Positions 1 to 64,000 of a DNA stretch of 64,000 bases are shown piece after piece (within the stretch, counting starts at the first letter, position 1; every line of letters starts with the position of its first letter). The notes under the pieces were generated by a model. That model was not told the origin of the DNA. It ran no database searches and saw nothing but the letters and a program-made list of their open reading frames with translations. Source of the stretch: an uncultured Ruminococcus sp. (lineage in GTDB: Bacteria; Bacillota; Clostridia; Oscillospirales; Ruminococcaceae); NCBI GenBank assembly GCA_902786975.1, contig CADAES010000002.1, positions 1 to 64,000 of the forward strand, in the 5' to 3' direction. Made by a program: the position numbers and the translations under genes.

Positions 1-1
1 C

Positions 2-77
2 AGGGGTATAGCTCAGCTGGTAGAGCAGCGGTCTCCAAAACCGCGTGCCGAGGGTTCGAAACCTTCTGCCCCTGCCA
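2..77 (+). tRNA. tRNA-Trp (anticodon CCA)
   Basis: A complete cloverleaf can be folded by eye. The acceptor stem pairs 2-8 with 67-73, with one G-T wobble. The anticodon stem is 28-32/40-44 with loop CTCCAAA, giving anticodon CCA at 35-37. The T arm carries GGTTCGAAACC, the discriminator is G74, and the CCA end is encoded at 75-77. It stands alone: no other tRNA follows, and a terminator lies 25 bases downstream. Confidence 0.96.
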
Positions 78-102
78 AGTGCACAGCGTGCACCACGCAA
101 AA

Positions 103-136
103 CCGCCTTTGGAAAGTCTCCAAGGGCGGCTTTTTT
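103..136 (+). terminator. Rho-independent terminator of tRNA-Trp
   Basis: An 11-bp stem (103-113 with 119-129, one G-T wobble), a 5-base loop and a run of six T (131-136). It closes the tRNA-Trp transcript. Confidence 0.9.
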
Positions 137-151
137 GTATAACGGCGGGTC

Positions 152-226
152 GTAACTTGTAACGAAGTTACATCGGTCTTTTTTACTATTCACTATTTAC
201 TTTTCACTGTTCTCTTTTCACTCTTG
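152..226. repeat. Degenerate TTCACTATT/TTTTCACT intergenic repeat with small hairpin
   Basis: A 7-bp inverted repeat GTAACTT/AAGTTAC (152-158/165-171) is followed by a T run at 178-184 and then a low-complexity tract in which CACT/TTTTCACT units recur (about 191-222). From memory, similar AGTGAAnAGT-like tracts occur in intergenic DNA of many Clostridia; no function is known to me. The -35 box of the next promoter lies at its right edge. Confidence 0.35.
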
Positions 227-252
227 CAATTTTGATTGCGCTGTGCTATAAT
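224..252 (+). promoter_or_regulatory. Sigma-A promoter of the 282-965 gene
   Basis: TTGCAA (224-229), a 17-base spacer and TATAAT (247-252) with an extended TG at 244-245. It lies about 30 bases upstream of the start codon. Confidence 0.8.
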
Positions 253-281
253 ATGTAAAATGCTACGAGAGGTGCGGCGAA

Positions 282-965
282 ATGGGGAAAAGATTTAGAT
301 ATGTTTTTGCAGCATTATTTGCTCTTATTGGAGTAGCTTTTCTGATACAGGGCTTTTGGTTTTTCAGAGCCACAGAACTTGCATTCAGTCTGGTGATGTT
401 CGGTTTTGCGGTTTACTCACTTTGCTCAAAAAGGAAAACTACAGAAAACGCCGCTCATAGTTATCAGCCAAAAGGCGAAACTGCATCGGCAAATCCTGTT
501 AAAACATTAGCAACACTATGTCGGGCAGCTGTGGTCATAGTGCTCTGCATTTTCTTATATTTGATTTTTTCATTTGCTTTGGGAGTTGTCAGCTATCGCC
601 CGCTTTATACATACGAGCACTACAAAACAAACACCAATGTGATAAAAGATTTTTTTCCTGACACGATACCAGCAGATGCTGACGATGCGCATTTTTCGAT
701 TTTTATGGAAGGCAAGCGCTGGCAATCGGCAACTTTGTATTTCAAGGCTGACAAGGAGTATATTGACGAGTATATCAAAAAGCTTAATGTGATAGAGTCT
801 GCACATATAACAAGCAATGATTATGACAGAGAAACTCATATAGAGGAATACTCGAACGATGATTATGATATTTTTTATACGATAAACGATAATCATAATA
901 AAGCCGGCGCAGCTGTATATAAAGAGCTAAACGTAATTTGCTTTTTTGATAGTTCCGGTTTATGA
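282..965 (+). CDS. Membrane protein of unknown function
   Basis: I do not recognise this 227-residue protein. It has two hydrophobic segments close to the N terminus (about residues 8-45), a short charged loop, a third long hydrophobic segment (about 77-105), and then a roughly 120-residue hydrophilic C-terminal domain rich in Asp, Tyr and Lys that is probably outside the membrane. The ATG is chosen because GAGAGG lies 9 bases upstream. It has its own promoter and terminator, so it is a single-gene unit. The second half appears richer in A/T than the housekeeping genes nearby, which may hint at a recently acquired or fast-evolving gene. Confidence 0.75.
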   Translation: MGKRFRYVFAALFALIGVAFLIQGFWFFRATELAFSLVMFGFAVYSLCSKRKTTENAAHSYQPKGETASANPVKTLATLCRAAVVIVLCIFLYLIFSFALGVVSYRPLYTYEHYKTNTNVIKDFFPDTIPADADDAHFSIFMEGKRWQSATLYFKADKEYIDEYIKKLNVIESAHITSNDYDRETHIEEYSNDDYDIFYTINDNHNKAGAAVYKELNVICFFDSSGL

Positions 966-976
966 TATGATAATAC

Positions 977-1010
977 AAAAACCGCCTCACTTTTTGTGAG
1001 ACGGTCGTTT
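977..1010. terminator. Bidirectional terminator between convergent genes
   Basis: The arms 981-990 and 996-1005 pair with one mismatch around a TTTTT loop. A run of A at 977-981 supplies the T tract for the minus-strand acetyltransferase gene; the plus-strand T tract is weaker (1008-1010). Confidence 0.75.
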
Positions 1011-1013
1011 CTA

Positions 1014-1448
1014 TTACAGCCATTGTATGAATGCGGTCTTGTCAGTGCTGTTGTAGCCTGCATGCTTGTAAAAATCAAGCGTCTTTTCGCTCTTTGAGCC
1101 TGTCAGCAGCATCATTTTGTAGCAGTTCTCCCTTATAGCGATCTCTTTAGCAAAGTCAAGACACTGTGTCGCATAGCCTTTTCCACGGTAGTCGCCGTGG
1201 GTCACGACATTTTCAACGAACGCATACGGTCTGACGTTTCTTGTCAGATTGGGGATTATCACGCAAACGCAGGACGATACGATCTTACCGTCCTGAATGT
1301 TGACTATAAGATGGTGGCTTTTATCGTTTATTATCTGTTCCCAAGTACTTTTTAGATGCCTGTCTGTTTGAGGTATACTGTCCTCGTGCAGATATAAGTA
1401 AAGCCTCAGAATCTCATCAAGGTCATCAATTCCTGCCTCTCTTACCAT
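1014..1448 (-). CDS. GNAT-family N-acetyltransferase
   Basis: A 144-residue acetyl-CoA-dependent acetyltransferase of the GNAT fold; the acceptor substrate is unknown. Motif A with the pyrophosphate-binding RGKGYA signature follows ENVVTHGDY, about two thirds into the protein, and a DFYKHAGY-type motif B lies near the C terminus. The start is set by an AAAGGAGGG ribosome site just upstream of ATG (1446-1448); a longer open frame upstream has no ribosome site and runs into the promoter. It is transcribed alone, divergently from the GntR operon. Confidence 0.88.
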   Translation of the reverse strand: MVREAGIDDLDEILRLYLYLHEDSIPQTDRHLKSTWEQIINDKSHHLIVNIQDGKIVSSCVCVIIPNLTRNVRPYAFVENVVTHGDYRGKGYATQCLDFAKEIAIRENCYKMMLLTGSKSEKTLDFYKHAGYNSTDKTAFIQWL

Positions 1449-1473
1449 TTTATCGCCCTCCTTTTTTACGAAA

Positions 1474-1502
1474 ATTATATCAGAAGAGCTTTTGTTTGTC
1501 AA
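1474..1502 (-). promoter_or_regulatory. Sigma-A promoter of the GNAT gene
   Basis: On the minus strand: TTGACA (1497-1502), a 17-base spacer, and TATAAT (1474-1479) with extended TG. Both boxes match consensus exactly. Confidence 0.9.
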
Positions 1503-1530
1503 CATTTGATAATTGTATATTTGTCTGTAA

Positions 1531-1567
1531 TGCATAATTAGCTTGGCTGTTAATTGTGCATTTTTTT
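1531..1567 (+). terminator. Terminator-like hairpin with no upstream gene
   Basis: A 10-bp stem (1531-1540 with 1551-1560, one G-T wobble) and a 10-base loop, followed by seven T (1561-1567). It has the form of a plus-strand intrinsic terminator, yet the DNA to its left is the divergent GNAT promoter, so no annotated transcript enters it. It may end a small RNA, insulate the GntR promoter at 1580, or be a repeat remnant. Confidence 0.55.
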
Positions 1568-1579
1568 GTTTTATACCCC

Positions 1580-1608
1580 TTGACAAATGTATATATGGTG
1601 TGTATAAT
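1580..1608 (+). promoter_or_regulatory. Consensus promoter of the GntR-ABC operon
   Basis: TTGACA (1580-1585), a 17-base spacer, TATAAT (1603-1608). Perfect boxes suggest strong expression unless repressed; the repeats at 1589-1627 overlap it. Confidence 0.92.
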
Positions 1609-1627
1609 GTATATATCGAGTATATAC
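1589..1627. promoter_or_regulatory. Putative operator of the GntR-type regulator
   Basis: GTATATAT occurs at 1589-1596 and again at 1609-1616, exactly 20 bp apart, and the second copy forms a perfect inverted repeat GTATATA-N5-TATATAC (1609-1627). The elements flank the -10 box. GntR/YtrA-type regulators are known to repress their own operons, so autoregulation is inferred. Confidence 0.55.
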
Positions 1628-1642
1628 AATGTTGGTGATCAC

Positions 1643-2017
1643 ATGAACATTATCATTTCAAATTCGTCGGGAGTGCCTATCTATGAACAGATAGTCTCCC
1701 AGATCAAAGAGCAGATCATGAACGGAGATCTGAAGGCGGGGGACGCTCTTCCTTCGATGCGAGCATTGGCTCAGTCTATCCGTATCAGCGTCATTACGAC
1801 CAAGCGTGCCTATGAGGAGCTTGAGCGTGACGGCTTTATCGAGTCGTTCACAGGCAAGGGAAGTTTTGTCAAAGGGCAGAACACCGAGCTTTTGCGTGAG
1901 GAGTACCTCAGACAGGCAGAGGAGCTTATACAGCAAGCCTGTGACAAAGCACGCAAAGCCGGAGCTGACGTCTCGGAGCTTCATGATATGCTTGACCTTA
2001 TCTACAATGACAACTGA
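1643..2017 (+). CDS. GntR-family regulator, YtrA subfamily
   Basis: A 124-residue regulator with an N-terminal winged helix (about residues 10-75, with PIYEQIVSQIKEQI and the recognition region SIRISVITTKRAYEELERDG) and a short helical C-terminal dimerisation tail of about 45 residues. That short tail, in place of a large ligand domain, is typical of the YtrA subfamily. ATG 1643 is chosen because it gives the canonical N terminus and has GGTGATC upstream; a 29-residue extension would begin upstream of the promoter. It probably represses its own operon, as YtrA does in Bacillus. Confidence 0.93.
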   Translation: MNIIISNSSGVPIYEQIVSQIKEQIMNGDLKAGDALPSMRALAQSIRISVITTKRAYEELERDGFIESFTGKGSFVKGQNTELLREEYLRQAEELIQQACDKARKAGADVSELHDMLDLIYNDN

Positions 2018-2051
2018 ACCTTGCACAACAAAAGAAAGGTGATGACTGTTT

Positions 2052-2930
2052 ATGTCTGATTATGAAAATGCGATAGAGATAAAAAACCTTACCAAGCATT
2101 ATGACGGCTTTACGCTTGACAATATCAGCTTTAATGTCCCAAAGGGCAGTATAATGGGCTTTATCGGTCAAAACGGAGCGGGAAAGTCAACGACAATAAA
2201 CACTATACTCAATATTATCAAAGCCGACAGCGGAGAGATACTGGTTTTCGGACAGGATACCCGCACAGCCGATGTCAGGATAAAGCAGGATATAGCGGCT
2301 GTCTTTGACGAGCTTCCTTTTCACGAACAGCTCAACGCAAAGGCACTTGATAAGATACTGCGCCACTTTTTCAATGGCTGGAGCAGTGAGGTGTTCTTCA
2401 AGTATCTCGAGCGCTTCCAGCTGCCGACAAAAAAGAAATTCGGACAGTTTTCAAAGGGTATGAAAATGAAGCTGCAGATCGCAGCTGCACTTTCGCACAA
2501 CGCAAAACTGCTTATAATGGACGAGGCTACCACAGGTCTTGACCCCGTTGTCCGCAGCGAGATACTTGATATCTTCCTTGAGTATTTACAGGACGAGGAG
2601 CATTCGATCCTTATGTCTTCGCATATAACCAGCGATCTTGAAAAGATAGCCGACAGCGTTACCTTTATAGACAGAGGAAAGCTGCTTATCACAGGCTATA
2701 AGGACGAGATACTTGAAAACCACGGTGTTATCAAGTGCTCAAAGTCAGATTATCAGAATATCGAGAAAGGGGATATCATATCCGCAAGAGTCAGTGACTT
2801 CGGTGTTGAAGCTATGGTGAGCAACAGACAAGCCGTTTCAGCCAAGTATTCGGGCTTAGTTATCGACCCGACCACACTTGAAGAGATAATGCTTTTCTAT
2901 GTCAACCGTGAAAAGAAGGAGTGGTGCTGA
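2052..2930 (+). CDS. ABC transporter ATP-binding protein (YtrB/BcrA-like)
   Basis: A 292-residue cytoplasmic ATPase of the ABC-2 exporter type. Walker A is GQNGAGKST, the signature loop is FSKGMKMKL (a variant of LSGGQ), Walker B is LLIMDEATTGLDP, and the H-loop is SSHI. The last 80 residues form the accessory domain common in BcrA/YtrB-like proteins. It follows the regulator by 34 bases and stops one base before the start of the first membrane subunit. With the two subunits downstream it should form an exporter. The substrate is unknown; relatives respond to cell-wall-active peptides. Confidence 0.93.
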   Translation: MSDYENAIEIKNLTKHYDGFTLDNISFNVPKGSIMGFIGQNGAGKSTTINTILNIIKADSGEILVFGQDTRTADVRIKQDIAAVFDELPFHEQLNAKALDKILRHFFNGWSSEVFFKYLERFQLPTKKKFGQFSKGMKMKLQIAAALSHNAKLLIMDEATTGLDPVVRSEILDIFLEYLQDEEHSILMSSHITSDLEKIADSVTFIDRGKLLITGYKDEILENHGVIKCSKSDYQNIEKGDIISARVSDFGVEAMVSNRQAVSAKYSGLVIDPTTLEEIMLFYVNREKKEWC

Positions 2931-2931
2931 T

Positions 2932-3768
2932 ATGAAGGGTCTGATCTTCAAAGATATCTATATCTCACGCAAACGCTTTTATATCGGCACTGCGATATAT
3001 CTTTCGTGGCTTATGATGTGCATACTCGTCAAGCTCTCTGCTGCTCACGGCAATCTGCGCCTGCTCGGTGACGAGGTCGTAAAACACGTCGAAAATGTTA
3101 CATTCTATGTGGCTCTGTTTGGTCTGATGATGGATATTGCAGGCTTTGTCGTAAACAATGCTGAATCTGATAAAACTACCCGTTGGGATATTTACAGGCG
3201 GACTATCCCATATACCGAAAAGCAGATCGTCGGTTCGGTTTATCTTTCAAATGCCATAACTATCGGTTCTGCACTTGCTGTGCATACATTTTTTTCGCTT
3301 GTTGTTTGTGCAGTGTTCGGCGAAGATTTCAAGCCTTGGTTCTTCTTCACATTTCTCTCATTCGGTCTATTCATATATCTGATAAACTCATTCAACTTGT
3401 TCTGTCAATACCGCTTCAGAGATCCCAAAAAGGCAAAGCTGGTCTATACAGCAGTATTGTTTGCGATATACTTCGGCACCTGTGTCGCATTATCTACCGC
3501 CTTGGCTGCCTCTGCTCCCGGCGATGACCCTGTCAAAACTGAACAGTTCCTCAAAGATACAGGCAAGTCATTTATCAGTTTCCTGAAAAACTATGCGTGG
3601 ACTATTCCTGTCATCTGCATGATCCTGATAGCAGTTCTTTTCTTTGCAAGCGTTAAAGCTTATGCAAGACCTGCCGATTCGGGCAAGCCACCGATAGAAA
3701 ATGAAGAAAAACCTAAGAAGACCTTTTTTGGCAAGCTGAAAACCGCTGCGGAAGGAGATGACAACTGA
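2932..3768 (+). CDS. ABC-2 type transporter membrane subunit
   Basis: A 278-residue integral membrane protein with about six hydrophobic segments (first near residues 17-37, last near 215-240), then a charged, Lys/Glu-rich cytoplasmic tail of about 35 residues. ATG 2932 is chosen because AAGGAG lies 10 bases upstream. It has no enzyme motif and is assigned as permease from topology and from its place after the ATPase. It probably dimerises with the next gene product. Confidence 0.85.
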   Translation: MKGLIFKDIYISRKRFYIGTAIYLSWLMMCILVKLSAAHGNLRLLGDEVVKHVENVTFYVALFGLMMDIAGFVVNNAESDKTTRWDIYRRTIPYTEKQIVGSVYLSNAITIGSALAVHTFFSLVVCAVFGEDFKPWFFFTFLSFGLFIYLINSFNLFCQYRFRDPKKAKLVYTAVLFAIYFGTCVALSTALAASAPGDDPVKTEQFLKDTGKSFISFLKNYAWTIPVICMILIAVLFFASVKAYARPADSGKPPIENEEKPKKTFFGKLKTAAEGDDN

Positions 3769-4505
3769 TGCTTGGATTTATTTATAAAGAAATCAAAGTA
3801 AACAAACAGTGGCTATGCATAATGTTCGGTCTTGTCATCTTTTTCAGCTGTTTTCCGATGCTTACTTCTATCGGAGAGAAAAGCGGAGGACTTGAGGGCA
3901 CAGCGTTGTATGCTGTCTATTTCCTTATCAACGGCACCTGTTTCCTTGTCGTAGGTATGATGGCATCTATGTTGATCCAGACCGACGAGCGCAAAAAGTG
4001 GGGATACTATGCCACCTCTGTCCCCGGCGGCATAAAAAAGCAGGTCGGTGCGATATATCTGATCATTCTCGCAGCGATACTTTTCACGCTCGGCTTGACT
4101 TGTATTCTCAATTTAATTCTCAGAAAAGCAGTTCATATGGATATACCTGATGCAACAGGCATGATGCTCGTGTTTGCTCTTATCGTACTGTTTATGCGTT
4201 CAATAGAAATGCCGTTTATTTACGCATTCGGCTCAAAGATCGGTTCCGCTGTCAAAGCCCTGCTCGTCTTTATTCTGTTATTCATTGCTGCAGTGTATTT
4301 TATGTTTGCAGACCTTTCTTGGCTCGGAAGCATGGACGACTTTCTGGGCAATTTGCTGAAATGGTTCTCCGAGCTTGATATCAAGCATCTTATCACAGGG
4401 GGCTTTGTCGGCAAGCTTCTGTTAGCTGCCGTACCGATGTATATCGCATCATATTTTATCAGCACAAAGGTCTACCTCAAAGGCGTTGAAAGACTGGAAA
4501 AATAA
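3768..4505 (+). CDS. Second ABC-2 type transporter membrane subunit
   Basis: A 245-residue polytopic membrane protein with six likely transmembrane segments. Its start codon shares one base with the stop of the preceding permease (TGATG), and GAAGGAG lies upstream, which points to translational coupling and equal amounts of the two subunits. It begins with a short amphipathic MLGFIYKEIKVNK segment like the MKGLIFKDIYISRK start of its partner, suggesting that the two are distant paralogues. Confidence 0.85.
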   Translation: MLGFIYKEIKVNKQWLCIMFGLVIFFSCFPMLTSIGEKSGGLEGTALYAVYFLINGTCFLVVGMMASMLIQTDERKKWGYYATSVPGGIKKQVGAIYLIILAAILFTLGLTCILNLILRKAVHMDIPDATGMMLVFALIVLFMRSIEMPFIYAFGSKIGSAVKALLVFILLFIAAVYFMFADLSWLGSMDDFLGNLLKWFSELDIKHLITGGFVGKLLLAAVPMYIASYFISTKVYLKGVERLEK

Positions 4506-4532
4506 GCTTATTCACTATCCCTTTTCATACCG

Positions 4533-4570
4533 AAAAACCGTTTCGGGCGTTGTGTCCGAAACGGTTTTTT
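4533..4570. terminator. Bidirectional terminator
   Basis: Near-perfect arms 4533-4546 and 4556-4569 (AACCGTTTCGG core) with a 9-base loop. A T run on the right serves the ABC operon and the A run on the left serves the minus-strand GGDEF gene. Confidence 0.92.
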
Positions 4571-4571
4571 G

Positions 4572-6506
4572 CTATTTGTTTTCTTTTTTTCTTTTCTGCT
4601 TGTTTATGTACATTGCCTTGTCCGCAGCCGACAGGGTTTCGTCAAATGAATCCTTTGAGCCGACAGCACAGCCGATGCTCGCAGTTATCACATATTCCTT
4701 GCCCGAGCTGTCTGAAAGATTCTGCATCGTTGAGGTGAATTTCTTGATGCGCTTGTTTATATCCGATTCGTCGTAATCGCCGACACCGATAATAAAGAAC
4801 TCATCGCCGCCTGCCCTTACGCATAGCTCATCGGTCATCGTGACCTTCTGTGCAGCGCTTGCAACAGCCGTTATGCAGTAATCGCCCTCGCTATGACCGT
4901 ATGTATCGTTGACATATTTGAGCTTGTCCATATCCACCACGGCAACGAACAGTCTGTCAGCCGATTTCGATGCGTTCATAAGTATATCGAGCTTCTCGTA
5001 CATTCCACGCCTGTTAAGAAGTCCTGTCATCTGGTCTCTTACAGCGCTTATCATATACTTGTACTTAGTCCTTACCATTTCAAGAGAGTTGTTCACAAAT
5101 CTCAGCCAGTTGCGATATACGAGATTTACATACCGTTCGCAGTCAAGCTCTCTTTGCAGTACAGCATATCCAAGCGTTTTCTCGTTGAAATGTATAGCGG
5201 AGAAATAGAACACATACGGAACGTCGCAGTCCTCGTGCATTCTCGGTATCATTTTGCTTGTGTCAAAAAGAAAGCTTTGCGAATCGTCGTGAAAGCTCAT
5301 CTCGCCGTTGTTGGAGCTTGCCAGCACGAGCCTCATCTTTTCGGGATAGCCCGTTATAAGCTCCGAGTCGATGTCAAGCCAGTTGTCTAACAGACAAAGA
5401 TAGAAATTGGTGAAAGGCTCGATAAGATTGGTGTTCTCATAGATGTTGTCGATACACCTCTTCGGAGTGCCCGAGCTTGTCAGTTTTTCAAACACATAGC
5501 TCTCCATAAGTTGACCTATATCAACGTTTTCGGTAAAGTCGGCGGAGCTGTAGTTCCTTATCGTGATGTACAGCGCATCATGGAATTTGTTGGTAGATCT
5601 CTCGGTATCAGGCTCACACCCACAGCTCATACCGCAGTGAAGATTGTTGTTTATATCATTTATAAACGGGTCGATCTCCGCATCGGGCTCAAGCTGCTTT
5701 CTGATATAGTCCACCGCATCAGCCGCAGACTGTTTCTCGTTTGACTCGTATGTAGTGAGCGTGATTTTGCTAAGAGCAGCTTCGTCCGTTCCCTCGTATC
5801 CTATAACGATAAGATCCTCGGGGATCTTTACACCGCCGAGAGTAAGCTTTTCGATAAGCCCCAGAGCCATATGGTCGCTTGCACAGATGATCGCCTCGGG
5901 CATAGATACAGTACCGTCGAGCAGATCCTCGCCAAGCTTTATCCCGCTGTCATACCAGAAATCGCCGTAGATAATGTGCTCGTCGCTGACGGACAGACCG
6001 TGCTTTTGTATCTCGTCAAGGAAAACAGCCAGTCTTGATTCAGCCTCCGAGTGACCCTTGTGTCCCGTGAGAATGCATATATCCTTTTTGTTATGTACCT
6101 CTATGACGTGTCGGCACATCTCCCTGAGGATAGGCTCGTTGCAGTTGCCTATGCAGTGGAAGTTCCTGTACGGGACAATAAGCGCAACTACGGGAACGTG
6201 GCAATCCTTTTGTATGCGGTTGCTTATCTTTCGCATTACAGCTCCCGAATAGTCCTCGGTAAGGGCGATGGTGTCAAGGATAACAGCGTCAAAGCAGCTG
6301 TAATCTATCAGATTATAGATGTTCTGTTCGCCCGTGCTGAACGTCTTAGCGAAGTTCTGCAGGTGTGTAAGTGAAGATACGACCGTAACGTTGTATCCGT
6401 ATTTGCGGCATTGAGTGAAGATACCGTCAAGCATGCGTTGGCCGTGGGATTTTTCCGGTCTTGCAGTAATAAAGCAGATATTCTTTCTGATACTTATTTT
6501 CCTCAC
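4572..6506 (-). CDS. Diguanylate cyclase with LacI-type ligand-binding sensor domain
   Basis: A 644-residue protein. Residues 1 to about 275 resemble a LacI-type periplasmic-binding-protein domain (CFITARP start, ASDHMALGLIEKL, IGYEGTDEAA), but there is no DNA-binding helix-turn-helix. A middle region of about 200 residues is of unknown fold, and the C terminus is a GGDEF domain with an intact GGDEF at about 566-570 and DQMTGLLNRRG upstream, so cyclic-di-GMP synthesis is expected. The inhibitory RxxD site is not visible (MTDE in its place). There is no signal peptide or membrane segment, so the sensor is probably cytoplasmic. The start is uncertain: GTG 6506 lies directly against GGAAGG, but no better start keeps the first beta strand. 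Confidence 0.88.
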   Translation of the reverse strand: MRKISIRKNICFITARPEKSHGQRMLDGIFTQCRKYGYNVTVVSSLTHLQNFAKTFSTGEQNIYNLIDYSCFDAVILDTIALTEDYSGAVMRKISNRIQKDCHVPVVALIVPYRNFHCIGNCNEPILREMCRHVIEVHNKKDICILTGHKGHSEAESRLAVFLDEIQKHGLSVSDEHIIYGDFWYDSGIKLGEDLLDGTVSMPEAIICASDHMALGLIEKLTLGGVKIPEDLIVIGYEGTDEAALSKITLTTYESNEKQSAADAVDYIRKQLEPDAEIDPFINDINNNLHCGMSCGCEPDTERSTNKFHDALYITIRNYSSADFTENVDIGQLMESYVFEKLTSSGTPKRCIDNIYENTNLIEPFTNFYLCLLDNWLDIDSELITGYPEKMRLVLASSNNGEMSFHDDSQSFLFDTSKMIPRMHEDCDVPYVFYFSAIHFNEKTLGYAVLQRELDCERYVNLVYRNWLRFVNNSLEMVRTKYKYMISAVRDQMTGLLNRRGMYEKLDILMNASKSADRLFVAVVDMDKLKYVNDTYGHSEGDYCITAVASAAQKVTMTDELCVRAGGDEFFIIGVGDYDESDINKRIKKFTSTMQNLSDSSGKEYVITASIGCAVGSKDSFDETLSAADKAMYINKQKRKKENK

Positions 6507-6509
6507 CCT

Positions 6510-6525
6510 TCCGAAAACGTTTAAT
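6510..6525. promoter_or_regulatory. LacI/CcpA-like palindrome in the GGDEF gene leader
   Basis: AAACGTTT (6515-6522) has the central CG typical of LacI-family and CcpA (cre) sites. It lies between the -10 box and the start codon, where a bound repressor would block transcription. It has three mismatches to the cre consensus, so it is only a candidate. Confidence 0.35.
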
Positions 6526-6533
6526 ATATTATT

Positions 6534-6562
6534 ATCTTATCAAATAACCAAGCTGTTGTCAA
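6534..6562 (-). promoter_or_regulatory. Sigma-A promoter of the GGDEF gene
   Basis: On the minus strand: TTGACA (6557-6562), a 17-base spacer, TAAGAT (6534-6539) with extended TG. The leader is only about 20 bases long. Confidence 0.85.
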
Positions 6563-6658
6563 CAAACGTACTGGCTTTTTGCTTATATTTTTACAACCAC
6601 AGCGAAAACATTTGTTTAACTTGTGCAAGCTTTTAACAAAACACTTTACGCTGTGCAC

Positions 6659-6687
6659 AAAAAAGAGACCGCACAAAGCGGCCTCTT
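6659..6687 (-). terminator. Terminator of the EF-G-like gene
   Basis: Read on the minus strand, AAGAGGCCGC (6678-6687) pairs with GCGGTCTCTT (6663-6672) with one mismatch, around a 5-base loop, followed by a run of T (A tract 6659-6664 on the plus strand). Confidence 0.88.
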
Positions 6688-6703
6688 GATCTTGTATCAT
6701 TTG

Positions 6704-8785
6704 TCAGTCTGCAACTGAGTTCTTTGCGATAACATCTGCAACGAGGTTAGCAGGGAGCTGCTCATAGCGGACCTTCTCAAATGTGTAGGAGCCTCTGCCC
6801 TGAGTAGTCTGTCTGAGGTACATCGTAAAGTCAGCCATTTCAGCCATAGGAACCTCTGCAACGACCTCTGTCAGACCGGACTTTTCCGAGGGATTCATAC
6901 CGAGCACTCTGCCTCTTCTCTTGTTGAGCTCGCCCATGATATCGCCCGTGTTGTCGTCCGGAACGAGAACGTTGAGCGCACCGATAGGCTCGAGAAGAAC
7001 GGGATCAGCAAGTCTCATACCTTCCTTGTAAGCAATGCTTGCAGCCATCTTGAACGCCATTTCCGAGCTGTCAACAGGGTGGTAGGAACCGTCAACGAGG
7101 ATAGCCTTGAGTCCTACAACAGGGAAGCCTGCGAGAACGCCCTTCTTGATGCTCTCCTGGAGTCCCTTTTCAACAGCGGGGAAGAAGTTTTTGGGAACAG
7201 CGCCGCCGAATACCTTTTCTTCAAATATAAGCTCGTCCGAAACGCACGGCTCAAACTCAATCCAAACATCACCGTACTGACCGTGACCGCCGGACTGCTT
7301 CTTGTGACGGCCCTGGACTTTGACTTTCTTTCTGATAGTCTCTCTGTAAGCTATCTTCGGAACGGAAACGTCAACGTCAACGCCGAAGCTGTTTCTGAGC
7401 TTGCAGATGACAGAATCGAGATGAACACCGCCGAGAGTGCTTATTATCTGCTCCAGAGTATCCGGATCCTGCTCGTAGCTGACAGTCTTGTCCTCTTCAA
7501 GTATTCTTGAGATCGCAGCAGAGATCTTGCTCTCATCACCCTGCGATTTAGCCTTTACAGCCATCTTGTAGCTGCCCTTTGGAAATTCCATAGACGGGAA
7601 CTTGACAACTCTTGCAGCATCGCAGATAGTGTCGTTTGTGTTTACGTTCATTTTCAGAGCAACAACGATATCACCGCAGTTAGCCTCCGTGATATCTGTC
7701 TGCTTCTTTCCGAGCAGGGTAACGAGCTTGCCGATCTTGTCCGAAGCGCCCGTTGTCGCATTGACAACAGCCTTGTTCGGAGCTATCTTGCCCGAGAATA
7801 CCTTAATGAACGACATCTTGCCGACAAACGGATCTGCGACAGTCTTGAATACGAAAGCTGTCATCGGGTCGTTTTCGTTGCACTCTACCTCAACGAGCTC
7901 GCCGTTGGTGTCCTCGCCGACCATAGCGTCCTTTTCGGACGGCGGCGGCAGAAGCAGGTCTATTTCCTTGAGAAGCATATCAACGCCGGAAAGATCAGTG
8001 CTGGAAACGCATACAACAGGTGTGATAGCGCCGCTGTTCATACCCTTGTGGATACCGTCGGTAAGCTCCTTCTGAGTGAAAGCTTCACCCGAGAAGAACT
8101 TTTCAAACAGTGCCTCGTCTGTCTCTGCAACAGCCTCTGAAACAGCCTCTACCAGACCGTCGATACGGTATTCCATATTTGCAGCTACCTCGGCAGTAGG
8201 CATATCGGTAGGCTCAGCCTTGCCGTTTACATACTTGTAAGCCTGCATCTCGATAAGGTTCACATAGGAAACTATCTTTCTGTCGGCGATGACAGGAACA
8301 ACAACAGGGCATACAGTCGGACCGAATTCAGCCTTGAGCTGTGTGAGGACGTTGTTGAAGTTTGCGTTGTCGTCGTCGAGCTTTGTAACAACGAACATAG
8401 TCGGCTTATTGTATTTCTTGGCGCAGTCGTAAGCCTTGTGTGTGCCGACCTTGACGCCCGACTTTGCGGAAACGGTGATAAGCACGCAGCCGCTTGCGTA
8501 GATACCCTCGATCATCTCGCCCTCATAGTCGAACAGGCCCGGGGTGTCAAGGATATTGACCTTGTATTCTCCTGTCTCCATTGTAGTAAGTGATGTATAT
8601 ACAGATGTCTTTCTTGCTATCTCGTCGGGAGTGAAGTCCGAAACGGTGTTTCCGTCAGCTATCTTTCCGAGTCTGTCGGTCGTTCCGCTCTTATATAGCA
8701 ATGCCTCTGTAAGCGATGTCTTTCCTGAACCTGCATGGCCTGCAATGGCAAGGTTTTTGATCTTGGTGCTGTCATAGTTTTTCAA
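6704..8785 (-). CDS. EF-G-like translational GTPase (FusA paralogue)
   Basis: A 693-residue protein with the full five-domain layout of elongation factor G. The G1 loop is GHAGSGKTS instead of GHVDSGKTT, the G3 motif is DTPGLFDY instead of DTPGHVDF, so the catalytic histidine is replaced by leucine, and G4 is TKLD. These changes place it in the EF-G-like (EF-G2) group found beside a canonical FusA in many bacteria, not in the TetM ribosomal-protection group. The start is TTG at 8783-8785, preceded by GGGAGAG. Its role is unclear; it may be a slow or specialised ribosome GTPase. It has its own promoter and terminator. Confidence 0.88.
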   Translation of the reverse strand: MKNYDSTKIKNLAIAGHAGSGKTSLTEALLYKSGTTDRLGKIADGNTVSDFTPDEIARKTSVYTSLTTMETGEYKVNILDTPGLFDYEGEMIEGIYASGCVLITVSAKSGVKVGTHKAYDCAKKYNKPTMFVVTKLDDDNANFNNVLTQLKAEFGPTVCPVVVPVIADRKIVSYVNLIEMQAYKYVNGKAEPTDMPTAEVAANMEYRIDGLVEAVSEAVAETDEALFEKFFSGEAFTQKELTDGIHKGMNSGAITPVVCVSSTDLSGVDMLLKEIDLLLPPPSEKDAMVGEDTNGELVEVECNENDPMTAFVFKTVADPFVGKMSFIKVFSGKIAPNKAVVNATTGASDKIGKLVTLLGKKQTDITEANCGDIVVALKMNVNTNDTICDAARVVKFPSMEFPKGSYKMAVKAKSQGDESKISAAISRILEEDKTVSYEQDPDTLEQIISTLGGVHLDSVICKLRNSFGVDVDVSVPKIAYRETIRKKVKVQGRHKKQSGGHGQYGDVWIEFEPCVSDELIFEEKVFGGAVPKNFFPAVEKGLQESIKKGVLAGFPVVGLKAILVDGSYHPVDSSEMAFKMAASIAYKEGMRLADPVLLEPIGALNVLVPDDNTGDIMGELNKRRGRVLGMNPSEKSGLTEVVAEVPMAEMADFTMYLRQTTQGRGSYTFEKVRYEQLPANLVADVIAKNSVAD

Positions 8786-8825
8786 TTTGAATCTCTCCCA
8801 TTCGTTGCTCTTAGAGCGTGTAATT

Positions 8826-8863
8826 TGCGGTATGTACTAAATATACAAAAATGTATGACCGCA
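8826..8863 (-). promoter_or_regulatory. 5'-end hairpin in the EF-G-like gene leader
   Basis: TGCGGT (8826-8831) pairs perfectly with ACCGCA (8858-8863), and pairing may extend inward with bulges. The stem begins at the predicted transcription start (about 8864, read leftward), so the RNA would begin in a hairpin. Such structures can protect RNA ends or regulate; which applies here is unknown. Confidence 0.45.
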
Positions 8864-8870
8864 TAGGTTA

Positions 8871-8899
8871 ATTATATACTATTTTAACCACCTTTACAA
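8871..8899 (-). promoter_or_regulatory. Sigma-A promoter of the EF-G-like gene
   Basis: On the minus strand: TTGTAA (8894-8899), a 17-base spacer, TATAAT (8871-8876). The leader of about 80 bases holds the hairpin at 8826-8863. The rest of the gap to 9084 shows only the sporulation-type promoter below. Confidence 0.82.
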
Positions 8900-9004
8900 T
8901 AGGTTTTTATAAAAAATCTTTCGTTATTATGAACAAATTTTATACTAAATTTTCTACATAATCACCACCGGCTATCGACATAACAGGACAAACCTTTTGT
9001 TCTG

Positions 9005-9032
9005 CACTTATGAAAGGGACGCTGCATATAAT
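9005..9032 (+). promoter_or_regulatory. Possible sigma-K/sigma-E-type sporulation promoter of dpaAB
   Basis: CAC (9005-9007), about 17 bases, then CATATAAT (9025-9032). This resembles the AC-N16/17-CATAnnnT pattern of mother-cell sigma-K promoters. The Bacillus subtilis dipicolinate synthase operon is sigma-K dependent, which supports the reading. Short motifs such as this also arise by chance. Confidence 0.38.
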
Positions 9033-9084
9033 CTGTTAAGGGGATAAAAACGCCCCGAATGAAACAAGAACGGAGAGAAGAGCG

Positions 9085-9963
9085 ATGAATGTGCCTGTAA
9101 TACTTTGCGTCGGCGGTGATGCGAGATATGTGTATGCCTGCGAGGAGCTTTGCAGGATCGGAAAGGTCTTTTCTTACGGTGCCTGCGGGTACACGGGGGA
9201 TACCGTCCGTCTTTGTTCGCCCGAGCAAATGACCGCAGGGGCGGAACTGCTGGTGCTTCCGATGCTTTCGCAAAGCGGACTGGATATAAAGCTTGCCGAC
9301 GGAAAAACGGTGTCCTGCCGCAGCCTGTCGGGCTTGCTTGCAAAGAATGCGCTTGTTGCGGGCGGAAGGCTGAATACCGATGTCATAGAGTATTTCTCGT
9401 CACTCGGCCACGATGTTGCCGACTATTTTACCCGTGAAGAGCTTGTTATCCGAAACTGTGTTCCGACCGCAGAGGGAGCCTTGCAGATTGCTCTGCGTGA
9501 GCTTGCCGTAACAGTTGACGGAACAAGGACGCTTATGATCGGCTACGGCAGGGTGGCAAAGGCGTGCGCTAAACTTTTCTCGGCAGTCGGTTCCGATGTC
9601 ACCGTCGCCGCAAGAAAACTGTCTCAGCTTGCACAGGCGCAAAACGACGGCTGTAAAGCTGTTGGACTTAACGGTATTGCCGAAAACATCGGGAGCTTTG
9701 ATATCGTAATAAATACCGTACCCGCAATGGTGCTGACAAAGCAGATACTTGAAAGGCTCGGGAAGGATGCAATCGTGATAGACCTTGCGTCTATGCCCGG
9801 CGGGACAGACTTTGAAGCGGCAAAACAGCTTGACCGCCGTGTCGTCCATGCGCTTGCCCTGCCAGGGAAAACAGCGCCTGTAACAAGCGGGAAGCTTATC
9901 GCAGAGGCGGTGATCAACATATTTCTGGAAAGGAGAGAAACAGATGTCTTTACAAGGCGTTAG
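9085..9963 (+). CDS. dpaA: Dipicolinate synthase subunit A
   Basis: A 292-residue NAD(P)-dependent subunit (SpoVFA) of the enzyme that makes dipicolinic acid from dihydrodipicolinate in the mother cell during sporulation. Dipicolinic acid with calcium fills the spore core and gives heat resistance. The N-terminal region matches the DpaA-specific domain, and a Rossmann nucleotide-binding loop, MIGYGRVAK, lies at about residue 150. ATG is preceded by GGAGAGAAG. It overlaps dpaB by 20 bases, so the two are translationally coupled. Its presence implies a sporulating organism. Confidence 0.93.
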   Translation: MNVPVILCVGGDARYVYACEELCRIGKVFSYGACGYTGDTVRLCSPEQMTAGAELLVLPMLSQSGLDIKLADGKTVSCRSLSGLLAKNALVAGGRLNTDVIEYFSSLGHDVADYFTREELVIRNCVPTAEGALQIALRELAVTVDGTRTLMIGYGRVAKACAKLFSAVGSDVTVAARKLSQLAQAQNDGCKAVGLNGIAENIGSFDIVINTVPAMVLTKQILERLGKDAIVIDLASMPGGTDFEAAKQLDRRVVHALALPGKTAPVTSGKLIAEAVINIFLERRETDVFTRR

Positions 9964-10522
9964 GATAGGCTACTGCCTGTGCGGCTCGTTCTGTACGTTT
10001 GAAAAAAGCTTCAAAGCGGCACAGGAACTTACCGATATGGGCGCAGAGCTTATCCCCGTGATGTCATATAATTCCGCCGGACTGTCCACACGCTTCGGAA
10101 CGAGCGAGCAGAACACACAAAGGCTCGAGGAGATAGCGGGCAGACCGGTGATAAAGACCATAGTTGACGCAGAACCGATAGGACCCAAGAAAATGTGCGA
10201 TATAATGGTCGTCGCACCCTGTACGGCGAATACACTTGCAAAGCTTGCGCTGGGGATAACCGATACACCCGTGACGATGGCGGTCAAGAGCCACCTTCGC
10301 AACGGGCTTCCCGTAGTGGTGGCGATATCCACCAATGATGCTCTCGCAGGCTGTGCAAAGAATATCGGGATTCTTCAGAATTACCGCAATTACTATTTCG
10401 TGCCATACAAGCAGGACAATTTCGAGAAAAAACCGAATTCTATCGTCGCAAGCTTCGACCTTATACCTCAGACGGTCGTGCTCGCACTTTCGGGAAAGCA
10501 GCTCCAGCCGCTTATCCTGTGA
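9944..10522 (+). CDS. dpaB: Dipicolinate synthase subunit B
   Basis: A 192-residue flavoprotein-like subunit (SpoVFB) that works with DpaA. It has the flavoprotein decarboxylase-type fold: GYCLCGSFCTF near the N terminus and a VAPCTANTLAKLALGITDTP segment in the middle, where FMN would bind. The length is normal for the family. The start lies inside the end of dpaA with AAGGAGAG upstream. A strong terminator follows, so dpaAB form a two-gene operon. Confidence 0.93.
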   Translation: MSLQGVRIGYCLCGSFCTFEKSFKAAQELTDMGAELIPVMSYNSAGLSTRFGTSEQNTQRLEEIAGRPVIKTIVDAEPIGPKKMCDIMVVAPCTANTLAKLALGITDTPVTMAVKSHLRNGLPVVVAISTNDALAGCAKNIGILQNYRNYYFVPYKQDNFEKKPNSIVASFDLIPQTVVLALSGKQLQPLIL

Positions 10523-10529
10523 CGCTCAA

Positions 10530-10559
10530 GACTGTAAAGTATAACGCTTTACAGTCTTT
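10530..10559 (+). terminator. Terminator of dpaAB
   Basis: A perfect 10-bp stem GACTGTAAAG/CTTTACAGTC (10530-10539/10547-10556) with a 7-base loop, followed by TTT. Confidence 0.8.
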
Positions 10560-10593
10560 CTGCATATTTTTAATAAAAATGTTCCGAAATGTG

Positions 10594-10622
10594 TTGACGT
10601 TTTTGTGTCAAAGTGATATAAT
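10594..10622 (+). promoter_or_regulatory. Sigma-A promoter of glgA
   Basis: TTGACG (10594-10599), a 17-base spacer, TATAAT (10617-10622) with extended TG at 10614-10615. The leader is about 50 bases. Confidence 0.88.
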
Positions 10623-10681
10623 AATCTAAATAGATGGCTTTTGCCTTTTCACTAAAATTTATTTTGAAAGGATATTAGTTT

Positions 10682-12127
10682 ATGAAAAATGTATTGTTTG
10701 TATCGTCGGAGTGCGTACCTTTCATCAAAACAGGAGGACTTGCCGATGTTGTCGGCTCGCTTCCCAAGTGCCTTGACAAGGAGTACTACGACTGCAGAGT
10801 TTTCCTGCCGAAATATATGTGCATGGACGGAAAGTGGAAGGACCAGCTCGAATATGTGACCCATTTCTATATGGACTACGACGGACAGAGCAGATATGTC
10901 GGAGTCCTCACTATGGTCTACGAGGGCGTAAGGTTCTATTTCCTTGACAACGAGTATTATTTCAGCGGTGATAAGCCGTATCTGGAGCATCATTGGGATA
11001 TCGAGAGGTTCATCTTCTTCGATAAGGCTGTGCTCTCTGCACTTCCTCTGCTCGATTTCAGACCCGACGTTATCCACTGCCACGACTGGCAGACAGGTCT
11101 TATCCCCGTGTTCCTGCACGACAGCTTCCAGGGCGGCGAGTTCTTCCGTGGGATCAGATCTGTCATGACCATACATAACCTCAAATTCCAGGGCAACGAC
11201 AACGTCGACAGGATAAAATGGCTCTCGGGACTTTCCGACTACTATTTCTCTATCGACAAGCTCAGAACGGGCATCGACGGAAATATGCTCAAGGGCGGAC
11301 TCGTTTATGCCGATGCTATAACCACCGTCAGCAATACCTATGCCGAGGAGATAAAGACTGCGTTTTACGGCGAGGGTCTTGACGGACTTATGCGTGCCAG
11401 AAAGAACGACCTCCGAGGAATCGTCAACGGTATCGACTATACCGACTATGACCCCAATACCGACCAGTATATCAACGTTAAGTACAACTATGACAACGTG
11501 CTAGAAAAGAAAGTCCACAACAAGCGTGCTCTGCAGGCAGAGCTGGGTCTTGAGGTCAACGACGACCGCTTCCTTATCGGAATAGTCAGCAGGCTTACCG
11601 ACCAGAAGGGCTTTGACCTTATCGCATATATGATGGAAAGAATGTGCCAGCAGGGCATTCAGTTCGCTGTCCTTGGCACAGGCGACGGCAAGTACGAGGA
11701 TATGTTCCGCTGGTTTGCGGGAAGATACCCCGGACAGGTATCCGCAAACATCTATTACAGCAACGCCCTCAGCCACAGGATATATGCCTCGGTAGATGCG
11801 TTCCTTATGCCTTCGCTGTTTGAACCATGCGGTCTTTCGCAGCTGATGTCGCTTCGCTACGGCACGGTGCCTATCGTCCGTGAAACAGGCGGACTCAAGG
11901 ATACGGTCGAGCCTTACAACCAGTTCGAGCATACCGGAACAGGCTTCTCGTTTGCAAACTACAACGCTCACGAGATGTACAATACCGTTATGTTTGCAAA
12001 GTACATATTTGATGACAGGCGTGACGAGTGGAACGGTATCATCAAGCAGGCTATGTCCAAGGACTTCTCGTGGCAGGCTTCTGCCGCAAAATACCAGGAG
12101 ATGTATGACTGGCTCATAGGCTACTGA
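10682..12127 (+). CDS. glgA: Glycogen (starch) synthase
   Basis: A 481-residue GT5-family glycosyltransferase that transfers glucose from ADP-glucose to growing alpha-1,4-glucan in the cytoplasm. The N-terminal KTGGLADVVGSLPK motif binds ADP-glucose, and the C-terminal half has the GT-B nucleotide-binding region ending in FEPCGLSQLMSLRYG and ETGGLKDTVE. The length is normal for GlgA. A ribosome site, GAAAGGA, lies upstream. No other glg gene is adjacent. There is no clear T-tailed terminator before the next gene, so read-through is possible. Confidence 0.96.
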   Translation: MKNVLFVSSECVPFIKTGGLADVVGSLPKCLDKEYYDCRVFLPKYMCMDGKWKDQLEYVTHFYMDYDGQSRYVGVLTMVYEGVRFYFLDNEYYFSGDKPYLEHHWDIERFIFFDKAVLSALPLLDFRPDVIHCHDWQTGLIPVFLHDSFQGGEFFRGIRSVMTIHNLKFQGNDNVDRIKWLSGLSDYYFSIDKLRTGIDGNMLKGGLVYADAITTVSNTYAEEIKTAFYGEGLDGLMRARKNDLRGIVNGIDYTDYDPNTDQYINVKYNYDNVLEKKVHNKRALQAELGLEVNDDRFLIGIVSRLTDQKGFDLIAYMMERMCQQGIQFAVLGTGDGKYEDMFRWFAGRYPGQVSANIYYSNALSHRIYASVDAFLMPSLFEPCGLSQLMSLRYGTVPIVRETGGLKDTVEPYNQFEHTGTGFSFANYNAHEMYNTVMFAKYIFDDRRDEWNGIIKQAMSKDFSWQASAAKYQEMYDWLIGY

Positions 12128-12180
12128 TATTACTGAAGCATATCCGCACAGCACTTTGCGTATCAGATATTGAACATAAC

Positions 12181-12220
12181 AGCCTCCGTACAAACATATT
12201 ATTGTTTAGAAACGGAGGCT
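12181..12220 (+). promoter_or_regulatory. Hairpin that buries a ribosome-binding site
   Basis: AGCCTCCGT (12181-12189) is perfectly complementary to ACGGAGGCT (12212-12220), and an inner AAAC/GTTT (12192-12195/12204-12207) extends the fold. The right arm contains the GGAGG (12214-12218) that serves ATG 12227. There is no T run, so it is not a standard terminator. Translation of the downstream gene should need this stem to open. Confidence 0.65.
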
Positions 12221-12226
12221 GTCCTT

Positions 12227-13435
12227 ATGAGAATAAATAGTTTAAAAACCGCAGTTTGCGCAGTTCTGACCGCATTGACCCTGTTGGCAGGCACAATTAC
12301 CGCCTTTGCTTCTTCGGGCGAAAGTGTCCGAAACAACAGCGTCCCCGCTGCTAAGAACGCCGACCCGCCCGAAAAGCTGAGTACCGTGAGCGCCGATGCG
12401 TATATCCTTACCGAGATGCAGACGGGTACCGTCCTGCTTGAAAAGAACGCAGACAAAAGCATCACCTCGTCTCATTTCAACAAGCTGATGACACTGCTTC
12501 TTCTCAGCGAAAGGATACGCACAGGGAAAATAAGACCTCAGGATACCTTTACTGTCAGCGACCGTGCAAATTCCTGCAATGACCCGCAGATATGGCTCGA
12601 CAAGGGCGAAAAGATAACAGTCGATGAGCTTATAAAGTCGGTAACTGTCGGAAATGCGAACGATGCGGCTGCGGTCATCGCCGAAGGAGTCAGCGGCAGC
12701 GAGGAAAGGTTCGTCAGTGCTATGAACAAAAGGGCAGAGGCACTGAAAATGTCCAAAACCGTCTTTAAAGACTCCACAGGCGCCGACCTGTCGAATACGA
12801 CTACCCCGAAGGATATTGCGGCTCTGTGTTCAAGACTGCGCAAATACGAGTTCCTGACACCTTATTTCAGAACGTGGCTGGTCAGAGTAAGGGGCGCAAA
12901 GGCAGAACTTGTAAATTCAAACCGCCTCGTCCGTACAGACCACGGCGTCAGCGGAATGAAAGCCTTTTGCTCAAAGCAAAGCGGCAGCTGCGCCTGCGTC
13001 ACTGCTAAAAAAGGCGGAATGGAGCTTTGCGCTGTCGTCGTCGGCTGCAAGGATAACGATAAAAGAGATTCCGATGTCAGAAAACTGCTTGAATGCGGCG
13101 CACAGATGTTTCAGCTTTACCGGCCCGAAATACCGCAGGATTTGCTCAGAAGTATCCCCGTGACCGGCGGCGAAAAGCTCGAATGTGAGCTTGGTGTCGA
13201 AAATACGCCCCTTGTCGTGATAAAACGGGGAACAGCCCCGCAGCTTGAAGCTGTAAAATACAGGGAGGAGAAGCTTGAAGCCCCCGTCGCCAAGGGTCAG
13301 ATATGCGGCACGTTCACACTCGAATACGACAAAAAGCCCGTCTGTACGTTGAATATCACCGCAAAGGAAAATATCGCCAGAATGAATTGGCTGTGCGGAT
13401 TCAAAAAACTGTTGTATAATCTGATTAAATTGTAA
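12227..13435 (+). CDS. DacF-like D,D-carboxypeptidase homologue with degenerate active site
   Basis: A 402-residue exported protein of peptidase family S11: signal peptide at about 1-28 ending near AFAS, a penicillin-binding fold to about 275, and a PBP5-type C-terminal domain. All three catalytic motifs are changed. The SxxK position reads HFNK (His83 replaces the serine nucleophile; Lys86 is kept), SxN reads NAN (143-145), and KTG reads KAF (245-247). Neighbouring conserved blocks (KLMT, NDAA, TAKKGGM, AVVVG) remain, so alignment is secure and this is not a frameshift. It is probably a non-catalytic peptidoglycan-binding or regulatory protein. ATG 12227 is chosen because GGAGG lies 8 bases upstream. 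Confidence 0.88.
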   Translation: MRINSLKTAVCAVLTALTLLAGTITAFASSGESVRNNSVPAAKNADPPEKLSTVSADAYILTEMQTGTVLLEKNADKSITSSHFNKLMTLLLLSERIRTGKIRPQDTFTVSDRANSCNDPQIWLDKGEKITVDELIKSVTVGNANDAAAVIAEGVSGSEERFVSAMNKRAEALKMSKTVFKDSTGADLSNTTTPKDIAALCSRLRKYEFLTPYFRTWLVRVRGAKAELVNSNRLVRTDHGVSGMKAFCSKQSGSCACVTAKKGGMELCAVVVGCKDNDKRDSDVRKLLECGAQMFQLYRPEIPQDLLRSIPVTGGEKLECELGVENTPLVVIKRGTAPQLEAVKYREEKLEAPVAKGQICGTFTLEYDKKPVCTLNITAKENIARMNWLCGFKKLLYNLIKL

Positions 13436-13484
13436 AGAGTTTTTCGTTAAAATGCACAAATACTTGTTAAAATTTATAAAGCCC

Positions 13485-13513
13485 TTGAAAAGTGGGAAAA
13501 AATAATGTATAAT
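13485..13513 (+). promoter_or_regulatory. Sigma-A promoter of pgi
   Basis: TTGAAA (13485-13490), a 17-base spacer, TATAAT (13508-13513). Confidence 0.88.
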
Positions 13514-13546
13514 TTGATTAGTTGAAAGTGAAAGGATCTGACTGCA

Positions 13547-14884
13547 TTGTCTATAAAACTGCAAACAAAATATCTCGGCAATTTTATCCGTGATGACGAG
13601 TGTAAAGGTGTCGCTCCGCTTATAACTGCGGCTCATAATACCCTTGAATCTCAGAACGGTCTCGGAAGTGATTTTCTCGGCTGGGTAACTCTGCCTACCG
13701 ACTATGACAAGGAAGAATTTGCAAGGATCAAGGCTGCTGCCGAAAGGATCAAAAAGACCTGCGATGTACTTATCGTTATCGGCATCGGCGGTTCGTATCT
13801 CGGCGCAAGAGCTGCTATCGAGTTCCTCAAATCGCCTCTTTACAATGAGCTTCCGAAGGATACTCCGAACATTTACTTTGTAGGAAACAGCATTAATCCT
13901 GCGTATCTCAATGATGTTATCAAGATCTGTGAGGGCAAGGATATCTGCGTCAATGTTATTTCCAAGTCCGGTACGACTACCGAGCCTGCTCTTGCTTTCA
14001 GAGTATTCAAGCAGCTGCTTGAAAAGAAGTACGGCAAGGACGGCGCAAAGGACAGGATATTCGCTACGACAGATAAGGCAAAGGGTACTCTTAAAGAACT
14101 TTCCGATAAGGAAGGCTACGAAACATTCGTAGTTCCCGATAATGTAGGCGGAAGATTCTCTGTACTTACCGCTGTCGGACTGCTGCCTATCGCCGCTGCC
14201 GGATGTGACATCGACAAGCTGATGCAGGGCGCAAGAAACGCTCAGAAAGCTTACGCTAACGACGATAACAACGATTGCTATAAGTATGCCGCTATCAGAA
14301 ACATTCTTGCAAGAAAAGGCAAGGCTATTGAGATGCTCGTTTCATACGACCCCGCATTTACAATGATGGGCGAGTGGTTCAAGCAGCTGTTCGGTGAGAG
14401 CGAGGGTAAGGATAACAAGGGTATTTTCCCTGCATCTGCTACATTCTCCACCGACCTTCATTCCCTTGGACAGTTCATTCAGGACGGTACTAAGGAAATA
14501 TTTGAAACTGTCGTTGACTTTGCAAAGCCGAGAACAGATTTCTGGCTCGAGGCTGACGAGGCTAACCTTGACGGACTCAATTTCCTCACAAACCAGAATA
14601 TGTCCGTCGTAAACAAAAAGGCGTTCCAGGGAACAGTACTCGCACATACAGAGGGCGGCGTTCCGAACATCATTCTTGAGGTAGATGCTCCGGACGAGGA
14701 GAACCTCGGCGAGCTTATCTATTTCTTTGAAAAGGCAGTCGCTATCTCGGGCTATATGATGGGTGTAAACCCGTTCAACCAGCCGGGCGTTGAGAGCTAT
14801 AAAAAGAATATGTTTGCACTTCTGGGCAAGCCCGGATACGAAGGAGCAAGGGCAGAGCTCGAAGCAAAGCTGAGTGCGGAATAA
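13547..14884 (+). CDS. pgi: Glucose-6-phosphate isomerase
   Basis: A 445-residue cytoplasmic enzyme that interconverts glucose 6-phosphate and fructose 6-phosphate in glycolysis. Visible family blocks are [12 protein letters not shown], the sugar-phosphate loop [28 protein letters not shown], and the C-terminal signature [14 protein letters not shown]. The length fits the short bacterial form. The start is TTG, with AAAGGA 10 bases upstream; no ATG gives the full fold. It is transcribed from the promoter at 13485 and probably continues into the small P-loop gene. A weak 5-bp hairpin (14897-14910) lies in the gap. Confidence 0.96.
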
Positions 14885-14947
14885 TATCGGGACAATGAGT
14901 GGAAACACTCTTAAAATAAAGCTTTTTAGCAGAACGGAGAGAATATT

Positions 14948-15352
14948 ATGATTAATTTGATTCCAGGAAAAAAAGGTACGGGCAAAACCAAGATCCTCGT
15001 TGAAATGATCAAGAAGGCAGCAGAAAGCGCTACCGGAAATGTTGTCTGCATCGAAAGAGGAATGCAGCTCACCTACGACCTGCCTCACAATGTAAGACTT
15101 GCAGATGCTGAGGAGTACGGCGTAAACAGCTACGACGCTTTCTATGGCTTTGTCGCAGGACTTCTTGCCGGGAATTACGATATACAGGAAGTTTTTGTTG
15201 ACGGTATTCTGAAGATCGGCGGCAGAGACTACGAGGCACTTGGCAAGATGCTTGAAAAGGTAGCTATCCTGTGCAAGGACGTAAATATTGTGTTCACAGT
15301 ATCAGCTGATGTTGAGGAGCTTCCTGTCAAGGTAAGAGCATACATCAAGTAA
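14948..15352 (+). CDS. Small P-loop protein of unknown function
   Basis: A 134-residue protein whose first residues form a Walker A loop (PGKKGTGKT). A hydrophobic strand ending in Asp (VFVDGI) could be Walker B. There is no helicase, sensor or membrane motif, and the protein is too short for a complete AAA or RecA core. Homologues are, from memory, widespread in Ruminococcus-like Clostridia and sometimes loosely labelled PilT-like; I see nothing supporting a pilus role. It follows pgi by 63 bases with an ACGGAGAG ribosome site. Confidence 0.8.
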   Translation: MINLIPGKKGTGKTKILVEMIKKAAESATGNVVCIERGMQLTYDLPHNVRLADAEEYGVNSYDAFYGFVAGLLAGNYDIQEVFVDGILKIGGRDYEALGKMLEKVAILCKDVNIVFTVSADVEELPVKVRAYIK

Positions 15353-15389
15353 CTGATCGGTCCTCTCGGCAGAAAATTATAAAAAAGTA

Positions 15390-15418
15390 TTGACAAATCA
15401 TAAAATTCGGTATATAAT
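15390..15418 (+). promoter_or_regulatory. Consensus promoter of yceD-rpmF
   Basis: TTGACA (15390-15395), a 17-base spacer, TATAAT (15413-15418). Both boxes are perfect, as expected for a ribosomal protein operon. Confidence 0.93.
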
Positions 15419-15444
15419 AAACTTTGTGATGTTTGAGGTGCAGT

Positions 15445-15891
15445 ATGGATATACAGCTTAAACAGCTGTTCGATATCGTTGGAGAGTGCGCTGAATTCGA
15501 CTATTCCATCGATAAGGACGAGCTGAAGGACATAAGAGCGTATACATTCGCTTCACCGATCACCGTCAGGGGAAAGATCGTAAACCGTGCAGGGATTGTC
15601 AAGCTGACATATGATTGCAAGGCTGAGCTTGAACTTGAATGTGACAGATGTCTGGAGAAGTTCGTAAGAGAGTACTGTTACAGCTTTGAGCATATCCTCG
15701 TCAAATCGACCGGTTCGGACGATGAGATATATGTGGTGTGCGAAAACAACGTGCTCGATATGAACGGGCTGGCTGTATCTGACCTATTACTGCAGCTGCC
15801 AACTAAAATACTGTGTAAAGATGACTGTAAAGGACTTTGCTTCCGCTGCGGCCACAACCTTAACGAAGGTGAATGTGACTGCGAAAAGTGA
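15445..15891 (+). CDS. yceD: YceD family (DUF177) protein
   Basis: A 148-residue protein of the DUF177 family, nearly always encoded before rpmF and linked to 23S rRNA maturation or accumulation in other bacteria. The motif CDRCLEKF lies mid-protein, and a cysteine cluster at the C terminus (CKDDC, CFRCGHN, CDC) suggests metal binding. ATG 15445 is chosen because GAGGTG lies 4 bases upstream; an in-frame TTG 12 bases earlier overlaps that ribosome site. Confidence 0.92.
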   Translation: MDIQLKQLFDIVGECAEFDYSIDKDELKDIRAYTFASPITVRGKIVNRAGIVKLTYDCKAELELECDRCLEKFVREYCYSFEHILVKSTGSDDEIYVVCENNVLDMNGLAVSDLLLQLPTKILCKDDCKGLCFRCGHNLNEGECDCEK

Positions 15892-15935
15892 AGCTGTGAC
15901 GGTCCTTTGTATGAAGCCGAGGAGGAGGTGCCAAA

Positions 15936-16118
15936 ATGGCAGTACCAAAGAGGAAAGTATCCAAAGCAAGACGTGATAAGAGACGTTCAGCTGTCTGGAA
16001 GCTCGACGCACCTGCGCTTTGCAAATGCTCAAATTGCGGTGAGCTTACTTCACCACACAGAGTTTGCAAGAATTGCGGATATTATAAGGGTGTTGAAGTT
16101 ATCAAGAAGGAAGCGTAA
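15936..16118 (+). CDS. rpmF: Large ribosomal subunit protein bL32
   Basis: A 60-residue ribosomal protein with the standard MAVPKRKVSKARRDKRR start and a zinc-binding C4 pattern (CSNC ... CKNC). The zinc-bearing form is therefore encoded. A strong GGAGGAGGTG ribosome site lies upstream. It follows yceD by 44 bases and is closed by a terminator; plsX and fabH, which follow in many genomes, are not here. Confidence 0.97.
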   Translation: MAVPKRKVSKARRDKRRSAVWKLDAPALCKCSNCGELTSPHRVCKNCGYYKGVEVIKKEA

Positions 16119-16156
16119 GCTGATATCTTTTTAACTGAGCTATCATCAGATCTATA

Positions 16157-16195
16157 AAAGCAGAGGGTTAGATAATATCTTCCTCTGCTTTTTCA
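16157..16195 (+). terminator. Terminator of yceD-rpmF
   Basis: The stem AAAGCAGAGG/CCTCTGCTTT (16157-16166/16182-16191) is followed by further T-rich sequence. Confidence 0.88.
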
Positions 16196-16225
16196 TTTTT
16201 TACACTATATTAATGTTGTTTAATG

Positions 16226-16254
16226 TTGATTTTTAATCAGATGTGTGCTATACT
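16226..16254 (+). promoter_or_regulatory. Sigma-A promoter of the der-polC gene run
   Basis: TTGATT (16226-16231), a 17-base spacer, TATACT (16249-16254) with extended TG at 16246-16247. No terminator was found between here and the end of polC, so a very long operon is possible. Confidence 0.82.
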
Positions 16255-16296
16255 ATAGGTTGGGTATGTGTGGAAATAAGAAGAATTGGAGTTGAT

Positions 16297-17631
16297 ATGA
16301 TGGCTTTGCCTGTTGTTGCGATAGTGGGCAGACCGAATGTGGGAAAATCCACGTTGTTCAATAAGCTTATAGGTCAGAGGCTGTCCATCGTTGAGGACAC
16401 GCCCGGCGTTACCAGAGACAGGATATACAGTAAGTGCGACTGGCTTTCAAGAGAGTTTATGCTCGTCGATACGGGCGGTATAGAGCCTGACAGCACAGAT
16501 GTCATTCTCGACCAGATGAGAAAACAGGCTGAGGTCGCTATCACAAGCGCCGATGCCATAATATTCGTTACCGATATGAAAACCGGCGTGACCGCAAGCG
16601 ACTACGACGTTGCGCAGATGCTGCAGAAATCTGGCAAGCCGGTGATCCTGTGCGTCAATAAGTGCGACAGCGTCGGCGAACCGCCGATGGAGTTCTACGA
16701 GTTCTATAACCTCGGGCTCGGTGAGCCTTTCGCCGTTTCTTCCGTACACGGCCACGGAACCGGCGATATGCTCGATGAGGTGCTTAAATATCTGCCCGAG
16801 GAGCATGAGGAAAATACCGATGAGGACGTTATCAAGGTCGCTGTAATAGGCAAGCCTAACGTCGGAAAGTCATCGCTGATAAATAAGATCTGCGGTGAGG
16901 ACAGAGCGATAGTGTCCGATATCGCCGGCACAACAAGGGATTCTACCGACTCCGCCGTAGAGAATGAGCACGGAAAGTTTATTTTCATCGACACTGCCGG
17001 TATAAGACGTAAATCCAAGGTGCTTGACAAGATAGAGAAGTATTCCGTTCTGCGTGCCTATATGGCAGTTGACAGAGCCGATGTCGCCGTTATCGTTATC
17101 GATGCGACCGTCGGCTTTACAGAGCAGGATTCAAAGGTCGCAGGCTATGCCCACGAAAAGGGCAAGGCTTGTGTCGTTGCGGTCAATAAGTGGGACGCAC
17201 TTGAAAAGGACACCAATACCATGAACGAGTTTAGGAAGGACCTCGACGAGAATTTCTCGTTCATGAGCTACGTTCCGTATGTTTTCATTTCTGCAAAAAC
17301 TGGACAAAGACTGAACGACCTGTTCGAGAAGATAAAATACGTTGCCGAGCAGAATGCGGTGAGAATACCTACCGGCAGGCTCAACGAGGTGCTTTCCTAT
17401 GCGACCTCAAGAGTACAGCCGCCGTCTGACAAGGGCAGAAGGCTCAAGATATACTATATGACGCAGGTGTCCACAAAACCGCCTACATTCGTGTATTTCG
17501 TCAACAGAGCAGAGCTGTTCCATTTCTCGTATCAGAGATATCTGGAAAACCAGATAAGAGAAGTGTTCTCACTTGACGGTACGCCTATCGTTTTCAAAAT
17601 AAGAGAACGTGACAGAAATGACGTTAAGTAA
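16297..17631 (+). CDS. der: Ribosome biogenesis GTPase Der (EngA)
   Basis: A 444-residue GTPase with two tandem G domains and a C-terminal KH-like domain; it helps to mature the 50S subunit. The first domain has GRPNVGKST and DTGG; the second has GKPNVGKSS, DTAG and NKWD. The length is normal. Two adjacent ATG codons (16297 and 16300) both fit the TTGGAG site; the upstream one is given, and the choice alters only one residue. It heads a run that continues into phospholipid and isoprenoid genes. Confidence 0.96.
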   Translation: MMALPVVAIVGRPNVGKSTLFNKLIGQRLSIVEDTPGVTRDRIYSKCDWLSREFMLVDTGGIEPDSTDVILDQMRKQAEVAITSADAIIFVTDMKTGVTASDYDVAQMLQKSGKPVILCVNKCDSVGEPPMEFYEFYNLGLGEPFAVSSVHGHGTGDMLDEVLKYLPEEHEENTDEDVIKVAVIGKPNVGKSSLINKICGEDRAIVSDIAGTTRDSTDSAVENEHGKFIFIDTAGIRRKSKVLDKIEKYSVLRAYMAVDRADVAVIVIDATVGFTEQDSKVAGYAHEKGKACVVAVNKWDALEKDTNTMNEFRKDLDENFSFMSYVPYVFISAKTGQRLNDLFEKIKYVAEQNAVRIPTGRLNEVLSYATSRVQPPSDKGRRLKIYYMTQVSTKPPTFVYFVNRAELFHFSYQRYLENQIREVFSLDGTPIVFKIRERDRNDVK

Positions 17632-17652
17632 TTGTTTTGGGAGGAAGTTTAG

Positions 17653-18336
17653 TTGAGTTATCTTGCGATAGCGTTTACAGTTGTGTTTTCCTATCTTTTC
17701 GGAAGCCTCAATTCGGCGATACTTGTCTGTAAAGCCTGGAAGCATAAGGATATAAGAGATTACGGAAGCAACAACGCAGGCCTTACAAACGTCCTCAGGG
17801 TGTTCGGAAAAGGTCCTGCGCTCGCAACGCTTGTTTTTGACCTTGTAAAAGGCGTAGCGGCGGTTATAATCTGCCGTATCGTGGTCACAGATGTTATGGG
17901 CGTGACCTTCTTCGGCGATGATAAGTTCATCGGCTACCTTGCAGGTTTTATAGTTATGCTTGGCCATATTTTCCCCGTGTTCTACGGATTTCACGGCGGA
18001 AAGGGCGTGCTTCTCGCAGCAACTACACTGCTGACGATAGACCCGCTGACCTGCGCTTTGTCTGTGGGAACATTCATTTTGCTCGTTGCTATCACAAAGT
18101 ATGTCTCGGTAGGCTCTATCGCAGCTGCGATATCTTATCCGATATTCACATTCATCGTCCAGACCTTTATCATCAAATATCCCGAGGGTGTGATACCCAA
18201 TACGATAGTTGCCGCAATGATAGGCGCCGTTATCGTCTATATGCATAAGCCGAATATCCAGAGGCTTATGAACGGAACTGAAAATAAGTTCGGCAGCAAG
18301 AAGAAAAAGACCGACGAAAGCGAAAATAATACTTGA
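17653..18336 (+). CDS. plsY: Glycerol-3-phosphate acyltransferase PlsY
   Basis: A 227-residue membrane enzyme that transfers the acyl group of acyl-phosphate to glycerol 3-phosphate, the first step of phospholipid synthesis. The three conserved cytoplasmic motifs are visible: GSLNSA near the N terminus, GSNNAGLTNVLRV, and FHGGKGV. Several hydrophobic segments cover most of the rest. The start is TTG, with GGGAGGAAG upstream. It is followed directly by gpsA, which supplies its substrate. The C-terminal tail is longer and more charged than in the shortest homologues. Confidence 0.94.
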   Translation: MSYLAIAFTVVFSYLFGSLNSAILVCKAWKHKDIRDYGSNNAGLTNVLRVFGKGPALATLVFDLVKGVAAVIICRIVVTDVMGVTFFGDDKFIGYLAGFIVMLGHIFPVFYGFHGGKGVLLAATTLLTIDPLTCALSVGTFILLVAITKYVSVGSIAAAISYPIFTFIVQTFIIKYPEGVIPNTIVAAMIGAVIVYMHKPNIQRLMNGTENKFGSKKKKTDESENNT

Positions 18337-18352
18337 AAGGAGAGGTTCGGAT

Positions 18353-19360
18353 TTGGCTCGTGTTACCGTACTTGGTTCGGGTGCATTCGGACTTGCACTT
18401 GCTATAAACTGCGACAATAACGGTCATAGTGTTACCGTGTGGTCTGCATTTGAAGAAGAAATAGAAACGATAAAAACGACCGGAGAGAACGGTGCAAAGC
18501 TCCCCGGCGTGAAGATAAACAAGAGTATTGCCCTTACCACCGATATTTCCTGCGTCAAGGGCGCAGACCTCGTGTTGCTGGGTATACCGTCATCTTTCCT
18601 CAGAAGTGTTTGCGAACAGGCTGCACCTTTTATCAGCAGCGAAAGCATCATTCTGAATACGTCCAAGGGTCTGGAGGCGGACAGCTTCAAGACGATGAGC
18701 CAGGTCGCAAAGGAGTGCTTCCCCCGTAATACCGTGGCTGTGCTTACAGGACCTTCGCACGCCGAGGAGGTAGGAAGGGGCATACCCACGACCGTAATTA
18801 CCGCCTGTGAGAATTATGAGGCTGCAAAGCTTATCCAGAAAACATTTTCTACGACGGTGTTCCGTGTATATCTCTGTGACGACGTTATGGGTGCGGAGAT
18901 AGGCGGTTCGCTCAAAAACGTCATCGCCCTCGCAGCAGGCGTCTGCGACGGTCTCGGCTTTGGCGACAATACCAAAGCCGCACTTATGACAAGAGGTATA
19001 AGCGAGATACGCAGGCTCGGTATAGCTATGGGCGCACAGGAGGAGACCTTTGCGGGACTCAGCGGTATAGGTGACCTTATCGTAACCTGCTGCAGTATGC
19101 ACAGCCGAAACAGACGTGCAGGCATACTTATCGGAAAGGGCGTGTCGCCCGAGGAAGCAGTAAAGCAGGTCGGCACAGTCGAGGGATATGTCTGCACCAA
19201 AAACGCATATGCCCTTGCCAAGAAGCTGGGGGTCGAGATGCCCATAACCCAGGAGCTTTACGGTATCCTGTTTGAAGGCAAGCCCGCAAGCTCGGCGCTT
19301 TCAAACCTTATGAACAGACCGTCTACTACCGAGACGGAAGCCGATTTCCTTGACAGATAA
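18353..19360 (+). CDS. gpsA: Glycerol-3-phosphate dehydrogenase [NAD(P)+]
   Basis: A 335-residue cytoplasmic enzyme that reduces dihydroxyacetone phosphate to glycerol 3-phosphate. An N-terminal Rossmann loop, GSGAFGLA, binds the cofactor, and the central block GGSLKNVIALAAG contains the catalytic lysine. GLSGIGDLIVTC is another family hallmark. The start is TTG, with GAAAGGAGAGG upstream; a Met is assumed. It lies 16 bases after plsY, a common pairing that joins substrate supply to use. Confidence 0.96.
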   Translation: MARVTVLGSGAFGLALAINCDNNGHSVTVWSAFEEEIETIKTTGENGAKLPGVKINKSIALTTDISCVKGADLVLLGIPSSFLRSVCEQAAPFISSESIILNTSKGLEADSFKTMSQVAKECFPRNTVAVLTGPSHAEEVGRGIPTTVITACENYEAAKLIQKTFSTTVFRVYLCDDVMGAEIGGSLKNVIALAAGVCDGLGFGDNTKAALMTRGISEIRRLGIAMGAQEETFAGLSGIGDLIVTCCSMHSRNRRAGILIGKGVSPEEAVKQVGTVEGYVCTKNAYALAKKLGVEMPITQELYGILFEGKPASSALSNLMNRPSTTETEADFLDR

Positions 19361-19372
19361 GGAGTGTTATCC

Positions 19373-19771
19373 ATGCTTAAAACGATACATCTGAAAACCA
19401 GAGAAGCATCTGCTTTTTACAATATAACGAGCTATGTCAGACAGGCTGTGAACGAGTCGGGCGTCAACGAGGGCATCGCTGTCGTTTTTTGTCCGCATAC
19501 CACAGCAGGCATAACGATAAATGAGAACGCCGACCCCGATGTCGTTGAGGACCTTACCTATGCACTTGCAAAGACGTTTCCCGACAGACCGCAGTTCAAG
19601 CACGCTGAGGGAAACTCTCACGCACATATGAAGTCCACCTGCATCGGCTGTTCGGAGACCGTTATCATCAGTGATAACAGGCTTATGCTCGGAACGTGGC
19701 AGGGAATATACTTTGTTGAGTGTGACGGACCCAGGGAAAGGACCTTCTACGTCAAGATAATCAGAGGCTGA
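19373..19771 (+). CDS. YjbQ family (UPF0047) protein
   Basis: A 132-residue protein of the YjbQ/UPF0047 family. Members have weak thiamine-phosphate synthase activity in vitro, but the true role is unsettled. Conserved features seen are CPHTTAGITINEN, a HAEGNSHAHMKS segment with likely metal-binding histidines, and the C-terminal GTWQGIYFVECDGPRER. ATG 19373 is chosen because GGAG sits 8 bases upstream. It is placed between gpsA and pyrH without an obvious link to either. Confidence 0.92.
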   Translation: MLKTIHLKTREASAFYNITSYVRQAVNESGVNEGIAVVFCPHTTAGITINENADPDVVEDLTYALAKTFPDRPQFKHAEGNSHAHMKSTCIGCSETVIISDNRLMLGTWQGIYFVECDGPRERTFYVKIIRG

Positions 19772-19822
19772 TATATATGCTCGGGCTTGCCCGAAAAAAT
19801 AAAAATTATAAGGAGTGCTGTT

Positions 19823-20527
19823 ATGGAACCAAAGTACAAAAGGATCCTGCTCAAACTGAGCGGAGAAGCTCTTGCGGGAGAGAAAAAGTCGGGGCTTGAT
19901 TTCGACGTTATCAACTCATTCGGAAAAAGCATCAAGAAATGTGTCGATGCTGGCGTTGAGGTCGGTATCGTAGTCGGAGGAGGAAACTTCTGGAGAGGCC
20001 GTTCAAGCGGAGCTATGGACAGGACAAGAGCTGACCATATCGGAATGCTTGCAACGATAATGAACGCACTTGCCGTTGCCGACGGACTTGAATCTTGCGG
20101 TCTTGAGGTGCGTGTCCAGACAGCTATCTCCATGCCGCAGGTCGCTGAGCCTTATATAAGGAACAAGACTATGCGCCATTTCCAGAAGGGCAGAGTCTGC
20201 ATCTTCGGCGGCGGAACGGGCAACCCGTTCTTCTCGACCGATACAGCCGCAGCCCTCAGAGGCGTTGAGATAGAAGCAGATATTTTCTTCAAGGCAACAA
20301 TGGTCGACGGCGTTTACGACAAAGACCCCAAGAAATATCCCGACGCAGTCAAGTATGACGAGCTGACATTCTCCGAGATACTTGCCAAGGGCTTGAAGGT
20401 AATGGATTCCACTGCTGCTGCAATGTGTCAGGACAACAACCTTCCTGTGCTTGTTTTTGATCTTGCAAGACCCGATAACATCTACGATGCCTGCATGGGC
20501 AAGAATATAGGAACTATCGTAAGATAA
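19823..20527 (+). CDS. pyrH: UMP kinase
   Basis: A 234-residue hexameric enzyme of the amino-acid kinase fold that phosphorylates UMP to UDP. The motifs [17 protein letters not shown], and [15 protein letters not shown] are all present. ATG 19823 follows AAGGAG; a 12-residue upstream extension has no ribosome site. In most Firmicutes pyrH follows rpsB-tsf; here the gene before it is yjbQ, so the usual ribosomal neighbours are elsewhere. Confidence 0.96.
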
Positions 20528-20547
20528 CTACAAAGGAGTGTATTGAT

Positions 20548-21102
20548 ATGAAAGAACTCAAGGAAAAAGCTAAGAGCAAAATGGAAAAATCCATAAACGT
20601 AATGCTTTCGGACTTTGCAGCTATAAGAGCAGGCAGAGCTAACCCGAACGTGCTGGACAAAGTCAAGGTAGACTATTACGGCTCACCCACACCTATAAAT
20701 CAGATGGCTGCTGTGTCAGTTGCTGAAGCAAGAGTGCTGGTCATCACACCGTGGGATAAGTCTACTCTCAAGTCTATCGAGAAAGCTATCCAGGCTTCCG
20801 ATATTGGTATCAATCCTCAGAACGACGGTCAGGTCATCCGCCTTACCTTCCCTCAGCTCACCGAGGACAGACGTAAGGAGATAGTAAAGGACGTCAAGAA
20901 GGGCGGAGAGGATACCAAGGTAGCTATCCGTTCGATAAGACGTGATGCAATGGAAAAACTCAAGGCAATGAAGAAAAACAGCGAGATAACCGAGGACGAG
21001 CAGAAGGACGGCGAGGAAGCTATCCAGAAGATGACCGACAAGTTCTGCAAGGAAGTTGACGAACACGTTGCAGAAAAGGAAAAGGAGATCCTCTCTATCT
21101 AA
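20548..21102 (+). CDS. frr: Ribosome recycling factor
   Basis: A 184-residue protein that, with EF-G, splits the post-termination ribosome. The family blocks RAGRANPNVLDKVKVDYYG and DIGINPQNDGQVIRL are present. The length and the helical, charged composition are typical. AAAGGAG lies upstream. The pyrH-frr-uppS-cdsA order is conserved across bacteria. Confidence 0.97.
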   Translation: MKELKEKAKSKMEKSINVMLSDFAAIRAGRANPNVLDKVKVDYYGSPTPINQMAAVSVAEARVLVITPWDKSTLKSIEKAIQASDIGINPQNDGQVIRLTFPQLTEDRRKEIVKDVKKGGEDTKVAIRSIRRDAMEKLKAMKKNSEITEDEQKDGEEAIQKMTDKFCKEVDEHVAEKEKEILSI

Positions 21103-21126
21103 ATCATTATCTGACGGAGTTGTGCT

Positions 21127-21870
21127 ATGGCCTTGTTCAATAAATCAGCTAAAAACGAACAGCCCGACCTGCCGCTGAACGTACCAACGCACGTTGGCGT
21201 TATTATGGACGGAAACGGCAGATGGGCGAAAAAGCGCGGTTTGCCGAGAAAGCTCGGACACCGTCAGGGTGCCCAGAATTTCCGTGCTATCACAAGACAT
21301 GCGAAAGATGTCGGGGTAAAGTATATAACGTTTTACGCCTTTTCTACAGAAAACTGGAAGCGCCCGCAGGAAGAAGTCGATGCGCTTATGGAGCTGTTTG
21401 AAAAGTACCTCGACGAGCTTGACGATTTTCTGAAAGAGCATGTGCGCATTCGATTTATCGGTGACCGCACAAAGCTCAGTGAGTCGCTGCAGAAAAAAAT
21501 GCTCGACTCCGAACAGAAATCCAAGGACTACGATAAAATGACGCTTCTGCTTGCGATAAACTACGGCGGCAGAGACGAGATATGTCACAGCTGCAGAACG
21601 CTTGCACAGCTTGTCAAGCAGGGAAAGCTCGAGCCCGAGGATATTACTATGGAAATGATAGAGCGTAATCTCTACACACAGGAAGTCCCGCCGGTCGATC
21701 TCGTTATAAGACCAAGCGGCGAGCAGAGACTTTCAAACTTTATGATATGGCAGTGTGCCTATGCGGAATTTTACTATTCCGATATCCTGTGGCCGGATTT
21801 CAACAACAATGAGTTCGATAAAGCTATCCGTGCATACAGCGACAGAAACAGACGATTCGGAGGAATATGA
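21127..21870 (+). CDS. uppS: Isoprenyl transferase (undecaprenyl diphosphate synthase)
   Basis: A 247-residue cis-prenyltransferase that extends farnesyl diphosphate with isopentenyl units to give the C55 carrier used in wall synthesis. The IMDGNGRWAKKRG signature with its catalytic Asp, FYAFSTENWKRP, and the C-terminal RPSGEQRLSNFMIWQCAYAE motif are present. It follows frr by 24 bases and overlaps no neighbour. Its substrate comes from the pathway of dxr and ispG downstream. Confidence 0.96.
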   Translation: MALFNKSAKNEQPDLPLNVPTHVGVIMDGNGRWAKKRGLPRKLGHRQGAQNFRAITRHAKDVGVKYITFYAFSTENWKRPQEEVDALMELFEKYLDELDDFLKEHVRIRFIGDRTKLSESLQKKMLDSEQKSKDYDKMTLLLAINYGGRDEICHSCRTLAQLVKQGKLEPEDITMEMIERNLYTQEVPPVDLVIRPSGEQRLSNFMIWQCAYAEFYYSDILWPDFNNNEFDKAIRAYSDRNRRFGGI

Positions 21871-21873
21871 CAA

Positions 21874-22701
21874 ATGAGCACTCGTATAAAATCAGCAGCA
21901 GTTGCTATAATTATAGCTGTGATATTGCTGATACTTCATGACACTTTTGTTTTCAACATCGCACTCGGCGCTATCATCTGCATAGCAGTCTGGGAGGTGT
22001 TCAAGGCAACAGGCTACTCAAAGCACCAGAAGGTAGCTATAGCTTGTTATTCGTTCATTGCTCTTGATGCGATAATGCCGGTGTTCCATATACATGGAGA
22101 ACTGCTCTTTTTCAATTCAAGACTGTATTACCTCCTGTTCGTTATCGCCGTGTGCGTTATCTACCTTATAGACCATAACGATTTCAGCTATAATGATTTC
22201 TTTGTGATGATAGGCGTTACATCGCTTTTCAACTATTGCTTCTCGACACTCAATTCAATGGCAAGAGTCACGGGCGGCGTGTTCCTGCTGCTCATAACTC
22301 TTTGTGCAGCATGGCTCGCAGACAGCGGTGCTTATTTTGCGGGAACGTTTCTCGGAAAGACACCGCTTTGTCCCGAGATAAGCCCTAAAAAGACCGTCGA
22401 AGGTCTTATCGGCGGCGTGGCTGCAAACGGCGTGATAATGCTCATTATCTCGCTTGTTTACAGATACATCGTCAAGGGTCTGCCCATACACTTCGGCTGG
22501 ATAGTAGTCGCAGGTATGGCTTGCGCACTTATCGGACTTATCGGCGACCTTACCGCATCTATAATCAAAAGACAGACAGGCATAAAGGATTACGGCAATA
22601 TCATGCCGGGTCACGGCGGAGTGATGGACAGATTCGACAGTGTCCTGCTCGTTGCACCGTTCATGTATTACCTTTATACACAAGGTCTTATCTTTGCGTA
22701 A
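21874..22701 (+). CDS. cdsA: Phosphatidate cytidylyltransferase
   Basis: A 275-residue polytopic membrane enzyme that makes CDP-diacylglycerol from phosphatidate and CTP. It has about seven hydrophobic segments and the C-terminal CdsA signature KRQTGIKDYG...PGHGGVMDRFDS. It starts three bases after uppS, and the ribosome site, CGGAGGA, lies inside the end of uppS. It shares the pathway with PlsY and GpsA encoded upstream. Confidence 0.95.
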   Translation: MSTRIKSAAVAIIIAVILLILHDTFVFNIALGAIICIAVWEVFKATGYSKHQKVAIACYSFIALDAIMPVFHIHGELLFFNSRLYYLLFVIAVCVIYLIDHNDFSYNDFFVMIGVTSLFNYCFSTLNSMARVTGGVFLLLITLCAAWLADSGAYFAGTFLGKTPLCPEISPKKTVEGLIGGVAANGVIMLIISLVYRYIVKGLPIHFGWIVVAGMACALIGLIGDLTASIIKRQTGIKDYGNIMPGHGGVMDRFDSVLLVAPFMYYLYTQGLIFA

Positions 22702-22767
22702 ATAATAACCGACAGATTAGGGGCAGGCTGTGTGCTTACCCCTATGAGTATTTAAAGGACTGTGAAA

Positions 22768-23919
22768 ATGAAAAAGATAACTATACTCGGCTCGACCGGT
22801 TCTATCGGAACACAGGCAATAGAGATATGCGACAAGCACGGTATTGAGATAATCGCACTTGCCGCATATTCCAATGTCACTTTGCTTGCAAAGCAGGCGA
22901 AGGAGCATAACGTAAAGACACTGTGCATATACTGTGAGCAAAAACGCAGTGAGCTTGAAAAGCTTGTTGACAGCGATGTTACCGTGCTTACAGGAATGGA
23001 AGGACTTAAAACGATAGCTTCTATGAACGGCGTTGATATGATGCTCAACAGCGTTGTCGGAATGGTGGGGCTTGTCCCTACGCTGACCGCTATCGAGCAC
23101 GGTACGGATATCGCACTTGCAAATAAAGAAACGCTCGTCGCAGGCGGAAAGCTCGTTATAAACAACGCTAAGAAAAAGGGCGTGAACATCTATCCCGTTG
23201 ACAGCGAGCATTCAGCGATATTCCAGTGCCTTCAGGGCAACAAAAGGGAACAGCTCAAGGGTATCATACTTACTGCTTCGGGCGGACCTTTTTATAAGAA
23301 GTCCAGAGAGGAGCTTGCAGATGTCGGCGTCGAGCAGGCGCTTGCTCACCCCAACTGGTCAATGGGCAGAAAAATAACGATAGACTCTGCAACGCTGATG
23401 AATAAGGGCCTGGAGTTTATCGAGGCTATCTGGCTGTTCGATCTTAGACCCGAGCAGATAGAGATAGTCGTTCAAAGGGAAAGCGTGGTGCATTCCGCTG
23501 TCGAGTATATGGACAATTCGGTCATAGCGCAAATGGGCGTCCCCGATATGAAAATTCCTATCCAGTACGCTCTGTTGTATCCCGAAAGGGTAGACTGTCC
23601 GACAAAGCACCTCAGCCTCGCCGATTACGGTACGCTCAGCTTTGACAGACCCGATTACGAAACGTTTGACTGCCTGACAGCCTGCATAAAGGCTATAACA
23701 ATAGGCGGAACAAAGCCTGCGATAGTAAACGGTGCCAACGAGGTCGCAGTAGCGGCGTTCCTCGACGGAAAGATAAAATTCCTGAAGATAGGAGAGCTTG
23801 TTACAAAGGCTCTTGAAAATATAAAAGAAAAAGATATCACCTGTGTAGAAGATGTGCTCAGCGCCGACGAACAGGCAAGAGAGTACGTCAGAAAGCTGAT
23901 AGACGAAGGGGAAAATTGA
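22768..23919 (+). CDS. dxr: 1-deoxy-D-xylulose 5-phosphate reductoisomerase
   Basis: A 383-residue NADPH-dependent enzyme of the MEP isoprenoid pathway. The N-terminal loop GSTGSIGTQ binds NADPH; ANKETLVAGG, and the metal and substrate region with DSEHSAIFQCL and SATLMNKGLE, are present. ATG 22768 is chosen over an in-frame GTG six bases earlier because AAAGGAC would leave only one base to the GTG. IspG, of the same pathway, is encoded two genes on. Confidence 0.95.
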   Translation: MKKITILGSTGSIGTQAIEICDKHGIEIIALAAYSNVTLLAKQAKEHNVKTLCIYCEQKRSELEKLVDSDVTVLTGMEGLKTIASMNGVDMMLNSVVGMVGLVPTLTAIEHGTDIALANKETLVAGGKLVINNAKKKGVNIYPVDSEHSAIFQCLQGNKREQLKGIILTASGGPFYKKSREELADVGVEQALAHPNWSMGRKITIDSATLMNKGLEFIEAIWLFDLRPEQIEIVVQRESVVHSAVEYMDNSVIAQMGVPDMKIPIQYALLYPERVDCPTKHLSLADYGTLSFDRPDYETFDCLTACIKAITIGGTKPAIVNGANEVAVAAFLDGKIKFLKIGELVTKALENIKEKDITCVEDVLSADEQAREYVRKLIDEGEN

Positions 23920-23922
23920 TTT

Positions 23923-24972
23923 ATGAGAACTGTGGGTTCTATTATTTTTGCGATACTGATGTTTGAGATCATTATCGTTATACACGAATTGGGACACTTT
24001 ATCGCTGCAAGGATCAATAAGGTCAGGGTAAACGAATTTGCGATAGGAATGGGTCCAGCAATATTCAAAAAGAAAAAGGGCGATACGCTTTATGCTCTCA
24101 GGATCATACCCTTCGGCGGTTACTGCGCTATGGAGGGCGAGGACGGTGAGAGCGACGATGCAGGTGCTTTCTGCAAAAAGAAAGTCTGGCGCAGGATAAT
24201 CATTGTTATCGCAGGCGTGGTGATGAACCTTATACTCGGGTTCGTCCTTCTGCTTATCAATACCGCAACAAGCGGTCCCTACGCATCGACCACCATTTCT
24301 TACTTTGAGGAGAACGCTTCCTCTCACAAGTCGGGTCTGGAGCTTGGCGACAGGATAGTCAAGATAAACGGTATGCGTATCTTTACTACGATGGATATGT
24401 CCTTCCAGTTCAAGAACGATAAGGACGGCGTGTTTGATATAGTCGTCGAGCGTGACGGTGAGCTGAAAGAAATCAAGGACGTTGCGTTCACTACCGACGA
24501 TAAGACAATGCACGTCGATTTCAAGGTAAAGCCCGTTGAACTCAATGTCGGTACAGTCATCGCCCAGACGTTCAGACAGGGCGTTTCCGACGCAAGACTA
24601 ATCTATATCTCGTTCAGAGACCTTATTACAGGCAAGTATTCTCTGCGTGAGCTCAGCGGCCCCGTGGGCATAGTCGATACTATCGGGCAGGTCGTTGAAT
24701 CCGAAACAGACGAATCGGGAAAGATAGACTGGGCGAGCCTTGCACATACAATGCTTTCGATATGCGCATTTATTACTATAAATATCGGTATATTCAACCT
24801 TCTGCCTCTGCCTGCACTTGACGGAGGACGGCTGGTGTTCCTTATAATCGAAGCGATAAGAAGAAAACCCGTAAAGCCCGAGCATGAGGGCATGGTGCAT
24901 TTTATCGGTCTTATCGCCCTGCTGGTGTTAATGGCGATAATAACTATCAGCGATATAATGAAATTGTTCTGA
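23923..24972 (+). CDS. rseP: RseP-type site-2 protease
   Basis: A 349-residue intramembrane zinc metalloprotease. The active-site HELGH lies in the first membrane segment, a PDZ domain with GDRIVKINGMRI lies in the middle, and the third motif, NLLPLPALDGGRL, carries the other metal ligand. In Firmicutes such enzymes cleave anti-sigma factors and leftover signal peptides. It starts four bases after dxr ends, in the conserved cdsA-dxr-rseP order. Confidence 0.94.
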   Translation: MRTVGSIIFAILMFEIIIVIHELGHFIAARINKVRVNEFAIGMGPAIFKKKKGDTLYALRIIPFGGYCAMEGEDGESDDAGAFCKKKVWRRIIIVIAGVVMNLILGFVLLLINTATSGPYASTTISYFEENASSHKSGLELGDRIVKINGMRIFTTMDMSFQFKNDKDGVFDIVVERDGELKEIKDVAFTTDDKTMHVDFKVKPVELNVGTVIAQTFRQGVSDARLIYISFRDLITGKYSLRELSGPVGIVDTIGQVVESETDESGKIDWASLAHTMLSICAFITINIGIFNLLPLPALDGGRLVFLIIEAIRRKPVKPEHEGMVHFIGLIALLVLMAIITISDIMKLF

Positions 24973-24991
24973 TGAGAACGGAGATGTTTAT

Positions 24992-26029
24992 ATGAGAGAT
25001 GTAAGACCTGTCAAGGTCGGCAGTCTGACGCTTGACGGTAAAAAAATATATGTTCAGTCTATGCTCAGCGTGCCCTCGACCGATATCGAAGGCTCTGTTC
25101 AGCAGGCTGAAGAGCTTGAAAAAGCAGGCTGTGAGATAATCCGTGCAGCTATACCCGACATGGATGCTGTAAAGCTTATCCCCGCTATAAAGAACAAGGT
25201 CGGTATGCCTCTTGTCGCAGATATCCATTTTGACTATAAGCTCGCCCTTGCGTCTGCCGAGGCAGGAGTTGATGCTATCCGTATAAACCCCGGAAACATC
25301 GGCGATACACAGCGTGTAAAGGCTGTTGTTAAGGCGTGTACCGAGCGTGGTCTCCCGATAAGGATAGGCGTTAACGGCGGTTCTCTTGAAAAGGATATAC
25401 TTGCAAAATACGGCTCACCCTGTGCCGAAGCGTTGGTCGAAAGCGCTATGGGTCACGTAAAGATACTCGAGGACTGTGATTTTGATAACATCGTCATCTC
25501 GATAAAGTCCTCCGATGTCCCGACAATGATAAAGGGCTACCGTCTGCTTGCGCAGGAGTGCAGATATCCTCTGCATCTTGGCGTAACTGAGGCCGGCACC
25601 GAGAGGATGGGACTTATAAAGTCCGCTGTCGGGATAGGCTCTCTTCTTGTGGACGGGATCGGTGAAACGATAAGAGTCTCTCTGACAGATGACCCCGTAA
25701 AGGAAGTCTACGCCGCAAAGGATATACTCAAGTCGATAGGAAAGGGAAGCGGAGTAAGGATAGTATCCTGCCCGACCTGCGGAAGAACGAGGATAGACCT
25801 TATCGGACTTGCTAAAAAAGTCGAGAAAATGACAAAGGATATAGATAAAAACATCACCGTTGCCGTAATGGGCTGTGTTGTCAACGGCATAGGAGAAGCG
25901 GGCGAAGCCGATGTCGGCATCGCAGGCGGTGACAACTGCGTAGTGCTTTTCAAAAACGGACAGAAGCTCGCAAAGCTCCCCGAGGATAAGGCACTTGAAG
26001 CACTTATGGACGAGATATACAAATTCTAA
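24992..26029 (+). CDS. ispG: 4-hydroxy-3-methylbut-2-enyl diphosphate synthase
   Basis: A 345-residue iron-sulfur enzyme of the MEP pathway (GcpE). An N-terminal TIM barrel has VQSMLSVPSTD at its start. The C-terminal domain carries three [4Fe-4S] cysteines, in CPTCGRTRIDL and CVVNGIGEA, with the expected fourth Glu ligand downstream. It sits between rseP and polC; the proS gene often found here is absent. Confidence 0.95.
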   Translation: MRDVRPVKVGSLTLDGKKIYVQSMLSVPSTDIEGSVQQAEELEKAGCEIIRAAIPDMDAVKLIPAIKNKVGMPLVADIHFDYKLALASAEAGVDAIRINPGNIGDTQRVKAVVKACTERGLPIRIGVNGGSLEKDILAKYGSPCAEALVESAMGHVKILEDCDFDNIVISIKSSDVPTMIKGYRLLAQECRYPLHLGVTEAGTERMGLIKSAVGIGSLLVDGIGETIRVSLTDDPVKEVYAAKDILKSIGKGSGVRIVSCPTCGRTRIDLIGLAKKVEKMTKDIDKNITVAVMGCVVNGIGEAGEADVGIAGGDNCVVLFKNGQKLAKLPEDKALEALMDEIYKF

Positions 26030-26041
26030 AGGATAATCAAA

Positions 26042-29000
26042 ATGAAAGACAATACTTTTGCGCAGATCTTTTCTCAGTTCGGATATGATTTTCCGCCTGC
26101 TCTCGCAAACGGCAGACTGCTGAAAATAGTTTCGGCTGACAATAACCGCTGGCTCAGTGTGCTGGCATCTTTTGACGAGCTCGTCCGTTACGATGAGCTG
26201 GAGCAGTTCTGTACATTTATAAAAGAAAAGCTCTCATCGAGGCATTTTTCTATAGACTGCAGATTTTCCCCCGATATGTTCACCGTTGACTATTTCCCCG
26301 AAATATTCAAATTCTTCAAGGACAAGTTCCCGCTTGTAAACGGCTTCTTCAACGGCGCACAGGCTAAGCGTGACGGTGACGTTGTAACTATAACACTTAT
26401 GCACGGAGGCTACGAGCTTCTCAAAAGACACGGCGCTTCAAATGCACTGTCAACGCTTATAAATGAAATGTTCTCGGTCAGACTGAAATTTGAGTACGAC
26501 GGAGTGCTTGAGACCGATGCCGAGGCTTACGAGCGTGAGCAAAAGGAGTTCCTTGCAAATCTTCCCGCACCTACACCGGCGCCTTCACAGGGCAAGGCAC
26601 CGTCTTCTTCGGCAAAGTCCGGCGACAGCGGCGAGGAGATAACCTTCCGTACCTGCGACCTCGATTTTACGAGACTGCATCTGCTGGGTGACAACGCCCT
26701 TGTGCTCAAAGGCTCGCCTATCGACCCTCAGTCTAAGGTTACACAGATGATAGATATCCCGCTTGACTATACAGGGGATATCACTGTCTGGGGCGATGTT
26801 TTCAAGATAGAGACCAAGGAAACAAAAAAAGGTATGCTCATCGCAACGGTGTTCATTACCGACTATACATCTTCGTTTTCTGTAAAGTTTGTCGGTGCGC
26901 TCAAAGCGACCCGCTACAACCCGCTTACCAAAAAAGTGCTCGAGGCGATGCTTGATAAGATGAAGCCGGGAAGCACTCTTATCGTGTCGGGTAATGTCGA
27001 TGAGGACGACTTTGACCATACAGTCAACATCACTGCGGACTCTGTGCTGCTTGTCAGGCGTGAGCTCAAAAAGGATAAGTGCGAAAAGAAAAGGGTGGAG
27101 CTCCACCTGCATACCAATATGTCACAGCTTGATGCCATGACCCCTGCGGAGCTGCTCGTAAACAGAGCGCACGATTGGGGACAGAGGGCTGTCGCTATAA
27201 CCGACCACGGTGTCGTTCAGGCGTTCACTGCCGCAGGCTCGGCGTGTGACAAGATAAGAAAAAAAGATAAGAACAAGGATTTCAAGATAATCTACGGAGT
27301 TGAGGACTACGAGGTCAACAACGACGATGATATTGTTTCGGGCCTTGCGGACAGCGAGCTTGACGAGAGCTTTATCGCTGTTTCAGTCAAAGCTACAGGA
27401 GCAAATACCAATACCGATACCATAGCTTCTCTGACCGCCGTGAAGGTCACCGCTTTTGAAATAACAGACCGCTTTGATTCGTCCGCTGACGGCGACGAAA
27501 AAGCCCTTCTTGAAGCTTTTATTAGCTTTTGCGGAAACTGCAGGGTGCTTGTTATGCAGGACGTCCTGTTTTGCAATGCGTTGCTTGCACAAAGCTTTTC
27601 AAGATGTGAGCTGAGCTTTGACTATACATCTGTTGACATCGTCAGAATGTGCAGACGTATGCTTGACGGCTTTGACAGTACCTCTGCCGAGCAGGCTGCA
27701 CAGCTTATGGGATTGCCTGAGCTGCCCGAGTGCGAGCTTATCGCAGGTATCTACTCCAAGTTCTGCAAAGAGCTTATGGAAAAATACCCTCTGCTCATTC
27801 CGAGGATAAATATGATAAACAGTCTGCTTGCCAATGAGAACGAGAGCGATGTCCGAAACGGCAGACGCTATCACCAGATAATACTCGTGCGCAACAATAC
27901 AGGCCTGAAAAATCTCTACAAGCTTATTTCCTATTCCAATCTCAAATACTATAAGAAACGTCCGCTAATACCAAAATCCGAGCTTGTAAAGCACCGTGAG
28001 GGGCTTATCGTAGGCTCTGCCTGTGAGCAGGGCGAGGTTTTCAGAGCGATAGTTGAAGGTGCTTCGTGGGAAAAGCTCAAACAGATAGCTTCGTTTTACG
28101 ATTACCTTGAGATACAGCCGTGCGGAAACAACGAGTTTATGCTCAGAAACGGCACCGTACACAGCTACGAACAGCTCAGGGATTTCAACCGCACCGTGTG
28201 CAAGCTCGGCGAGGAGCTCGGCATACCTGTCTGTGCGACCTGCGATGTCCACTTTATGGACAAGTCCGATGCTAAGTTCAGAGCGATAATAATGGCAGGA
28301 CAGGGATTCCCCGATGCAGACCAGCAGGCTCCGCTTTATATGAGAACAACTGACGAGATGCTCGAGGAATTCTCATATCTCGGTGAAGAAAAAGCCCTCG
28401 AGGTAGTCGTTACAAATACCAACAGGGTCGCTGATATGATAGACCCCGACCTTAAAGCGTTCCCAAACGGCACGTACACTCCGTATATCGAGGGAGCAGT
28501 CTATGAGCTGCAGGTCATCTGCTGGAGAAAGTGCGTTAAGATGTACGGGGACTGTGAGCCTGATGAGATACAAGTCCCGCTCGAAAAGGACCTTGACGAT
28601 GAAAAGCTGAAGCATATAGGCGATTATTTCAAGGACCATATCCCGCCGATAGTTTTCAACAGACTCGAAAGAGAACTGGATTCTATTATCGAACACGGAT
28701 TTGCCGTGCTCTATATGATTGCTCAGAAACTCGTTGCTTACTCAAACGACAACGGCTACCAGGTAGGCTCCCGTGGTTCGGTAGGCTCGTCATTCGTTGC
28801 GTCGATGTCGGGCATCTCCGAGGTAAACCCTCTTGAACCGCATTATATGTGCCCCGAATGCTCTTACAGCGAGTTCATCACCGATGGTTCCGTAGGCTCG
28901 GGCTTTGACCTCCCGCCGAAGAACTGTCCAAAGTGCGGAACGGATATGCTCCGTGACGGTCACGATATCCCGTTTGAGACCTTCCTCGGATTCCACGGCG

Positions 29001-30442
29001 ACAAGGCTCCGGATATTGACCTTAACTTTTCCGGAGACGTACAGGCTAAGGTGCATAAATACACCGAAGAGCTTTTCGGTTCAGACCACGTATTCAAAGC
29101 CGGTACCATAAGCGGTATCCAGGATAATACCGCATTCGGATATGTTAAGAAATATCTTGAAGACCGTGGCAGGGTCGTTCATAAGGCAGAGGAGGAGCGT
29201 CTGAAGATCGGCTGTGTCGGTGTAAAGAGAACTACCTCACAGCACCCCGGCGGAATGGTCGTTATCCCAAGCGATTATGACGTGTACGACTTTACGCCTG
29301 TCCAGCACCCCGCCGAAAAGGTCGATTCGGATATGGTCACGACTCACTTTGACTTCCATTCACTTCACGACACTATTCTCAAACTCGACGAGCTCGGACA
29401 CGATGTTCCGACAGAGTATAAATATCTTGAAATGTTCAGCGGTAAGGATATAACGAAGATACCTATGTCCGACCCCGACGTCTATAAACTGTTCACCTCT
29501 CCCGAGGTACTCGGCGTAACTCCCGAGGATATACGCTGTCAGACGGGAACTCTCGGTATCCCCGAAATGGGTACCAAATTCGTTTGCCAGATGCTTATTG
29601 ACGCAAAACCGAGGAACTTTTCCGACCTTCTCCAGATATCGGGACTCTCACACGGTACCGATGTATGGCTGGGAAATGCAAAGGACCTTATCGCAAACGG
29701 TACCTGCAACATTTCACAGGTAATCGGTACAAGAGACAGTATCATGACGTATCTTATCTACCACGGCGTGGATAAGAGCCTTTCGTTCAGGATAATGGAG
29801 ATAACCCGTAAGGGAAAAGCGCCCAAAGAGCTGACGGAGGATATACAGAATGAAATGAGAGCGCACGATGTCCCGCAGTGGTATATCGACAGCTGTCTGA
29901 AGATAAAGTATATGTTCCCTAAGGCCCACGCCGCAGCCTACGTTATCGCTGCGATAAGACTCTGCTGGTTCAAGGTCCACGACCCGCTGACTTTCTATGC
30001 TACAATGTTTACTGTCCGTGGCGAGGACTTCGATGCAGAGCTTGTGATGAGAGGAATGTACGTTATCAGAAATAAGCTCGAGGAGATAGAGAGCAAGTCC
30101 AAGGACGAAAAGACCGGCAAGGACAACGGCGTTTACGAAATACTTATGCTCGCAAACGAGATGCTTTCAAGAGGCTTTGAGTTCCTGCCCGTTGATATCA
30201 ACAAGTCGCATTCGTTCATTTATCGCATAGAGGACGGAAAGATAAGGCTACCGTTCTGCTCGCTCTCGGGCGTCGGTCTTAACGCCGCTAACCAGATCTA
30301 CGAAAAAGCTAATGCCGGCGGCTTTATCTCCGTAGAGGAATTTCAGATACAAAGCGGTGTTCAGCGCTCTGTTGTTGAAACGCTCGACAGAAACGGCGCT
30401 TTCGGCGACCTGCCGAAGCAGAACCAGCTCTCGCTTTTCTAA
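26042..30442 (+). CDS. polC: DNA polymerase III PolC-type alpha subunit with degenerate exonuclease
   Basis: A 1466-residue replicative polymerase. Order: an N-terminal domain and OB fold (about 1-345), a PHP domain starting at RVELHLHTN (351), an inserted 3'-5' exonuclease region (about 443-580), the second PHP part with CATCDVHFMD, a zinc finger from Cys937 (CPEC...CPKC), the catalytic PDIDLNFSG (990-998), fingers, and the C-terminal NQLSLF clamp-binding end. Polymerase motifs are intact. The exonuclease is not: the usual FDVETTG reads VSVKATG (D to S, E to K), HNASFD reads QDVLFC, and the HxxxxD motif is not recognisable. Proofreading in cis seems lost. It follows ispG by 12 bases. Confidence 0.95.
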   Translation: MKDNTFAQIFSQFGYDFPPALANGRLLKIVSADNNRWLSVLASFDELVRYDELEQFCTFIKEKLSSRHFSIDCRFSPDMFTVDYFPEIFKFFKDKFPLVNGFFNGAQAKRDGDVVTITLMHGGYELLKRHGASNALSTLINEMFSVRLKFEYDGVLETDAEAYEREQKEFLANLPAPTPAPSQGKAPSSSAKSGDSGEEITFRTCDLDFTRLHLLGDNALVLKGSPIDPQSKVTQMIDIPLDYTGDITVWGDVFKIETKETKKGMLIATVFITDYTSSFSVKFVGALKATRYNPLTKKVLEAMLDKMKPGSTLIVSGNVDEDDFDHTVNITADSVLLVRRELKKDKCEKKRVELHLHTNMSQLDAMTPAELLVNRAHDWGQRAVAITDHGVVQAFTAAGSACDKIRKKDKNKDFKIIYGVEDYEVNNDDDIVSGLADSELDESFIAVSVKATGANTNTDTIASLTAVKVTAFEITDRFDSSADGDEKALLEAFISFCGNCRVLVMQDVLFCNALLAQSFSRCELSFDYTSVDIVRMCRRMLDGFDSTSAEQAAQLMGLPELPECELIAGIYSKFCKELMEKYPLLIPRINMINSLLANENESDVRNGRRYHQIILVRNNTGLKNLYKLISYSNLKYYKKRPLIPKSELVKHREGLIVGSACEQGEVFRAIVEGASWEKLKQIASFYDYLEIQPCGNNEFMLRNGTVHSYEQLRDFNRTVCKLGEELGIPVCATCDVHFMDKSDAKFRAIIMAGQGFPDADQQAPLYMRTTDEMLEEFSYLGEEKALEVVVTNTNRVADMIDPDLKAFPNGTYTPYIEGAVYELQVICWRKCVKMYGDCEPDEIQVPLEKDLDDEKLKHIGDYFKDHIPPIVFNRLERELDSIIEHGFAVLYMIAQKLVAYSNDNGYQVGSRGSVGSSFVASMSGISEVNPLEPHYMCPECSYSEFITDGSVGSGFDLPPKNCPKCGTDMLRDGHDIPFETFLGFHGDKAPDIDLNFSGDVQAKVHKYTEELFGSDHVFKAGTISGIQDNTAFGYVKKYLEDRGRVVHKAEEERLKIGCVGVKRTTSQHPGGMVVIPSDYDVYDFTPVQHPAEKVDSDMVTTHFDFHSLHDTILKLDELGHDVPTEYKYLEMFSGKDITKIPMSDPDVYKLFTSPEVLGVTPEDIRCQTGTLGIPEMGTKFVCQMLIDAKPRNFSDLLQISGLSHGTDVWLGNAKDLIANGTCNISQVIGTRDSIMTYLIYHGVDKSLSFRIMEITRKGKAPKELTEDIQNEMRAHDVPQWYIDSCLKIKYMFPKAHAAAYVIAAIRLCWFKVHDPLTFYATMFTVRGEDFDAELVMRGMYVIRNKLEEIESKSKDEKTGKDNGVYEILMLANEMLSRGFEFLPVDINKSHSFIYRIEDGKIRLPFCSLSGVGLNAANQIYEKANAGGFISVEEFQIQSGVQRSVVETLDRNGAFGDLPKQNQLSLF

Positions 30443-30495
30443 AGCGCTTCATAAATATTTTACAAAATCGGACCTCTGTTTTTGTGTATTATTAC

Positions 30496-30524
30496 TTGAC
30501 AGGGCTCGGTGTGTATGTTACAAT
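30496..30524 (+). promoter_or_regulatory. Sigma-A promoter of the his operon
   Basis: TTGACA (30496-30501), a 17-base spacer, TACAAT (30519-30524) with extended TG at 30516-30517. The leader is about 60 bases, too short for a T-box. Confidence 0.9.
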
Positions 30525-30531
30525 AATTCAA

Positions 30532-30556
30532 GCTAATACTATATTACTATGTTAGC
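30532..30556 (+). promoter_or_regulatory. 5'-end hairpin in the his leader
   Basis: GCTAATA (30532-30538) pairs with TGTTAGC (30550-30556) around an 11-base A/T loop, with one T-G wobble. It begins at about the predicted first base of the transcript. No run of His codons and no terminator follow, so it is not a classical his attenuator. Confidence 0.4.
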
Positions 30557-30589
30557 ACTTTATCACATTAAATTAAAGGAATGAAGGAC

Positions 30590-31789
30590 ATGAAAAGAAA
30601 TGATCTGATAACCCCCGAGGGAACGAGGGATCTTCTGTTTGATGAGTGTCTTGCAAGGCGTGAGGCAGAGCAGAAGCTCAATACGCTTTTCAGCGGTCTG
30701 GGATACAGCGAAGTTGTTACTCCCGGCATTGAGTTCTATGACCTGTTCAGCTCCAGTACACGACATTTCAGACAGGAAAGTATGTATAAGCTCGTGGACT
30801 CTAAGGGCAGGATCATCGTTATGCGTCCCGATTCCACTATACCTATCGCAAGGCTCGCTGCGACACGTCTTAAAGACGCACAGTTCCCGCTGAGACTGTT
30901 TTATAACCAGAGCGTTTATGAGAACAACGCCCTGCTCAAGGGCAGGTCCGACGAGGTCGTACAGGCCGGTATCGAGCTTCTCGGCGGCGAGATGATAAAA
31001 AAAGGCGACCTTGAAGTCCTCACGACCGCTGCTGAAGCACTTGCAGGCTTTGACAGCAGCGATTTCAGACTTGAGATGGGACATATCGGCTATTTCAAGG
31101 AGCTTATGAACAAGCTCGGTGCCGATGACAGCGTCAAGGAAGAAATAAGAACTCTTATCTCTACTAAGAATTACCCTGTGCTCAACGATCTTCTCGACGG
31201 TCTGGGAAGCAGCAAGGTGGCAAGCGCCCTTCGCCAGCTTCCAAGGCTTTTCGGCGGTATAGACGTCCTGGACAAGGCTTCCGATCTCTATAACGACGAT
31301 GATATCAACGCTATACTTGAATATCTGCGTGAGGTCTATACAAAGCTTTGCGAGATAGGCTACGAGGGCAAGATATCTCTTGACCTCGGTATCGTCAGCC
31401 ATATAGATTATTACACGGGCATCGTTTTCAGAGGCTATCTTTCCAACATCGGAGAGGCTGTGCTCAAAGGCGGAAGATATGACAGGCTTGTCGGCGAGTT
31501 CGGAAGAGACTGTAATGCTGTCGGCTTCGGAGTGAATGTTGACAGCGCCGCAAGACATATGATGCTGTGCGGTACCGCAAGTGCAGGCGAGAAACCGACT
31601 GTGATAGTTTTCGGCGCCGCAGGCTTTGAAGCAAAGGCTATGGCTTATGTACATAAGCTCGTCAGAAACGGCGAGAAAGCGGAGAACTCCCTGTTCGATA
31701 CGCTTGATGAAACGGTTGCTTATGCAAAGCTCAACGGTATATCAAAGGTCGTTGAGATCAATACCGGGATCAAAGAGATCTCTTTGTAA
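30590..31789 (+). CDS. hisZ: ATP phosphoribosyltransferase regulatory subunit
   Basis: A 399-residue histidyl-tRNA-synthetase-like protein that lacks charging activity and joins the short HisG to form the first, feedback-regulated enzyme of histidine synthesis. It has the class II core with TPEGTRDLL, RPDSTIPIARL and the GGRYDRL signature, but not the full anticodon-binding domain of HisRS. Of two in-frame ATGs, 30590 is preferred because AAAGGA (30575-30580) touches the earlier one at 30581. It is the first gene of the operon. Confidence 0.9.
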   Translation: MKRNDLITPEGTRDLLFDECLARREAEQKLNTLFSGLGYSEVVTPGIEFYDLFSSSTRHFRQESMYKLVDSKGRIIVMRPDSTIPIARLAATRLKDAQFPLRLFYNQSVYENNALLKGRSDEVVQAGIELLGGEMIKKGDLEVLTTAAEALAGFDSSDFRLEMGHIGYFKELMNKLGADDSVKEEIRTLISTKNYPVLNDLLDGLGSSKVASALRQLPRLFGGIDVLDKASDLYNDDDINAILEYLREVYTKLCEIGYEGKISLDLGIVSHIDYYTGIVFRGYLSNIGEAVLKGGRYDRLVGEFGRDCNAVGFGVNVDSAARHMMLCGTASAGEKPTVIVFGAAGFEAKAMAYVHKLVRNGEKAENSLFDTLDETVAYAKLNGISKVVEINTGIKEISL

Positions 31790-31805
31790 GACGGAGGTGT
31801 GCACA

Positions 31806-32441
31806 ATGAATAAACCGCTTCGAATTGCTCTTACAAAGGGCAGGCTCGAAAAGGATACGGTCGGTCTGCTGGAGAAATTCGGCTATGACTGTACCACGAT
31901 AAAGGAAAAGGGCAGAAAGCTTATCCTTCCCATAACCGACGGGAACCTTGAAGTCGTGCTCGCAAAGGCAAATGACGTTATAACCTACGTTGAGCACGGT
32001 GTCTGTGATATGGGCGTCGTAGGAAAGGATACTATAATGGAGATGCAGGGCAAGTGCTTTGAGCTTGTCGATCTCGGCTTCGGAAGATGCAGATTTGCGC
32101 TTGCCACCAAAAAAGGCTTCGATTTCTATGCGGGCTACAATGTTAAGACTATCGCTACAAAGTACCCGAATATCACAAGAAGATTTTTTGAGAGCAAGGG
32201 TATGGACGTCGATATAGTAAAGATAGAAGGCTCTGTCGAGCTTGCACCTCTGCTTGAGCTTGCAGACGGCATAGTCGATATCGTAGAAACGGGCACTACG
32301 CTCAAAGAGAACGGACTTGAGGTTATCGAGGACGTATGTCCTATCTCGGCAAGACTGATCGTAAATATGGTTAGCATGAAGCTCAGACAAAAAGAGATAG
32401 AGAGCTTCGTTGAACTGGTCGAGAAAAACCTTGAAAAATAA
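31806..32441 (+). CDS. hisG: ATP phosphoribosyltransferase, short form
   Basis: A 211-residue catalytic subunit that condenses ATP and PRPP, the first step of histidine synthesis. It is the short form without the C-terminal regulatory domain, as expected with HisZ just upstream. Conserved blocks are ALTKGRL, VVGKDTIME and the PRPP loop DGIVDIVETGTTL. ATG 31806 follows GACGGAGGTG; longer frames upstream overlap hisZ and have no ribosome site. Confidence 0.95.
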   Translation: MNKPLRIALTKGRLEKDTVGLLEKFGYDCTTIKEKGRKLILPITDGNLEVVLAKANDVITYVEHGVCDMGVVGKDTIMEMQGKCFELVDLGFGRCRFALATKKGFDFYAGYNVKTIATKYPNITRRFFESKGMDVDIVKIEGSVELAPLLELADGIVDIVETGTTLKENGLEVIEDVCPISARLIVNMVSMKLRQKEIESFVELVEKNLEK

Positions 32442-32455
32442 AAGGGGTGTATGAA

Positions 32456-32896
32456 ATGAATTATCTATTTGCAAAAGACATGTTTGATTCAATCGCTGAC
32501 GGCGCTTTTAAGGGCTGTATTATCGGATTGATCGTCGGTGTGTTAATCGCAGTCGTCAAGGTCCTTAGCAAAAAGCAGAACGCCAATGATGAACAGATAT
32601 CCGCATCTCTCGGTCAGGACGTAAAGAATTATCTTATGAATACGCCGATGCAGCCTGTCAACGGTATGCCGAATGCCGCTGCGGTTGCGGGCTACGTCCA
32701 TAGCGTGAAAAAGCAGAACCAGCAGTACGTATGGTTCACGGTGATGTATTACAATCAGTATTTCCCGACACTCATGGATAAGATAATAAGCTGTGACGTC
32801 AAAGTCACGATACAGGAAGCGCAGGCTCGTGGCATCAATGTAAACAGTGCCGTAACGCTCCTTTTTGATCAGGATAACGACCCGAGATTCTTGTAA
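32456..32896 (+). CDS. Small membrane-anchored protein of unknown function in the his operon
   Basis: I do not recognise this 146-residue protein. A glycine-rich hydrophobic segment (about residues 17-38) should anchor it in the membrane, with a roughly 105-residue soluble C-terminal part that includes a Gln/Asn-rich stretch. ATG 32456 is chosen because AAAGGGG lies 8 bases upstream. It lies 14 bases after hisG and 25 before hisD, so it is co-transcribed with them. No motif points to a histidine enzyme. Confidence 0.75.
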   Translation: MNYLFAKDMFDSIADGAFKGCIIGLIVGVLIAVVKVLSKKQNANDEQISASLGQDVKNYLMNTPMQPVNGMPNAAAVAGYVHSVKKQNQQYVWFTVMYYNQYFPTLMDKIISCDVKVTIQEAQARGINVNSAVTLLFDQDNDPRFL

Positions 32897-32921
32897 CATT
32901 TGTCATCGGAGGAAATCAAAA

Positions 32922-34211
32922 ATGTCAATTATCAGAAAAATATATGTAAACGGAAAAGACGAGGTCGAGTTCTTCAAACAGCTCGATAAAAGAAACAGCG
33001 AAACAAATAAGGAAATAACCGCAGTTGTCAGTGATATACTTGAAAACGTAAAGCAAAACGGCGACAAGGCTGTAAAGGACTATACTCTCAAATTCGACGG
33101 AAAGCTCCCACAGTACTATGAAGTTCCCAGAGAGGTCATCAATGATGCCCTTACAGAAGCTGACCCGCAGCTTGTTGAAGCTCTGCTCAACTGCATCGAG
33201 AATATAACCGATTTCCACCAGAGACAGAAAGCGCAGAGCTTTGTGAACTGCACACCCGACGGCTGTATCCTCGGTCAGAAGGTAAGAGGGCTTGAAAAGG
33301 TCGGACTTTATGTTCCGGGCGGTACGGCTGCGTACCCGTCAAGCGTACTGATGAACGCTATCCCCGCTAAGATAGCAGGCGTCAAGGAAATAACAATGGT
33401 AACACCTCCGCTTAAGGACGGTACACCCAACAAGGATATACTTGTAGCAGCTGCTCTTTGCGGAGTAGACAGAGTGTTCCTCGCAGGCGGAGCACAGGCT
33501 ATCGCAGCCCTTGCCTATGGCACGCAGGAGATGCCGAAGGTCGATAAGATAGTAGGCCCCGGAAACATCTACGTTGCAACAGCCAAGAAGCTTCTTTACG
33601 GTACTGTCGATATCGATATGTTCGCAGGACCGAGCGAGATACTTGTTATGGCAGATGAAAAAGCAAATCCACGCTATATCGCCGCAGACCTTATGTCACA
33701 GGCAGAACACGACAAGCTTGCATCGGCTGTGCTGGTCACAACAAGTGAAAGCGTTGCCGAGCAGACAATCGCTGAGATAGAAAAGCAGATGAAGGACCTT
33801 GAAAGAAAGGATATCATCAGCTATTCACTTGAAAACTACGGCGCTATCCTCGTTTGCGATACCAAGGAACAGGCTTGCGATATGGCAAACAGATTCTCGC
33901 CTGAGCACCTTGAGGTGCTGTTTGAAAACCCGATGGAGTATGTCGGCAAGCTTGACAACGCCGGGTCGATCTTCCTCGGACAGTATGCCCCCGAACCTCT
34001 CGGCGACTACTATGCTGGACCTAACCACGTTCTTCCTACAAGCGGTACTGCAAGATTCTTCTCGCCTCTTTCGGTAACGAGCTTTGAAAAGCGTTCAAGC
34101 TTTATCTACTATACCCGTGACGCTTTGCAGAAGGGCAAGGACGATATAATCTACGTTGCACAAAAGGAAGGCTTGACAGCTCACGCTAATTCGATAAAAG
34201 TAAGATTCTGA
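32922..34211 (+). CDS. hisD: Histidinol dehydrogenase
   Basis: A 429-residue zinc enzyme that oxidises histidinol to histidine in two NAD-dependent steps, ending the pathway. Family blocks seen: VPGGTAAYPSSVLMN, GGAQAIAALAYGT, VGPGNIYVATAK, DMFAGPSEILV and DLMSQAEHD with zinc ligands. ATG 32922 follows CGGAGG; an upstream extension overlaps the preceding gene and is not used. Confidence 0.96.
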   Translation: MSIIRKIYVNGKDEVEFFKQLDKRNSETNKEITAVVSDILENVKQNGDKAVKDYTLKFDGKLPQYYEVPREVINDALTEADPQLVEALLNCIENITDFHQRQKAQSFVNCTPDGCILGQKVRGLEKVGLYVPGGTAAYPSSVLMNAIPAKIAGVKEITMVTPPLKDGTPNKDILVAAALCGVDRVFLAGGAQAIAALAYGTQEMPKVDKIVGPGNIYVATAKKLLYGTVDIDMFAGPSEILVMADEKANPRYIAADLMSQAEHDKLASAVLVTTSESVAEQTIAEIEKQMKDLERKDIISYSLENYGAILVCDTKEQACDMANRFSPEHLEVLFENPMEYVGKLDNAGSIFLGQYAPEPLGDYYAGPNHVLPTSGTARFFSPLSVTSFEKRSSFIYYTRDALQKGKDDIIYVAQKEGLTAHANSIKVRF

Positions 34212-34238
34212 CCCATTAAGACAGGCAGGTGTTTTAAT

Positions 34239-34817
34239 ATGAGAACAGCACAGATAACAAGAACGACCAAAGAAACAGATATAACTCTGAGCATCGACCT
34301 TGACGGCAAGGGAAATGTCAGCATAGATTCGGGCATAGGCTTCTTTGACCATATGCTCACAGCTCTTGCTGTACACAGCGGAGTCGATATGGATATCAAA
34401 TGCAAGGGCGACCTCTATGTAGACGGTCACCACAGCGTCGAGGATATCGGTATCTGCCTCGGAAAAGCCTTTGCACAGGCTCTCGGCGACAAGGCAGGCA
34501 TAGCACGCTACGGAAGTGCATTTGTTCCTATGGACGAGGCGCTTGCATTCTGCTCGCTTGATATCAGCGGACGTTCGTTCCTTGTGTTTGATGCATCGTT
34601 CAGTGACGACAGGATAGGTGAGTACGATACCTGCCTTACCGAGGAGTTTTTCAGAGCATTTGCGTTCAATGCAGGCATTACCCTGCACATCAGACAGGAG
34701 TACGGAAAGAATGATCACCATATCGCAGAGGCGATCTTTAAAGCTGTTGCACACGCCTTGAAACAAGCTCTTGCGGTAAACGGCGGTGCTGTTTTGTCAA
34801 CAAAAGGAGTTCTGTGA
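34239..34817 (+). CDS. hisB: Imidazoleglycerol-phosphate dehydratase
   Basis: A 192-residue monofunctional HisB that dehydrates imidazoleglycerol phosphate to imidazole acetol phosphate. The two metal-binding repeats GHHSVEDIG and DHHIAEA are present, and FFDHMLTAL precedes the first. There is no fused histidinol phosphatase domain. The following transamination by HisC is not encoded here. Its stop overlaps the hisH start by one base. Confidence 0.96.
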   Translation: MRTAQITRTTKETDITLSIDLDGKGNVSIDSGIGFFDHMLTALAVHSGVDMDIKCKGDLYVDGHHSVEDIGICLGKAFAQALGDKAGIARYGSAFVPMDEALAFCSLDISGRSFLVFDASFSDDRIGEYDTCLTEEFFRAFAFNAGITLHIRQEYGKNDHHIAEAIFKAVAHALKQALAVNGGAVLSTKGVL

Positions 34818-35419
34818 TGATAGCGATAGTTGATTACGGCGCAGGCAATATCTTTTCCGTGAAAAACGCTCTGGACTTTCTTGGCTTTGACAGTATCCTG
34901 ACCAAGGATAAGGCCGAGCTTGAAGCCGCCGATTCGATAATACTTCCCGGTGTCGGAGCTTTTCCCGCCGCAATGAGAATGCTCGGGGAAAGCGGTCTGG
35001 TCGATACGCTGAAAGAGCAGGCACGCAAGAAGCCTTTTCTTGGTATCTGCCTCGGAATGCAGCTGCTGTTTGAGAAAAGCTACGAGTTTGAAGTCTGCGA
35101 GGGGCTTTCACTTATCAACGGCTATGTCGATAAGATAGACGAGCCCGACCTCGTTATCCCGCATATGGGCTGGAACAAGCTTGAGATAAAACAGCCTTGT
35201 CCGCTGTTTGAGGGACTGGGAAATGACGAGTTCGTGTATTTTGTTCACTCGTACAAAGCCTTCTGCGGCAGTGAAGCACTTTATGCAGACTGCATCTACG
35301 GTCACAGCGTACCCGCAGTCGTAGGCGACGGAAAGTTTGTTTTCGGCTGCCAGTTCCACCCCGAGAAAAGCGGAAATACTGGGCTGAGAATACTTGAAAA
35401 CTTTGCAAAAATGCGTTGA
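34817..35419 (+). CDS. hisH: Imidazole glycerol phosphate synthase, glutaminase subunit
   Basis: A 200-residue class I glutamine amidotransferase that passes ammonia to HisF. The nucleophile motif is [10 protein letters not shown] and the His-Glu pair lies in FHPEKSG. An in-frame GTG (34814) precedes ATG 34817; AAAAGGAG supports ATG. The stop-start overlap with hisB (TGATG) suggests coupling. It is followed by hisF, without hisA between them. Confidence 0.95.
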
Positions 35420-35432
35420 GGAGGCAGAAAGT

Positions 35433-36188
35433 ATGCTCGCTAAAAGAATAATACCCTGCCTTGATGTGCGTGACGGCAAGGTCGTCAAGGGGGTAAACTT
35501 TGAAGGTATAAAGGAAGTCGGCGACCCCGTCGAGTGTGCTGCGGAATATGACAGACAGGGCGCTGATGAGATAGTTTTTTACGATATAACAGCTTCTCAC
35601 GAGGGCAGGGGAGTTATCCTCGACGTCGTAAGAGAAACTGCAAAAAAGGTCTTTGTCCCGCTGACTGTCGGCGGAGGCATCGCAACAGTCGAGGATATAA
35701 GAAATACACTGCGTGCAGGTGCGGATAAGGTATCTGTTAATTCGCAGGCAGTAAAGAATCCTCAGCTTATCAAAGAGGGTGCTGACATTTTCGGCAGCCA
35801 GTGTATTTGCGTAGGCGTCGATGCAAAGGCAATAAGTCCAAATAAATGGACAGTTTACATCAACGGCGGAAGGATAGACATGCATATCGACCTTATCGAC
35901 TGGGTGAAGAAATGCGAACAGCTCGGTGCAGGCGAGATATGCTTAAATTCGATAGATACCGACGGCGTCAGAGGCGGATTTGACCTTGCGATGCTCAAGG
36001 CGGTCGTAGATGCCGTGAAGATTCCTGTTATCGCCTCGGGCGGTGCGGGAAAGCTCGGAGATTTTGCAGAAAGCTTCTTAAAGACCGACTGCTCGGCTGC
36101 ACTTGCAGCAAGCCTTTTCCATTTCAGAGAGCTGACCGTGGGTCAGGTAAAGGACGATTGCCGCAGTAAGGGGATAATCGTAAGATAA
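35433..36188 (+). CDS. hisF: Imidazole glycerol phosphate synthase, cyclase subunit
   Basis: A 251-residue TIM-barrel enzyme that closes the imidazole ring and releases AICAR. The first strand, [15 protein letters not shown], and the catalytic second aspartate in CVGVDAK are present, and both phosphate-binding loops are visible ([14 protein letters not shown]). ATG 35433 follows TGAGGAGG. In most operons hisA lies between hisH and hisF; here the two are 13 bases apart. Confidence 0.96.
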
Positions 36189-36208
36189 ATACAAAAGGGG
36201 AGAAGGGT

Positions 36209-36580
36209 ATGTATTTCACCTCGGAGTATGCTGATGTAAGTTATCTTGAAGATATAGACAAAGTGCTGCTCACCTGGAAAAAGGAAGCAAAGTTTGATAA
36301 CTACCGCAAACCTGCTTCGGCAGCGCTGGAGCTTTTGCGTGAGCATGACTGCGATCTCGTTATCGACGCCAGAAACGGCTTTGAGGACGAAAAGGAAGAT
36401 GTCGAGTGGGGATTTTCTTTTCTTCTGCCCGAGATATCCAAAACCGGCTGCAAGACCGTGTGGTTTATTATGACTCAGGTGAATGAGGATACTATCGGTG
36501 AAGAAATGGATATGTGGACTGCCGAGTTCCTAAAGTATTTCAGCGTTAAAAAGGTCGACAGCCCGGAAAAGATCGGATAG
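36209..36580 (+). CDS. Conserved protein of unknown function (possibly STAS/SpoIIAA-like)
   Basis: A 123-residue soluble protein. The layout of a central DLVIDARNGFED strand-loop, a VEWGFSFLLPEI helix and a KTVWFIM strand resembles the SpoIIAA/STAS-like fold, but I cannot confirm this. There is no signal peptide or membrane segment. AGGGGAGAAGGG precedes the ATG. It is placed 20 bases after hisF and 5 bases before a GNAT gene, inside the histidine operon, with no pathway role evident. Confidence 0.75.
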   Translation: MYFTSEYADVSYLEDIDKVLLTWKKEAKFDNYRKPASAALELLREHDCDLVIDARNGFEDEKEDVEWGFSFLLPEISKTGCKTVWFIMTQVNEDTIGEEMDMWTAEFLKYFSVKKVDSPEKIG

Positions 36581-36585
36581 ATATT

Positions 36586-36987
36586 ATGATAGAGTATAAA
36601 GATATACATGATTTTACCGAGCAGCATCTTGAAAGGCTTTTTCTTTCGGTCGAATGGTCGTCGGGACATTTCCCCGATAAGCTGGTAATTGCTATGAAGA
36701 ACTATGAAACGGTCTATTCCGCCTGGGACGGCGATAAGCTGGTCGGAATGATATGTGCTATGGACGATGGCATAATGACGGCTTATGTTCACTATCTTCT
36801 CGTTGACCCCTGCTATCACGGTCAGACGATAGGCAGAACGCTCGTGGATATGGTGAAGAAGAAATATAGGGATTATCTCAGAGTCATTCTAGTTGCATAT
36901 AAGAACGAAACACACTTTTACGAGCAGTGCGGCTTTAAGACAGAGGATAAGTCGCTGCCGATGTGCATCACAAGTCTTTGGACATAA
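36586..36987 (+). CDS. GNAT-family N-acetyltransferase in the his operon
   Basis: A 133-residue acetyltransferase. Motif A covers [20 protein letters not shown] (GQTIGR is the acetyl-CoA loop), and motif B has FYEQCGFK. The substrate is unknown. It is 5 bases after the preceding gene and 10 before hisI, so it is part of the histidine transcript. No strong ribosome site lies upstream, so its translation may depend on the gene before it. It is unrelated in detail to the GNAT gene at 1014-1448. Confidence 0.85.
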
Positions 36988-36997
36988 AGGAGCAGAT

Positions 36998-37351
36998 ATG
37001 AGTAAAGTTAAGATAGACATAAACGAACTGGACAAGTATTTCAAAAAGAGCGAGCTTATCCCTGCGATATGCTTTGAAGCGGACACCAAGACCGTGCTTA
37101 TGCTTGCCTATATGAATAAGGAGAGCCTGAAAAAGACACTTGAAACAGGCTATACATGGTTCTGGAGCCGCTCAAGGCAGGAACTGTGGAACAAGGGTGC
37201 GACCAGCGGACATCTTCAGAAGGTCGTAAGCATCTGGTCTGACTGTGACGATGATACGCTGCTTGTGAATGTGAAGCAGACAGGAGCAGCCTGCCATACC
37301 GGCTCATACAGCTGTTTTTTCAATGAAATGTACAATGAGGAGGAAAAGTGA
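36998..37351 (+). CDS. hisI: Phosphoribosyl-AMP cyclohydrolase
   Basis: A 117-residue zinc enzyme that opens the adenine ring of phosphoribosyl-AMP. Conserved segments are [31 protein letters not shown] and the metal-binding [12 protein letters not shown]. It is monofunctional: the HisE activity is a separate gene, one base further on. ATG 36998 follows AAAGGAG. Confidence 0.96.
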
Positions 37352-37352
37352 A

Positions 37353-37691
37353 ATGAACGTATATCAGGAGATATTTGAGGTGCTCAAACAGAGGAAGATC
37401 GACAACGATAACGGTAATGCCCCCGAAAAGTCCTATACCTGCTACCTTTATCAGCAGGGCGTTGATAAGATATGCAAAAAGGTCGGAGAGGAAGCTGCCG
37501 AAACTATAATTGCTGCAAAGAATGGCGACAATGATGAGCTTAAAAACGAGATCAACGATCTTTTGTATCATATTATGGTGCTTTGCGCAAACCAGGGACT
37601 TGACTGGAGCGAGATAGAAAAGGTGCTTGAAGAAAGAAACGAAAAGATAGGAAATCTTAAAAACTTCCACACCACAGACAAGAATACTTAA
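37353..37691 (+). CDS. hisE: Phosphoribosyl-ATP pyrophosphatase
   Basis: A 112-residue all-helical enzyme of the MazG-like fold that hydrolyses phosphoribosyl-ATP to phosphoribosyl-AMP. The family signature KKVGEEAAETIIAAKN and the EINDLLYH metal-binding helix are seen. ATG 37353 lies one base after the hisI stop; the ribosome site, GAGGAGG, is inside hisI, which implies coupling. It is the last gene of the operon. Confidence 0.96.
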   Translation: MNVYQEIFEVLKQRKIDNDNGNAPEKSYTCYLYQQGVDKICKKVGEEAAETIIAAKNGDNDELKNEINDLLYHIMVLCANQGLDWSEIEKVLEERNEKIGNLKNFHTTDKNT

Positions 37692-37699
37692 ACCCCACT

Positions 37700-37731
37700 A
37701 AAGATCGGAAAATGTGTCCGATCTTTATATT
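37700..37731 (+). terminator. Terminator of the his operon
   Basis: A perfect 9-bp stem AAAGATCGG/CCGATCTTT (37700-37708/37718-37726) with a 9-base loop, followed by ATATTTT. Confidence 0.85.
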
Positions 37732-37824
37732 TTACTCGTTATGCACACAATTCCTGCGGCTTGAATAAGATGTAGGGAAGTAAAAAATGCTTCCAACATA
37801 AATCAAAGTCAGGAGGATTTGACT

Positions 37825-38616
37825 ATGAGCGAACAAGTTAAACAGAACACATTTAAGGACGCAGTATGTGTTGAGGCAATGCGTGTGTTCGATTCCTGCT
37901 CATCGCAGGATTGCCTGGAGGATCTGCTTGTCAATGTAGATGCCCAGACCCAGACGCTGCTCAATTCCGCAAGCCACGTGAAAATACCCTGTGCCGAGGT
38001 AATAGATGCGGCTTTCACCGTTGACCCCGTACCTTTCAACAAGGGCTTTTACTCTGTGGACATAACCTACACATTCAGACTTGAAATGGAGATCACTTCC
38101 TGTGATGAAGTCCCGACTGTCAGCGATGCCGTCGGCTCTGCAAGGTTCAACAAAAAGGTGATACTTTTCGGAAGTGAGGGGAACACAAAGGCGTTCCGTT
38201 CCGACGAAACGAACGCTCCAGTTATCAACGGCTGTGATTGCTGCTCGACACTCCCGATAGCCTCGGTCAGCGTTGTTGACCCGATCGTTCTTGGAACTAA
38301 GTTCATCTGCAATCCGTGCCAGCCTGTTCCGCCGTGCGGATATGATTGCAACGATGCTCAGGGCTGTCAGGACGAACCTGTCTTTGACCCCACCAACCGA
38401 CAGGTCAAGGTGACGCTCGGACAGTTCTCGGTCATCAAGCTCGAAAGACCCGTGCCGGTACTCGTTCCTGTTTACGATTACTGTATCCCTCTCAAGGAGT
38501 GCTCCAGCAATACCGATTCTCCCTGCGAGGTGTTTGAGAAGATTTCTTTCCCGACCGAGGAGTTTTTCCCGAAGGGACTTGAAACAGATACACAGGCAGA
38601 CGCAAATACACAGTGA
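37825..38616 (+). CDS. Cysteine-rich conserved clostridial protein of unknown function
   Basis: A 263-residue protein with 16 cysteines, several in clusters (GCDCC, CNPCQPVPPC, CNDAQGC). There is no signal peptide or membrane segment. The middle looks beta-rich, with repeated VDP.PFNKGFYSVDI and VVDPIVLGTKF segments. From memory, proteins with this MSEQVxxNTFxxAVC start are common in spore-forming Clostridia and are annotated as hypothetical. Soluble, cysteine-rich and without an export signal would suit a spore coat or exosporium protein, but that is inference. ATG 37825 follows AGGAGG. It is a single-gene unit. Confidence 0.85.
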   Translation: MSEQVKQNTFKDAVCVEAMRVFDSCSSQDCLEDLLVNVDAQTQTLLNSASHVKIPCAEVIDAAFTVDPVPFNKGFYSVDITYTFRLEMEITSCDEVPTVSDAVGSARFNKKVILFGSEGNTKAFRSDETNAPVINGCDCCSTLPIASVSVVDPIVLGTKFICNPCQPVPPCGYDCNDAQGCQDEPVFDPTNRQVKVTLGQFSVIKLERPVPVLVPVYDYCIPLKECSSNTDSPCEVFEKISFPTEEFFPKGLETDTQADANTQ

Positions 38617-38630
38617 ACAACGCCAATACC

Positions 38631-38654
38631 GCCGCCGCAGTTTCCTGCGGCGGC
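38631..38654 (+). terminator. Terminator of the cysteine-rich protein gene
   Basis: A perfect, very GC-rich 10-bp stem GCCGCCGCAG/CTGCGGCGGC with loop TTTC. The T tract that follows is weak (ATTTGCTTGTT). Confidence 0.75.
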
Positions 38655-38681
38655 ATTTGCTTGTTACAGCACATTTTTTTG

Positions 38682-38710
38682 TTGACAAAAGGGCGCGAAA
38701 GAGTTATAAT
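38682..38710 (+). promoter_or_regulatory. Consensus promoter of miaB-ylbF-mutSL
   Basis: TTGACA (38682-38687), a 17-base spacer, TATAAT (38705-38710). Both boxes are perfect. Confidence 0.93.
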
Positions 38711-38758
38711 AAAATAGTATGATTATGTCTTGACGACAGTGCTGGAAGAGGGAATGAC

Positions 38759-40150
38759 ATGGCTGATACAATGCTTGAAAAAGAATATGCAAAGTCCGGA
38801 CTTTTAAAACTCAGCCGTGATTTCTGCGAGCGCTGCGGACATGCCCCGCTTGCCTACGTCCATTCTTTCGGCTGTCAGCAGAACGTAAGCGACGGCGAGA
38901 AGCTCAAAGGGCAGCTCTCCGGCATAGGCTACGATTTTACCGATGACATCACGAAGGCTCAGCTCATCCTGCTCAATACCTGTGCTGTGCGTGAGAACGC
39001 CGAGGACAAGGTGTTCGGAACACTTGGCGACCTGAAACATCTCAAAGAGCAGAACCCCGATACCGTTATAGCCGTCTGCGGCTGTATGGCTCAGCAGAAG
39101 CATGTCGCCGAAAAGATAAAGTCCACCTATCGGCAGGTAGACCTCGTTTTCGGAACGTTTGCCTATAACGACTTTTATCAGATGCTGCTTGAAGTGCTGA
39201 CAAACAGGACTCGTATCTTTAACCAGAGCGAAAAGCCCTCGGATATAGACGAAGGCTTCACACAGCTGCGAAGCGATAAGCTCAGAGCATTCATCCCGAT
39301 AATGTACGGCTGCAATAACTTTTGTACCTATTGCATCGTGCCTTATGTCAGAGGCAGGGAGAGAAGCAGAAAGCCCGATTCTGTCATCGACGAGGTAACA
39401 AAGCTTGTTTCGCAGGGCTATAAGGAGATAACGCTCCTCGGACAGAATGTCAATTCGTACAGCTATGGCTTTTCAGAGCTTCTTAAAGAAGCGGACCGTA
39501 TCCCGGGCAAATTCAGGATACGCTTTATGTCAAGCCACCCGAAGGACGCAGGAAAAGAGCTTATCGACACGATCCTTGAAAGTGAAAAGGTGTGCAAGTG
39601 CCTTCACCTTCCGCTTCAGTCGGGAAGCGACAGGATACTGAAGCTTATGAACAGACGCTACGATACAAAGCAGTATCTGGATATAATAAACTATGCAAGA
39701 AGCAAAGCCCCCGAGTTTTCTTTTTCGACAGATATAATCGTAGGCTTCCCGGGGGAAACCTACAAGGAGTTCTGTGAAACAAAGGAGCTTGTAAAGAGCA
39801 TAAAATACGATAATATATATTCGTTCGTCTATTCACGCCGCAGCGGTACCAAAGCCGCCGAGCTTGAGGACAGCATCAGCGATAAGCAAAAGGGTCTGTG
39901 GCTCAGAGAGCTTCTGCTTGAACAAAGAGAGGTCTCGTCGCAGTGGCTTTCACGCTTTGTCGGAAAGACTGTCGAGGTGCTTGCCGAGGGCGAGGGAAGG
40001 ACCGGCGAGGACTATCTTACCGGAAAGAACGATGAGGGTATCATCGTTGAGTTCAAAGCGGACAAAAAATATATCGGAGAATTCGTACAGGTGCGCATAA
40101 CAAAGGCTATGAACTGGGCTTTGGAAGGCGAGCTTGTTGAAGATAAATAA
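38759..40150 (+). CDS. miaB: tRNA-2-methylthio-N6-dimethylallyladenosine synthase
   Basis: A 463-residue radical-SAM methylthiotransferase that adds the 2-methylthio group at A37 of tRNAs reading UNN codons. An N-terminal domain binds the first cluster (SFGCQQNVSDGE start, CAVRENAE, CGCMAQ); the radical-SAM motif is YGCNNFCTYCIVPYVRGRE; a TRAM domain lies at the C terminus. Its substrate is made by MiaA, encoded later in the same run. Confidence 0.96.
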   Translation: MADTMLEKEYAKSGLLKLSRDFCERCGHAPLAYVHSFGCQQNVSDGEKLKGQLSGIGYDFTDDITKAQLILLNTCAVRENAEDKVFGTLGDLKHLKEQNPDTVIAVCGCMAQQKHVAEKIKSTYRQVDLVFGTFAYNDFYQMLLEVLTNRTRIFNQSEKPSDIDEGFTQLRSDKLRAFIPIMYGCNNFCTYCIVPYVRGRERSRKPDSVIDEVTKLVSQGYKEITLLGQNVNSYSYGFSELLKEADRIPGKFRIRFMSSHPKDAGKELIDTILESEKVCKCLHLPLQSGSDRILKLMNRRYDTKQYLDIINYARSKAPEFSFSTDIIVGFPGETYKEFCETKELVKSIKYDNIYSFVYSRRSGTKAAELEDSISDKQKGLWLRELLLEQREVSSQWLSRFVGKTVEVLAEGEGRTGEDYLTGKNDEGIIVEFKADKKYIGEFVQVRITKAMNWALEGELVEDK

Positions 40151-40171
40151 ATACCAGTAAGGAGAATTGAA

Positions 40172-40582
40172 ATGACAGTAATTGAAAAGGCAAGAGAGCT
40201 TGGAACAGTACTTCAGCAGGACGAAAGATACACAAGGTATATGAAGGCTTGTGAGATCAACGATACCGATTCCGAGCTGCAAAAGGCTATCGGAGAGTTC
40301 AACCTTAAAAGAGCCGAGCTCAGCAAGGAAATGAAGGAGCCTGACAAGAACGCTGATAAGCTTACCGAGCTTGACAAAGAGATCAGAGAGATGTACGACA
40401 ATATTATGGCAATGCCTAAGATGGTCGAGTATAACGAGGCTAAGGACGCTATGGACAAGCTGCTGGATTCCATCAACTATATCGTATCTATGGCTGCAAA
40501 CGGTGAGGACCCGATGACCTGTCCCGAACAGGCACCCCACAGCTGCAGCGGAAGCTGCAGCACCTGCGGCGGCTGCCATTGA
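40172..40582 (+). CDS. YlbF/YmcA family protein with cysteine-rich tail
   Basis: A 136-residue helical protein of the YlbF (DUF964) family. In Bacillus, YlbF, YmcA and YaaT form a complex that carries iron-sulfur clusters and steers RNase Y maturation of mRNA and phosphorelay-dependent development. The C terminus here ends in CSGSCSTCGGCH, with a further Cys about 12 residues earlier, which is fit to bind a cluster. It lies 21 bases after miaB and 38 before mutS. Which of the paralogues it matches is not clear. Confidence 0.85.
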   Translation: MTVIEKARELGTVLQQDERYTRYMKACEINDTDSELQKAIGEFNLKRAELSKEMKEPDKNADKLTELDKEIREMYDNIMAMPKMVEYNEAKDAMDKLLDSINYIVSMAANGEDPMTCPEQAPHSCSGSCSTCGGCH

Positions 40583-40620
40583 TATCTTAAAAGCAAATGA
40601 CCGGACAGGAGTGAGTTGAG

Positions 40621-43236
40621 TTGTTAGCCAAGGATGTAGATATATCAAAGCTGTCACCAATGATGCAGCAGTATTTTGAGGTCAAGAAAAAGTATAAGAA
40701 CCATATTCTGTTTTACAGGCTCGGTGATTTCTACGAAATGTTTTTTGACGATGCTATAACTGCATCAAGGGAGCTTGAGCTTACTCTGACCGGAAGAGAC
40801 TGCGGACTAGATGAGCGTGCGCCCATGTGCGGCGTTCCTCATCATGCCTGCGATCTTTATATCAAAAAGCTTATCGAAAAGGGCTATATGGTAGCGATCT
40901 GTGAGCAGACTATGGACCCTGCCAAGTGCAAGGGCATCGTCCCCAGAGAGGTCATAAGAGTCGTTACCCCGGGAACCCTTATCGAAAGCACAATGCTTGA
41001 TGAGAATTCAAACAACTACATCTGCTCGTTTTATATGCAGGATAAGGAAAGTGCGCTGTGCTTTGCCGATATCTCAACGGGCGAGGTGCATTTGTTTGAG
41101 TTTTCGGGAAAACAGATGACGAATGAGTCGATAAACGAGCTTTCAAGATTTGAACCCTCCGAGGTGCTCATCAACGACGCATTTTTGTCAAACAAGGAGC
41201 TTTCCTCGTTTATCCGTGAAAAGCTCTCCGCATCTGTCCAGCTCATCGAGGAAATGGAGTTCTCCGTAAAGTACCATACCGAAGATGTGCTAAAACAGTT
41301 CAGCGTGAACAGCCTCACCGAGATAGGCATAGATCCCGAAAAGGTGAGCGCAAAAGCTGTCTGCGGACTGTTCTCGTATATTCACCAGACACAGAAGGCT
41401 CTTGTCGGAAGATTCTCTAAGATAACACGCCACGATGTAGACCCTGTAATGACTATCGGCTTTACGGCAAGAAAAAATCTCGAGCTTACCGAAACGCTGA
41501 GAAATAAGGAGAGAAAAGGCTCTCTTCTGTGGGTCATCGACAGTACAAAGACCTCAATGGGAAAGCGAATGCTCAAAGCGTGGCTTGAACAGCCGCTTAT
41601 CAACCCGACAAAAATAATAAACAGGCTCAACGCCGTCGAACAGTTTGTTGAGAATCCCGTTATGCTCGGTGAGATAAAGGAGACCCTCAACGGCGTTTAC
41701 GACCTTGAAAGACTTATGACAAGAGTGATGTATAAGACCGCCTCACCCAGAGACCTTAAATCACTCTCACTTACCGCATTGAAGCTCCCCGCACTTAAAG
41801 ATATGCTCAAAGAGTTCGATGCTAAGCTGATAGCAGATTGCGAAAGCAGGATATCTACCCTCGAAGCTGTCTCCAACCTTATCGAGAATGCGATAGTTGA
41901 CGAGCCGCCCGTAAACGTAAAGGACGGCGGAGTCATAAAGGACGGCTTCAACGAACAGCTCGACGGACTCAGGAATATCCGTTCCGGCGGTAAGGATATT
42001 ATCGAGGATATCTGTGAAAGAGAAAAGGAAAAAACGGGCATCAAGAACCTTAAAATAGGTTACAACCGTGTGTTCGGCTATTATATCGAGGTAACCAAGT
42101 CGTTCTATGACCTTGTCCCGCAGACTTATATCAGAAAACAGACCCTTGCAAACTGCGAGAGGTTCATCACAGAGGAGCTGAAGGTCGCCGAGAATACTAT
42201 CCTCGGTGCAAGCGACAAGATAATCACGCTCGAACAGGATATCTTTACCGAGATCAGGGATTTCGTCGCAACACAGCTGAGGCTCGTACAGGAAACAGCC
42301 TCTGCGGTCGCACAGATAGATGTGCTGTGCTCGTTTGCAAGCGTTGCGATAAATAACAATTACACAAAGCCCGAGATAGCTATCGACGGTGTTATCGACA
42401 TCAAAAACGGCAGACACCCTGTTGTCGAGCTGATGCAAAAGGACGAGGTCTTCGTTCCGAACAATACGTATCTCGACCTTACCAGTAACCGTATGGCTGT
42501 CATTACCGGGCCGAATATGTCCGGTAAATCAACATATATGCGCCAGGTCGCACTTATAACACTGATGGCGCAGATAGGCTGCTTCGTGCCTGCTGATTAT
42601 GCAAAGATATCGGTGGTGGATCAGATATTCACCCGTATAGGAGCATCTGACGACCTTACGGCAGGACAGTCAACATTCATGGTCGAAATGGCAGAAGTCG
42701 CCGATATCGTCAAGCATGCCACCAAAAACAGCCTTGTTATTCTTGACGAGGTCGGACGAGGAACGTCTACCTTTGACGGTATATCTATCGCAAGAGCCGT
42801 TTCGGAGTATATCTCCACATCACGTTCTCTTGGCTGTAAAACGCTCTTTGCTACACACTACCACGAGCTTATCTGCCTTGAAAACGAGCTTGTCGGCGTG
42901 CGAAATTTCTCTGTCGCAGTCAAGCGCCAGGGCGATACTATCAAATTCCTCAGAAAGATAGTCCCGGGCGGTGTTGACGAGAGCTACGGCATCGAGGTCG
43001 CTAAGCTCGCAGGGCTTCCCGATAAGATAATCAACCGTGCAAAGGCTCTGCTTGCCGAGCTTGAAGCTGATAACCTCAAAGCAAGACAGGCGGTCGAAAG
43101 AGCTGATGCCGAACAGGTGTCGTTTGAAAAGATAAACGATTCTATCGTTACCGAAAGACTCAGAAAGACCAATATCGACGAAATGACCGATGAAGAACTC
43201 AGAGGCTTCATCAAAGAGCTTACTACCTATCTTTGA
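40621..43236 (+). CDS. mutS: DNA mismatch repair protein MutS
   Basis: An 871-residue mismatch-recognition ATPase. The mismatch-reading GDFYEMF motif is near the N terminus; the ATPase has GPNMSGKSTYMRQ (Walker A), VILDEVGRGTSTFDG (Walker B) and the THYHEL switch. The C-terminal helical tail is complete. The start is TTG, with AGGAG 9 bases upstream. It is followed by mutL, the classic pair. With the PolC exonuclease degenerate, this pathway may carry a larger part of replication fidelity. Confidence 0.96.
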   Translation: MLAKDVDISKLSPMMQQYFEVKKKYKNHILFYRLGDFYEMFFDDAITASRELELTLTGRDCGLDERAPMCGVPHHACDLYIKKLIEKGYMVAICEQTMDPAKCKGIVPREVIRVVTPGTLIESTMLDENSNNYICSFYMQDKESALCFADISTGEVHLFEFSGKQMTNESINELSRFEPSEVLINDAFLSNKELSSFIREKLSASVQLIEEMEFSVKYHTEDVLKQFSVNSLTEIGIDPEKVSAKAVCGLFSYIHQTQKALVGRFSKITRHDVDPVMTIGFTARKNLELTETLRNKERKGSLLWVIDSTKTSMGKRMLKAWLEQPLINPTKIINRLNAVEQFVENPVMLGEIKETLNGVYDLERLMTRVMYKTASPRDLKSLSLTALKLPALKDMLKEFDAKLIADCESRISTLEAVSNLIENAIVDEPPVNVKDGGVIKDGFNEQLDGLRNIRSGGKDIIEDICEREKEKTGIKNLKIGYNRVFGYYIEVTKSFYDLVPQTYIRKQTLANCERFITEELKVAENTILGASDKIITLEQDIFTEIRDFVATQLRLVQETASAVAQIDVLCSFASVAINNNYTKPEIAIDGVIDIKNGRHPVVELMQKDEVFVPNNTYLDLTSNRMAVITGPNMSGKSTYMRQVALITLMAQIGCFVPADYAKISVVDQIFTRIGASDDLTAGQSTFMVEMAEVADIVKHATKNSLVILDEVGRGTSTFDGISIARAVSEYISTSRSLGCKTLFATHYHELICLENELVGVRNFSVAVKRQGDTIKFLRKIVPGGVDESYGIEVAKLAGLPDKIINRAKALLAELEADNLKARQAVERADAEQVSFEKINDSIVTERLRKTNIDEMTDEELRGFIKELTTYL

Positions 43237-43261
43237 TACAAGGATTTAGAAAGGAACAGCA

Positions 43262-45265
43262 ATGTCTGAAATCAAACTGCTCAGCAAGGAGGTCTCCGAG
43301 CTTATAGCCGCAGGCGAGGTCATAGACAGACCTGCCTCTGTCGCCAAGGAGCTTCTTGAAAATGCCGTTGACGCAGGAGCAAATGTAATAACTATCGAGA
43401 TCAAAAATGGCGGAAGAACGTATCTGCGTGTCACCGATAACGGAAAGGGTATATCCATGGAGGATCTGCCTACTGCTTTTCTTCGCCACGCAACGAGCAA
43501 GATATCCGAAAAGAACGACCTTGACAGGATACTGACCCTCGGCTTCAGAGGTGAAGCGCTTGCTTCGGTGTGCGCCGTGTCAAAGGTCAGCGTGCTGACA
43601 AAGCGTGCATCTGACGAGTACGGCACACACTATGAGATTGAGGGCGGCGAGCAGAAAGTATGCGAGCAAAGCGGCTGCCCCGACGGCACGACCTTCGTAG
43701 TAAGGGATATCTTCTATAATGTCCCCGCTAGACTTAAATTTCTGCGAAAGGACCCGACAGAGGGCAGCTATGTTGCCGAAATGGTCACAAAGCTTGCGCT
43801 TTCTCACCCCGAGATATCATTCAAGTTCATAAGAGACAATAAGACCGAACTTCTTTCCGCAGGCGACGGAAAGGTCTATTCTGCGATATACTCCGTTTTC
43901 GGCAGAGAATTCGCAGCCTCGCTCGTCCCTGTGGATTATTCCTACAAGGGCATCCATATCTCCGGTTATACCGTTAAGCCGCTTGAATCAAAGCCGAACA
44001 GGAAGTTCCAGAATTTTTTTGTCAACCACAGATATATCAAATCTGTGGCTTGCTCCTGCGCCCTTGAAGATGCATACAAAAATCAGATAATGGTCGGAAA
44101 GTTCCCGGCTTGCGTCCTTTATATCGACCTCGCACCCGATACCGTCGATGTCAATGTCCACCCGACAAAGATACAGGTGCGCTTTTCAAATGAAGGACTT
44201 ATGCACGAGGCGGTCTATTTTGCGGTAAAGGACTCTTTGCTCAAAAACGATAAGCCCCGTGAAATGGTGCTTGAAAGCAGAAAGCATTTCACCGAAAATC
44301 AGCTTTACAGCGTCCAGCCCGAGACCGGCGTGCAGATGCGATTCGCAGCCGAGGAGCATACCACGCATCAGAATGAAACTCAGCCTGTATCGACTTATGT
44401 TCCGCCCCCGCAGGAAAGCTTTGATACCACACCTGCGCCGAGTGCTCCGCAAGTTTCGCAGCATAAGCCTGCCGAGCCTGTTGAGGTAAAACGGCCGGAG
44501 GAGCCGAGTGTTCAGCCGCCGAGCCAGCCGCCGAAACAGCAGAAGCTCTCGGTCGAGCAGTTCAATAAATATGTCAGCGAGATACCGCTGCCCGACGAGG
44601 ATGACAGCGGAGCATTCAGATATATAAATAAGCAGAGCCTGGAGAAAACATCAAAGCCCGCCGCACCCGCTGTTGTCGAGGAGCACAAGGAAAGGCCCAA
44701 GCCGATAGTTGTCGGCGAGCTTTTCAGAACGTTCGTCGTTGCACAGTGCGGTGACGATATGATACTTATGGATAAGCACGCTGCACACGAAAGATATATC
44801 TTTGAAAAAATCAAAGATCAGAAGAACAGCCTCGATACTCAGATGCTGCTTGAGCCTGTAATGGTCGTGCTCTCCTACGACGAGTACGATGCGCTTTCAC
44901 TGAATGTTGATAAGATAAAAACCCTCGGTTTCGATATCGAGCCGGACGTCGCCCCGACAGTTGCGGTCAAGGGCGTTCCGATAATCCTTGGCGACCAGAA
45001 CCCGTCGGAGGTCGTAAGCGACCTTGCGAGAAACTTTATCGCCCATAAGCTCGAGCCGCAGATAGAGCTGTTTGACGACCTCTATCACTCTATAGCCTGC
45101 AAAGCTGCTATAAAAGCCCACGACAAGTCAAGCACCGTCGAGCTGCAGGCGCTTCTTGAAGCCGTCTACGATAACGACGATATAAGATACTGCCCTCACG
45201 GACGACCTGTGCTTATCAGGCTTTCAAAGAGGGACATCGAAAAACAGTTCAGAAGAATAGTCTGA
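43262..45265 (+). CDS. mutL: DNA mismatch repair protein MutL
   Basis: A 667-residue protein. A GHKL ATPase domain (about 1-330, with ELLENAVDAGA, DNGKGI and TLGFRGEALAS) is followed by a Pro/Gln-rich linker and a C-terminal dimerisation domain. The endonuclease motif reads DKHAAHERYIFE, matching DQHA(x)2E(x)4E except K for Q, and CPHGRP is present, so this is the nicking type of MutL found in bacteria lacking MutH. Confidence 0.95.
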   Translation: MSEIKLLSKEVSELIAAGEVIDRPASVAKELLENAVDAGANVITIEIKNGGRTYLRVTDNGKGISMEDLPTAFLRHATSKISEKNDLDRILTLGFRGEALASVCAVSKVSVLTKRASDEYGTHYEIEGGEQKVCEQSGCPDGTTFVVRDIFYNVPARLKFLRKDPTEGSYVAEMVTKLALSHPEISFKFIRDNKTELLSAGDGKVYSAIYSVFGREFAASLVPVDYSYKGIHISGYTVKPLESKPNRKFQNFFVNHRYIKSVACSCALEDAYKNQIMVGKFPACVLYIDLAPDTVDVNVHPTKIQVRFSNEGLMHEAVYFAVKDSLLKNDKPREMVLESRKHFTENQLYSVQPETGVQMRFAAEEHTTHQNETQPVSTYVPPPQESFDTTPAPSAPQVSQHKPAEPVEVKRPEEPSVQPPSQPPKQQKLSVEQFNKYVSEIPLPDEDDSGAFRYINKQSLEKTSKPAAPAVVEEHKERPKPIVVGELFRTFVVAQCGDDMILMDKHAAHERYIFEKIKDQKNSLDTQMLLEPVMVVLSYDEYDALSLNVDKIKTLGFDIEPDVAPTVAVKGVPIILGDQNPSEVVSDLARNFIAHKLEPQIELFDDLYHSIACKAAIKAHDKSSTVELQALLEAVYDNDDIRYCPHGRPVLIRLSKRDIEKQFRRIV

Positions 45266-45295
45266 ACATTCCTCAGTCAAAGGGGTGAAGCCTGC

Positions 45296-46252
45296 GTGAA
45301 TAAAATACCTGTGCTTGTTATCTGCGGACCTACCGCCTCGGGCAAAACAGCAGTCGCTGTCGAGCTTGCAAAAAAATATAACGGTGAGGTCGTTTCAGCC
45401 GATTCCATGCAGATATACAAAGGGCTGAGCATTGCTACCGCTAAGCCCGACGAACAGGAAATGCAGGGGATACCTCATCATCTTATCGATTTTCTTGAAC
45501 CCGACAGACCGTTCAGCGTTGCGGACTATGTAAAGCTTGCAGGGCAGACGGTAAAGGATATCGCCGCACGGGGCAAATGCCCTATCGTCTGCGGAGGTAC
45601 AGGGCTTTACATCTCCTCGCTCGTAGAAAATGTGAAATTCGATGATACAGGCAGCGATGAAAGCATAAGAAAACGCCTTAGTGAGGAAGCTGAAAAGCTC
45701 GGCAATCATGCGCTGTGGGAGCGCCTTGAGAGGATAGACCCCGAAACAGCCGCAAAGGTACACGAAAACAACCTTCCAAGAGTTATAAGGGCACTTGAAG
45801 TCTACGAAATAACAGGCGTTAAGCTCTCCGTTCATAAGCTTAACAGCAGAGCCGAGCAAACACCGTACGATGCCTGTATCATAGGGCTGACCTGTGCCGA
45901 CAGACAAAAGCTTTACGATAAGATAAACCTGCGTGTGGACAAAATGGTCGAGAAAGGGCTCGTGCAGGAGTGCAGACAAGTCTACGAGAGCCACGACCTT
46001 GCCACCGCACATCAGGCAATAGGCTTCAAGGAGCTTATCCCGTTTTTTGAAGGAACACGCACCCTTGAAGAGTGTATAGACACTATCAAGCTCGAAACAC
46101 GCCATTACGCCAAAAGACAGCTGACATGGTTCAGAAATCTCAACGGTATAGTGTGGGTCGAGACCGACAGGTGCGATTCTTTTGAAAAAAATCTAAAAAA
46201 TATTGAAAATATTGTAGCCAAAACGAAAATAATGTGCTATAATATATTCTGA
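45296..46252 (+). CDS. miaA: tRNA dimethylallyltransferase
   Basis: A 318-residue enzyme that attaches dimethylallyl to A37 of tRNA, the step before MiaB. The P-loop is GPTASGKTA, with DSMQIYKGLSIATAKP and HHLIDF after it and the FKELIPFFEG/KLETRHYAKRQLTWFRN region at the C terminus. The start is GTG, with AAAGGGGTG upstream. The miaA-hfq neighbourhood is conserved widely. Its 3' end contains a promoter for hfq. Confidence 0.95.
   Translation: MNKIPVLVICGPTASGKTAVAVELAKKYNGEVVSADSMQIYKGLSIATAKPDEQEMQGIPHHLIDFLEPDRPFSVADYVKLAGQTVKDIAARGKCPIVCGGTGLYISSLVENVKFDDTGSDESIRKRLSEEAEKLGNHALWERLERIDPETAAKVHENNLPRVIRALEVYEITGVKLSVHKLNSRAEQTPYDACIIGLTCADRQKLYDKINLRVDKMVEKGLVQECRQVYESHDLATAHQAIGFKELIPFFEGTRTLEECIDTIKLETRHYAKRQLTWFRNLNGIVWVETDRCDSFEKNLKNIENIVAKTKIMCYNIF
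46235..46243 (+). promoter_or_regulatory. Extended -10 promoter for hfq
   Basis: TGCTATAAT (46235-46243) is a perfect extended -10 inside the last codons of miaA. The -35 region is weak (TTGTAG at 46212-46217 is 20 bases away). It would start hfq RNA at about 46250. Confidence 0.5.
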
Positions 46253-46269
46253 GCAGTTGTATTTACTGC
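46253..46269 (+). promoter_or_regulatory. 5'-end hairpin in the hfq leader
   Basis: GCAGT (46253-46257) pairs with ACTGC (46265-46269) around a 7-base loop. If the promoter at 46235 is used, the RNA begins with this hairpin. Short stem, so only suggestive. Confidence 0.3.
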
Positions 46270-46307
46270 CGCAGAGCATTAAAGAAGTATAATAAGGGGT
46301 GCTTAAA

Positions 46308-46550
46308 ATGACAAAGAACATTAATTTGCAGGACGTATTTCTGAATCAGGCAAGAAAGGAAAAGGTTTGCGTGACGATATTCCTTATGAACGGATATCAG
46401 TTCAAGGGTATAGTAAGAGGCTTTGACAGCTTTATCGTTATCCTCGACTGCGAGGGCAAGCAGAATATCGTGTACAAGCACGCTATCTCAACGATATCAC
46501 CTTCAAGACCTATCAGTATTCAGGAACAGGATAACAGCGCAGAGCAGTAA
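46308..46550 (+). CDS. hfq: RNA-binding protein Hfq
   Basis: An 80-residue Sm-like protein that forms a hexamer and binds small RNAs and mRNAs. Sm1 covers [21 protein letters not shown] and Sm2 has VYKHAISTI with the conserved KH pair. The conserved N-terminal Gln is in NLQDVFLNQ. The C-terminal tail is short, as in other Firmicutes. ATG 46308 follows AAGGGG by 8 bases; an in-frame GTG earlier overlaps that site. Confidence 0.96.
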
Positions 46551-46562
46551 GGAAAGTATAAA

Positions 46563-47840
46563 ATGAATTCTTTGACCGTAAAGATACTTGCGGCACTTTT
46601 GTCCGTGCTGATGGTCACCATGCTTGGCAGCCAGGTCTACTACATGATGAACGAGAAGCACGATACGGAAGAAGCGGTCATCGCAACGATTAACGAGAAC
46701 ATATCATTTGACGGTGTGGTCATAAGAAATGAGACCGTCATAAATTATAACGGCAGCGGCGTTATAGATTATCTTTTCCCCGAGGGCAGCAAGGTCAAAG
46801 CTGACGATACCGTGGCTGAGGTCTATGCCAGCGAGAATCAGATACTTTCTAAGCAAAAGGCTGCTGCACTTGAATCCGAGATTGAAAAGCTTGAAAAAGC
46901 TCAGAACCCGGGAACAACAAACTTTGTTCAGCCCGAGGCTATCAGAAACAGGATAGACAATGAGTACAAGCAGCTTCTCGCACGTACCGCCAAGGGCGAT
47001 TATTCGCAGCTGAAAAGCGATAAGAGCAGCCTTAATATGATAATGAACATCTATGATGTCGTTACCAAATCGGAGTCGAACTTTGACAGCGTCATTTCGG
47101 AACTGAAATCCCGTAAGAACAGCTACAGCAGCCAGGCGAGCAGCGCTAAGGATACGATAAAAGCCACAAAAACAGGCTATTTTGTGTCTGCCGTCGACGG
47201 CTACGAGAGCGAGCTGACGCTGGACAAGATAGATTCGCTCACCGAGCAGCAGCTCAACGAAATAATCAAGTCTGCTCCGAAAAAGCCGGCAAATTCCGTT
47301 GGCAAAATATATGACAGCTATTCCTGTAAGATCGCCGGAGTAATGCAAGCGGATAAAAGAGTAGCCGAGGGAGCATATCTCAAGCTCGCACTCAGCGCAT
47401 CGAAAAACACCTACGATGTCCGTGTCGAATCTGTCAGGAACTGTGACGACGGCAAGATACTCGTCATTATGAGCTGTGACAGACTTGATGATAAGCTTGC
47501 CTGTACAAGAGTCGCTTCAAGTATGATAGTGTTTGACGAATATACAGGTATCCGTGTCCCGAGAAAGGCTATCAGATTCAACGGCGAACAAAAGGGCGTT
47601 TATGTGATACTCGGAAAGGATATCACCTTCAAGAAGATAGATGTTATCTATGAGGGCGACGATTTTGTCCTTTCAAAGAATACCGACGAGCAGGATTACC
47701 TGCTGCTGTTTGACCAGATATTGCTTGAAAATGTACAGAGCGGCGATGTTTCGCAGCCTGAGCCTTCGAGCAGTTCCGCCGACAGCGAAGACAGTTCACA
47801 AAGCAAAGGGGAAGATGACAGTGGCTCTTCTTCAAAATAA
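46563..47840 (+). CDS. HlyD-like membrane-anchored protein next to cell-division genes
   Basis: A 425-residue protein. A single N-terminal membrane segment (about 6-28) is followed by a barrel-sandwich/lipoyl-like part (YNGSGVIDYLFPEGSKVKADDTVAEVYA), a coiled-coil region (about 95-200), a second beta-rich half, and a Ser/Asp/Glu-rich low-complexity tail. This is the layout of periplasmic adaptor (HlyD) proteins, but no transporter gene is adjacent. Clostridia often carry such a gene just before yggS-sepF-ylmH-divIVA, so a role at the division site or in wall building is possible. It starts 12 bases after hfq. Confidence 0.82.
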   Translation: MNSLTVKILAALLSVLMVTMLGSQVYYMMNEKHDTEEAVIATINENISFDGVVIRNETVINYNGSGVIDYLFPEGSKVKADDTVAEVYASENQILSKQKAAALESEIEKLEKAQNPGTTNFVQPEAIRNRIDNEYKQLLARTAKGDYSQLKSDKSSLNMIMNIYDVVTKSESNFDSVISELKSRKNSYSSQASSAKDTIKATKTGYFVSAVDGYESELTLDKIDSLTEQQLNEIIKSAPKKPANSVGKIYDSYSCKIAGVMQADKRVAEGAYLKLALSASKNTYDVRVESVRNCDDGKILVIMSCDRLDDKLACTRVASSMIVFDEYTGIRVPRKAIRFNGEQKGVYVILGKDITFKKIDVIYEGDDFVLSKNTDEQDYLLLFDQILLENVQSGDVSQPEPSSSSADSEDSSQSKGEDDSGSSSK

Positions 47841-48537
47841 TGAGCAGAATTTTCAATATATCCTTGAAAATTATAAAGAAATATGTTATAATGTAGAGAA
47901 TGCGAAAACAAAGTACCAAAACGGCTCCGATGTCCGCATAATGGCTGTTACCAAAACGGTCGAGCCTGAAAAGATAAACTTTGCGGTCGCACAGGGCATA
48001 AAGCTGCTCGGTGAGAACCGTGTGCAGGAGTTCCTCTCGAAAAAGGAACAGTATGACCCGAGCGCCGAGGTGCATTTCATCGGACATCTCCAGACAAATA
48101 AGGTCAAGTATATAATCAATGACGTTTCGCTGATACAGTCTGTCGACAGCCTGAAGCTTGCTTGTGAGATAAACAGGCTCGCCATGAAAAACGGTAAGAA
48201 AATGAACGTTCTTATCGAGGTCAACGTGGGTAATGAGCTTTCAAAAAGCGGCGTCGGCTACGGTGACTGTGTAAGCCTTATAAAGGACATATCCTTGCTG
48301 GAGAACGTAAGCGTCAAAGGTCTTATGGCGATACCGCCCATAGGTTGCGGTGAGGACGAGTTTGAAAGAATGCACGAGCTGTTTGAGAATATAAAGGCTA
48401 TGAATATAAACGGTACAGATATGCAGACTCTTTCAATGGGTATGTCTGGAGATTATGAGCTTGCGATAAAGCATGGCTCAAATCTCGTCAGAATTGGAAC
48501 AAAGCTCTTTGGAGCAAGAAAATATTTTGGAGGGTAA
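47815..48537 (+). CDS. yggS: YggS family PLP homeostasis protein (YlmE)
   Basis: A 240-residue pyridoxal-phosphate-binding TIM-barrel protein that balances vitamin B6 and amino/keto acid pools; no enzyme activity is established. IMAVTKTV carries the PLP lysine, LGENRVQEF and HFIGHLQTNK are the next signatures, and SMGMSGDYELAIKHGSNLVRIG ends the fold. The start could be ATG 47815 or GTG 47821; AAAGGGG is nearer the ideal distance for the latter. It overlaps the end of the preceding gene by 26 bases. A full promoter sits within its first codons. Confidence 0.93.
   Translation: MTVALLQNNEQNFQYILENYKEICYNVENAKTKYQNGSDVRIMAVTKTVEPEKINFAVAQGIKLLGENRVQEFLSKKEQYDPSAEVHFIGHLQTNKVKYIINDVSLIQSVDSLKLACEINRLAMKNGKKMNVLIEVNVGNELSKSGVGYGDCVSLIKDISLLENVSVKGLMAIPPIGCGEDEFERMHELFENIKAMNINGTDMQTLSMGMSGDYELAIKHGSNLVRIGTKLFGARKYFGG
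47864..47892 (+). promoter_or_regulatory. Promoter inside the yggS coding start
   Basis: TTGAAA (47864-47869), a 17-base spacer, TATAAT (47887-47892) with extended TG at 47884-47885, all inside codons of yggS. It could give sepF, ylmH and divIVA expression separate from the upstream genes. Confidence 0.55.
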
Positions 48538-48541
48538 TAAA

Positions 48542-49000
48542 ATGGGATTTGTTCAGGGATTTAAGAATTTCTTTATCGGCGAAGATGAAGAACCTGAGGT
48601 CTATCAGGCACATCCGGAAAATAATGATATTCAGGAGGACAGAGAGATGTTCAGAGATAATACACCAGAGTATACACAACCGCCTGTACAGGCAGCAGCT
48701 ACATATGAAAGAAAGCCCGCACCTGTAATGCAGCTGGTCCTCGCAAGACCTAAAACATTCCAGGAGGTAAAGTCGATAGGTGACGAGATCAATGCTCAGA
48801 AAACCGTTATCCTGAACCTTGAAACTGTCAGCAACGATGTCGGAACAAGGATCGTCGACTTCCTTTCGGGCGTTTCTTATGCCAACAGGGGCACAATGAA
48901 GCTCATCGCCGCAAAGACATTTGCTATCCTTCCTGAGGTTGTAGCATACGGCGGAGCAGATATCGCTCAGGAGCTTGAGAAGAACGGCTATAATTTCTGA
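48542..49000 (+). CDS. sepF: Cell division protein SepF
   Basis: A 152-residue protein that binds FtsZ and the membrane and bundles filaments at the septum. An N-terminal amphipathic MGFVQGFKNFFI helix for membrane binding, an acidic and Pro/Gln-rich linker, and a C-terminal SepF core with RPKTFQEVKSIGDEI, VILNLE and DFLSGVSYANRGTMKLIA are seen. ATG 48542 follows GGAGGGTAA. The protein is of normal length. Confidence 0.95.
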   Translation: MGFVQGFKNFFIGEDEEPEVYQAHPENNDIQEDREMFRDNTPEYTQPPVQAAATYERKPAPVMQLVLARPKTFQEVKSIGDEINAQKTVILNLETVSNDVGTRIVDFLSGVSYANRGTMKLIAAKTFAILPEVVAYGGADIAQELEKNGYNF

Positions 49001-49001
49001 T

Positions 49002-49784
49002 ATGCCCAAAAACAGCTTCTCTTTTCTTGAGAACATTTCCCAACAGGATAAGCTGCTGTTCGTAAATACGCTCAGCTGGGCGGAAAACGCAAGGGATAAA
49101 TATGTGACCAGGTTCACATGCTTTCTCGACGAACGTCAGCAGAAGCTCTGTAAACAGGTCCTCGCTTCGGAAAAACTCGATAATTATTGTTTCCGGGGCG
49201 GCTATGAAGGCGCTCAGCGTCAGGTGATGTGCCTTCTTTCACCGTGTGACAGTGCGGAAACTATCGAGTTCCCCATAAAATGCGTCAACTTCTCCTACCG
49301 TAAAGCTGATGAGCTTTCGCACAGGGATTTTCTCGGCGCACTTATGAGCCTTAAAATACAAAGGTACTGCGTAGGAGATATCGTCGTGGGGCAGGGAAGC
49401 ACCAACGTTTTTGTCCTTGACAGCGTCGCACAGCTTGTGGCTGATGAGGTGACTAAGATAGGGCGTGTCGGTGTCAGAGCAGAGCTTTTCTGTGACGACA
49501 GCATCACCGTACAGGTGAGGACACAGGAGATAAACGGTACAGTCGCTTCTCTGAGAGCTGACAGTATTCTCAGCCTTGCGCTGCATATCTCAAGAGAGAA
49601 AGCATCGGCTCTTATCAAGAATAAGGGCATAAGCATCGACCATATAACTACGTTCAAAACAGACAGCCTTATAAGTGAGCACCAGACCTTTTCGGTCACG
49701 GGTTGCGGAAAATTTGTCCTTGAATGTATAAACGGTGTATCAAAAAAAGACAGGATACACGTTACATTGTGTAAATTTATTTAG
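49002..49784 (+). CDS. ylmH: YlmH family S4-domain RNA-binding protein
   Basis: A 260-residue protein of the YlmH family, with the N-terminal YlmH-specific domain and a C-terminal S4 RNA-binding domain (about 185-245). In Bacillus YlmH acts in ribosome quality control, adding alanine tails to stalled chains; in pneumococcus its loss affects division. ATG 49002 lies one base after the sepF stop and has no clear ribosome site, so coupling to sepF is likely. YlmG, which usually lies between SepF and YlmH, is missing. Confidence 0.92.
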   Translation: MPKNSFSFLENISQQDKLLFVNTLSWAENARDKYVTRFTCFLDERQQKLCKQVLASEKLDNYCFRGGYEGAQRQVMCLLSPCDSAETIEFPIKCVNFSYRKADELSHRDFLGALMSLKIQRYCVGDIVVGQGSTNVFVLDSVAQLVADEVTKIGRVGVRAELFCDDSITVQVRTQEINGTVASLRADSILSLALHISREKASALIKNKGISIDHITTFKTDSLISEHQTFSVTGCGKFVLECINGVSKKDRIHVTLCKFI

Positions 49785-49796
49785 GAGGGAATTCAT

Positions 49797-50597
49797 ATGA
49801 TGAATCCAAATGGTATTAGAACAAAGGGCTTTTCTGTGCAGAAAAGCGGTTACAGCACAGATGAAGTCACTGATTATCTGAGAGATGTAGCTGATGACTA
49901 TGCTGCTCTTATCAAGGAAAATCAGGAAAAGGATGCAAAGATAAATAAGCTTGTTGATAAGGTCAATGAGCTTCTCGCTGATAAGGAAGCTATCACTGAT
50001 GTTCTTGTAAATGCTCAGAAGGAAGCTAAGAAGATCATCAATGATGCAAAGCTCCAGTCCAAGGAAATGGTCGACAGCGCTAAGACCGAGCAGATGCGTC
50101 TTGCAGAGCAGAGCGCTTCGGAGTGTGAAAGGATAGTTAAGGAGCATAAGGAGAAGTGCGCCCAGCTTATCAGAGATAACACAGCTATCACCGAGAATAA
50201 GATCAATACTATCAGAGCAGCCTATGAGGAAGAGCTTGCAAGATATAAGCAGCTCCAGGCTGATGTTACATATTTCAAGTCCAACCTTATCGAGCTTTAT
50301 AAGCAGCAGATACAGCTTGTAATGGATCTTCCCACAATGACCGAGGAAGAGCTCGATGAGTATGAATCACAGTTTGAAAACGACGAGAGCTTCGACCAGT
50401 CTTCTGCACAGGAAGCATCCGCTGTACAGGCACCGATAAATGATGAACCCGTAAAGCAGGAGCCTGCTGAGCAACAGCCCGTTCAAAGTGAAAACACTGA
50501 GGAAGAAAGAGTAGAAAAAATACTTAACACCGGATCGTTTGAGCCTGTTATCCCAAAGAGCACACTCAATGATCTTCAGTTCGGTAAGAATAATTGA
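49797..50597 (+). CDS. divIVA: Cell division protein DivIVA
   Basis: A 266-residue protein that senses negative membrane curvature at poles and septa. The N-terminal DivIVA domain has the IRTKGFSVQKSGYSTDEVTDYL signature; a long coiled coil (about 30-175) rich in Lys, Glu and Ala follows; the C-terminal 90 residues are acidic, Gln/Pro-rich and probably disordered. Two adjacent ATGs (49797, 49800) fit the strong AGGAGGG site. It ends the division cluster. Confidence 0.94.
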   Translation: MMNPNGIRTKGFSVQKSGYSTDEVTDYLRDVADDYAALIKENQEKDAKINKLVDKVNELLADKEAITDVLVNAQKEAKKIINDAKLQSKEMVDSAKTEQMRLAEQSASECERIVKEHKEKCAQLIRDNTAITENKINTIRAAYEEELARYKQLQADVTYFKSNLIELYKQQIQLVMDLPTMTEEELDEYESQFENDESFDQSSAQEASAVQAPINDEPVKQEPAEQQPVQSENTEEERVEKILNTGSFEPVIPKSTLNDLQFGKNN

Positions 50598-50604
50598 TCT
50601 CAAC

Positions 50605-50648
50605 GGCTCTGTAAACAAACAAATAAGTTTGAATACAGAGCCTTTTAT
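50605..50648 (+). terminator. Terminator after divIVA
   Basis: GGCTCTGTA (50605-50613) pairs with TACAGAGCC (50634-50642); the T run follows at 50643-50646. An inner AAAC/GTTT extends the stem. No promoter is evident before lspA, so some read-through is likely. Confidence 0.85.
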
Positions 50649-50676
50649 TGATTAAACCAAATTCGGAGAGTACGAA

Positions 50677-51213
50677 ATGTTTGTTTTTTCGCTTGTGCTG
50701 ATCGCAGCGCTTATCGCCGCAGATCAGATCATAAAGCTGATAGTTGATGCCAATCTTGAGATAGGCAGAGTTGTCGAGGTCATAAAGTTCGGTGACTTCA
50801 AGCTTTTCAGCCTCAGCCATGTCCGCAACAGCGGTGCCGCATGGAGCATGATGCAGGGTAAAACGTGGTTCCTTGTAGGAGTCCCTCTGGTCATCTGCGG
50901 ATTGGGTATCTGGTATATGTATAAGCGCAGGGATAACAGCCGCTTTGAAATGGTATCGCTCTCGATGCTCGTCGCAGGCGGAGTGGGCAACCTTATCGAC
51001 AGGGTAAGGCTCCACGAGGTCATCGACTATATCAAGTTTGAACCTTTTAATTTCCCTGTGTTCAATTTCGCAGATATCTGCGTCGTTGTCGGCGCATTGA
51101 TGTTCGCTGTCTATATCATCTTTTTGGATAAGTCGGATAAAAAAGCCGCTAAATCCGAAAAATCAGCTCCCGACAGCGAGCCTGCCACGAAAGAGCAGGA
51201 AAGCGATGAGTGA
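50677..51213 (+). CDS. lspA: Lipoprotein signal peptidase (signal peptidase II)
   Basis: A 178-residue membrane aspartic protease that removes the signal peptide of prolipoproteins. Four membrane segments are seen, and the catalytic aspartates are in GGVGNLIDRV and VFNFADICV. The hydrophilic Lys/Glu/Ser tail of about 30 residues is longer than usual. It overlaps rluD by 8 bases; the lspA-rluD pair is common in Firmicutes. Confidence 0.95.
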   Translation: MFVFSLVLIAALIAADQIIKLIVDANLEIGRVVEVIKFGDFKLFSLSHVRNSGAAWSMMQGKTWFLVGVPLVICGLGIWYMYKRRDNSRFEMVSLSMLVAGGVGNLIDRVRLHEVIDYIKFEPFNFPVFNFADICVVVGALMFAVYIIFLDKSDKKAAKSEKSAPDSEPATKEQESDE

Positions 51214-52120
51214 CCTTTCATTTGTTGTTGATAAGGATAATTCGGGCGAACGTATCGACAGATTTCTTGCGCAAAACGCCGGTGAACTTACCAGAAGCGC
51301 AGTCCAGAAGCTTATAGACGACGGACTTGTTCTGTGCAACGGACAGACTGTTGCAAAGAATTATAAGCTCCGTGAGAACGATGTGCTGACCGTTGATATC
51401 CCTGAGCCTGCCGAACTCGATGTCAAGCCGCAGGATATTCCCCTGGAAATAGTCTACGAGGACGAGGATCTGCTCGTCGTGAATAAACCTAAGGGTATGG
51501 TAGTCCACCCAGCCGCAGGCAATCCCGACGGCACGCTCGTCAACGCCCTGCTTTATCATTGTAAGGGCAGGCTTTCCTCGATAAACGGCGTTATCCGCCC
51601 TGGTATCGTGCATAGGATAGATAAGAACACAAGTGGATTGCTTATCGTTGCAAAAAACGATAATTCGCATAATAAACTCGCCGAGCAGATCAAAGCCCAC
51701 ACCTTTACCCGTGAGTATATGGCTGTCGTAACAGGCAGATTCAAGGAGAAAACGGGTACGGTAGACCAGCCGATAGGCAGAAGCAAATACGACCGCAAAA
51801 AAATGTGCGTGACACAGCTCAATTCAAAAAACGCCGTCACACACTATGAGGTTGTTGAGGAAATGGGCAATTATTCGCTCGTGAGATTTCGGCTCGAAAC
51901 AGGCAGAACTCACCAGATCAGAGTGCATTGTGCCTATATAGGTCACCCTGTCTACGGTGACGATGTTTACGCAAAAGAGGTCAAAGGGCTTCAGGGTCAG
52001 TGCCTTCACGCTAAGAAGATAGGCTTTGTCCACCCCACGACCAACGAATATATGGAGTTTGACAGCGAGCTTCCGGAGTATTTTGTAAAGGTGCTCGAAA
52101 AGCTCAGAAAAGGCTGTTGA
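51206..52120 (+). CDS. RluD-family 23S rRNA pseudouridine synthase
   Basis: A 304-residue enzyme with an N-terminal S4 RNA-binding domain (RIDRFLAQNAGELTRSAVQKL) and a pseudouridine synthase domain. The catalytic aspartate lies in HRIDKNTSGLL, and GRTHQIRVH is the C-terminal signature. It belongs to the RluA/RluD group; the exact target positions cannot be read from sequence. It starts within the end of lspA. Confidence 0.94.
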   Translation: MSDLSFVVDKDNSGERIDRFLAQNAGELTRSAVQKLIDDGLVLCNGQTVAKNYKLRENDVLTVDIPEPAELDVKPQDIPLEIVYEDEDLLVVNKPKGMVVHPAAGNPDGTLVNALLYHCKGRLSSINGVIRPGIVHRIDKNTSGLLIVAKNDNSHNKLAEQIKAHTFTREYMAVVTGRFKEKTGTVDQPIGRSKYDRKKMCVTQLNSKNAVTHYEVVEEMGNYSLVRFRLETGRTHQIRVHCAYIGHPVYGDDVYAKEVKGLQGQCLHAKKIGFVHPTTNEYMEFDSELPEYFVKVLEKLRKGC

Positions 52121-52128
52121 GGAGAATT

Positions 52129-52950
52129 ATGTTTGAGGATATAACTAAGGTACTGCTGATAACCGATATGGACGGAACGTTCCTTCCGTCAAGCAAGATA
52201 CCGGGGCAGAAAACACTTGATGCCGTGAATAGATTTCAACGTTCAGGCGGAAGGTTCTCTATTGCAACAGGACGTTCGCTGCAGGCGTCACAGCAGTATT
52301 TTGACAGTATCAGCGTCAACTGTCCTATAATAATGTGCAATGGCGGAATGATATACGATATCAATTCAAAAAAGCAGCTGTACGATGTCTATGTTCCACG
52401 TGAAACTAAGGACGTCGTAAGGCAGATACTTGCAGATAACGACTATGTCGGCTGCGAGGTGCTAAGGCTTGATAATGTCTATGTGCCTCAGCTTACCCCG
52501 CTTGAACAAAGACATCTAGAGATATGTAAGGTCAGCGACCCCGTGCTGTGCGGTATTGACAGTATCCCCGACGATTGGTACAAGGTCCTTTTCGCAGTCG
52601 AGCCTGAAAGAATGGACGAGCTTATTAGTTACGTCAACGAGCAGGGCTTTGACGGTGTCGATTTTGTAAGGTCTGCAAATGAGTATTATGAGATACTGCC
52701 GCAGAACATCTCTAAAGGCTATGCCCTTAAAATGATGAGAGAGGTCTGCGGTATGCAGGATTTCACTTTTGTATCTGTCGGAGATTATAACAACGATATC
52801 GAAATGATAATTGAAGCAGATGTCGGAATTTGTCCGTCAAATGCGACAGATGAGGTAAAAAAGGCTGCGGATGTCGTCCTTGAACGATCCTGTGAACAGG
52901 ATGCCGTTGCTGCGGTCGTTGAAATGATATTTGATAAAGTAAAATATTAA
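52129..52950 (+). CDS. Cof-type HAD-IIB family phosphatase
   Basis: A 273-residue HAD hydrolase. Motif I is ITDMDGTFLP with the nucleophile aspartate, motif II lies near IATGRS, and motif III/IV is SVGDYNNDIEMI. A large C2 cap is between them, typical of Cof/YidA-type sugar phosphatases with broad substrates. ATG 52129 follows TGAGGAG. It sits between rluD and transketolase genes. Confidence 0.92.
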   Translation: MFEDITKVLLITDMDGTFLPSSKIPGQKTLDAVNRFQRSGGRFSIATGRSLQASQQYFDSISVNCPIIMCNGGMIYDINSKKQLYDVYVPRETKDVVRQILADNDYVGCEVLRLDNVYVPQLTPLEQRHLEICKVSDPVLCGIDSIPDDWYKVLFAVEPERMDELISYVNEQGFDGVDFVRSANEYYEILPQNISKGYALKMMREVCGMQDFTFVSVGDYNNDIEMIIEADVGICPSNATDEVKKAADVVLERSCEQDAVAAVVEMIFDKVKY

Positions 52951-52966
52951 AATGGAGGTTTACAGT

Positions 52967-53806
52967 ATGGATGCAACATTGAAAAAACAGCTTGAAGTAA
53001 CAGCCTGCAAGATACGTCTGGGTATCATTGAGGGTGTATTCAACGCTAAATCGGGACATCCCGGCGGGTCGCTCTCTATCGCAGACGTGATGACCTATCT
53101 TTATTTTGCGAAGATGAACGTTTATCCCGACAAGCCGGATGAACCGCAGAGGGACAGGCTCGTTCTGTCCAAGGGTCACACCGCTCCAGCGCTTTATTCC
53201 ACACTTGCACAGAAAGGATTTTTCCCGACCGATGAGCTGAAAAGACTTCGCCATATCGGAGCTATGCTCCAGGGACACCCCTGCATCACTATCCCGGGTG
53301 TGGATATGTCCTCGGGCTCTCTCGGACAAGGCATTTCCGTTGCCTGCGGAATGGCTCTTTCAGGCAAGATAACAAACGATACCTATAAGGTCTACACTAT
53401 CCTCGGCGACGGCGAGATAGAGGAAGGTCAGGTATGGGAAGCTGCAATGTTCGCTGCACACTATAAGCTCGATAATCTCGTAGCTATCGTTGATAACAAC
53501 GGCCTGCAGATAGACGGCAAGGTCGAGGACGTAATGAGCGTTTACCCGATCGCCGATAAGTTCGAGGCTTTCGGCTGGCATGCTATCAGCGCCGATGCTC
53601 ATGATTTCGATGCGCTTGAAAAGGCTTTCGACGAGGCAGAAACCATTGCCAACCAGCCTGTAGTTATCATTCTTAAGAGCGTAAAGGGCAAGGGCGTATC
53701 ATTTATGGAAAATAACGTTGCTTGGCACGGCTCTGCTCCGAACAAGGAACAGTACGACCAGGCAGTAGCAGAGCTTACTGCACATCTGAAGGAACTGGAG
53801 GGCTGA
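52967..53806 (+). CDS. Transketolase, N-terminal subunit
   Basis: A 279-residue thiamine-diphosphate-binding half of a split transketolase. GHPGGSLSIAD, KGHTAPALYSTLA and the GDGEIEEGQVWEA diphosphate/Mg binding motif with NNGLQIDG are seen. It needs the next gene for a full active site. Such split forms are common in Clostridia. ATG 52967 is chosen because ATGGAGGT lies just upstream. It moves two-carbon units between sugars in the non-oxidative pentose phosphate pathway. Confidence 0.94.
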   Translation: MDATLKKQLEVTACKIRLGIIEGVFNAKSGHPGGSLSIADVMTYLYFAKMNVYPDKPDEPQRDRLVLSKGHTAPALYSTLAQKGFFPTDELKRLRHIGAMLQGHPCITIPGVDMSSGSLGQGISVACGMALSGKITNDTYKVYTILGDGEIEEGQVWEAAMFAAHYKLDNLVAIVDNNGLQIDGKVEDVMSVYPIADKFEAFGWHAISADAHDFDALEKAFDEAETIANQPVVIILKSVKGKGVSFMENNVAWHGSAPNKEQYDQAVAELTAHLKELEG

Positions 53807-53809
53807 GAA

Positions 53810-54757
53810 ATGGCAGATATAAAGAAGATCGCAACGAGAGAGAGCTACGGTAATGCACTTGCCGAGCTTGGTGATAAGTATGAGAACCTTTATGTTTTTG
53901 ATGCTGACCTTGCTGCCGCAACAAAGACAGGCATCTTCAAGAAAAAGTTTCCCGACAGATTCTTTGACTGCGGTATCGCAGAATCAAATATGATGGGCGT
54001 TGCCGCAGGTATGGCTGCAACAGGAAAGATACCTTTCGTTTCGACGTTTGCAATGTTCGCCGCAGGCAGAGCCTTCGAGCAGGTGAGAAACTCTATCGGC
54101 TACCCTCACCTCAACGTAAAGATAGGCGCTACACACGCAGGTATCTCTGTCGGCGAGGACGGTGCTACCCACCAGTGCAACGAAGATATCGCACTTATGA
54201 GAACTATCCCGGGTATGACGGTCATCATACCTGCTGATGATGTAGAAGCTAAAGCCGCCGTTGAAGCTGCTATAAACTACGAAGGACCAGTCTATATGAG
54301 ATTCGGCAGACTTGCTGTTCCCGTGTTCAACGATCCCGCAACATATAAGTTTGAGATCGGCAAGGGCATCAAGCTGCGTGACGGAAACGATATCACTATC
54401 GTAGCAACAGGCCTTATGGTATATGAAGCTATCGAGGCTGCCAAGACTCTTGCACAGGAGGGCATCGAGGCTACAGTTATCAATATCCATACCATCAAGC
54501 CTATCGACAAGGATATCATCATCGAGGCAGCGAAGAAAACGAACCTTGTTCTTACAGTCGAGGAGCACAGCGTTATCGGCGGTCTCGGCGAGGCTGTCTG
54601 CGACGTGCTTTGCGAAAACTATCCTACGAAGGTCGTTAAGATCGGTGTAAACGATGAGTTCGGTCATTCCGGACCTGCTGTCGACCTGCTCAAGGAGTTC
54701 GGTCTCAGCGCTGAAAACATCGTTAAGACCGCAAGGGAAGCTGTTAAAGCTAAGTGA
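53810..54757 (+). CDS. Transketolase, C-terminal subunit
   Basis: A 315-residue pyrimidine-binding half with the C-terminal transketolase domain. The catalytic Glu region is CGIAESNMMGVAAGMA, with GATHAGISVGEDGATHQ and a VIIPADDVE segment after it. It lies 3 bases after the N-terminal subunit, and its ribosome site, GGAGGG, is inside that gene. Together the two make one active site per interface. Confidence 0.94.
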   Translation: MADIKKIATRESYGNALAELGDKYENLYVFDADLAAATKTGIFKKKFPDRFFDCGIAESNMMGVAAGMAATGKIPFVSTFAMFAAGRAFEQVRNSIGYPHLNVKIGATHAGISVGEDGATHQCNEDIALMRTIPGMTVIIPADDVEAKAAVEAAINYEGPVYMRFGRLAVPVFNDPATYKFEIGKGIKLRDGNDITIVATGLMVYEAIEAAKTLAQEGIEATVINIHTIKPIDKDIIIEAAKKTNLVLTVEEHSVIGGLGEAVCDVLCENYPTKVVKIGVNDEFGHSGPAVDLLKEFGLSAENIVKTAREAVKAK

Positions 54758-54769
54758 TCTAACTATTAT

Positions 54770-54805
54770 GAGACTGCAGTTCAAAAAGCTGCGGTCTCTT
54801 TTTTT
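54770..54805 (+). terminator. Terminator after transketolase
   Basis: GAGACTGCAG/CTGCGGTCTC (54770-54779/54789-54798, one T-G wobble), a 9-base loop and seven T. Confidence 0.92.
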
Positions 54806-54876
54806 GACAAGACCTTGATACGCTGCACTCTGAACCCTTTGACAATCTGCTGAGTATAATGCTTTGGGGTGGTAAG

Positions 54877-55494
54877 ATGAGCGTTTACAAAAGGTCAAGG
54901 CTGAACAAACTGTGCAGTATCGCTGCGGCAATAGTGTTATTGGTAAGCGTGCTACTTTGTATTTTTGTGTACAATTTGTTTGTACATATCGAAGAGATGA
55001 GCCGAACCGAGTGCAGACTTGCAGCCGAGAAGATAATTAATTCGGCTGTAAAAGAAGCCGTGGCTTTTTCGGCAGTACAGGAGCTTATTACCGAGAACCG
55101 TGACAAAAACGGTGCGATACAGTCGCTTTCGCTTGAAAGAACAGGAGCTAACAAGCTGAGCGCCCTGATAAGCGACGCTGTGACGGAAAAGCTCGAACAG
55201 ACAAGAAGTATACCGATACCTGTCGGAACTCTGTCGGGGATATCCTTTCTGAGCGGACGAGGGTTTGATATATCGCTTTATCTCAGCTGTGCCGGCTCTG
55301 TAACAGCAGATATCACCTCCGAGTTTGTTTCCTGCGGGATAAACCAGTCTAAATACCGTGTCAGCATAAGGATATGCGTCACACTCTGCGCCGTACTGCC
55401 CGCAGGCAGTATCACCATAGATGTCGCCCACGATTTTGTCCTCGGCGAAAGAATAATTGTCGGCAGCGTTCCGCAGGCATATTTTTCGAGCTGA
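54877..55494 (+). CDS. yunB: Sporulation protein YunB
   Basis: A 205-residue protein of the YunB family, a sigma-E-controlled mother-cell sporulation protein in Bacillus. One N-terminal membrane segment (about 15-38) is followed by a soluble domain with the family markers IPIPVGTLSGISFL, CGINQSKYR and the C-terminal GERIIVGSVPQAYF. The molecular function is unknown. ATG 54877 is preferred to an earlier in-frame ATG because GGGGTGG lies upstream. With dpaAB it supports a sporulating host. Confidence 0.88.
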   Translation: MSVYKRSRLNKLCSIAAAIVLLVSVLLCIFVYNLFVHIEEMSRTECRLAAEKIINSAVKEAVAFSAVQELITENRDKNGAIQSLSLERTGANKLSALISDAVTEKLEQTRSIPIPVGTLSGISFLSGRGFDISLYLSCAGSVTADITSEFVSCGINQSKYRVSIRICVTLCAVLPAGSITIDVAHDFVLGERIIVGSVPQAYFSS

Positions 55495-55499
55495 AATGC

Positions 55500-55528
55500 T
55501 TGTATTATTGCACCGTTTATGATATAAT
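55500..55528 (+). promoter_or_regulatory. Sigma-A promoter of ligA-gatCAB
   Basis: TTGTAT (55500-55505), a 17-base spacer, TATAAT (55523-55528) with extended TG at 55520-55521. Confidence 0.85.
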
Positions 55529-55561
55529 ACTAATAGTTTGTTCTGATTACACTATGGCTAA

Positions 55562-57556
<1,995 letters not shown>

Positions 57557-57570
57557 CATCGGAGTTTCAT

Positions 57571-57840
57571 ATGATAATAGATGTTCAGAAAACAGCAAAG
57601 CTTTCTAAGCTCACCATACCTCAGGAAAAGGCTGAATACTTTGAAAAATGTATGCAGGATATCGCACAGATGCTTCAGGTGCTCTCCGAGGTCGGGGAGT
57701 ACCATTGTGACGGCGACAGCCGCCGTGTGGAGATGCGTGAAGATGAGGTCTGTACCTGCGAAATATCCCGTGATGAGATAATGCGCTCTGCGCCGTCCTC
57801 TTTTAAAGGCACCTTTTGCGTGCCCAAAACGGTGGAATGA
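57571..57840 (+). CDS. gatC: Aspartyl/glutamyl-tRNA amidotransferase subunit C
   Basis: An 89-residue linker subunit that wraps around GatA and GatB. The helical first half (KTAKLSKLTIPQEKAEYFEKCMQDI) and the extended second half ending in FCVPKTVE are typical. The MREDEV segment is well kept. CGGAG lies upstream. It precedes gatA, whose first possible ATG overlaps its stop. Confidence 0.93.
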   Translation: MIIDVQKTAKLSKLTIPQEKAEYFEKCMQDIAQMLQVLSEVGEYHCDGDSRRVEMREDEVCTCEISRDEIMRSAPSSFKGTFCVPKTVE

Positions 57841-57842
57841 CT

Positions 57843-59312
57843 ATGCAGCTTTACGATATGACCCTGCACGAGCTGAGCGATATGCTCGCAAAAAGAAAGA
57901 TCAGCTCAAAGGAACTTACCCTGTCTGTGCTTGACAGGATAGATGTAACCGAAAGTCGGCTCAATTCTTTTATCACCATTGACAGACAAGGTGCTCTGAA
58001 ACAGGCTGAAAGCGTCGATTTTAAGCGTTCAAAAGGGGAGAACCTCTCTGTTCTTGCAGGTATCCCGATAGGACTTAAAGACAACATCTGTACCAAGGGA
58101 CTGCGTACTACCTGCGCCTCAAAAATGCTTGAAAACTACGTCCCGCCGTACTCAGCAACGGCAGCACAGAAGCTTTCTGAATGTGATGCTGTAATCATTG
58201 GCAAGCTGAATATGGACGAGTTTGCTATGGGCTCGTCTACAGAGAATTCATTTTTTGGCGTAACCAAGAATCCCTTTGATGTGACCAAAGTCGCAGGCGG
58301 CTCGTCCGGCGGCTGTGCAGCAGCCGTAAGCTCGGGCGAGGTAATTGCTGCTCTTGGCTCCGATACGGGCGGTTCTGTAAGACAGCCGGCTTCGTTCTGC
58401 GGCGCAGTCGGACTGAAACCCACCTACGGTACCGTTTCAAGATACGGTCTTGTCGCATTCGCATCCTCGCTTGACCAGATAGGTCCGATTTGCAAATGCG
58501 TTCGGGATTGTGCGATAATGCTTTCCCATATAGTCGGTCACGATAAGCATGACCCCACCTCGCTGAACAGAGGATACCCTACTTTCAGCGCCGATACAAT
58601 AAGCTCTCTTGACGGTCTGAGGATAGGTCTTCCGACCGATCTTTACGAAAAATGCACCGACCCCGATGTGCTTGCACGCTTTGAAGATGCCGTCAGGATA
58701 CTTGAAAAGCACGGTGCATGTGTGAAGCACATCAGCATTGAGGGGATCAGGTTTGCTCTGCCCGCATATTACGTTATCTCGTCAGCCGAGGCTTCTTCAA
58801 ACCTCGCTCGCTTCGACGGTGTGAGGTACGGCTTTCGTGCCGACGGTATCAGCGGGATAAACGAGCTGTATACCAAAACACGTTCGCAGGGTTTCGGAGA
58901 CGAGTGTAAACGCCGTATCCTGCTCGGTACGTTCGTGCTGAGTGAGGGCTACCGTGATAAATACTACAAAAAGGCTGTCACAGCTTCAAGACTGCTTGTG
59001 CACAGCGTTAAGCAGCAGTTTGAAAACGTCGACCTCATAGCGACCCCGACTTGTGCTGAAACTGCATTTGACATCGGCAAAAAGGTCAGCGACCCTGTGC
59101 AGATGTATCATAGCGATATCTTTACCGTGCTTGCGAATCTGACAGGAATGCCGGCGATAAGCGTTCCCTGCGGACTTGACAAAGACGGCCTGCCGGTGGG
59201 TATACAGCTTATGGCGAACTCTTTTGGCGAGCAGACTCTTTTCGATGCCGCTTCGGTGATAGAAGCCTGCGTCGGACGGATAATGCGGAGGTGCGAAAAT
59301 GACAGGATATAA
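57843..59312 (+). CDS. gatA: Aspartyl/glutamyl-tRNA amidotransferase subunit A
   Basis: A 489-residue amidase that frees ammonia from glutamine for GatB. The Ser-cisSer-Lys triad is visible: Lys in GLKDNI, the cis-Ser in GGSSGG and the nucleophile Ser in GSDTGGSVRQPA. The start is best at ATG 57843, preceded by GGTGGA; ATG 57837 overlaps that site. It overlaps gatB by 14 bases. Confidence 0.96.
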   Translation: MQLYDMTLHELSDMLAKRKISSKELTLSVLDRIDVTESRLNSFITIDRQGALKQAESVDFKRSKGENLSVLAGIPIGLKDNICTKGLRTTCASKMLENYVPPYSATAAQKLSECDAVIIGKLNMDEFAMGSSTENSFFGVTKNPFDVTKVAGGSSGGCAAAVSSGEVIAALGSDTGGSVRQPASFCGAVGLKPTYGTVSRYGLVAFASSLDQIGPICKCVRDCAIMLSHIVGHDKHDPTSLNRGYPTFSADTISSLDGLRIGLPTDLYEKCTDPDVLARFEDAVRILEKHGACVKHISIEGIRFALPAYYVISSAEASSNLARFDGVRYGFRADGISGINELYTKTRSQGFGDECKRRILLGTFVLSEGYRDKYYKKAVTASRLLVHSVKQQFENVDLIATPTCAETAFDIGKKVSDPVQMYHSDIFTVLANLTGMPAISVPCGLDKDGLPVGIQLMANSFGEQTLFDAASVIEACVGRIMRRCENDRI

Positions 59313-60735
59313 AACTGTTATCGGTCTGGAGACCCACGCCGAGCTGAACACAAAAACAAAGATATTCTGTTCCTGCAAAAATGAGTTCGGAAGCTTACCG
59401 AATACCAATGTGTGTCCCGTATGCCTCGGGCTCCCCGGCGCTTTGCCCGTGCTTAACAAAGCCGTTGTGGAATACGCCGTTAGAATGGGACTTGCGCTCA
59501 ACTGCACCATCAACCGTGTATCGTCGCTTGTCAGGAAGAACTACTTTTACCCCGACCTGCCAAAAGCCTATCAGATATCCCAGTCCGAGCTTCCGCTGTG
59601 CGTGAACGGTTATGTTGATTTCTGGTATGACGGCGAGGTCAGACGTGTCAGGATCAACAGGATACATATAGAGGAAGATGCAGGAAAGCTCATTCATTCC
59701 GAAACGGGCGAGGACGTTTCCTATATCGACCTTAACCGCTGCGGAGTCCCGCTTATCGAGATAGTCAGCGAGCCTGATATCTGTTCCTCGGGCGAGGCGG
59801 TAGCCTATCTTAAAACGCTAAGGAGCATTCTGAAATATCTTGATATCTGCGACTGCAAAATGCAGGAAGGCTCTATCAGATGTGATGTCAACGTTTCACT
59901 TTGCGCACAGGGCGAACCTCTCGGTACAAGGTGCGAAATGAAAAACGTCAACAGCTTTTCAGCCGTCGGCAGAGCAATAGAATATGAAGCCGCAAGACAG
60001 CATCAGCTGCTTGATAAAGGCGAAATAGTGCAGCAGCAGACAAGGCGCTGGGACGACATCAGGGGCGTGAGCTTTGTTATGAGAACAAAGGAGAACGCCG
60101 AGGATTACAGGTATTTCCCAGAACCCGATATCCCGCCCTTTGAGATAAGTCAAGCCCGCATTGACGAGCTTGCTCAGACCGTTCCCGAGCTTGCAAACAA
60201 AAAAGTGATACGCTACGTTACGGTGTTTGGCATAAGTGAGAAAGAAGCGGCTTATATCGCAGAGGATATGAAGCTTGCGCAGTTCTTTGACGACTGCGTC
60301 TCTTCGGGCAGGCATACGCCCAAAAGCTACTGCGTCTGGATAATGGGCGAGCTTGTAAAGTATCTGAATTCAACAGCAAAGAGCTTTGAGCAGACGGCAC
60401 TGACTGTCAGCGGAATGAATGATATGCTCGATGCCGTCAGCAAAGGCGTGATATCCGTTTCTGCGGCCAAGCGGGTGTTTGAAGTCCTGCTTGAAAAGCA
60501 GACACCTGTGTCTACAGTCATAAAAGAACTCGGGCTTGCGCAGATAAGCAGCAGTGAGGAGCTTGAACGGATAGGGAAGCAGGTAATATCCCAAAATGAA
60601 AAGTCCGTGCAGGATTACCGCCGGGGCAAAACCAATGCACTCGGTTACCTTGTCGGACAGTGTATGAAAGCGACCAATGGCAAAGCTGATCCCGTCAGAA
60701 TGAAAGATATTATCCTTTCACTTCTGGCGCAGTGA
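59299..60735 (+). CDS. gatB: Aspartyl/glutamyl-tRNA amidotransferase subunit B
   Basis: A 478-residue kinase/transferase subunit that activates Glu-tRNA(Gln) or Asp-tRNA(Asn) and adds ammonia. The GLETHAELNTKTKIFCSC start and CPVCLGLPGALPV motif with zinc-binding cysteines, the RNYFYPDLPK-like KNYFYPDLPKAYQ block and IEEDAGK are present, and a GatB/YqeY tail ends the protein. The set implies that the host lacks GlnRS, AsnRS or both, as is common in Firmicutes. Confidence 0.96.
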   Translation: MTGYKTVIGLETHAELNTKTKIFCSCKNEFGSLPNTNVCPVCLGLPGALPVLNKAVVEYAVRMGLALNCTINRVSSLVRKNYFYPDLPKAYQISQSELPLCVNGYVDFWYDGEVRRVRINRIHIEEDAGKLIHSETGEDVSYIDLNRCGVPLIEIVSEPDICSSGEAVAYLKTLRSILKYLDICDCKMQEGSIRCDVNVSLCAQGEPLGTRCEMKNVNSFSAVGRAIEYEAARQHQLLDKGEIVQQQTRRWDDIRGVSFVMRTKENAEDYRYFPEPDIPPFEISQARIDELAQTVPELANKKVIRYVTVFGISEKEAAYIAEDMKLAQFFDDCVSSGRHTPKSYCVWIMGELVKYLNSTAKSFEQTALTVSGMNDMLDAVSKGVISVSAAKRVFEVLLEKQTPVSTVIKELGLAQISSSEELERIGKQVISQNEKSVQDYRRGKTNALGYLVGQCMKATNGKADPVRMKDIILSLLAQ

Positions 60736-60764
60736 TATATACTATATTGAAGGGAGTGATAAAA

Positions 60765-61271
60765 ATGGCGTTTTGTCCCGTATGCGGAGAGAAGGTTGCC
60801 GATAGTGCAGTCAGCTGTCCCAAGTGCGGTTCACCGCTTGGCGAACATGCAACTGCACAGAACAATACACAGCAGAAAGTAAACGACTTTGTCAACAACT
60901 TGAATAACACAGCTGATTATTCAAGCGAGTTTGACCCAAGAGATGCTCAGGACAACAAGGTATATGCTGTCCTTGCATACATACATATTCTTGTGTTTGT
61001 AACTATCTTTGCAGCACCTCAGTCGAAATTTGCGAGATACCACGCAAATCAAGGTCTGATACTGTTTATATTTGAGGTCATCTACTCTGTAATAATGGTC
61101 GTTGTCTCAAATACCGTCGGCAGGATTCCTGTTGCAGGAGCTATAACGGTATCCATCTGCGGGCTTGTGAGCCTGATATGGCTTATCCTTGCGATATGCG
61201 GTATCGTCAATGCTGTAAACGGCAGAGCAAAGGACCTTCCGGTCATCGGAAATCTTCACATTTTGAAATAA
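60765..61271 (+). CDS. Zinc-ribbon DUF4870-like membrane protein
   Basis: A 168-residue protein. The first 30 residues form a zinc ribbon (CPVCGEK, CPKCGSP), then a Gln/Asn-rich linker, then three or four membrane segments (about 75-150) like the DUF4870/Tic20-related family (LAYIHILVF, FARYHANQGLILFI). The function is unknown. ATG 60765 is set by AAGGGAGTG; an earlier in-frame ATG overlaps the end of gatB. It ends the ligA-gatCAB run. Confidence 0.85.
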   Translation: MAFCPVCGEKVADSAVSCPKCGSPLGEHATAQNNTQQKVNDFVNNLNNTADYSSEFDPRDAQDNKVYAVLAYIHILVFVTIFAAPQSKFARYHANQGLILFIFEVIYSVIMVVVSNTVGRIPVAGAITVSICGLVSLIWLILAICGIVNAVNGRAKDLPVIGNLHILK

Positions 61272-61316
61272 GAAAAACACGCCGGCATTTATTGAAAATG
61301 TCAGCGTGCTTTTTTA
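61272..61316. terminator. Bidirectional terminator between convergent genes
   Basis: The 13-position stem 61278-61290 with 61296-61308 has one mismatch and one wobble. T runs lie on both sides (61310-61315 on the plus strand; A run 61273-61277 for the minus strand). Confidence 0.88.
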
Positions 61317-61892
61317 TGCCCTGTTTTGTTTGTACCATTCAAGAAAACCCTTGATGTATTCCTCGTGCGGAGTGATAATGTCAATGTCGATATCATCATT
61401 TGCCTGTTCGTATTCGGCAAGCACATCTTTAAGGTTATCTGCAGAGAGCATGTAATCGTTTATTATGTATTCATCGTCATAACCGAGTGTGTACAGCAGC
61501 AAAGCCGAAACAACGCCTGTCCTGTCCTTGCCTGCGCTGCAGAAAAACAGAACGTTGCTGTTTGAATGAACCGCTTTGTCTATTATCCGCTGCATTTTTT
61601 CATCGCACATTTGGATATATGAACGAATTACCCCCTCGGCAGTGTCGGGTACAGCGTTACCTCCTGTCACAGGCATACTTAAGTATTCAAAGCGCTTGTC
61701 ATATTTAAGCGGGCAGGACTTAGCCTGCTGCTCCGAGCCTTCACGCAGGTCAATTACCGTAAGTACATCTTCATCTATCAGCCATTGTGTTTCCTCTGCC
61801 GTCAGACTCACGGGAACATCGCTCCTTATGAATCTGCTGTCGCCCTTTATAAGCTGACGGGTGTTGTTCGTGTTTTTGAATAAACTGCTCAT
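61314..61892 (-). CDS. Tyrosine-protein phosphatase (Tyr_phosphatase_3 / PTP-like)
   Basis: A 192-residue cytoplasmic phosphatase. The P-loop is FCSAGKDRTG (CX5R with the GKDRTG end of the Tyr_phosphatase_3 group), and VIDLRE lies upstream as in relatives. The usual His before the Cys is Phe here, a change that may alter activity. Substrates may be phosphotyrosine proteins or phosphoinositides. It starts 4 bases after mutS2 ends on the same strand, so the two share a transcript. Confidence 0.88.
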   Translation of the reverse strand: MSSLFKNTNNTRQLIKGDSRFIRSDVPVSLTAEETQWLIDEDVLTVIDLREGSEQQAKSCPLKYDKRFEYLSMPVTGGNAVPDTAEGVIRSYIQMCDEKMQRIIDKAVHSNSNVLFFCSAGKDRTGVVSALLLYTLGYDDEYIINDYMLSADNLKDVLAEYEQANDDIDIDIITPHEEYIKGFLEWYKQNRA

Positions 61893-61896
61893 ATCT

Positions 61897-64000
61897 TCAC
61901 TTCAGTTCGACCACGGTAACTCCGTCCTCGCCCTCGCCGTAAAGACCCTTTCGTGAGGACTTGACAGAAGGGTGGTGCTTGAGGTGCGCCCTTACGGCAT
62001 TCTTGAGAACACCCGTGCCTTTGCCGTGGATTATCGTAACTATACCGACGCCCGACATCACAGCATCGTCGATAAAGCTGTCAACGGCGTAGATACCGTC
62101 GTCTGCCGCATATCCTCTGATGTCAAGCTCTGTCGAGAGCTTTCTTGTCATTCTGCTCTCAACACCCTTGGTAGAAACAGCTCCCTGCTTGCTCTTGTTC
62201 TTTGTTTTGGTGCTCTGCTGCTTTTCGACAAGCCTCAGCTTGCTTACATCGACCTTTGTTTTCATAACTCCGACCTGAACAAAGCAGTTGCCCTTGGAGT
62301 CGGGCGGGCTGATAACGATACCGTTGCGCTTAGTGTCCCATACAAGCACCCTGTCGCCCTTTTGCAAAGGCCTCGGCAGAACATATCCGTCGTCTTTTTC
62401 CTCGATAACGGGGTTAGCCTCAAGATAAAGCTTGTTCATTGTCGCTTTTTGCTTGTGCCTTGCGTCGATAGCCTTTTGTGTAAAGCTTTCTTTTTCCTTC
62501 TCCTTGCGAAGCGAGTCAAGCTCGTCAACGAGCTGCTGTGACTCACGCTGTACACGTCTTACTATCTCCTGAGCCTCCAGCCTTGCACGCTCGAGAATAT
62601 CCTCTCTGTCACGGGCAAGCTTCTGATTGTCGTTTTCAAGCTTCTGCCTCAGCTCGTCAGCCTCACGCCTGTATTTCTGAGCAAGCTCATTGTTCCTTTC
62701 AAGCTCAGCCTTTGTGCGTTCAAGGTCGTCAAGTATGTTTTCAAATTTCTTGTTTTCTGACGATAAAAGCGAGCTTGCGTGGCTTATGATATCTTCGTCT
62801 ATGCCAAGGCTTCTTGATATCGCAAAAGCGTTTGACTTTCCGGGAAAGCCGATAACGAGCTTGTAGGTAGGCTTCAGTGTCTCCGGGTCAAACTGACAGC
62901 TTGCATTGAGTACGCCGTCCGTTTCGATAGCATACATCTTTATTTCCTGATAGTGCGTTGTTGTGATGAGCGTAGCCCTGAACGTGTGTATCCTGTCGAT
63001 TATTGATACCGCAAGCGCCGCACCCTCAACAGGGTCTGTGCCGGAGCCCAGCTCGTCCAGAAGCACAAGGCTGTCGCTGTCCGCCTCGTCAAGGATACGC
63101 TTGATAGTGCTTATGTGAGAGGAGAATGTCGAAAGGTCGTTTTCTATCGACTGCTGGTCTCCTATGTCTACAAGCACTTTTTTGTAAACACACACCCTGC
63201 TTCCGTCCGATGCAGGTATCATCAGACCGCACATCGTCATCAGCGTCAGCAGTCCGACAGTTTTGAGCACGACCGTTTTACCGCCTGTGTTCGGGCCTGT
63301 GATAACAAGTACGCTGTTTGAGTCCGTGCCTATTTCAAGATCGATAGGCACGACCTTTTTTTCGTCTATCAGCGGGTGCCTTGCTTTTTTGAGGATTATC
63401 ACCCCGTCATCGCCTATCTCCGGCTCCATAGCCTTCATTTTAGCGCCGAGGTTAGCCTTTGCAAAATAAACGCATAATTCACACGAAGCGTTGTAGCTTG
63501 ATATCAGCTTGTCCTTCAGCTGACCGCACTCTGCCGAGAAGCCGCTGATGATGCGGTGTATCTCGTCCTGCTCCTGTGCGGCAAGTATGCGTATGTCATT
63601 GTTTGCCTCAACAACGCTCATCGGCTCGATGAAAAGGGTAGAGCCCGATGCGGATATATCGTGCACCAGTCCGCTGACGTTTGATTTGAATTCACGCTTT
63701 ACAGGTATAACAAATCTTCCGTCACGGATAGTTACTATCGAATCCTGCATATATTTTTTGCCCTCGCCCGACTTTATCATCTTGTCAAGCGACTCTCGTA
63801 TCGAAAGCTGTGAGCGGGCTATTTTTCGTCTGATGCTCCGAAGCTCGGGGCTTGCGTCGTCAGAAAGGCTGTTCTCGTCGATAATAGCCTCGTTAAGACG
63901 CCTCAAAAGCGAGATTTCGGGGAACAGGCTCTCAAACAGATAATTGAGCTTTGTCTGTTTGTCCTCCAGCTGGTCGTACCATTTTGCAAGAGCGTCCGTC
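61897..64000 (-). CDS. mutS2: Endonuclease MutS2 (N terminus beyond window)
   Basis: A partial gene: the frame stays open through 64000, giving 700 visible residues, so about 90 N-terminal residues are missing. It has the MutS2 core, Walker A GPNTGGKT, Walker B LVLLDELGSGTDP, a long coiled-coil region rich in Glu, Lys and Arg, and a C-terminal Smr domain with LDIRGY and HGKGTGVLK. MutS2 lacks mismatch-recognition domains; in Bacillus it acts on collided ribosomes and in recombination control. A TTG at 63904 is not the start. Confidence 0.95.
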   Translation of the reverse strand, partial: TDALAKWYDQLEDKQTKLNYLFESLFPEISLLRRLNEAIIDENSLSDDASPELRSIRRKIARSQLSIRESLDKMIKSGEGKKYMQDSIVTIRDGRFVIPVKREFKSNVSGLVHDISASGSTLFIEPMSVVEANNDIRILAAQEQDEIHRIISGFSAECGQLKDKLISSYNASCELCVYFAKANLGAKMKAMEPEIGDDGVIILKKARHPLIDEKKVVPIDLEIGTDSNSVLVITGPNTGGKTVVLKTVGLLTLMTMCGLMIPASDGSRVCVYKKVLVDIGDQQSIENDLSTFSSHISTIKRILDEADSDSLVLLDELGSGTDPVEGAALAVSIIDRIHTFRATLITTTHYQEIKMYAIETDGVLNASCQFDPETLKPTYKLVIGFPGKSNAFAISRSLGIDEDIISHASSLLSSENKKFENILDDLERTKAELERNNELAQKYRREADELRQKLENDNQKLARDREDILERARLEAQEIVRRVQRESQQLVDELDSLRKEKEKESFTQKAIDARHKQKATMNKLYLEANPVIEEKDDGYVLPRPLQKGDRVLVWDTKRNGIVISPPDSKGNCFVQVGVMKTKVDVSKLRLVEKQQSTKTKNKSKQGAVSTKGVESRMTRKLSTELDIRGYAADDGIYAVDSFIDDAVMSGVGIVTIIHGKGTGVLKNAVRAHLKHHPSVKSSRKGLYGEGEDGVTVVELK

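Follow-up and report, generated by a model that had tools for sequence, protein, structure and literature searches.

The PolC-type DNA polymerase III alpha subunit of an uncultured Ruminococcus sp. retains an inserted DnaQ-type exonuclease domain in which the catalytic DEDDh residues have been lost; on the evidence of the sequence, we consider this site almost certainly dead as a catalyst. The same loss occurs in seven genomes of the genus, which form a single clade. The explanation that best accounts for the data as a whole, and that we consider probable, is that the DEDDh residues were lost in the ancestor of this clade, that the domain has drifted since then, and that proofreading is carried out by the PHP domain.

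Within the window (the entire 64,000-nucleotide stretch that we analyzed), polC occupies positions 26042 to 30442 of the forward strand and encodes a protein of 1466 aa that was identified by profile matches. Its open reading frame scored 1440.5 bits against NF001688 (NCBIfam; cutoff, 873) and 1293.7 bits against TIGR01405 (cutoff, 1043.45), indicating full-length similarity of the PolC type. The polymerase motifs PDIDLNFSG (residue 990) and KLDELGHD (residue 1114) and the C-terminal QLSLF (residue 1462) are intact; we take PDIDLNFSG to contain the polymerase aspartates and QLSLF to be a clamp-type motif. The PHP domain is interrupted by the exonuclease insertion. Its first part (residues 347 to 440, positions 27080 to 27361) carries the ligands H355, H357, D364, H389, and E421, and its second part (about residues 606 to 760, positions 27857 to 28321) carries H611, C661, D735, and H737. 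Between them lies the degenerate exonuclease domain (residues 443 to 604, positions 27368 to 27853), whose fold is predicted to be kept. All of these features are on the forward strand, as are the sites within the exonuclease domain described below.

We placed the ExoI and ExoII residues using an alignment to 9qpc (the D431A+E433A exo-null PolC of E. faecium) and a 35-row PolC alignment that includes the window PolC. All five positions of the Asp-Glu-Asp-His-Asp set expected of an active DEDDh exonuclease differ in the window PolC. At ExoI, Ser448-x-Lys450 replaces Asp-x-Glu (positions 27383 to 27391); at ExoII, Cys511 replaces Asp (positions 27572 to 27574); and at ExoIII, Glu563 occupies the Asp column (positions 27728 to 27730) and the preceding His is deleted. 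In the 35-row alignment, the ExoII motif HNAxFD is replaced and the ExoIII motif HHRxxDDA is gone. Immediately after Gly484 (between positions 27493 and 27494), the window PolC lacks 23 residues of the LTGIT region that exo-intact relatives have, and the corresponding gap in the 35-row alignment spans 21 to 27 columns across the clade. The region equivalent to residues 443 to 604 measures 162 to 167 aa in the seven degenerate PolCs and 189 aa in the five intact PolCs that we measured. The isolated exonuclease domain of the window PolC matched no Pfam family at an E-value of ≤10; the equivalent region of R. callidus matched PF00929 with an E-value of 3.3e-38, and that of the closest relative of the window genome gave a weak PF00929 score (6.6e-4) below the cutoff. 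Because a 162-residue remnant that is predicted to fold is still present, the window PolC does not belong with the exo-deleted PolCs, which have no insertion in PHP.

A reading of this DNA from its sequence alone had already proposed a complete but dead proofreading domain next to intact PHP and polymerase motifs. Its residue calls at ExoI (Ser448 and Lys450) and ExoII (Cys511) were reproduced by both alignments; the ExoIII His/Asp pair and the LTGIT loop, which it reported as unrecognizable and deleted, respectively, are indeed lost; and the nine PHP ligands and the polymerase and C-terminal motifs are all in place. The alignment with PolCs of relatives, which it had suggested as a check, confirmed the loss of the DEDDh residues. 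Only the word "complete" needs to be revised: the domain is present, but it is 22 to 27 residues shorter than in intact relatives. Together with the lost residues, the lost Pfam signal and the faster decay described below support the view that the domain is dead.

The genus of the window genome comprises 29 genomes, among which the window genome is designated G000 and its closest relative G009 (PolC locus L064). The degenerate domain is found in seven of the 29 (G000, G009, G016, G006, G008, G012, and G020), and 17 have DEDHD by alignment. In three more (G001, G017, and G025), there is a PF00929 match within the PolC frame, and no PolC was found in G004 (83% complete) or G010 (70% complete). 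The DEDDh columns of the degenerate PolCs read SKC-E in G000, DGN-G in G009, HDSAG in G016, HDAAG in G006, SSIGG in G008, SSMKG in G012, and DDAAK in G020. None of these proteins retains more than one of the five residues, and the set of replacements differs from genome to genome.

We also aligned 94 PolC rows, of which 75 have DEDHD, one more has it with an X, and 11 lack the domain. This alignment omits L114 (for which the wrong frame was picked), the partial loci L063, L108, and L116, L064 (whose protein segment is that of L035), 25 of the 30 loci L004 to L033, and L157 to L159 (family f2). Dropping five further partial rows (L006, L009, L020, L027, and L030) left 89 rows for a tree of the PHP and polymerase regions, built with a quick method under LG+G4, in which the degenerate rows form one clade (SH-aLRT, 100). 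The seven genomes likewise form one clade in a DnaE1 tree that includes eight others (support, 100/100). The loss is thus a lineage trait, as the sequence-only reading had suggested it might be, rather than a peculiarity of one genome, and the simplest history that these sequences suggest is that it occurred once, in the common ancestor of the clade.

The exonuclease domain has evolved under different constraints in this clade. The ratio of exonuclease to PHP dN was 3.52 to 7.37 over 21 pairs of degenerate PolCs versus 0.50 to 3.55 over 103 intact pairs (of 105, after the removal of those whose denominator dN was ≤0.01). Exonuclease dN/dS was 0.155 to 0.520 in 20 of 21 degenerate pairs versus 0.026 to 0.197 in 71 of 105 intact pairs, the remainder being dropped for saturated dS; the pairs in these comparisons are non-independent, and most of them approach saturation at synonymous sites. 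Twenty genomes have an intact domain or an exonuclease match; we used 15 of them as the intact set, leaving out G001, G013, G017, G019, and G025, which are partial. For the three degenerate pairs for which we calculated bootstrap upper bounds of exonuclease dN/dS, these bounds were 0.305, 0.428, and 0.258, all below 1. Hydrophobic residues such as F444, V447, F493, F496, L503, and V504 are invariant in all seven degenerate PolCs, while the catalytic positions vary.

Structure prediction, which the sequence-only reading had also suggested, yielded a DnaQ fold despite the lost residues. AlphaFold modeled the PHP and exonuclease regions with a mean pLDDT of 86.9 (10-residue block means of 86 to 98 in the exonuclease region) and the exonuclease domain alone with a mean pLDDT of 88.9 and DnaQ topology. 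In Foldseek, the predicted domain matched the PolC chain 9qrn_A (TM, 0.80 over 187 columns, presumably its exonuclease domain), the T. maritima PolC exonuclease domain 2p1j, and the DnaQ domain 8h2f (TM, 0.63). The RNase H-like DnaQ fold is a property of the predicted model, and the input alignments consisted mostly of exo-intact relatives, which favors the canonical fold. Given an exonuclease dN/dS below 1 and a confidently predicted DnaQ fold, the domain appears to be kept as a folded shell under constraint that is relaxed rather than absent.

Two alternatives would deny that the domain is dead. Many of the relatives are metagenome assemblies, so that an assembly, frameshift, or alignment artifact might be suspected. 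However, each of the seven genomes has a single open PolC frame (that of G020 ends at a contig end), and the decay is in frame; we give an artifact practically no credence because the loss is shared by seven separate genomes that form one clade and carry different replacements. Alternatively, the domain could still act as a nuclease, weakly or in an unusual way, through a rearranged set of ligands. Such activity would fit with the predicted fold, with the Asp at ExoI in G009 and G020, the His-x-Asp in G016 and G006, and the Glu at ExoIII in G000, where Glu563 could be a conservative change, and with the weak PF00929 score of the G009 domain. Nevertheless, no single acidic residue is common to all seven proteins at any of the five positions, and the replacements are species specific, which makes this reading very improbable.

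If the site is dead, the PHP domain is the first candidate proofreader. The nine ligands of the window PolC read HHDHEHCDH, in agreement with HHDHEH[C/H]DH, the motif given for an "active" PHP in the available part of the published literature. The same nine residues occur in 93 of the 94 PolC rows, the remaining row having an X, and all nine ligands are present in 15 of 15 DnaE1 sequences that we read by eye. In our alignment, Asp735 stands opposite Asn in the PolCs of Geobacillus and E. faecium, so the window PolC has a residue that both of these enzymes lack; its same-genus relatives have Asp too. According to the available text of PMC5636811, one of the nine PHP residues is mutated in Geobacillus PolC, whose PHP domain shows no exonuclease activity, and the D226N substitution abolishes the PHP exonuclease of M. 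tuberculosis DnaE1. Judging from the matched ranges of 7pu7, Asp735 probably corresponds to Asp226 of the M. tuberculosis enzyme.

We considered whether the degenerate clade had acquired the PHP Asp in compensation and rejected this idea, as Asp is present in all 94 rows. Since relatives with an intact exonuclease site also carry the full ligand set, the set is older than the loss of that site; it did not arise in response to the loss but allows it to be tolerated. For the same reason, conservation of the ligands, which is equal in exo-intact relatives, does not show that the PHP domain has a new role. The literature that we examined on PHP exonucleases, as far as its text was available, reports no PolC PHP domain as active. 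The sequence-only reading had named three possible compensations, namely, the PHP domain, a separate DnaQ-like protein, and greater use of MutSL. Retention of all nine ligands makes the PHP domain the best supported of these, and we think it likely that it has taken over proofreading from the degenerate domain.

Proofreading in trans, in the manner of epsilon in E. coli, would instead require a separate DnaQ-like exonuclease. Searches with PF00929, a DnaQ-like protein query, and TIGR00573 gave no significant DnaQ-like match in the window genome or in G009 (both approximately 90% complete); the best E-values in G009, 0.832 and 0.286, both fell within its own PolC. Zero counts are not equivalent to absence here, as the PF00929 genome scan missed an open DnaQ-like gene in G004 that the protein query found. 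Elsewhere in the genus, a DnaQ-like protein of 178 aa that matches PF00929 is found near full length in five of the seven degenerate genomes versus four of the 22 others (the match in G016 covers residues 1 to 155), an enrichment with a one-sided Fisher P value of 0.016, calculated post hoc and with kinship not corrected for. In G008, the gene for this protein (L171) adjoins a Y-family polymerase gene, which also speaks for this alternative. On the other hand, the protein has a patchy distribution, occurs in two copies in G012 and G020 and as fragments or with stops in G008, G011, G019, and G023, and has neighbors that vary among the loci inspected by eye, all of which is unlike a replisome subunit. 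The protein may contribute in some species, but it does not account for the clade as a whole if the window genome truly has no DnaQ-like gene; as the explanation for the clade, we consider it quite unlikely. Its loci are L170 to L178 and L196 to L198.

The remaining alternative is that PolC no longer proofreads at all and that the clade tolerates a higher replication error rate, relying on MutSL and DnaE1. About 10 kb after polC, the window contains mutS (positions 40651 to 43221, forward strand; 976.1 bits to TIGR01070, open frame of 873 aa) and mutL (positions 43271 to 45037, forward strand; 498.5 bits to TIGR00585, open frame of 671 aa). Matches to both exceed the cutoff in all seven degenerate genomes, the mutS match in G020 stopping close to a contig end, at position 786 of 840; MutSL is a candidate compensation. 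Intact MutS and MutL and the loss of all DEDDh residues in the window genome are compatible with this alternative, as is the DnaE1 tree, in which the degenerate clade lies at the upper end (0.40 to 0.46 from the shared node versus 0.19 to 0.45 in five intact relatives, measured as summed branch lengths). Against it, the PHP ligands are all kept, and PolC branches from the genus node in the tree of the PHP and polymerase regions are 0.219 to 0.266 in the degenerate genomes versus 0.166 to 0.480 in 17 intact genomes, showing no sustained acceleration. When the entire PolC tree is rooted at its midpoint, degenerate rows have a mean depth of 0.68 and intact rows one of 0.65; both of these comparisons are weak tests. 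We regard complete loss of proofreading as unlikely, although there may be a mild rise in mutation rate in this clade. A second MutS-like open reading frame (positions 61897 to 63906, reverse strand), perhaps MutS2, has a partial TIGR01070 match (positions 62632 to 63510) below the cutoff.

If, as we prefer, the PHP site has taken over proofreading, the ancestor would have had an ordinary clostridial PolC with two candidate proofreaders per chain, a DEDDh exonuclease inserted in PHP and a PHP metal site with full ligands. The sequences place the loss of the DEDDh site in the ancestor of the seven-species Ruminococcus-like clade, and the substitution rates show that the domain then drifted under relaxed constraint. 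Constraint was not absent, presumably because the domain must fold inside an essential enzyme. Ligands and gene content suggest that proofreading is now most likely performed by the PolC PHP site, helped by the DnaE1 PHP site and MutSL. The degenerate domain would now be a spacer or structural module and would represent an intermediate stage on the way to discarding the domain altogether, as the PolCs of related lineages have done. We lean, by a small measure, towards describing this as a natural proofreader reversal, in which PolC left the inserted DEDDh site for the ancestral PHP exonuclease, kept the dead domain as a folded module, and so provides the missing intermediate between exo-bearing and exo-less forms.

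The available part of a 2026 survey states that, in Pol III alpha subunits, it is PHP that gets inactivated, not DnaQ; this clade does the opposite and is a counterexample to that rule. In the literature that we searched, in which coverage of subscription journals is thin, we found no PolC in which a dead Exo domain has been retained. The clade, whose relatives include both exo-bearing and exo-deleted forms, offers natural exo-null PolCs for testing PHP proofreading by PolC, a question that is normally hidden by the inserted exonuclease, and it shows how an essential replicase can lose a proofreading domain in stages.

Compared to canonical PolC (the E. faecium type and 17 same-genus relatives), the window PolC has the same domain order, polymerase motifs, predicted exonuclease fold, and place of insertion in PHP, but it lacks every DEDDh residue and the 23 residues of the LTGIT region. 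An engineered exo-null E. faecium PolC, D431A+E433A, keeps its polymerase activity according to the portion of PMC12592400 that was available; it is changed at the same two ExoI positions as the window PolC, but in the latter the change arose naturally, extends across the clade, and goes along with much further degradation. M. tuberculosis DnaE1, as described in the accessible part of PMC5636811, shares with the window PolC a complete nine-residue PHP site and the expected way of proofreading. It differs in being DnaE1 rather than PolC, in lacking a DEDDh insertion, and in having an activity established by experiment. Pol I orthologues with a dead 3'-5' exonuclease domain, as presented in the available text of PMC12926913, also retain a dead DEDD domain across a lineage, but Pol I is not the main replicase, unlike PolC.

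The available text of PMC3919608 (Timinskas et al.) reports that 6% of PolCs lack the Exo insertion and that these belong to Clostridia and Negativicutes, except for a single additional copy from Thermotogae. In our alignment, the 11 rows without it (L100, L102, L107, L112, L153, L154, L155, L156, L160, L161, and L162) come from several separate lineages other than the genus studied here, and all keep the nine PHP ligands. They resemble the window PolC in having intact PHP ligands and no DnaQ-type exonuclease site in cis, but the window PolC keeps a dead domain of ~160 aa that is predicted to fold. It is plausible that the degenerate clade is an intermediate towards such PolCs. The exo-less rows require six changes on the PolC tree, at least four of which are forced by well-supported branches, and they account for seven of the 11 long end branches listed for that tree. 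By eye, the PolCs of G091 and G134 also lack the Exo domain. Five other genomes (G034, G057, G099, G123, and G141; 95 to 98% complete) had only DnaE-type matches and no PolC match above the cutoff, which suggests whole-gene loss of PolC in some relatives. PolC is read in two frames on one contig in G071 (contig C64, L168) and in G145 (contig C13, L169), probably because of frameshifts. A tRNA gene at positions 2 to 74 of the forward strand is the sole feature of the window that Rfam matches at its gathering threshold.
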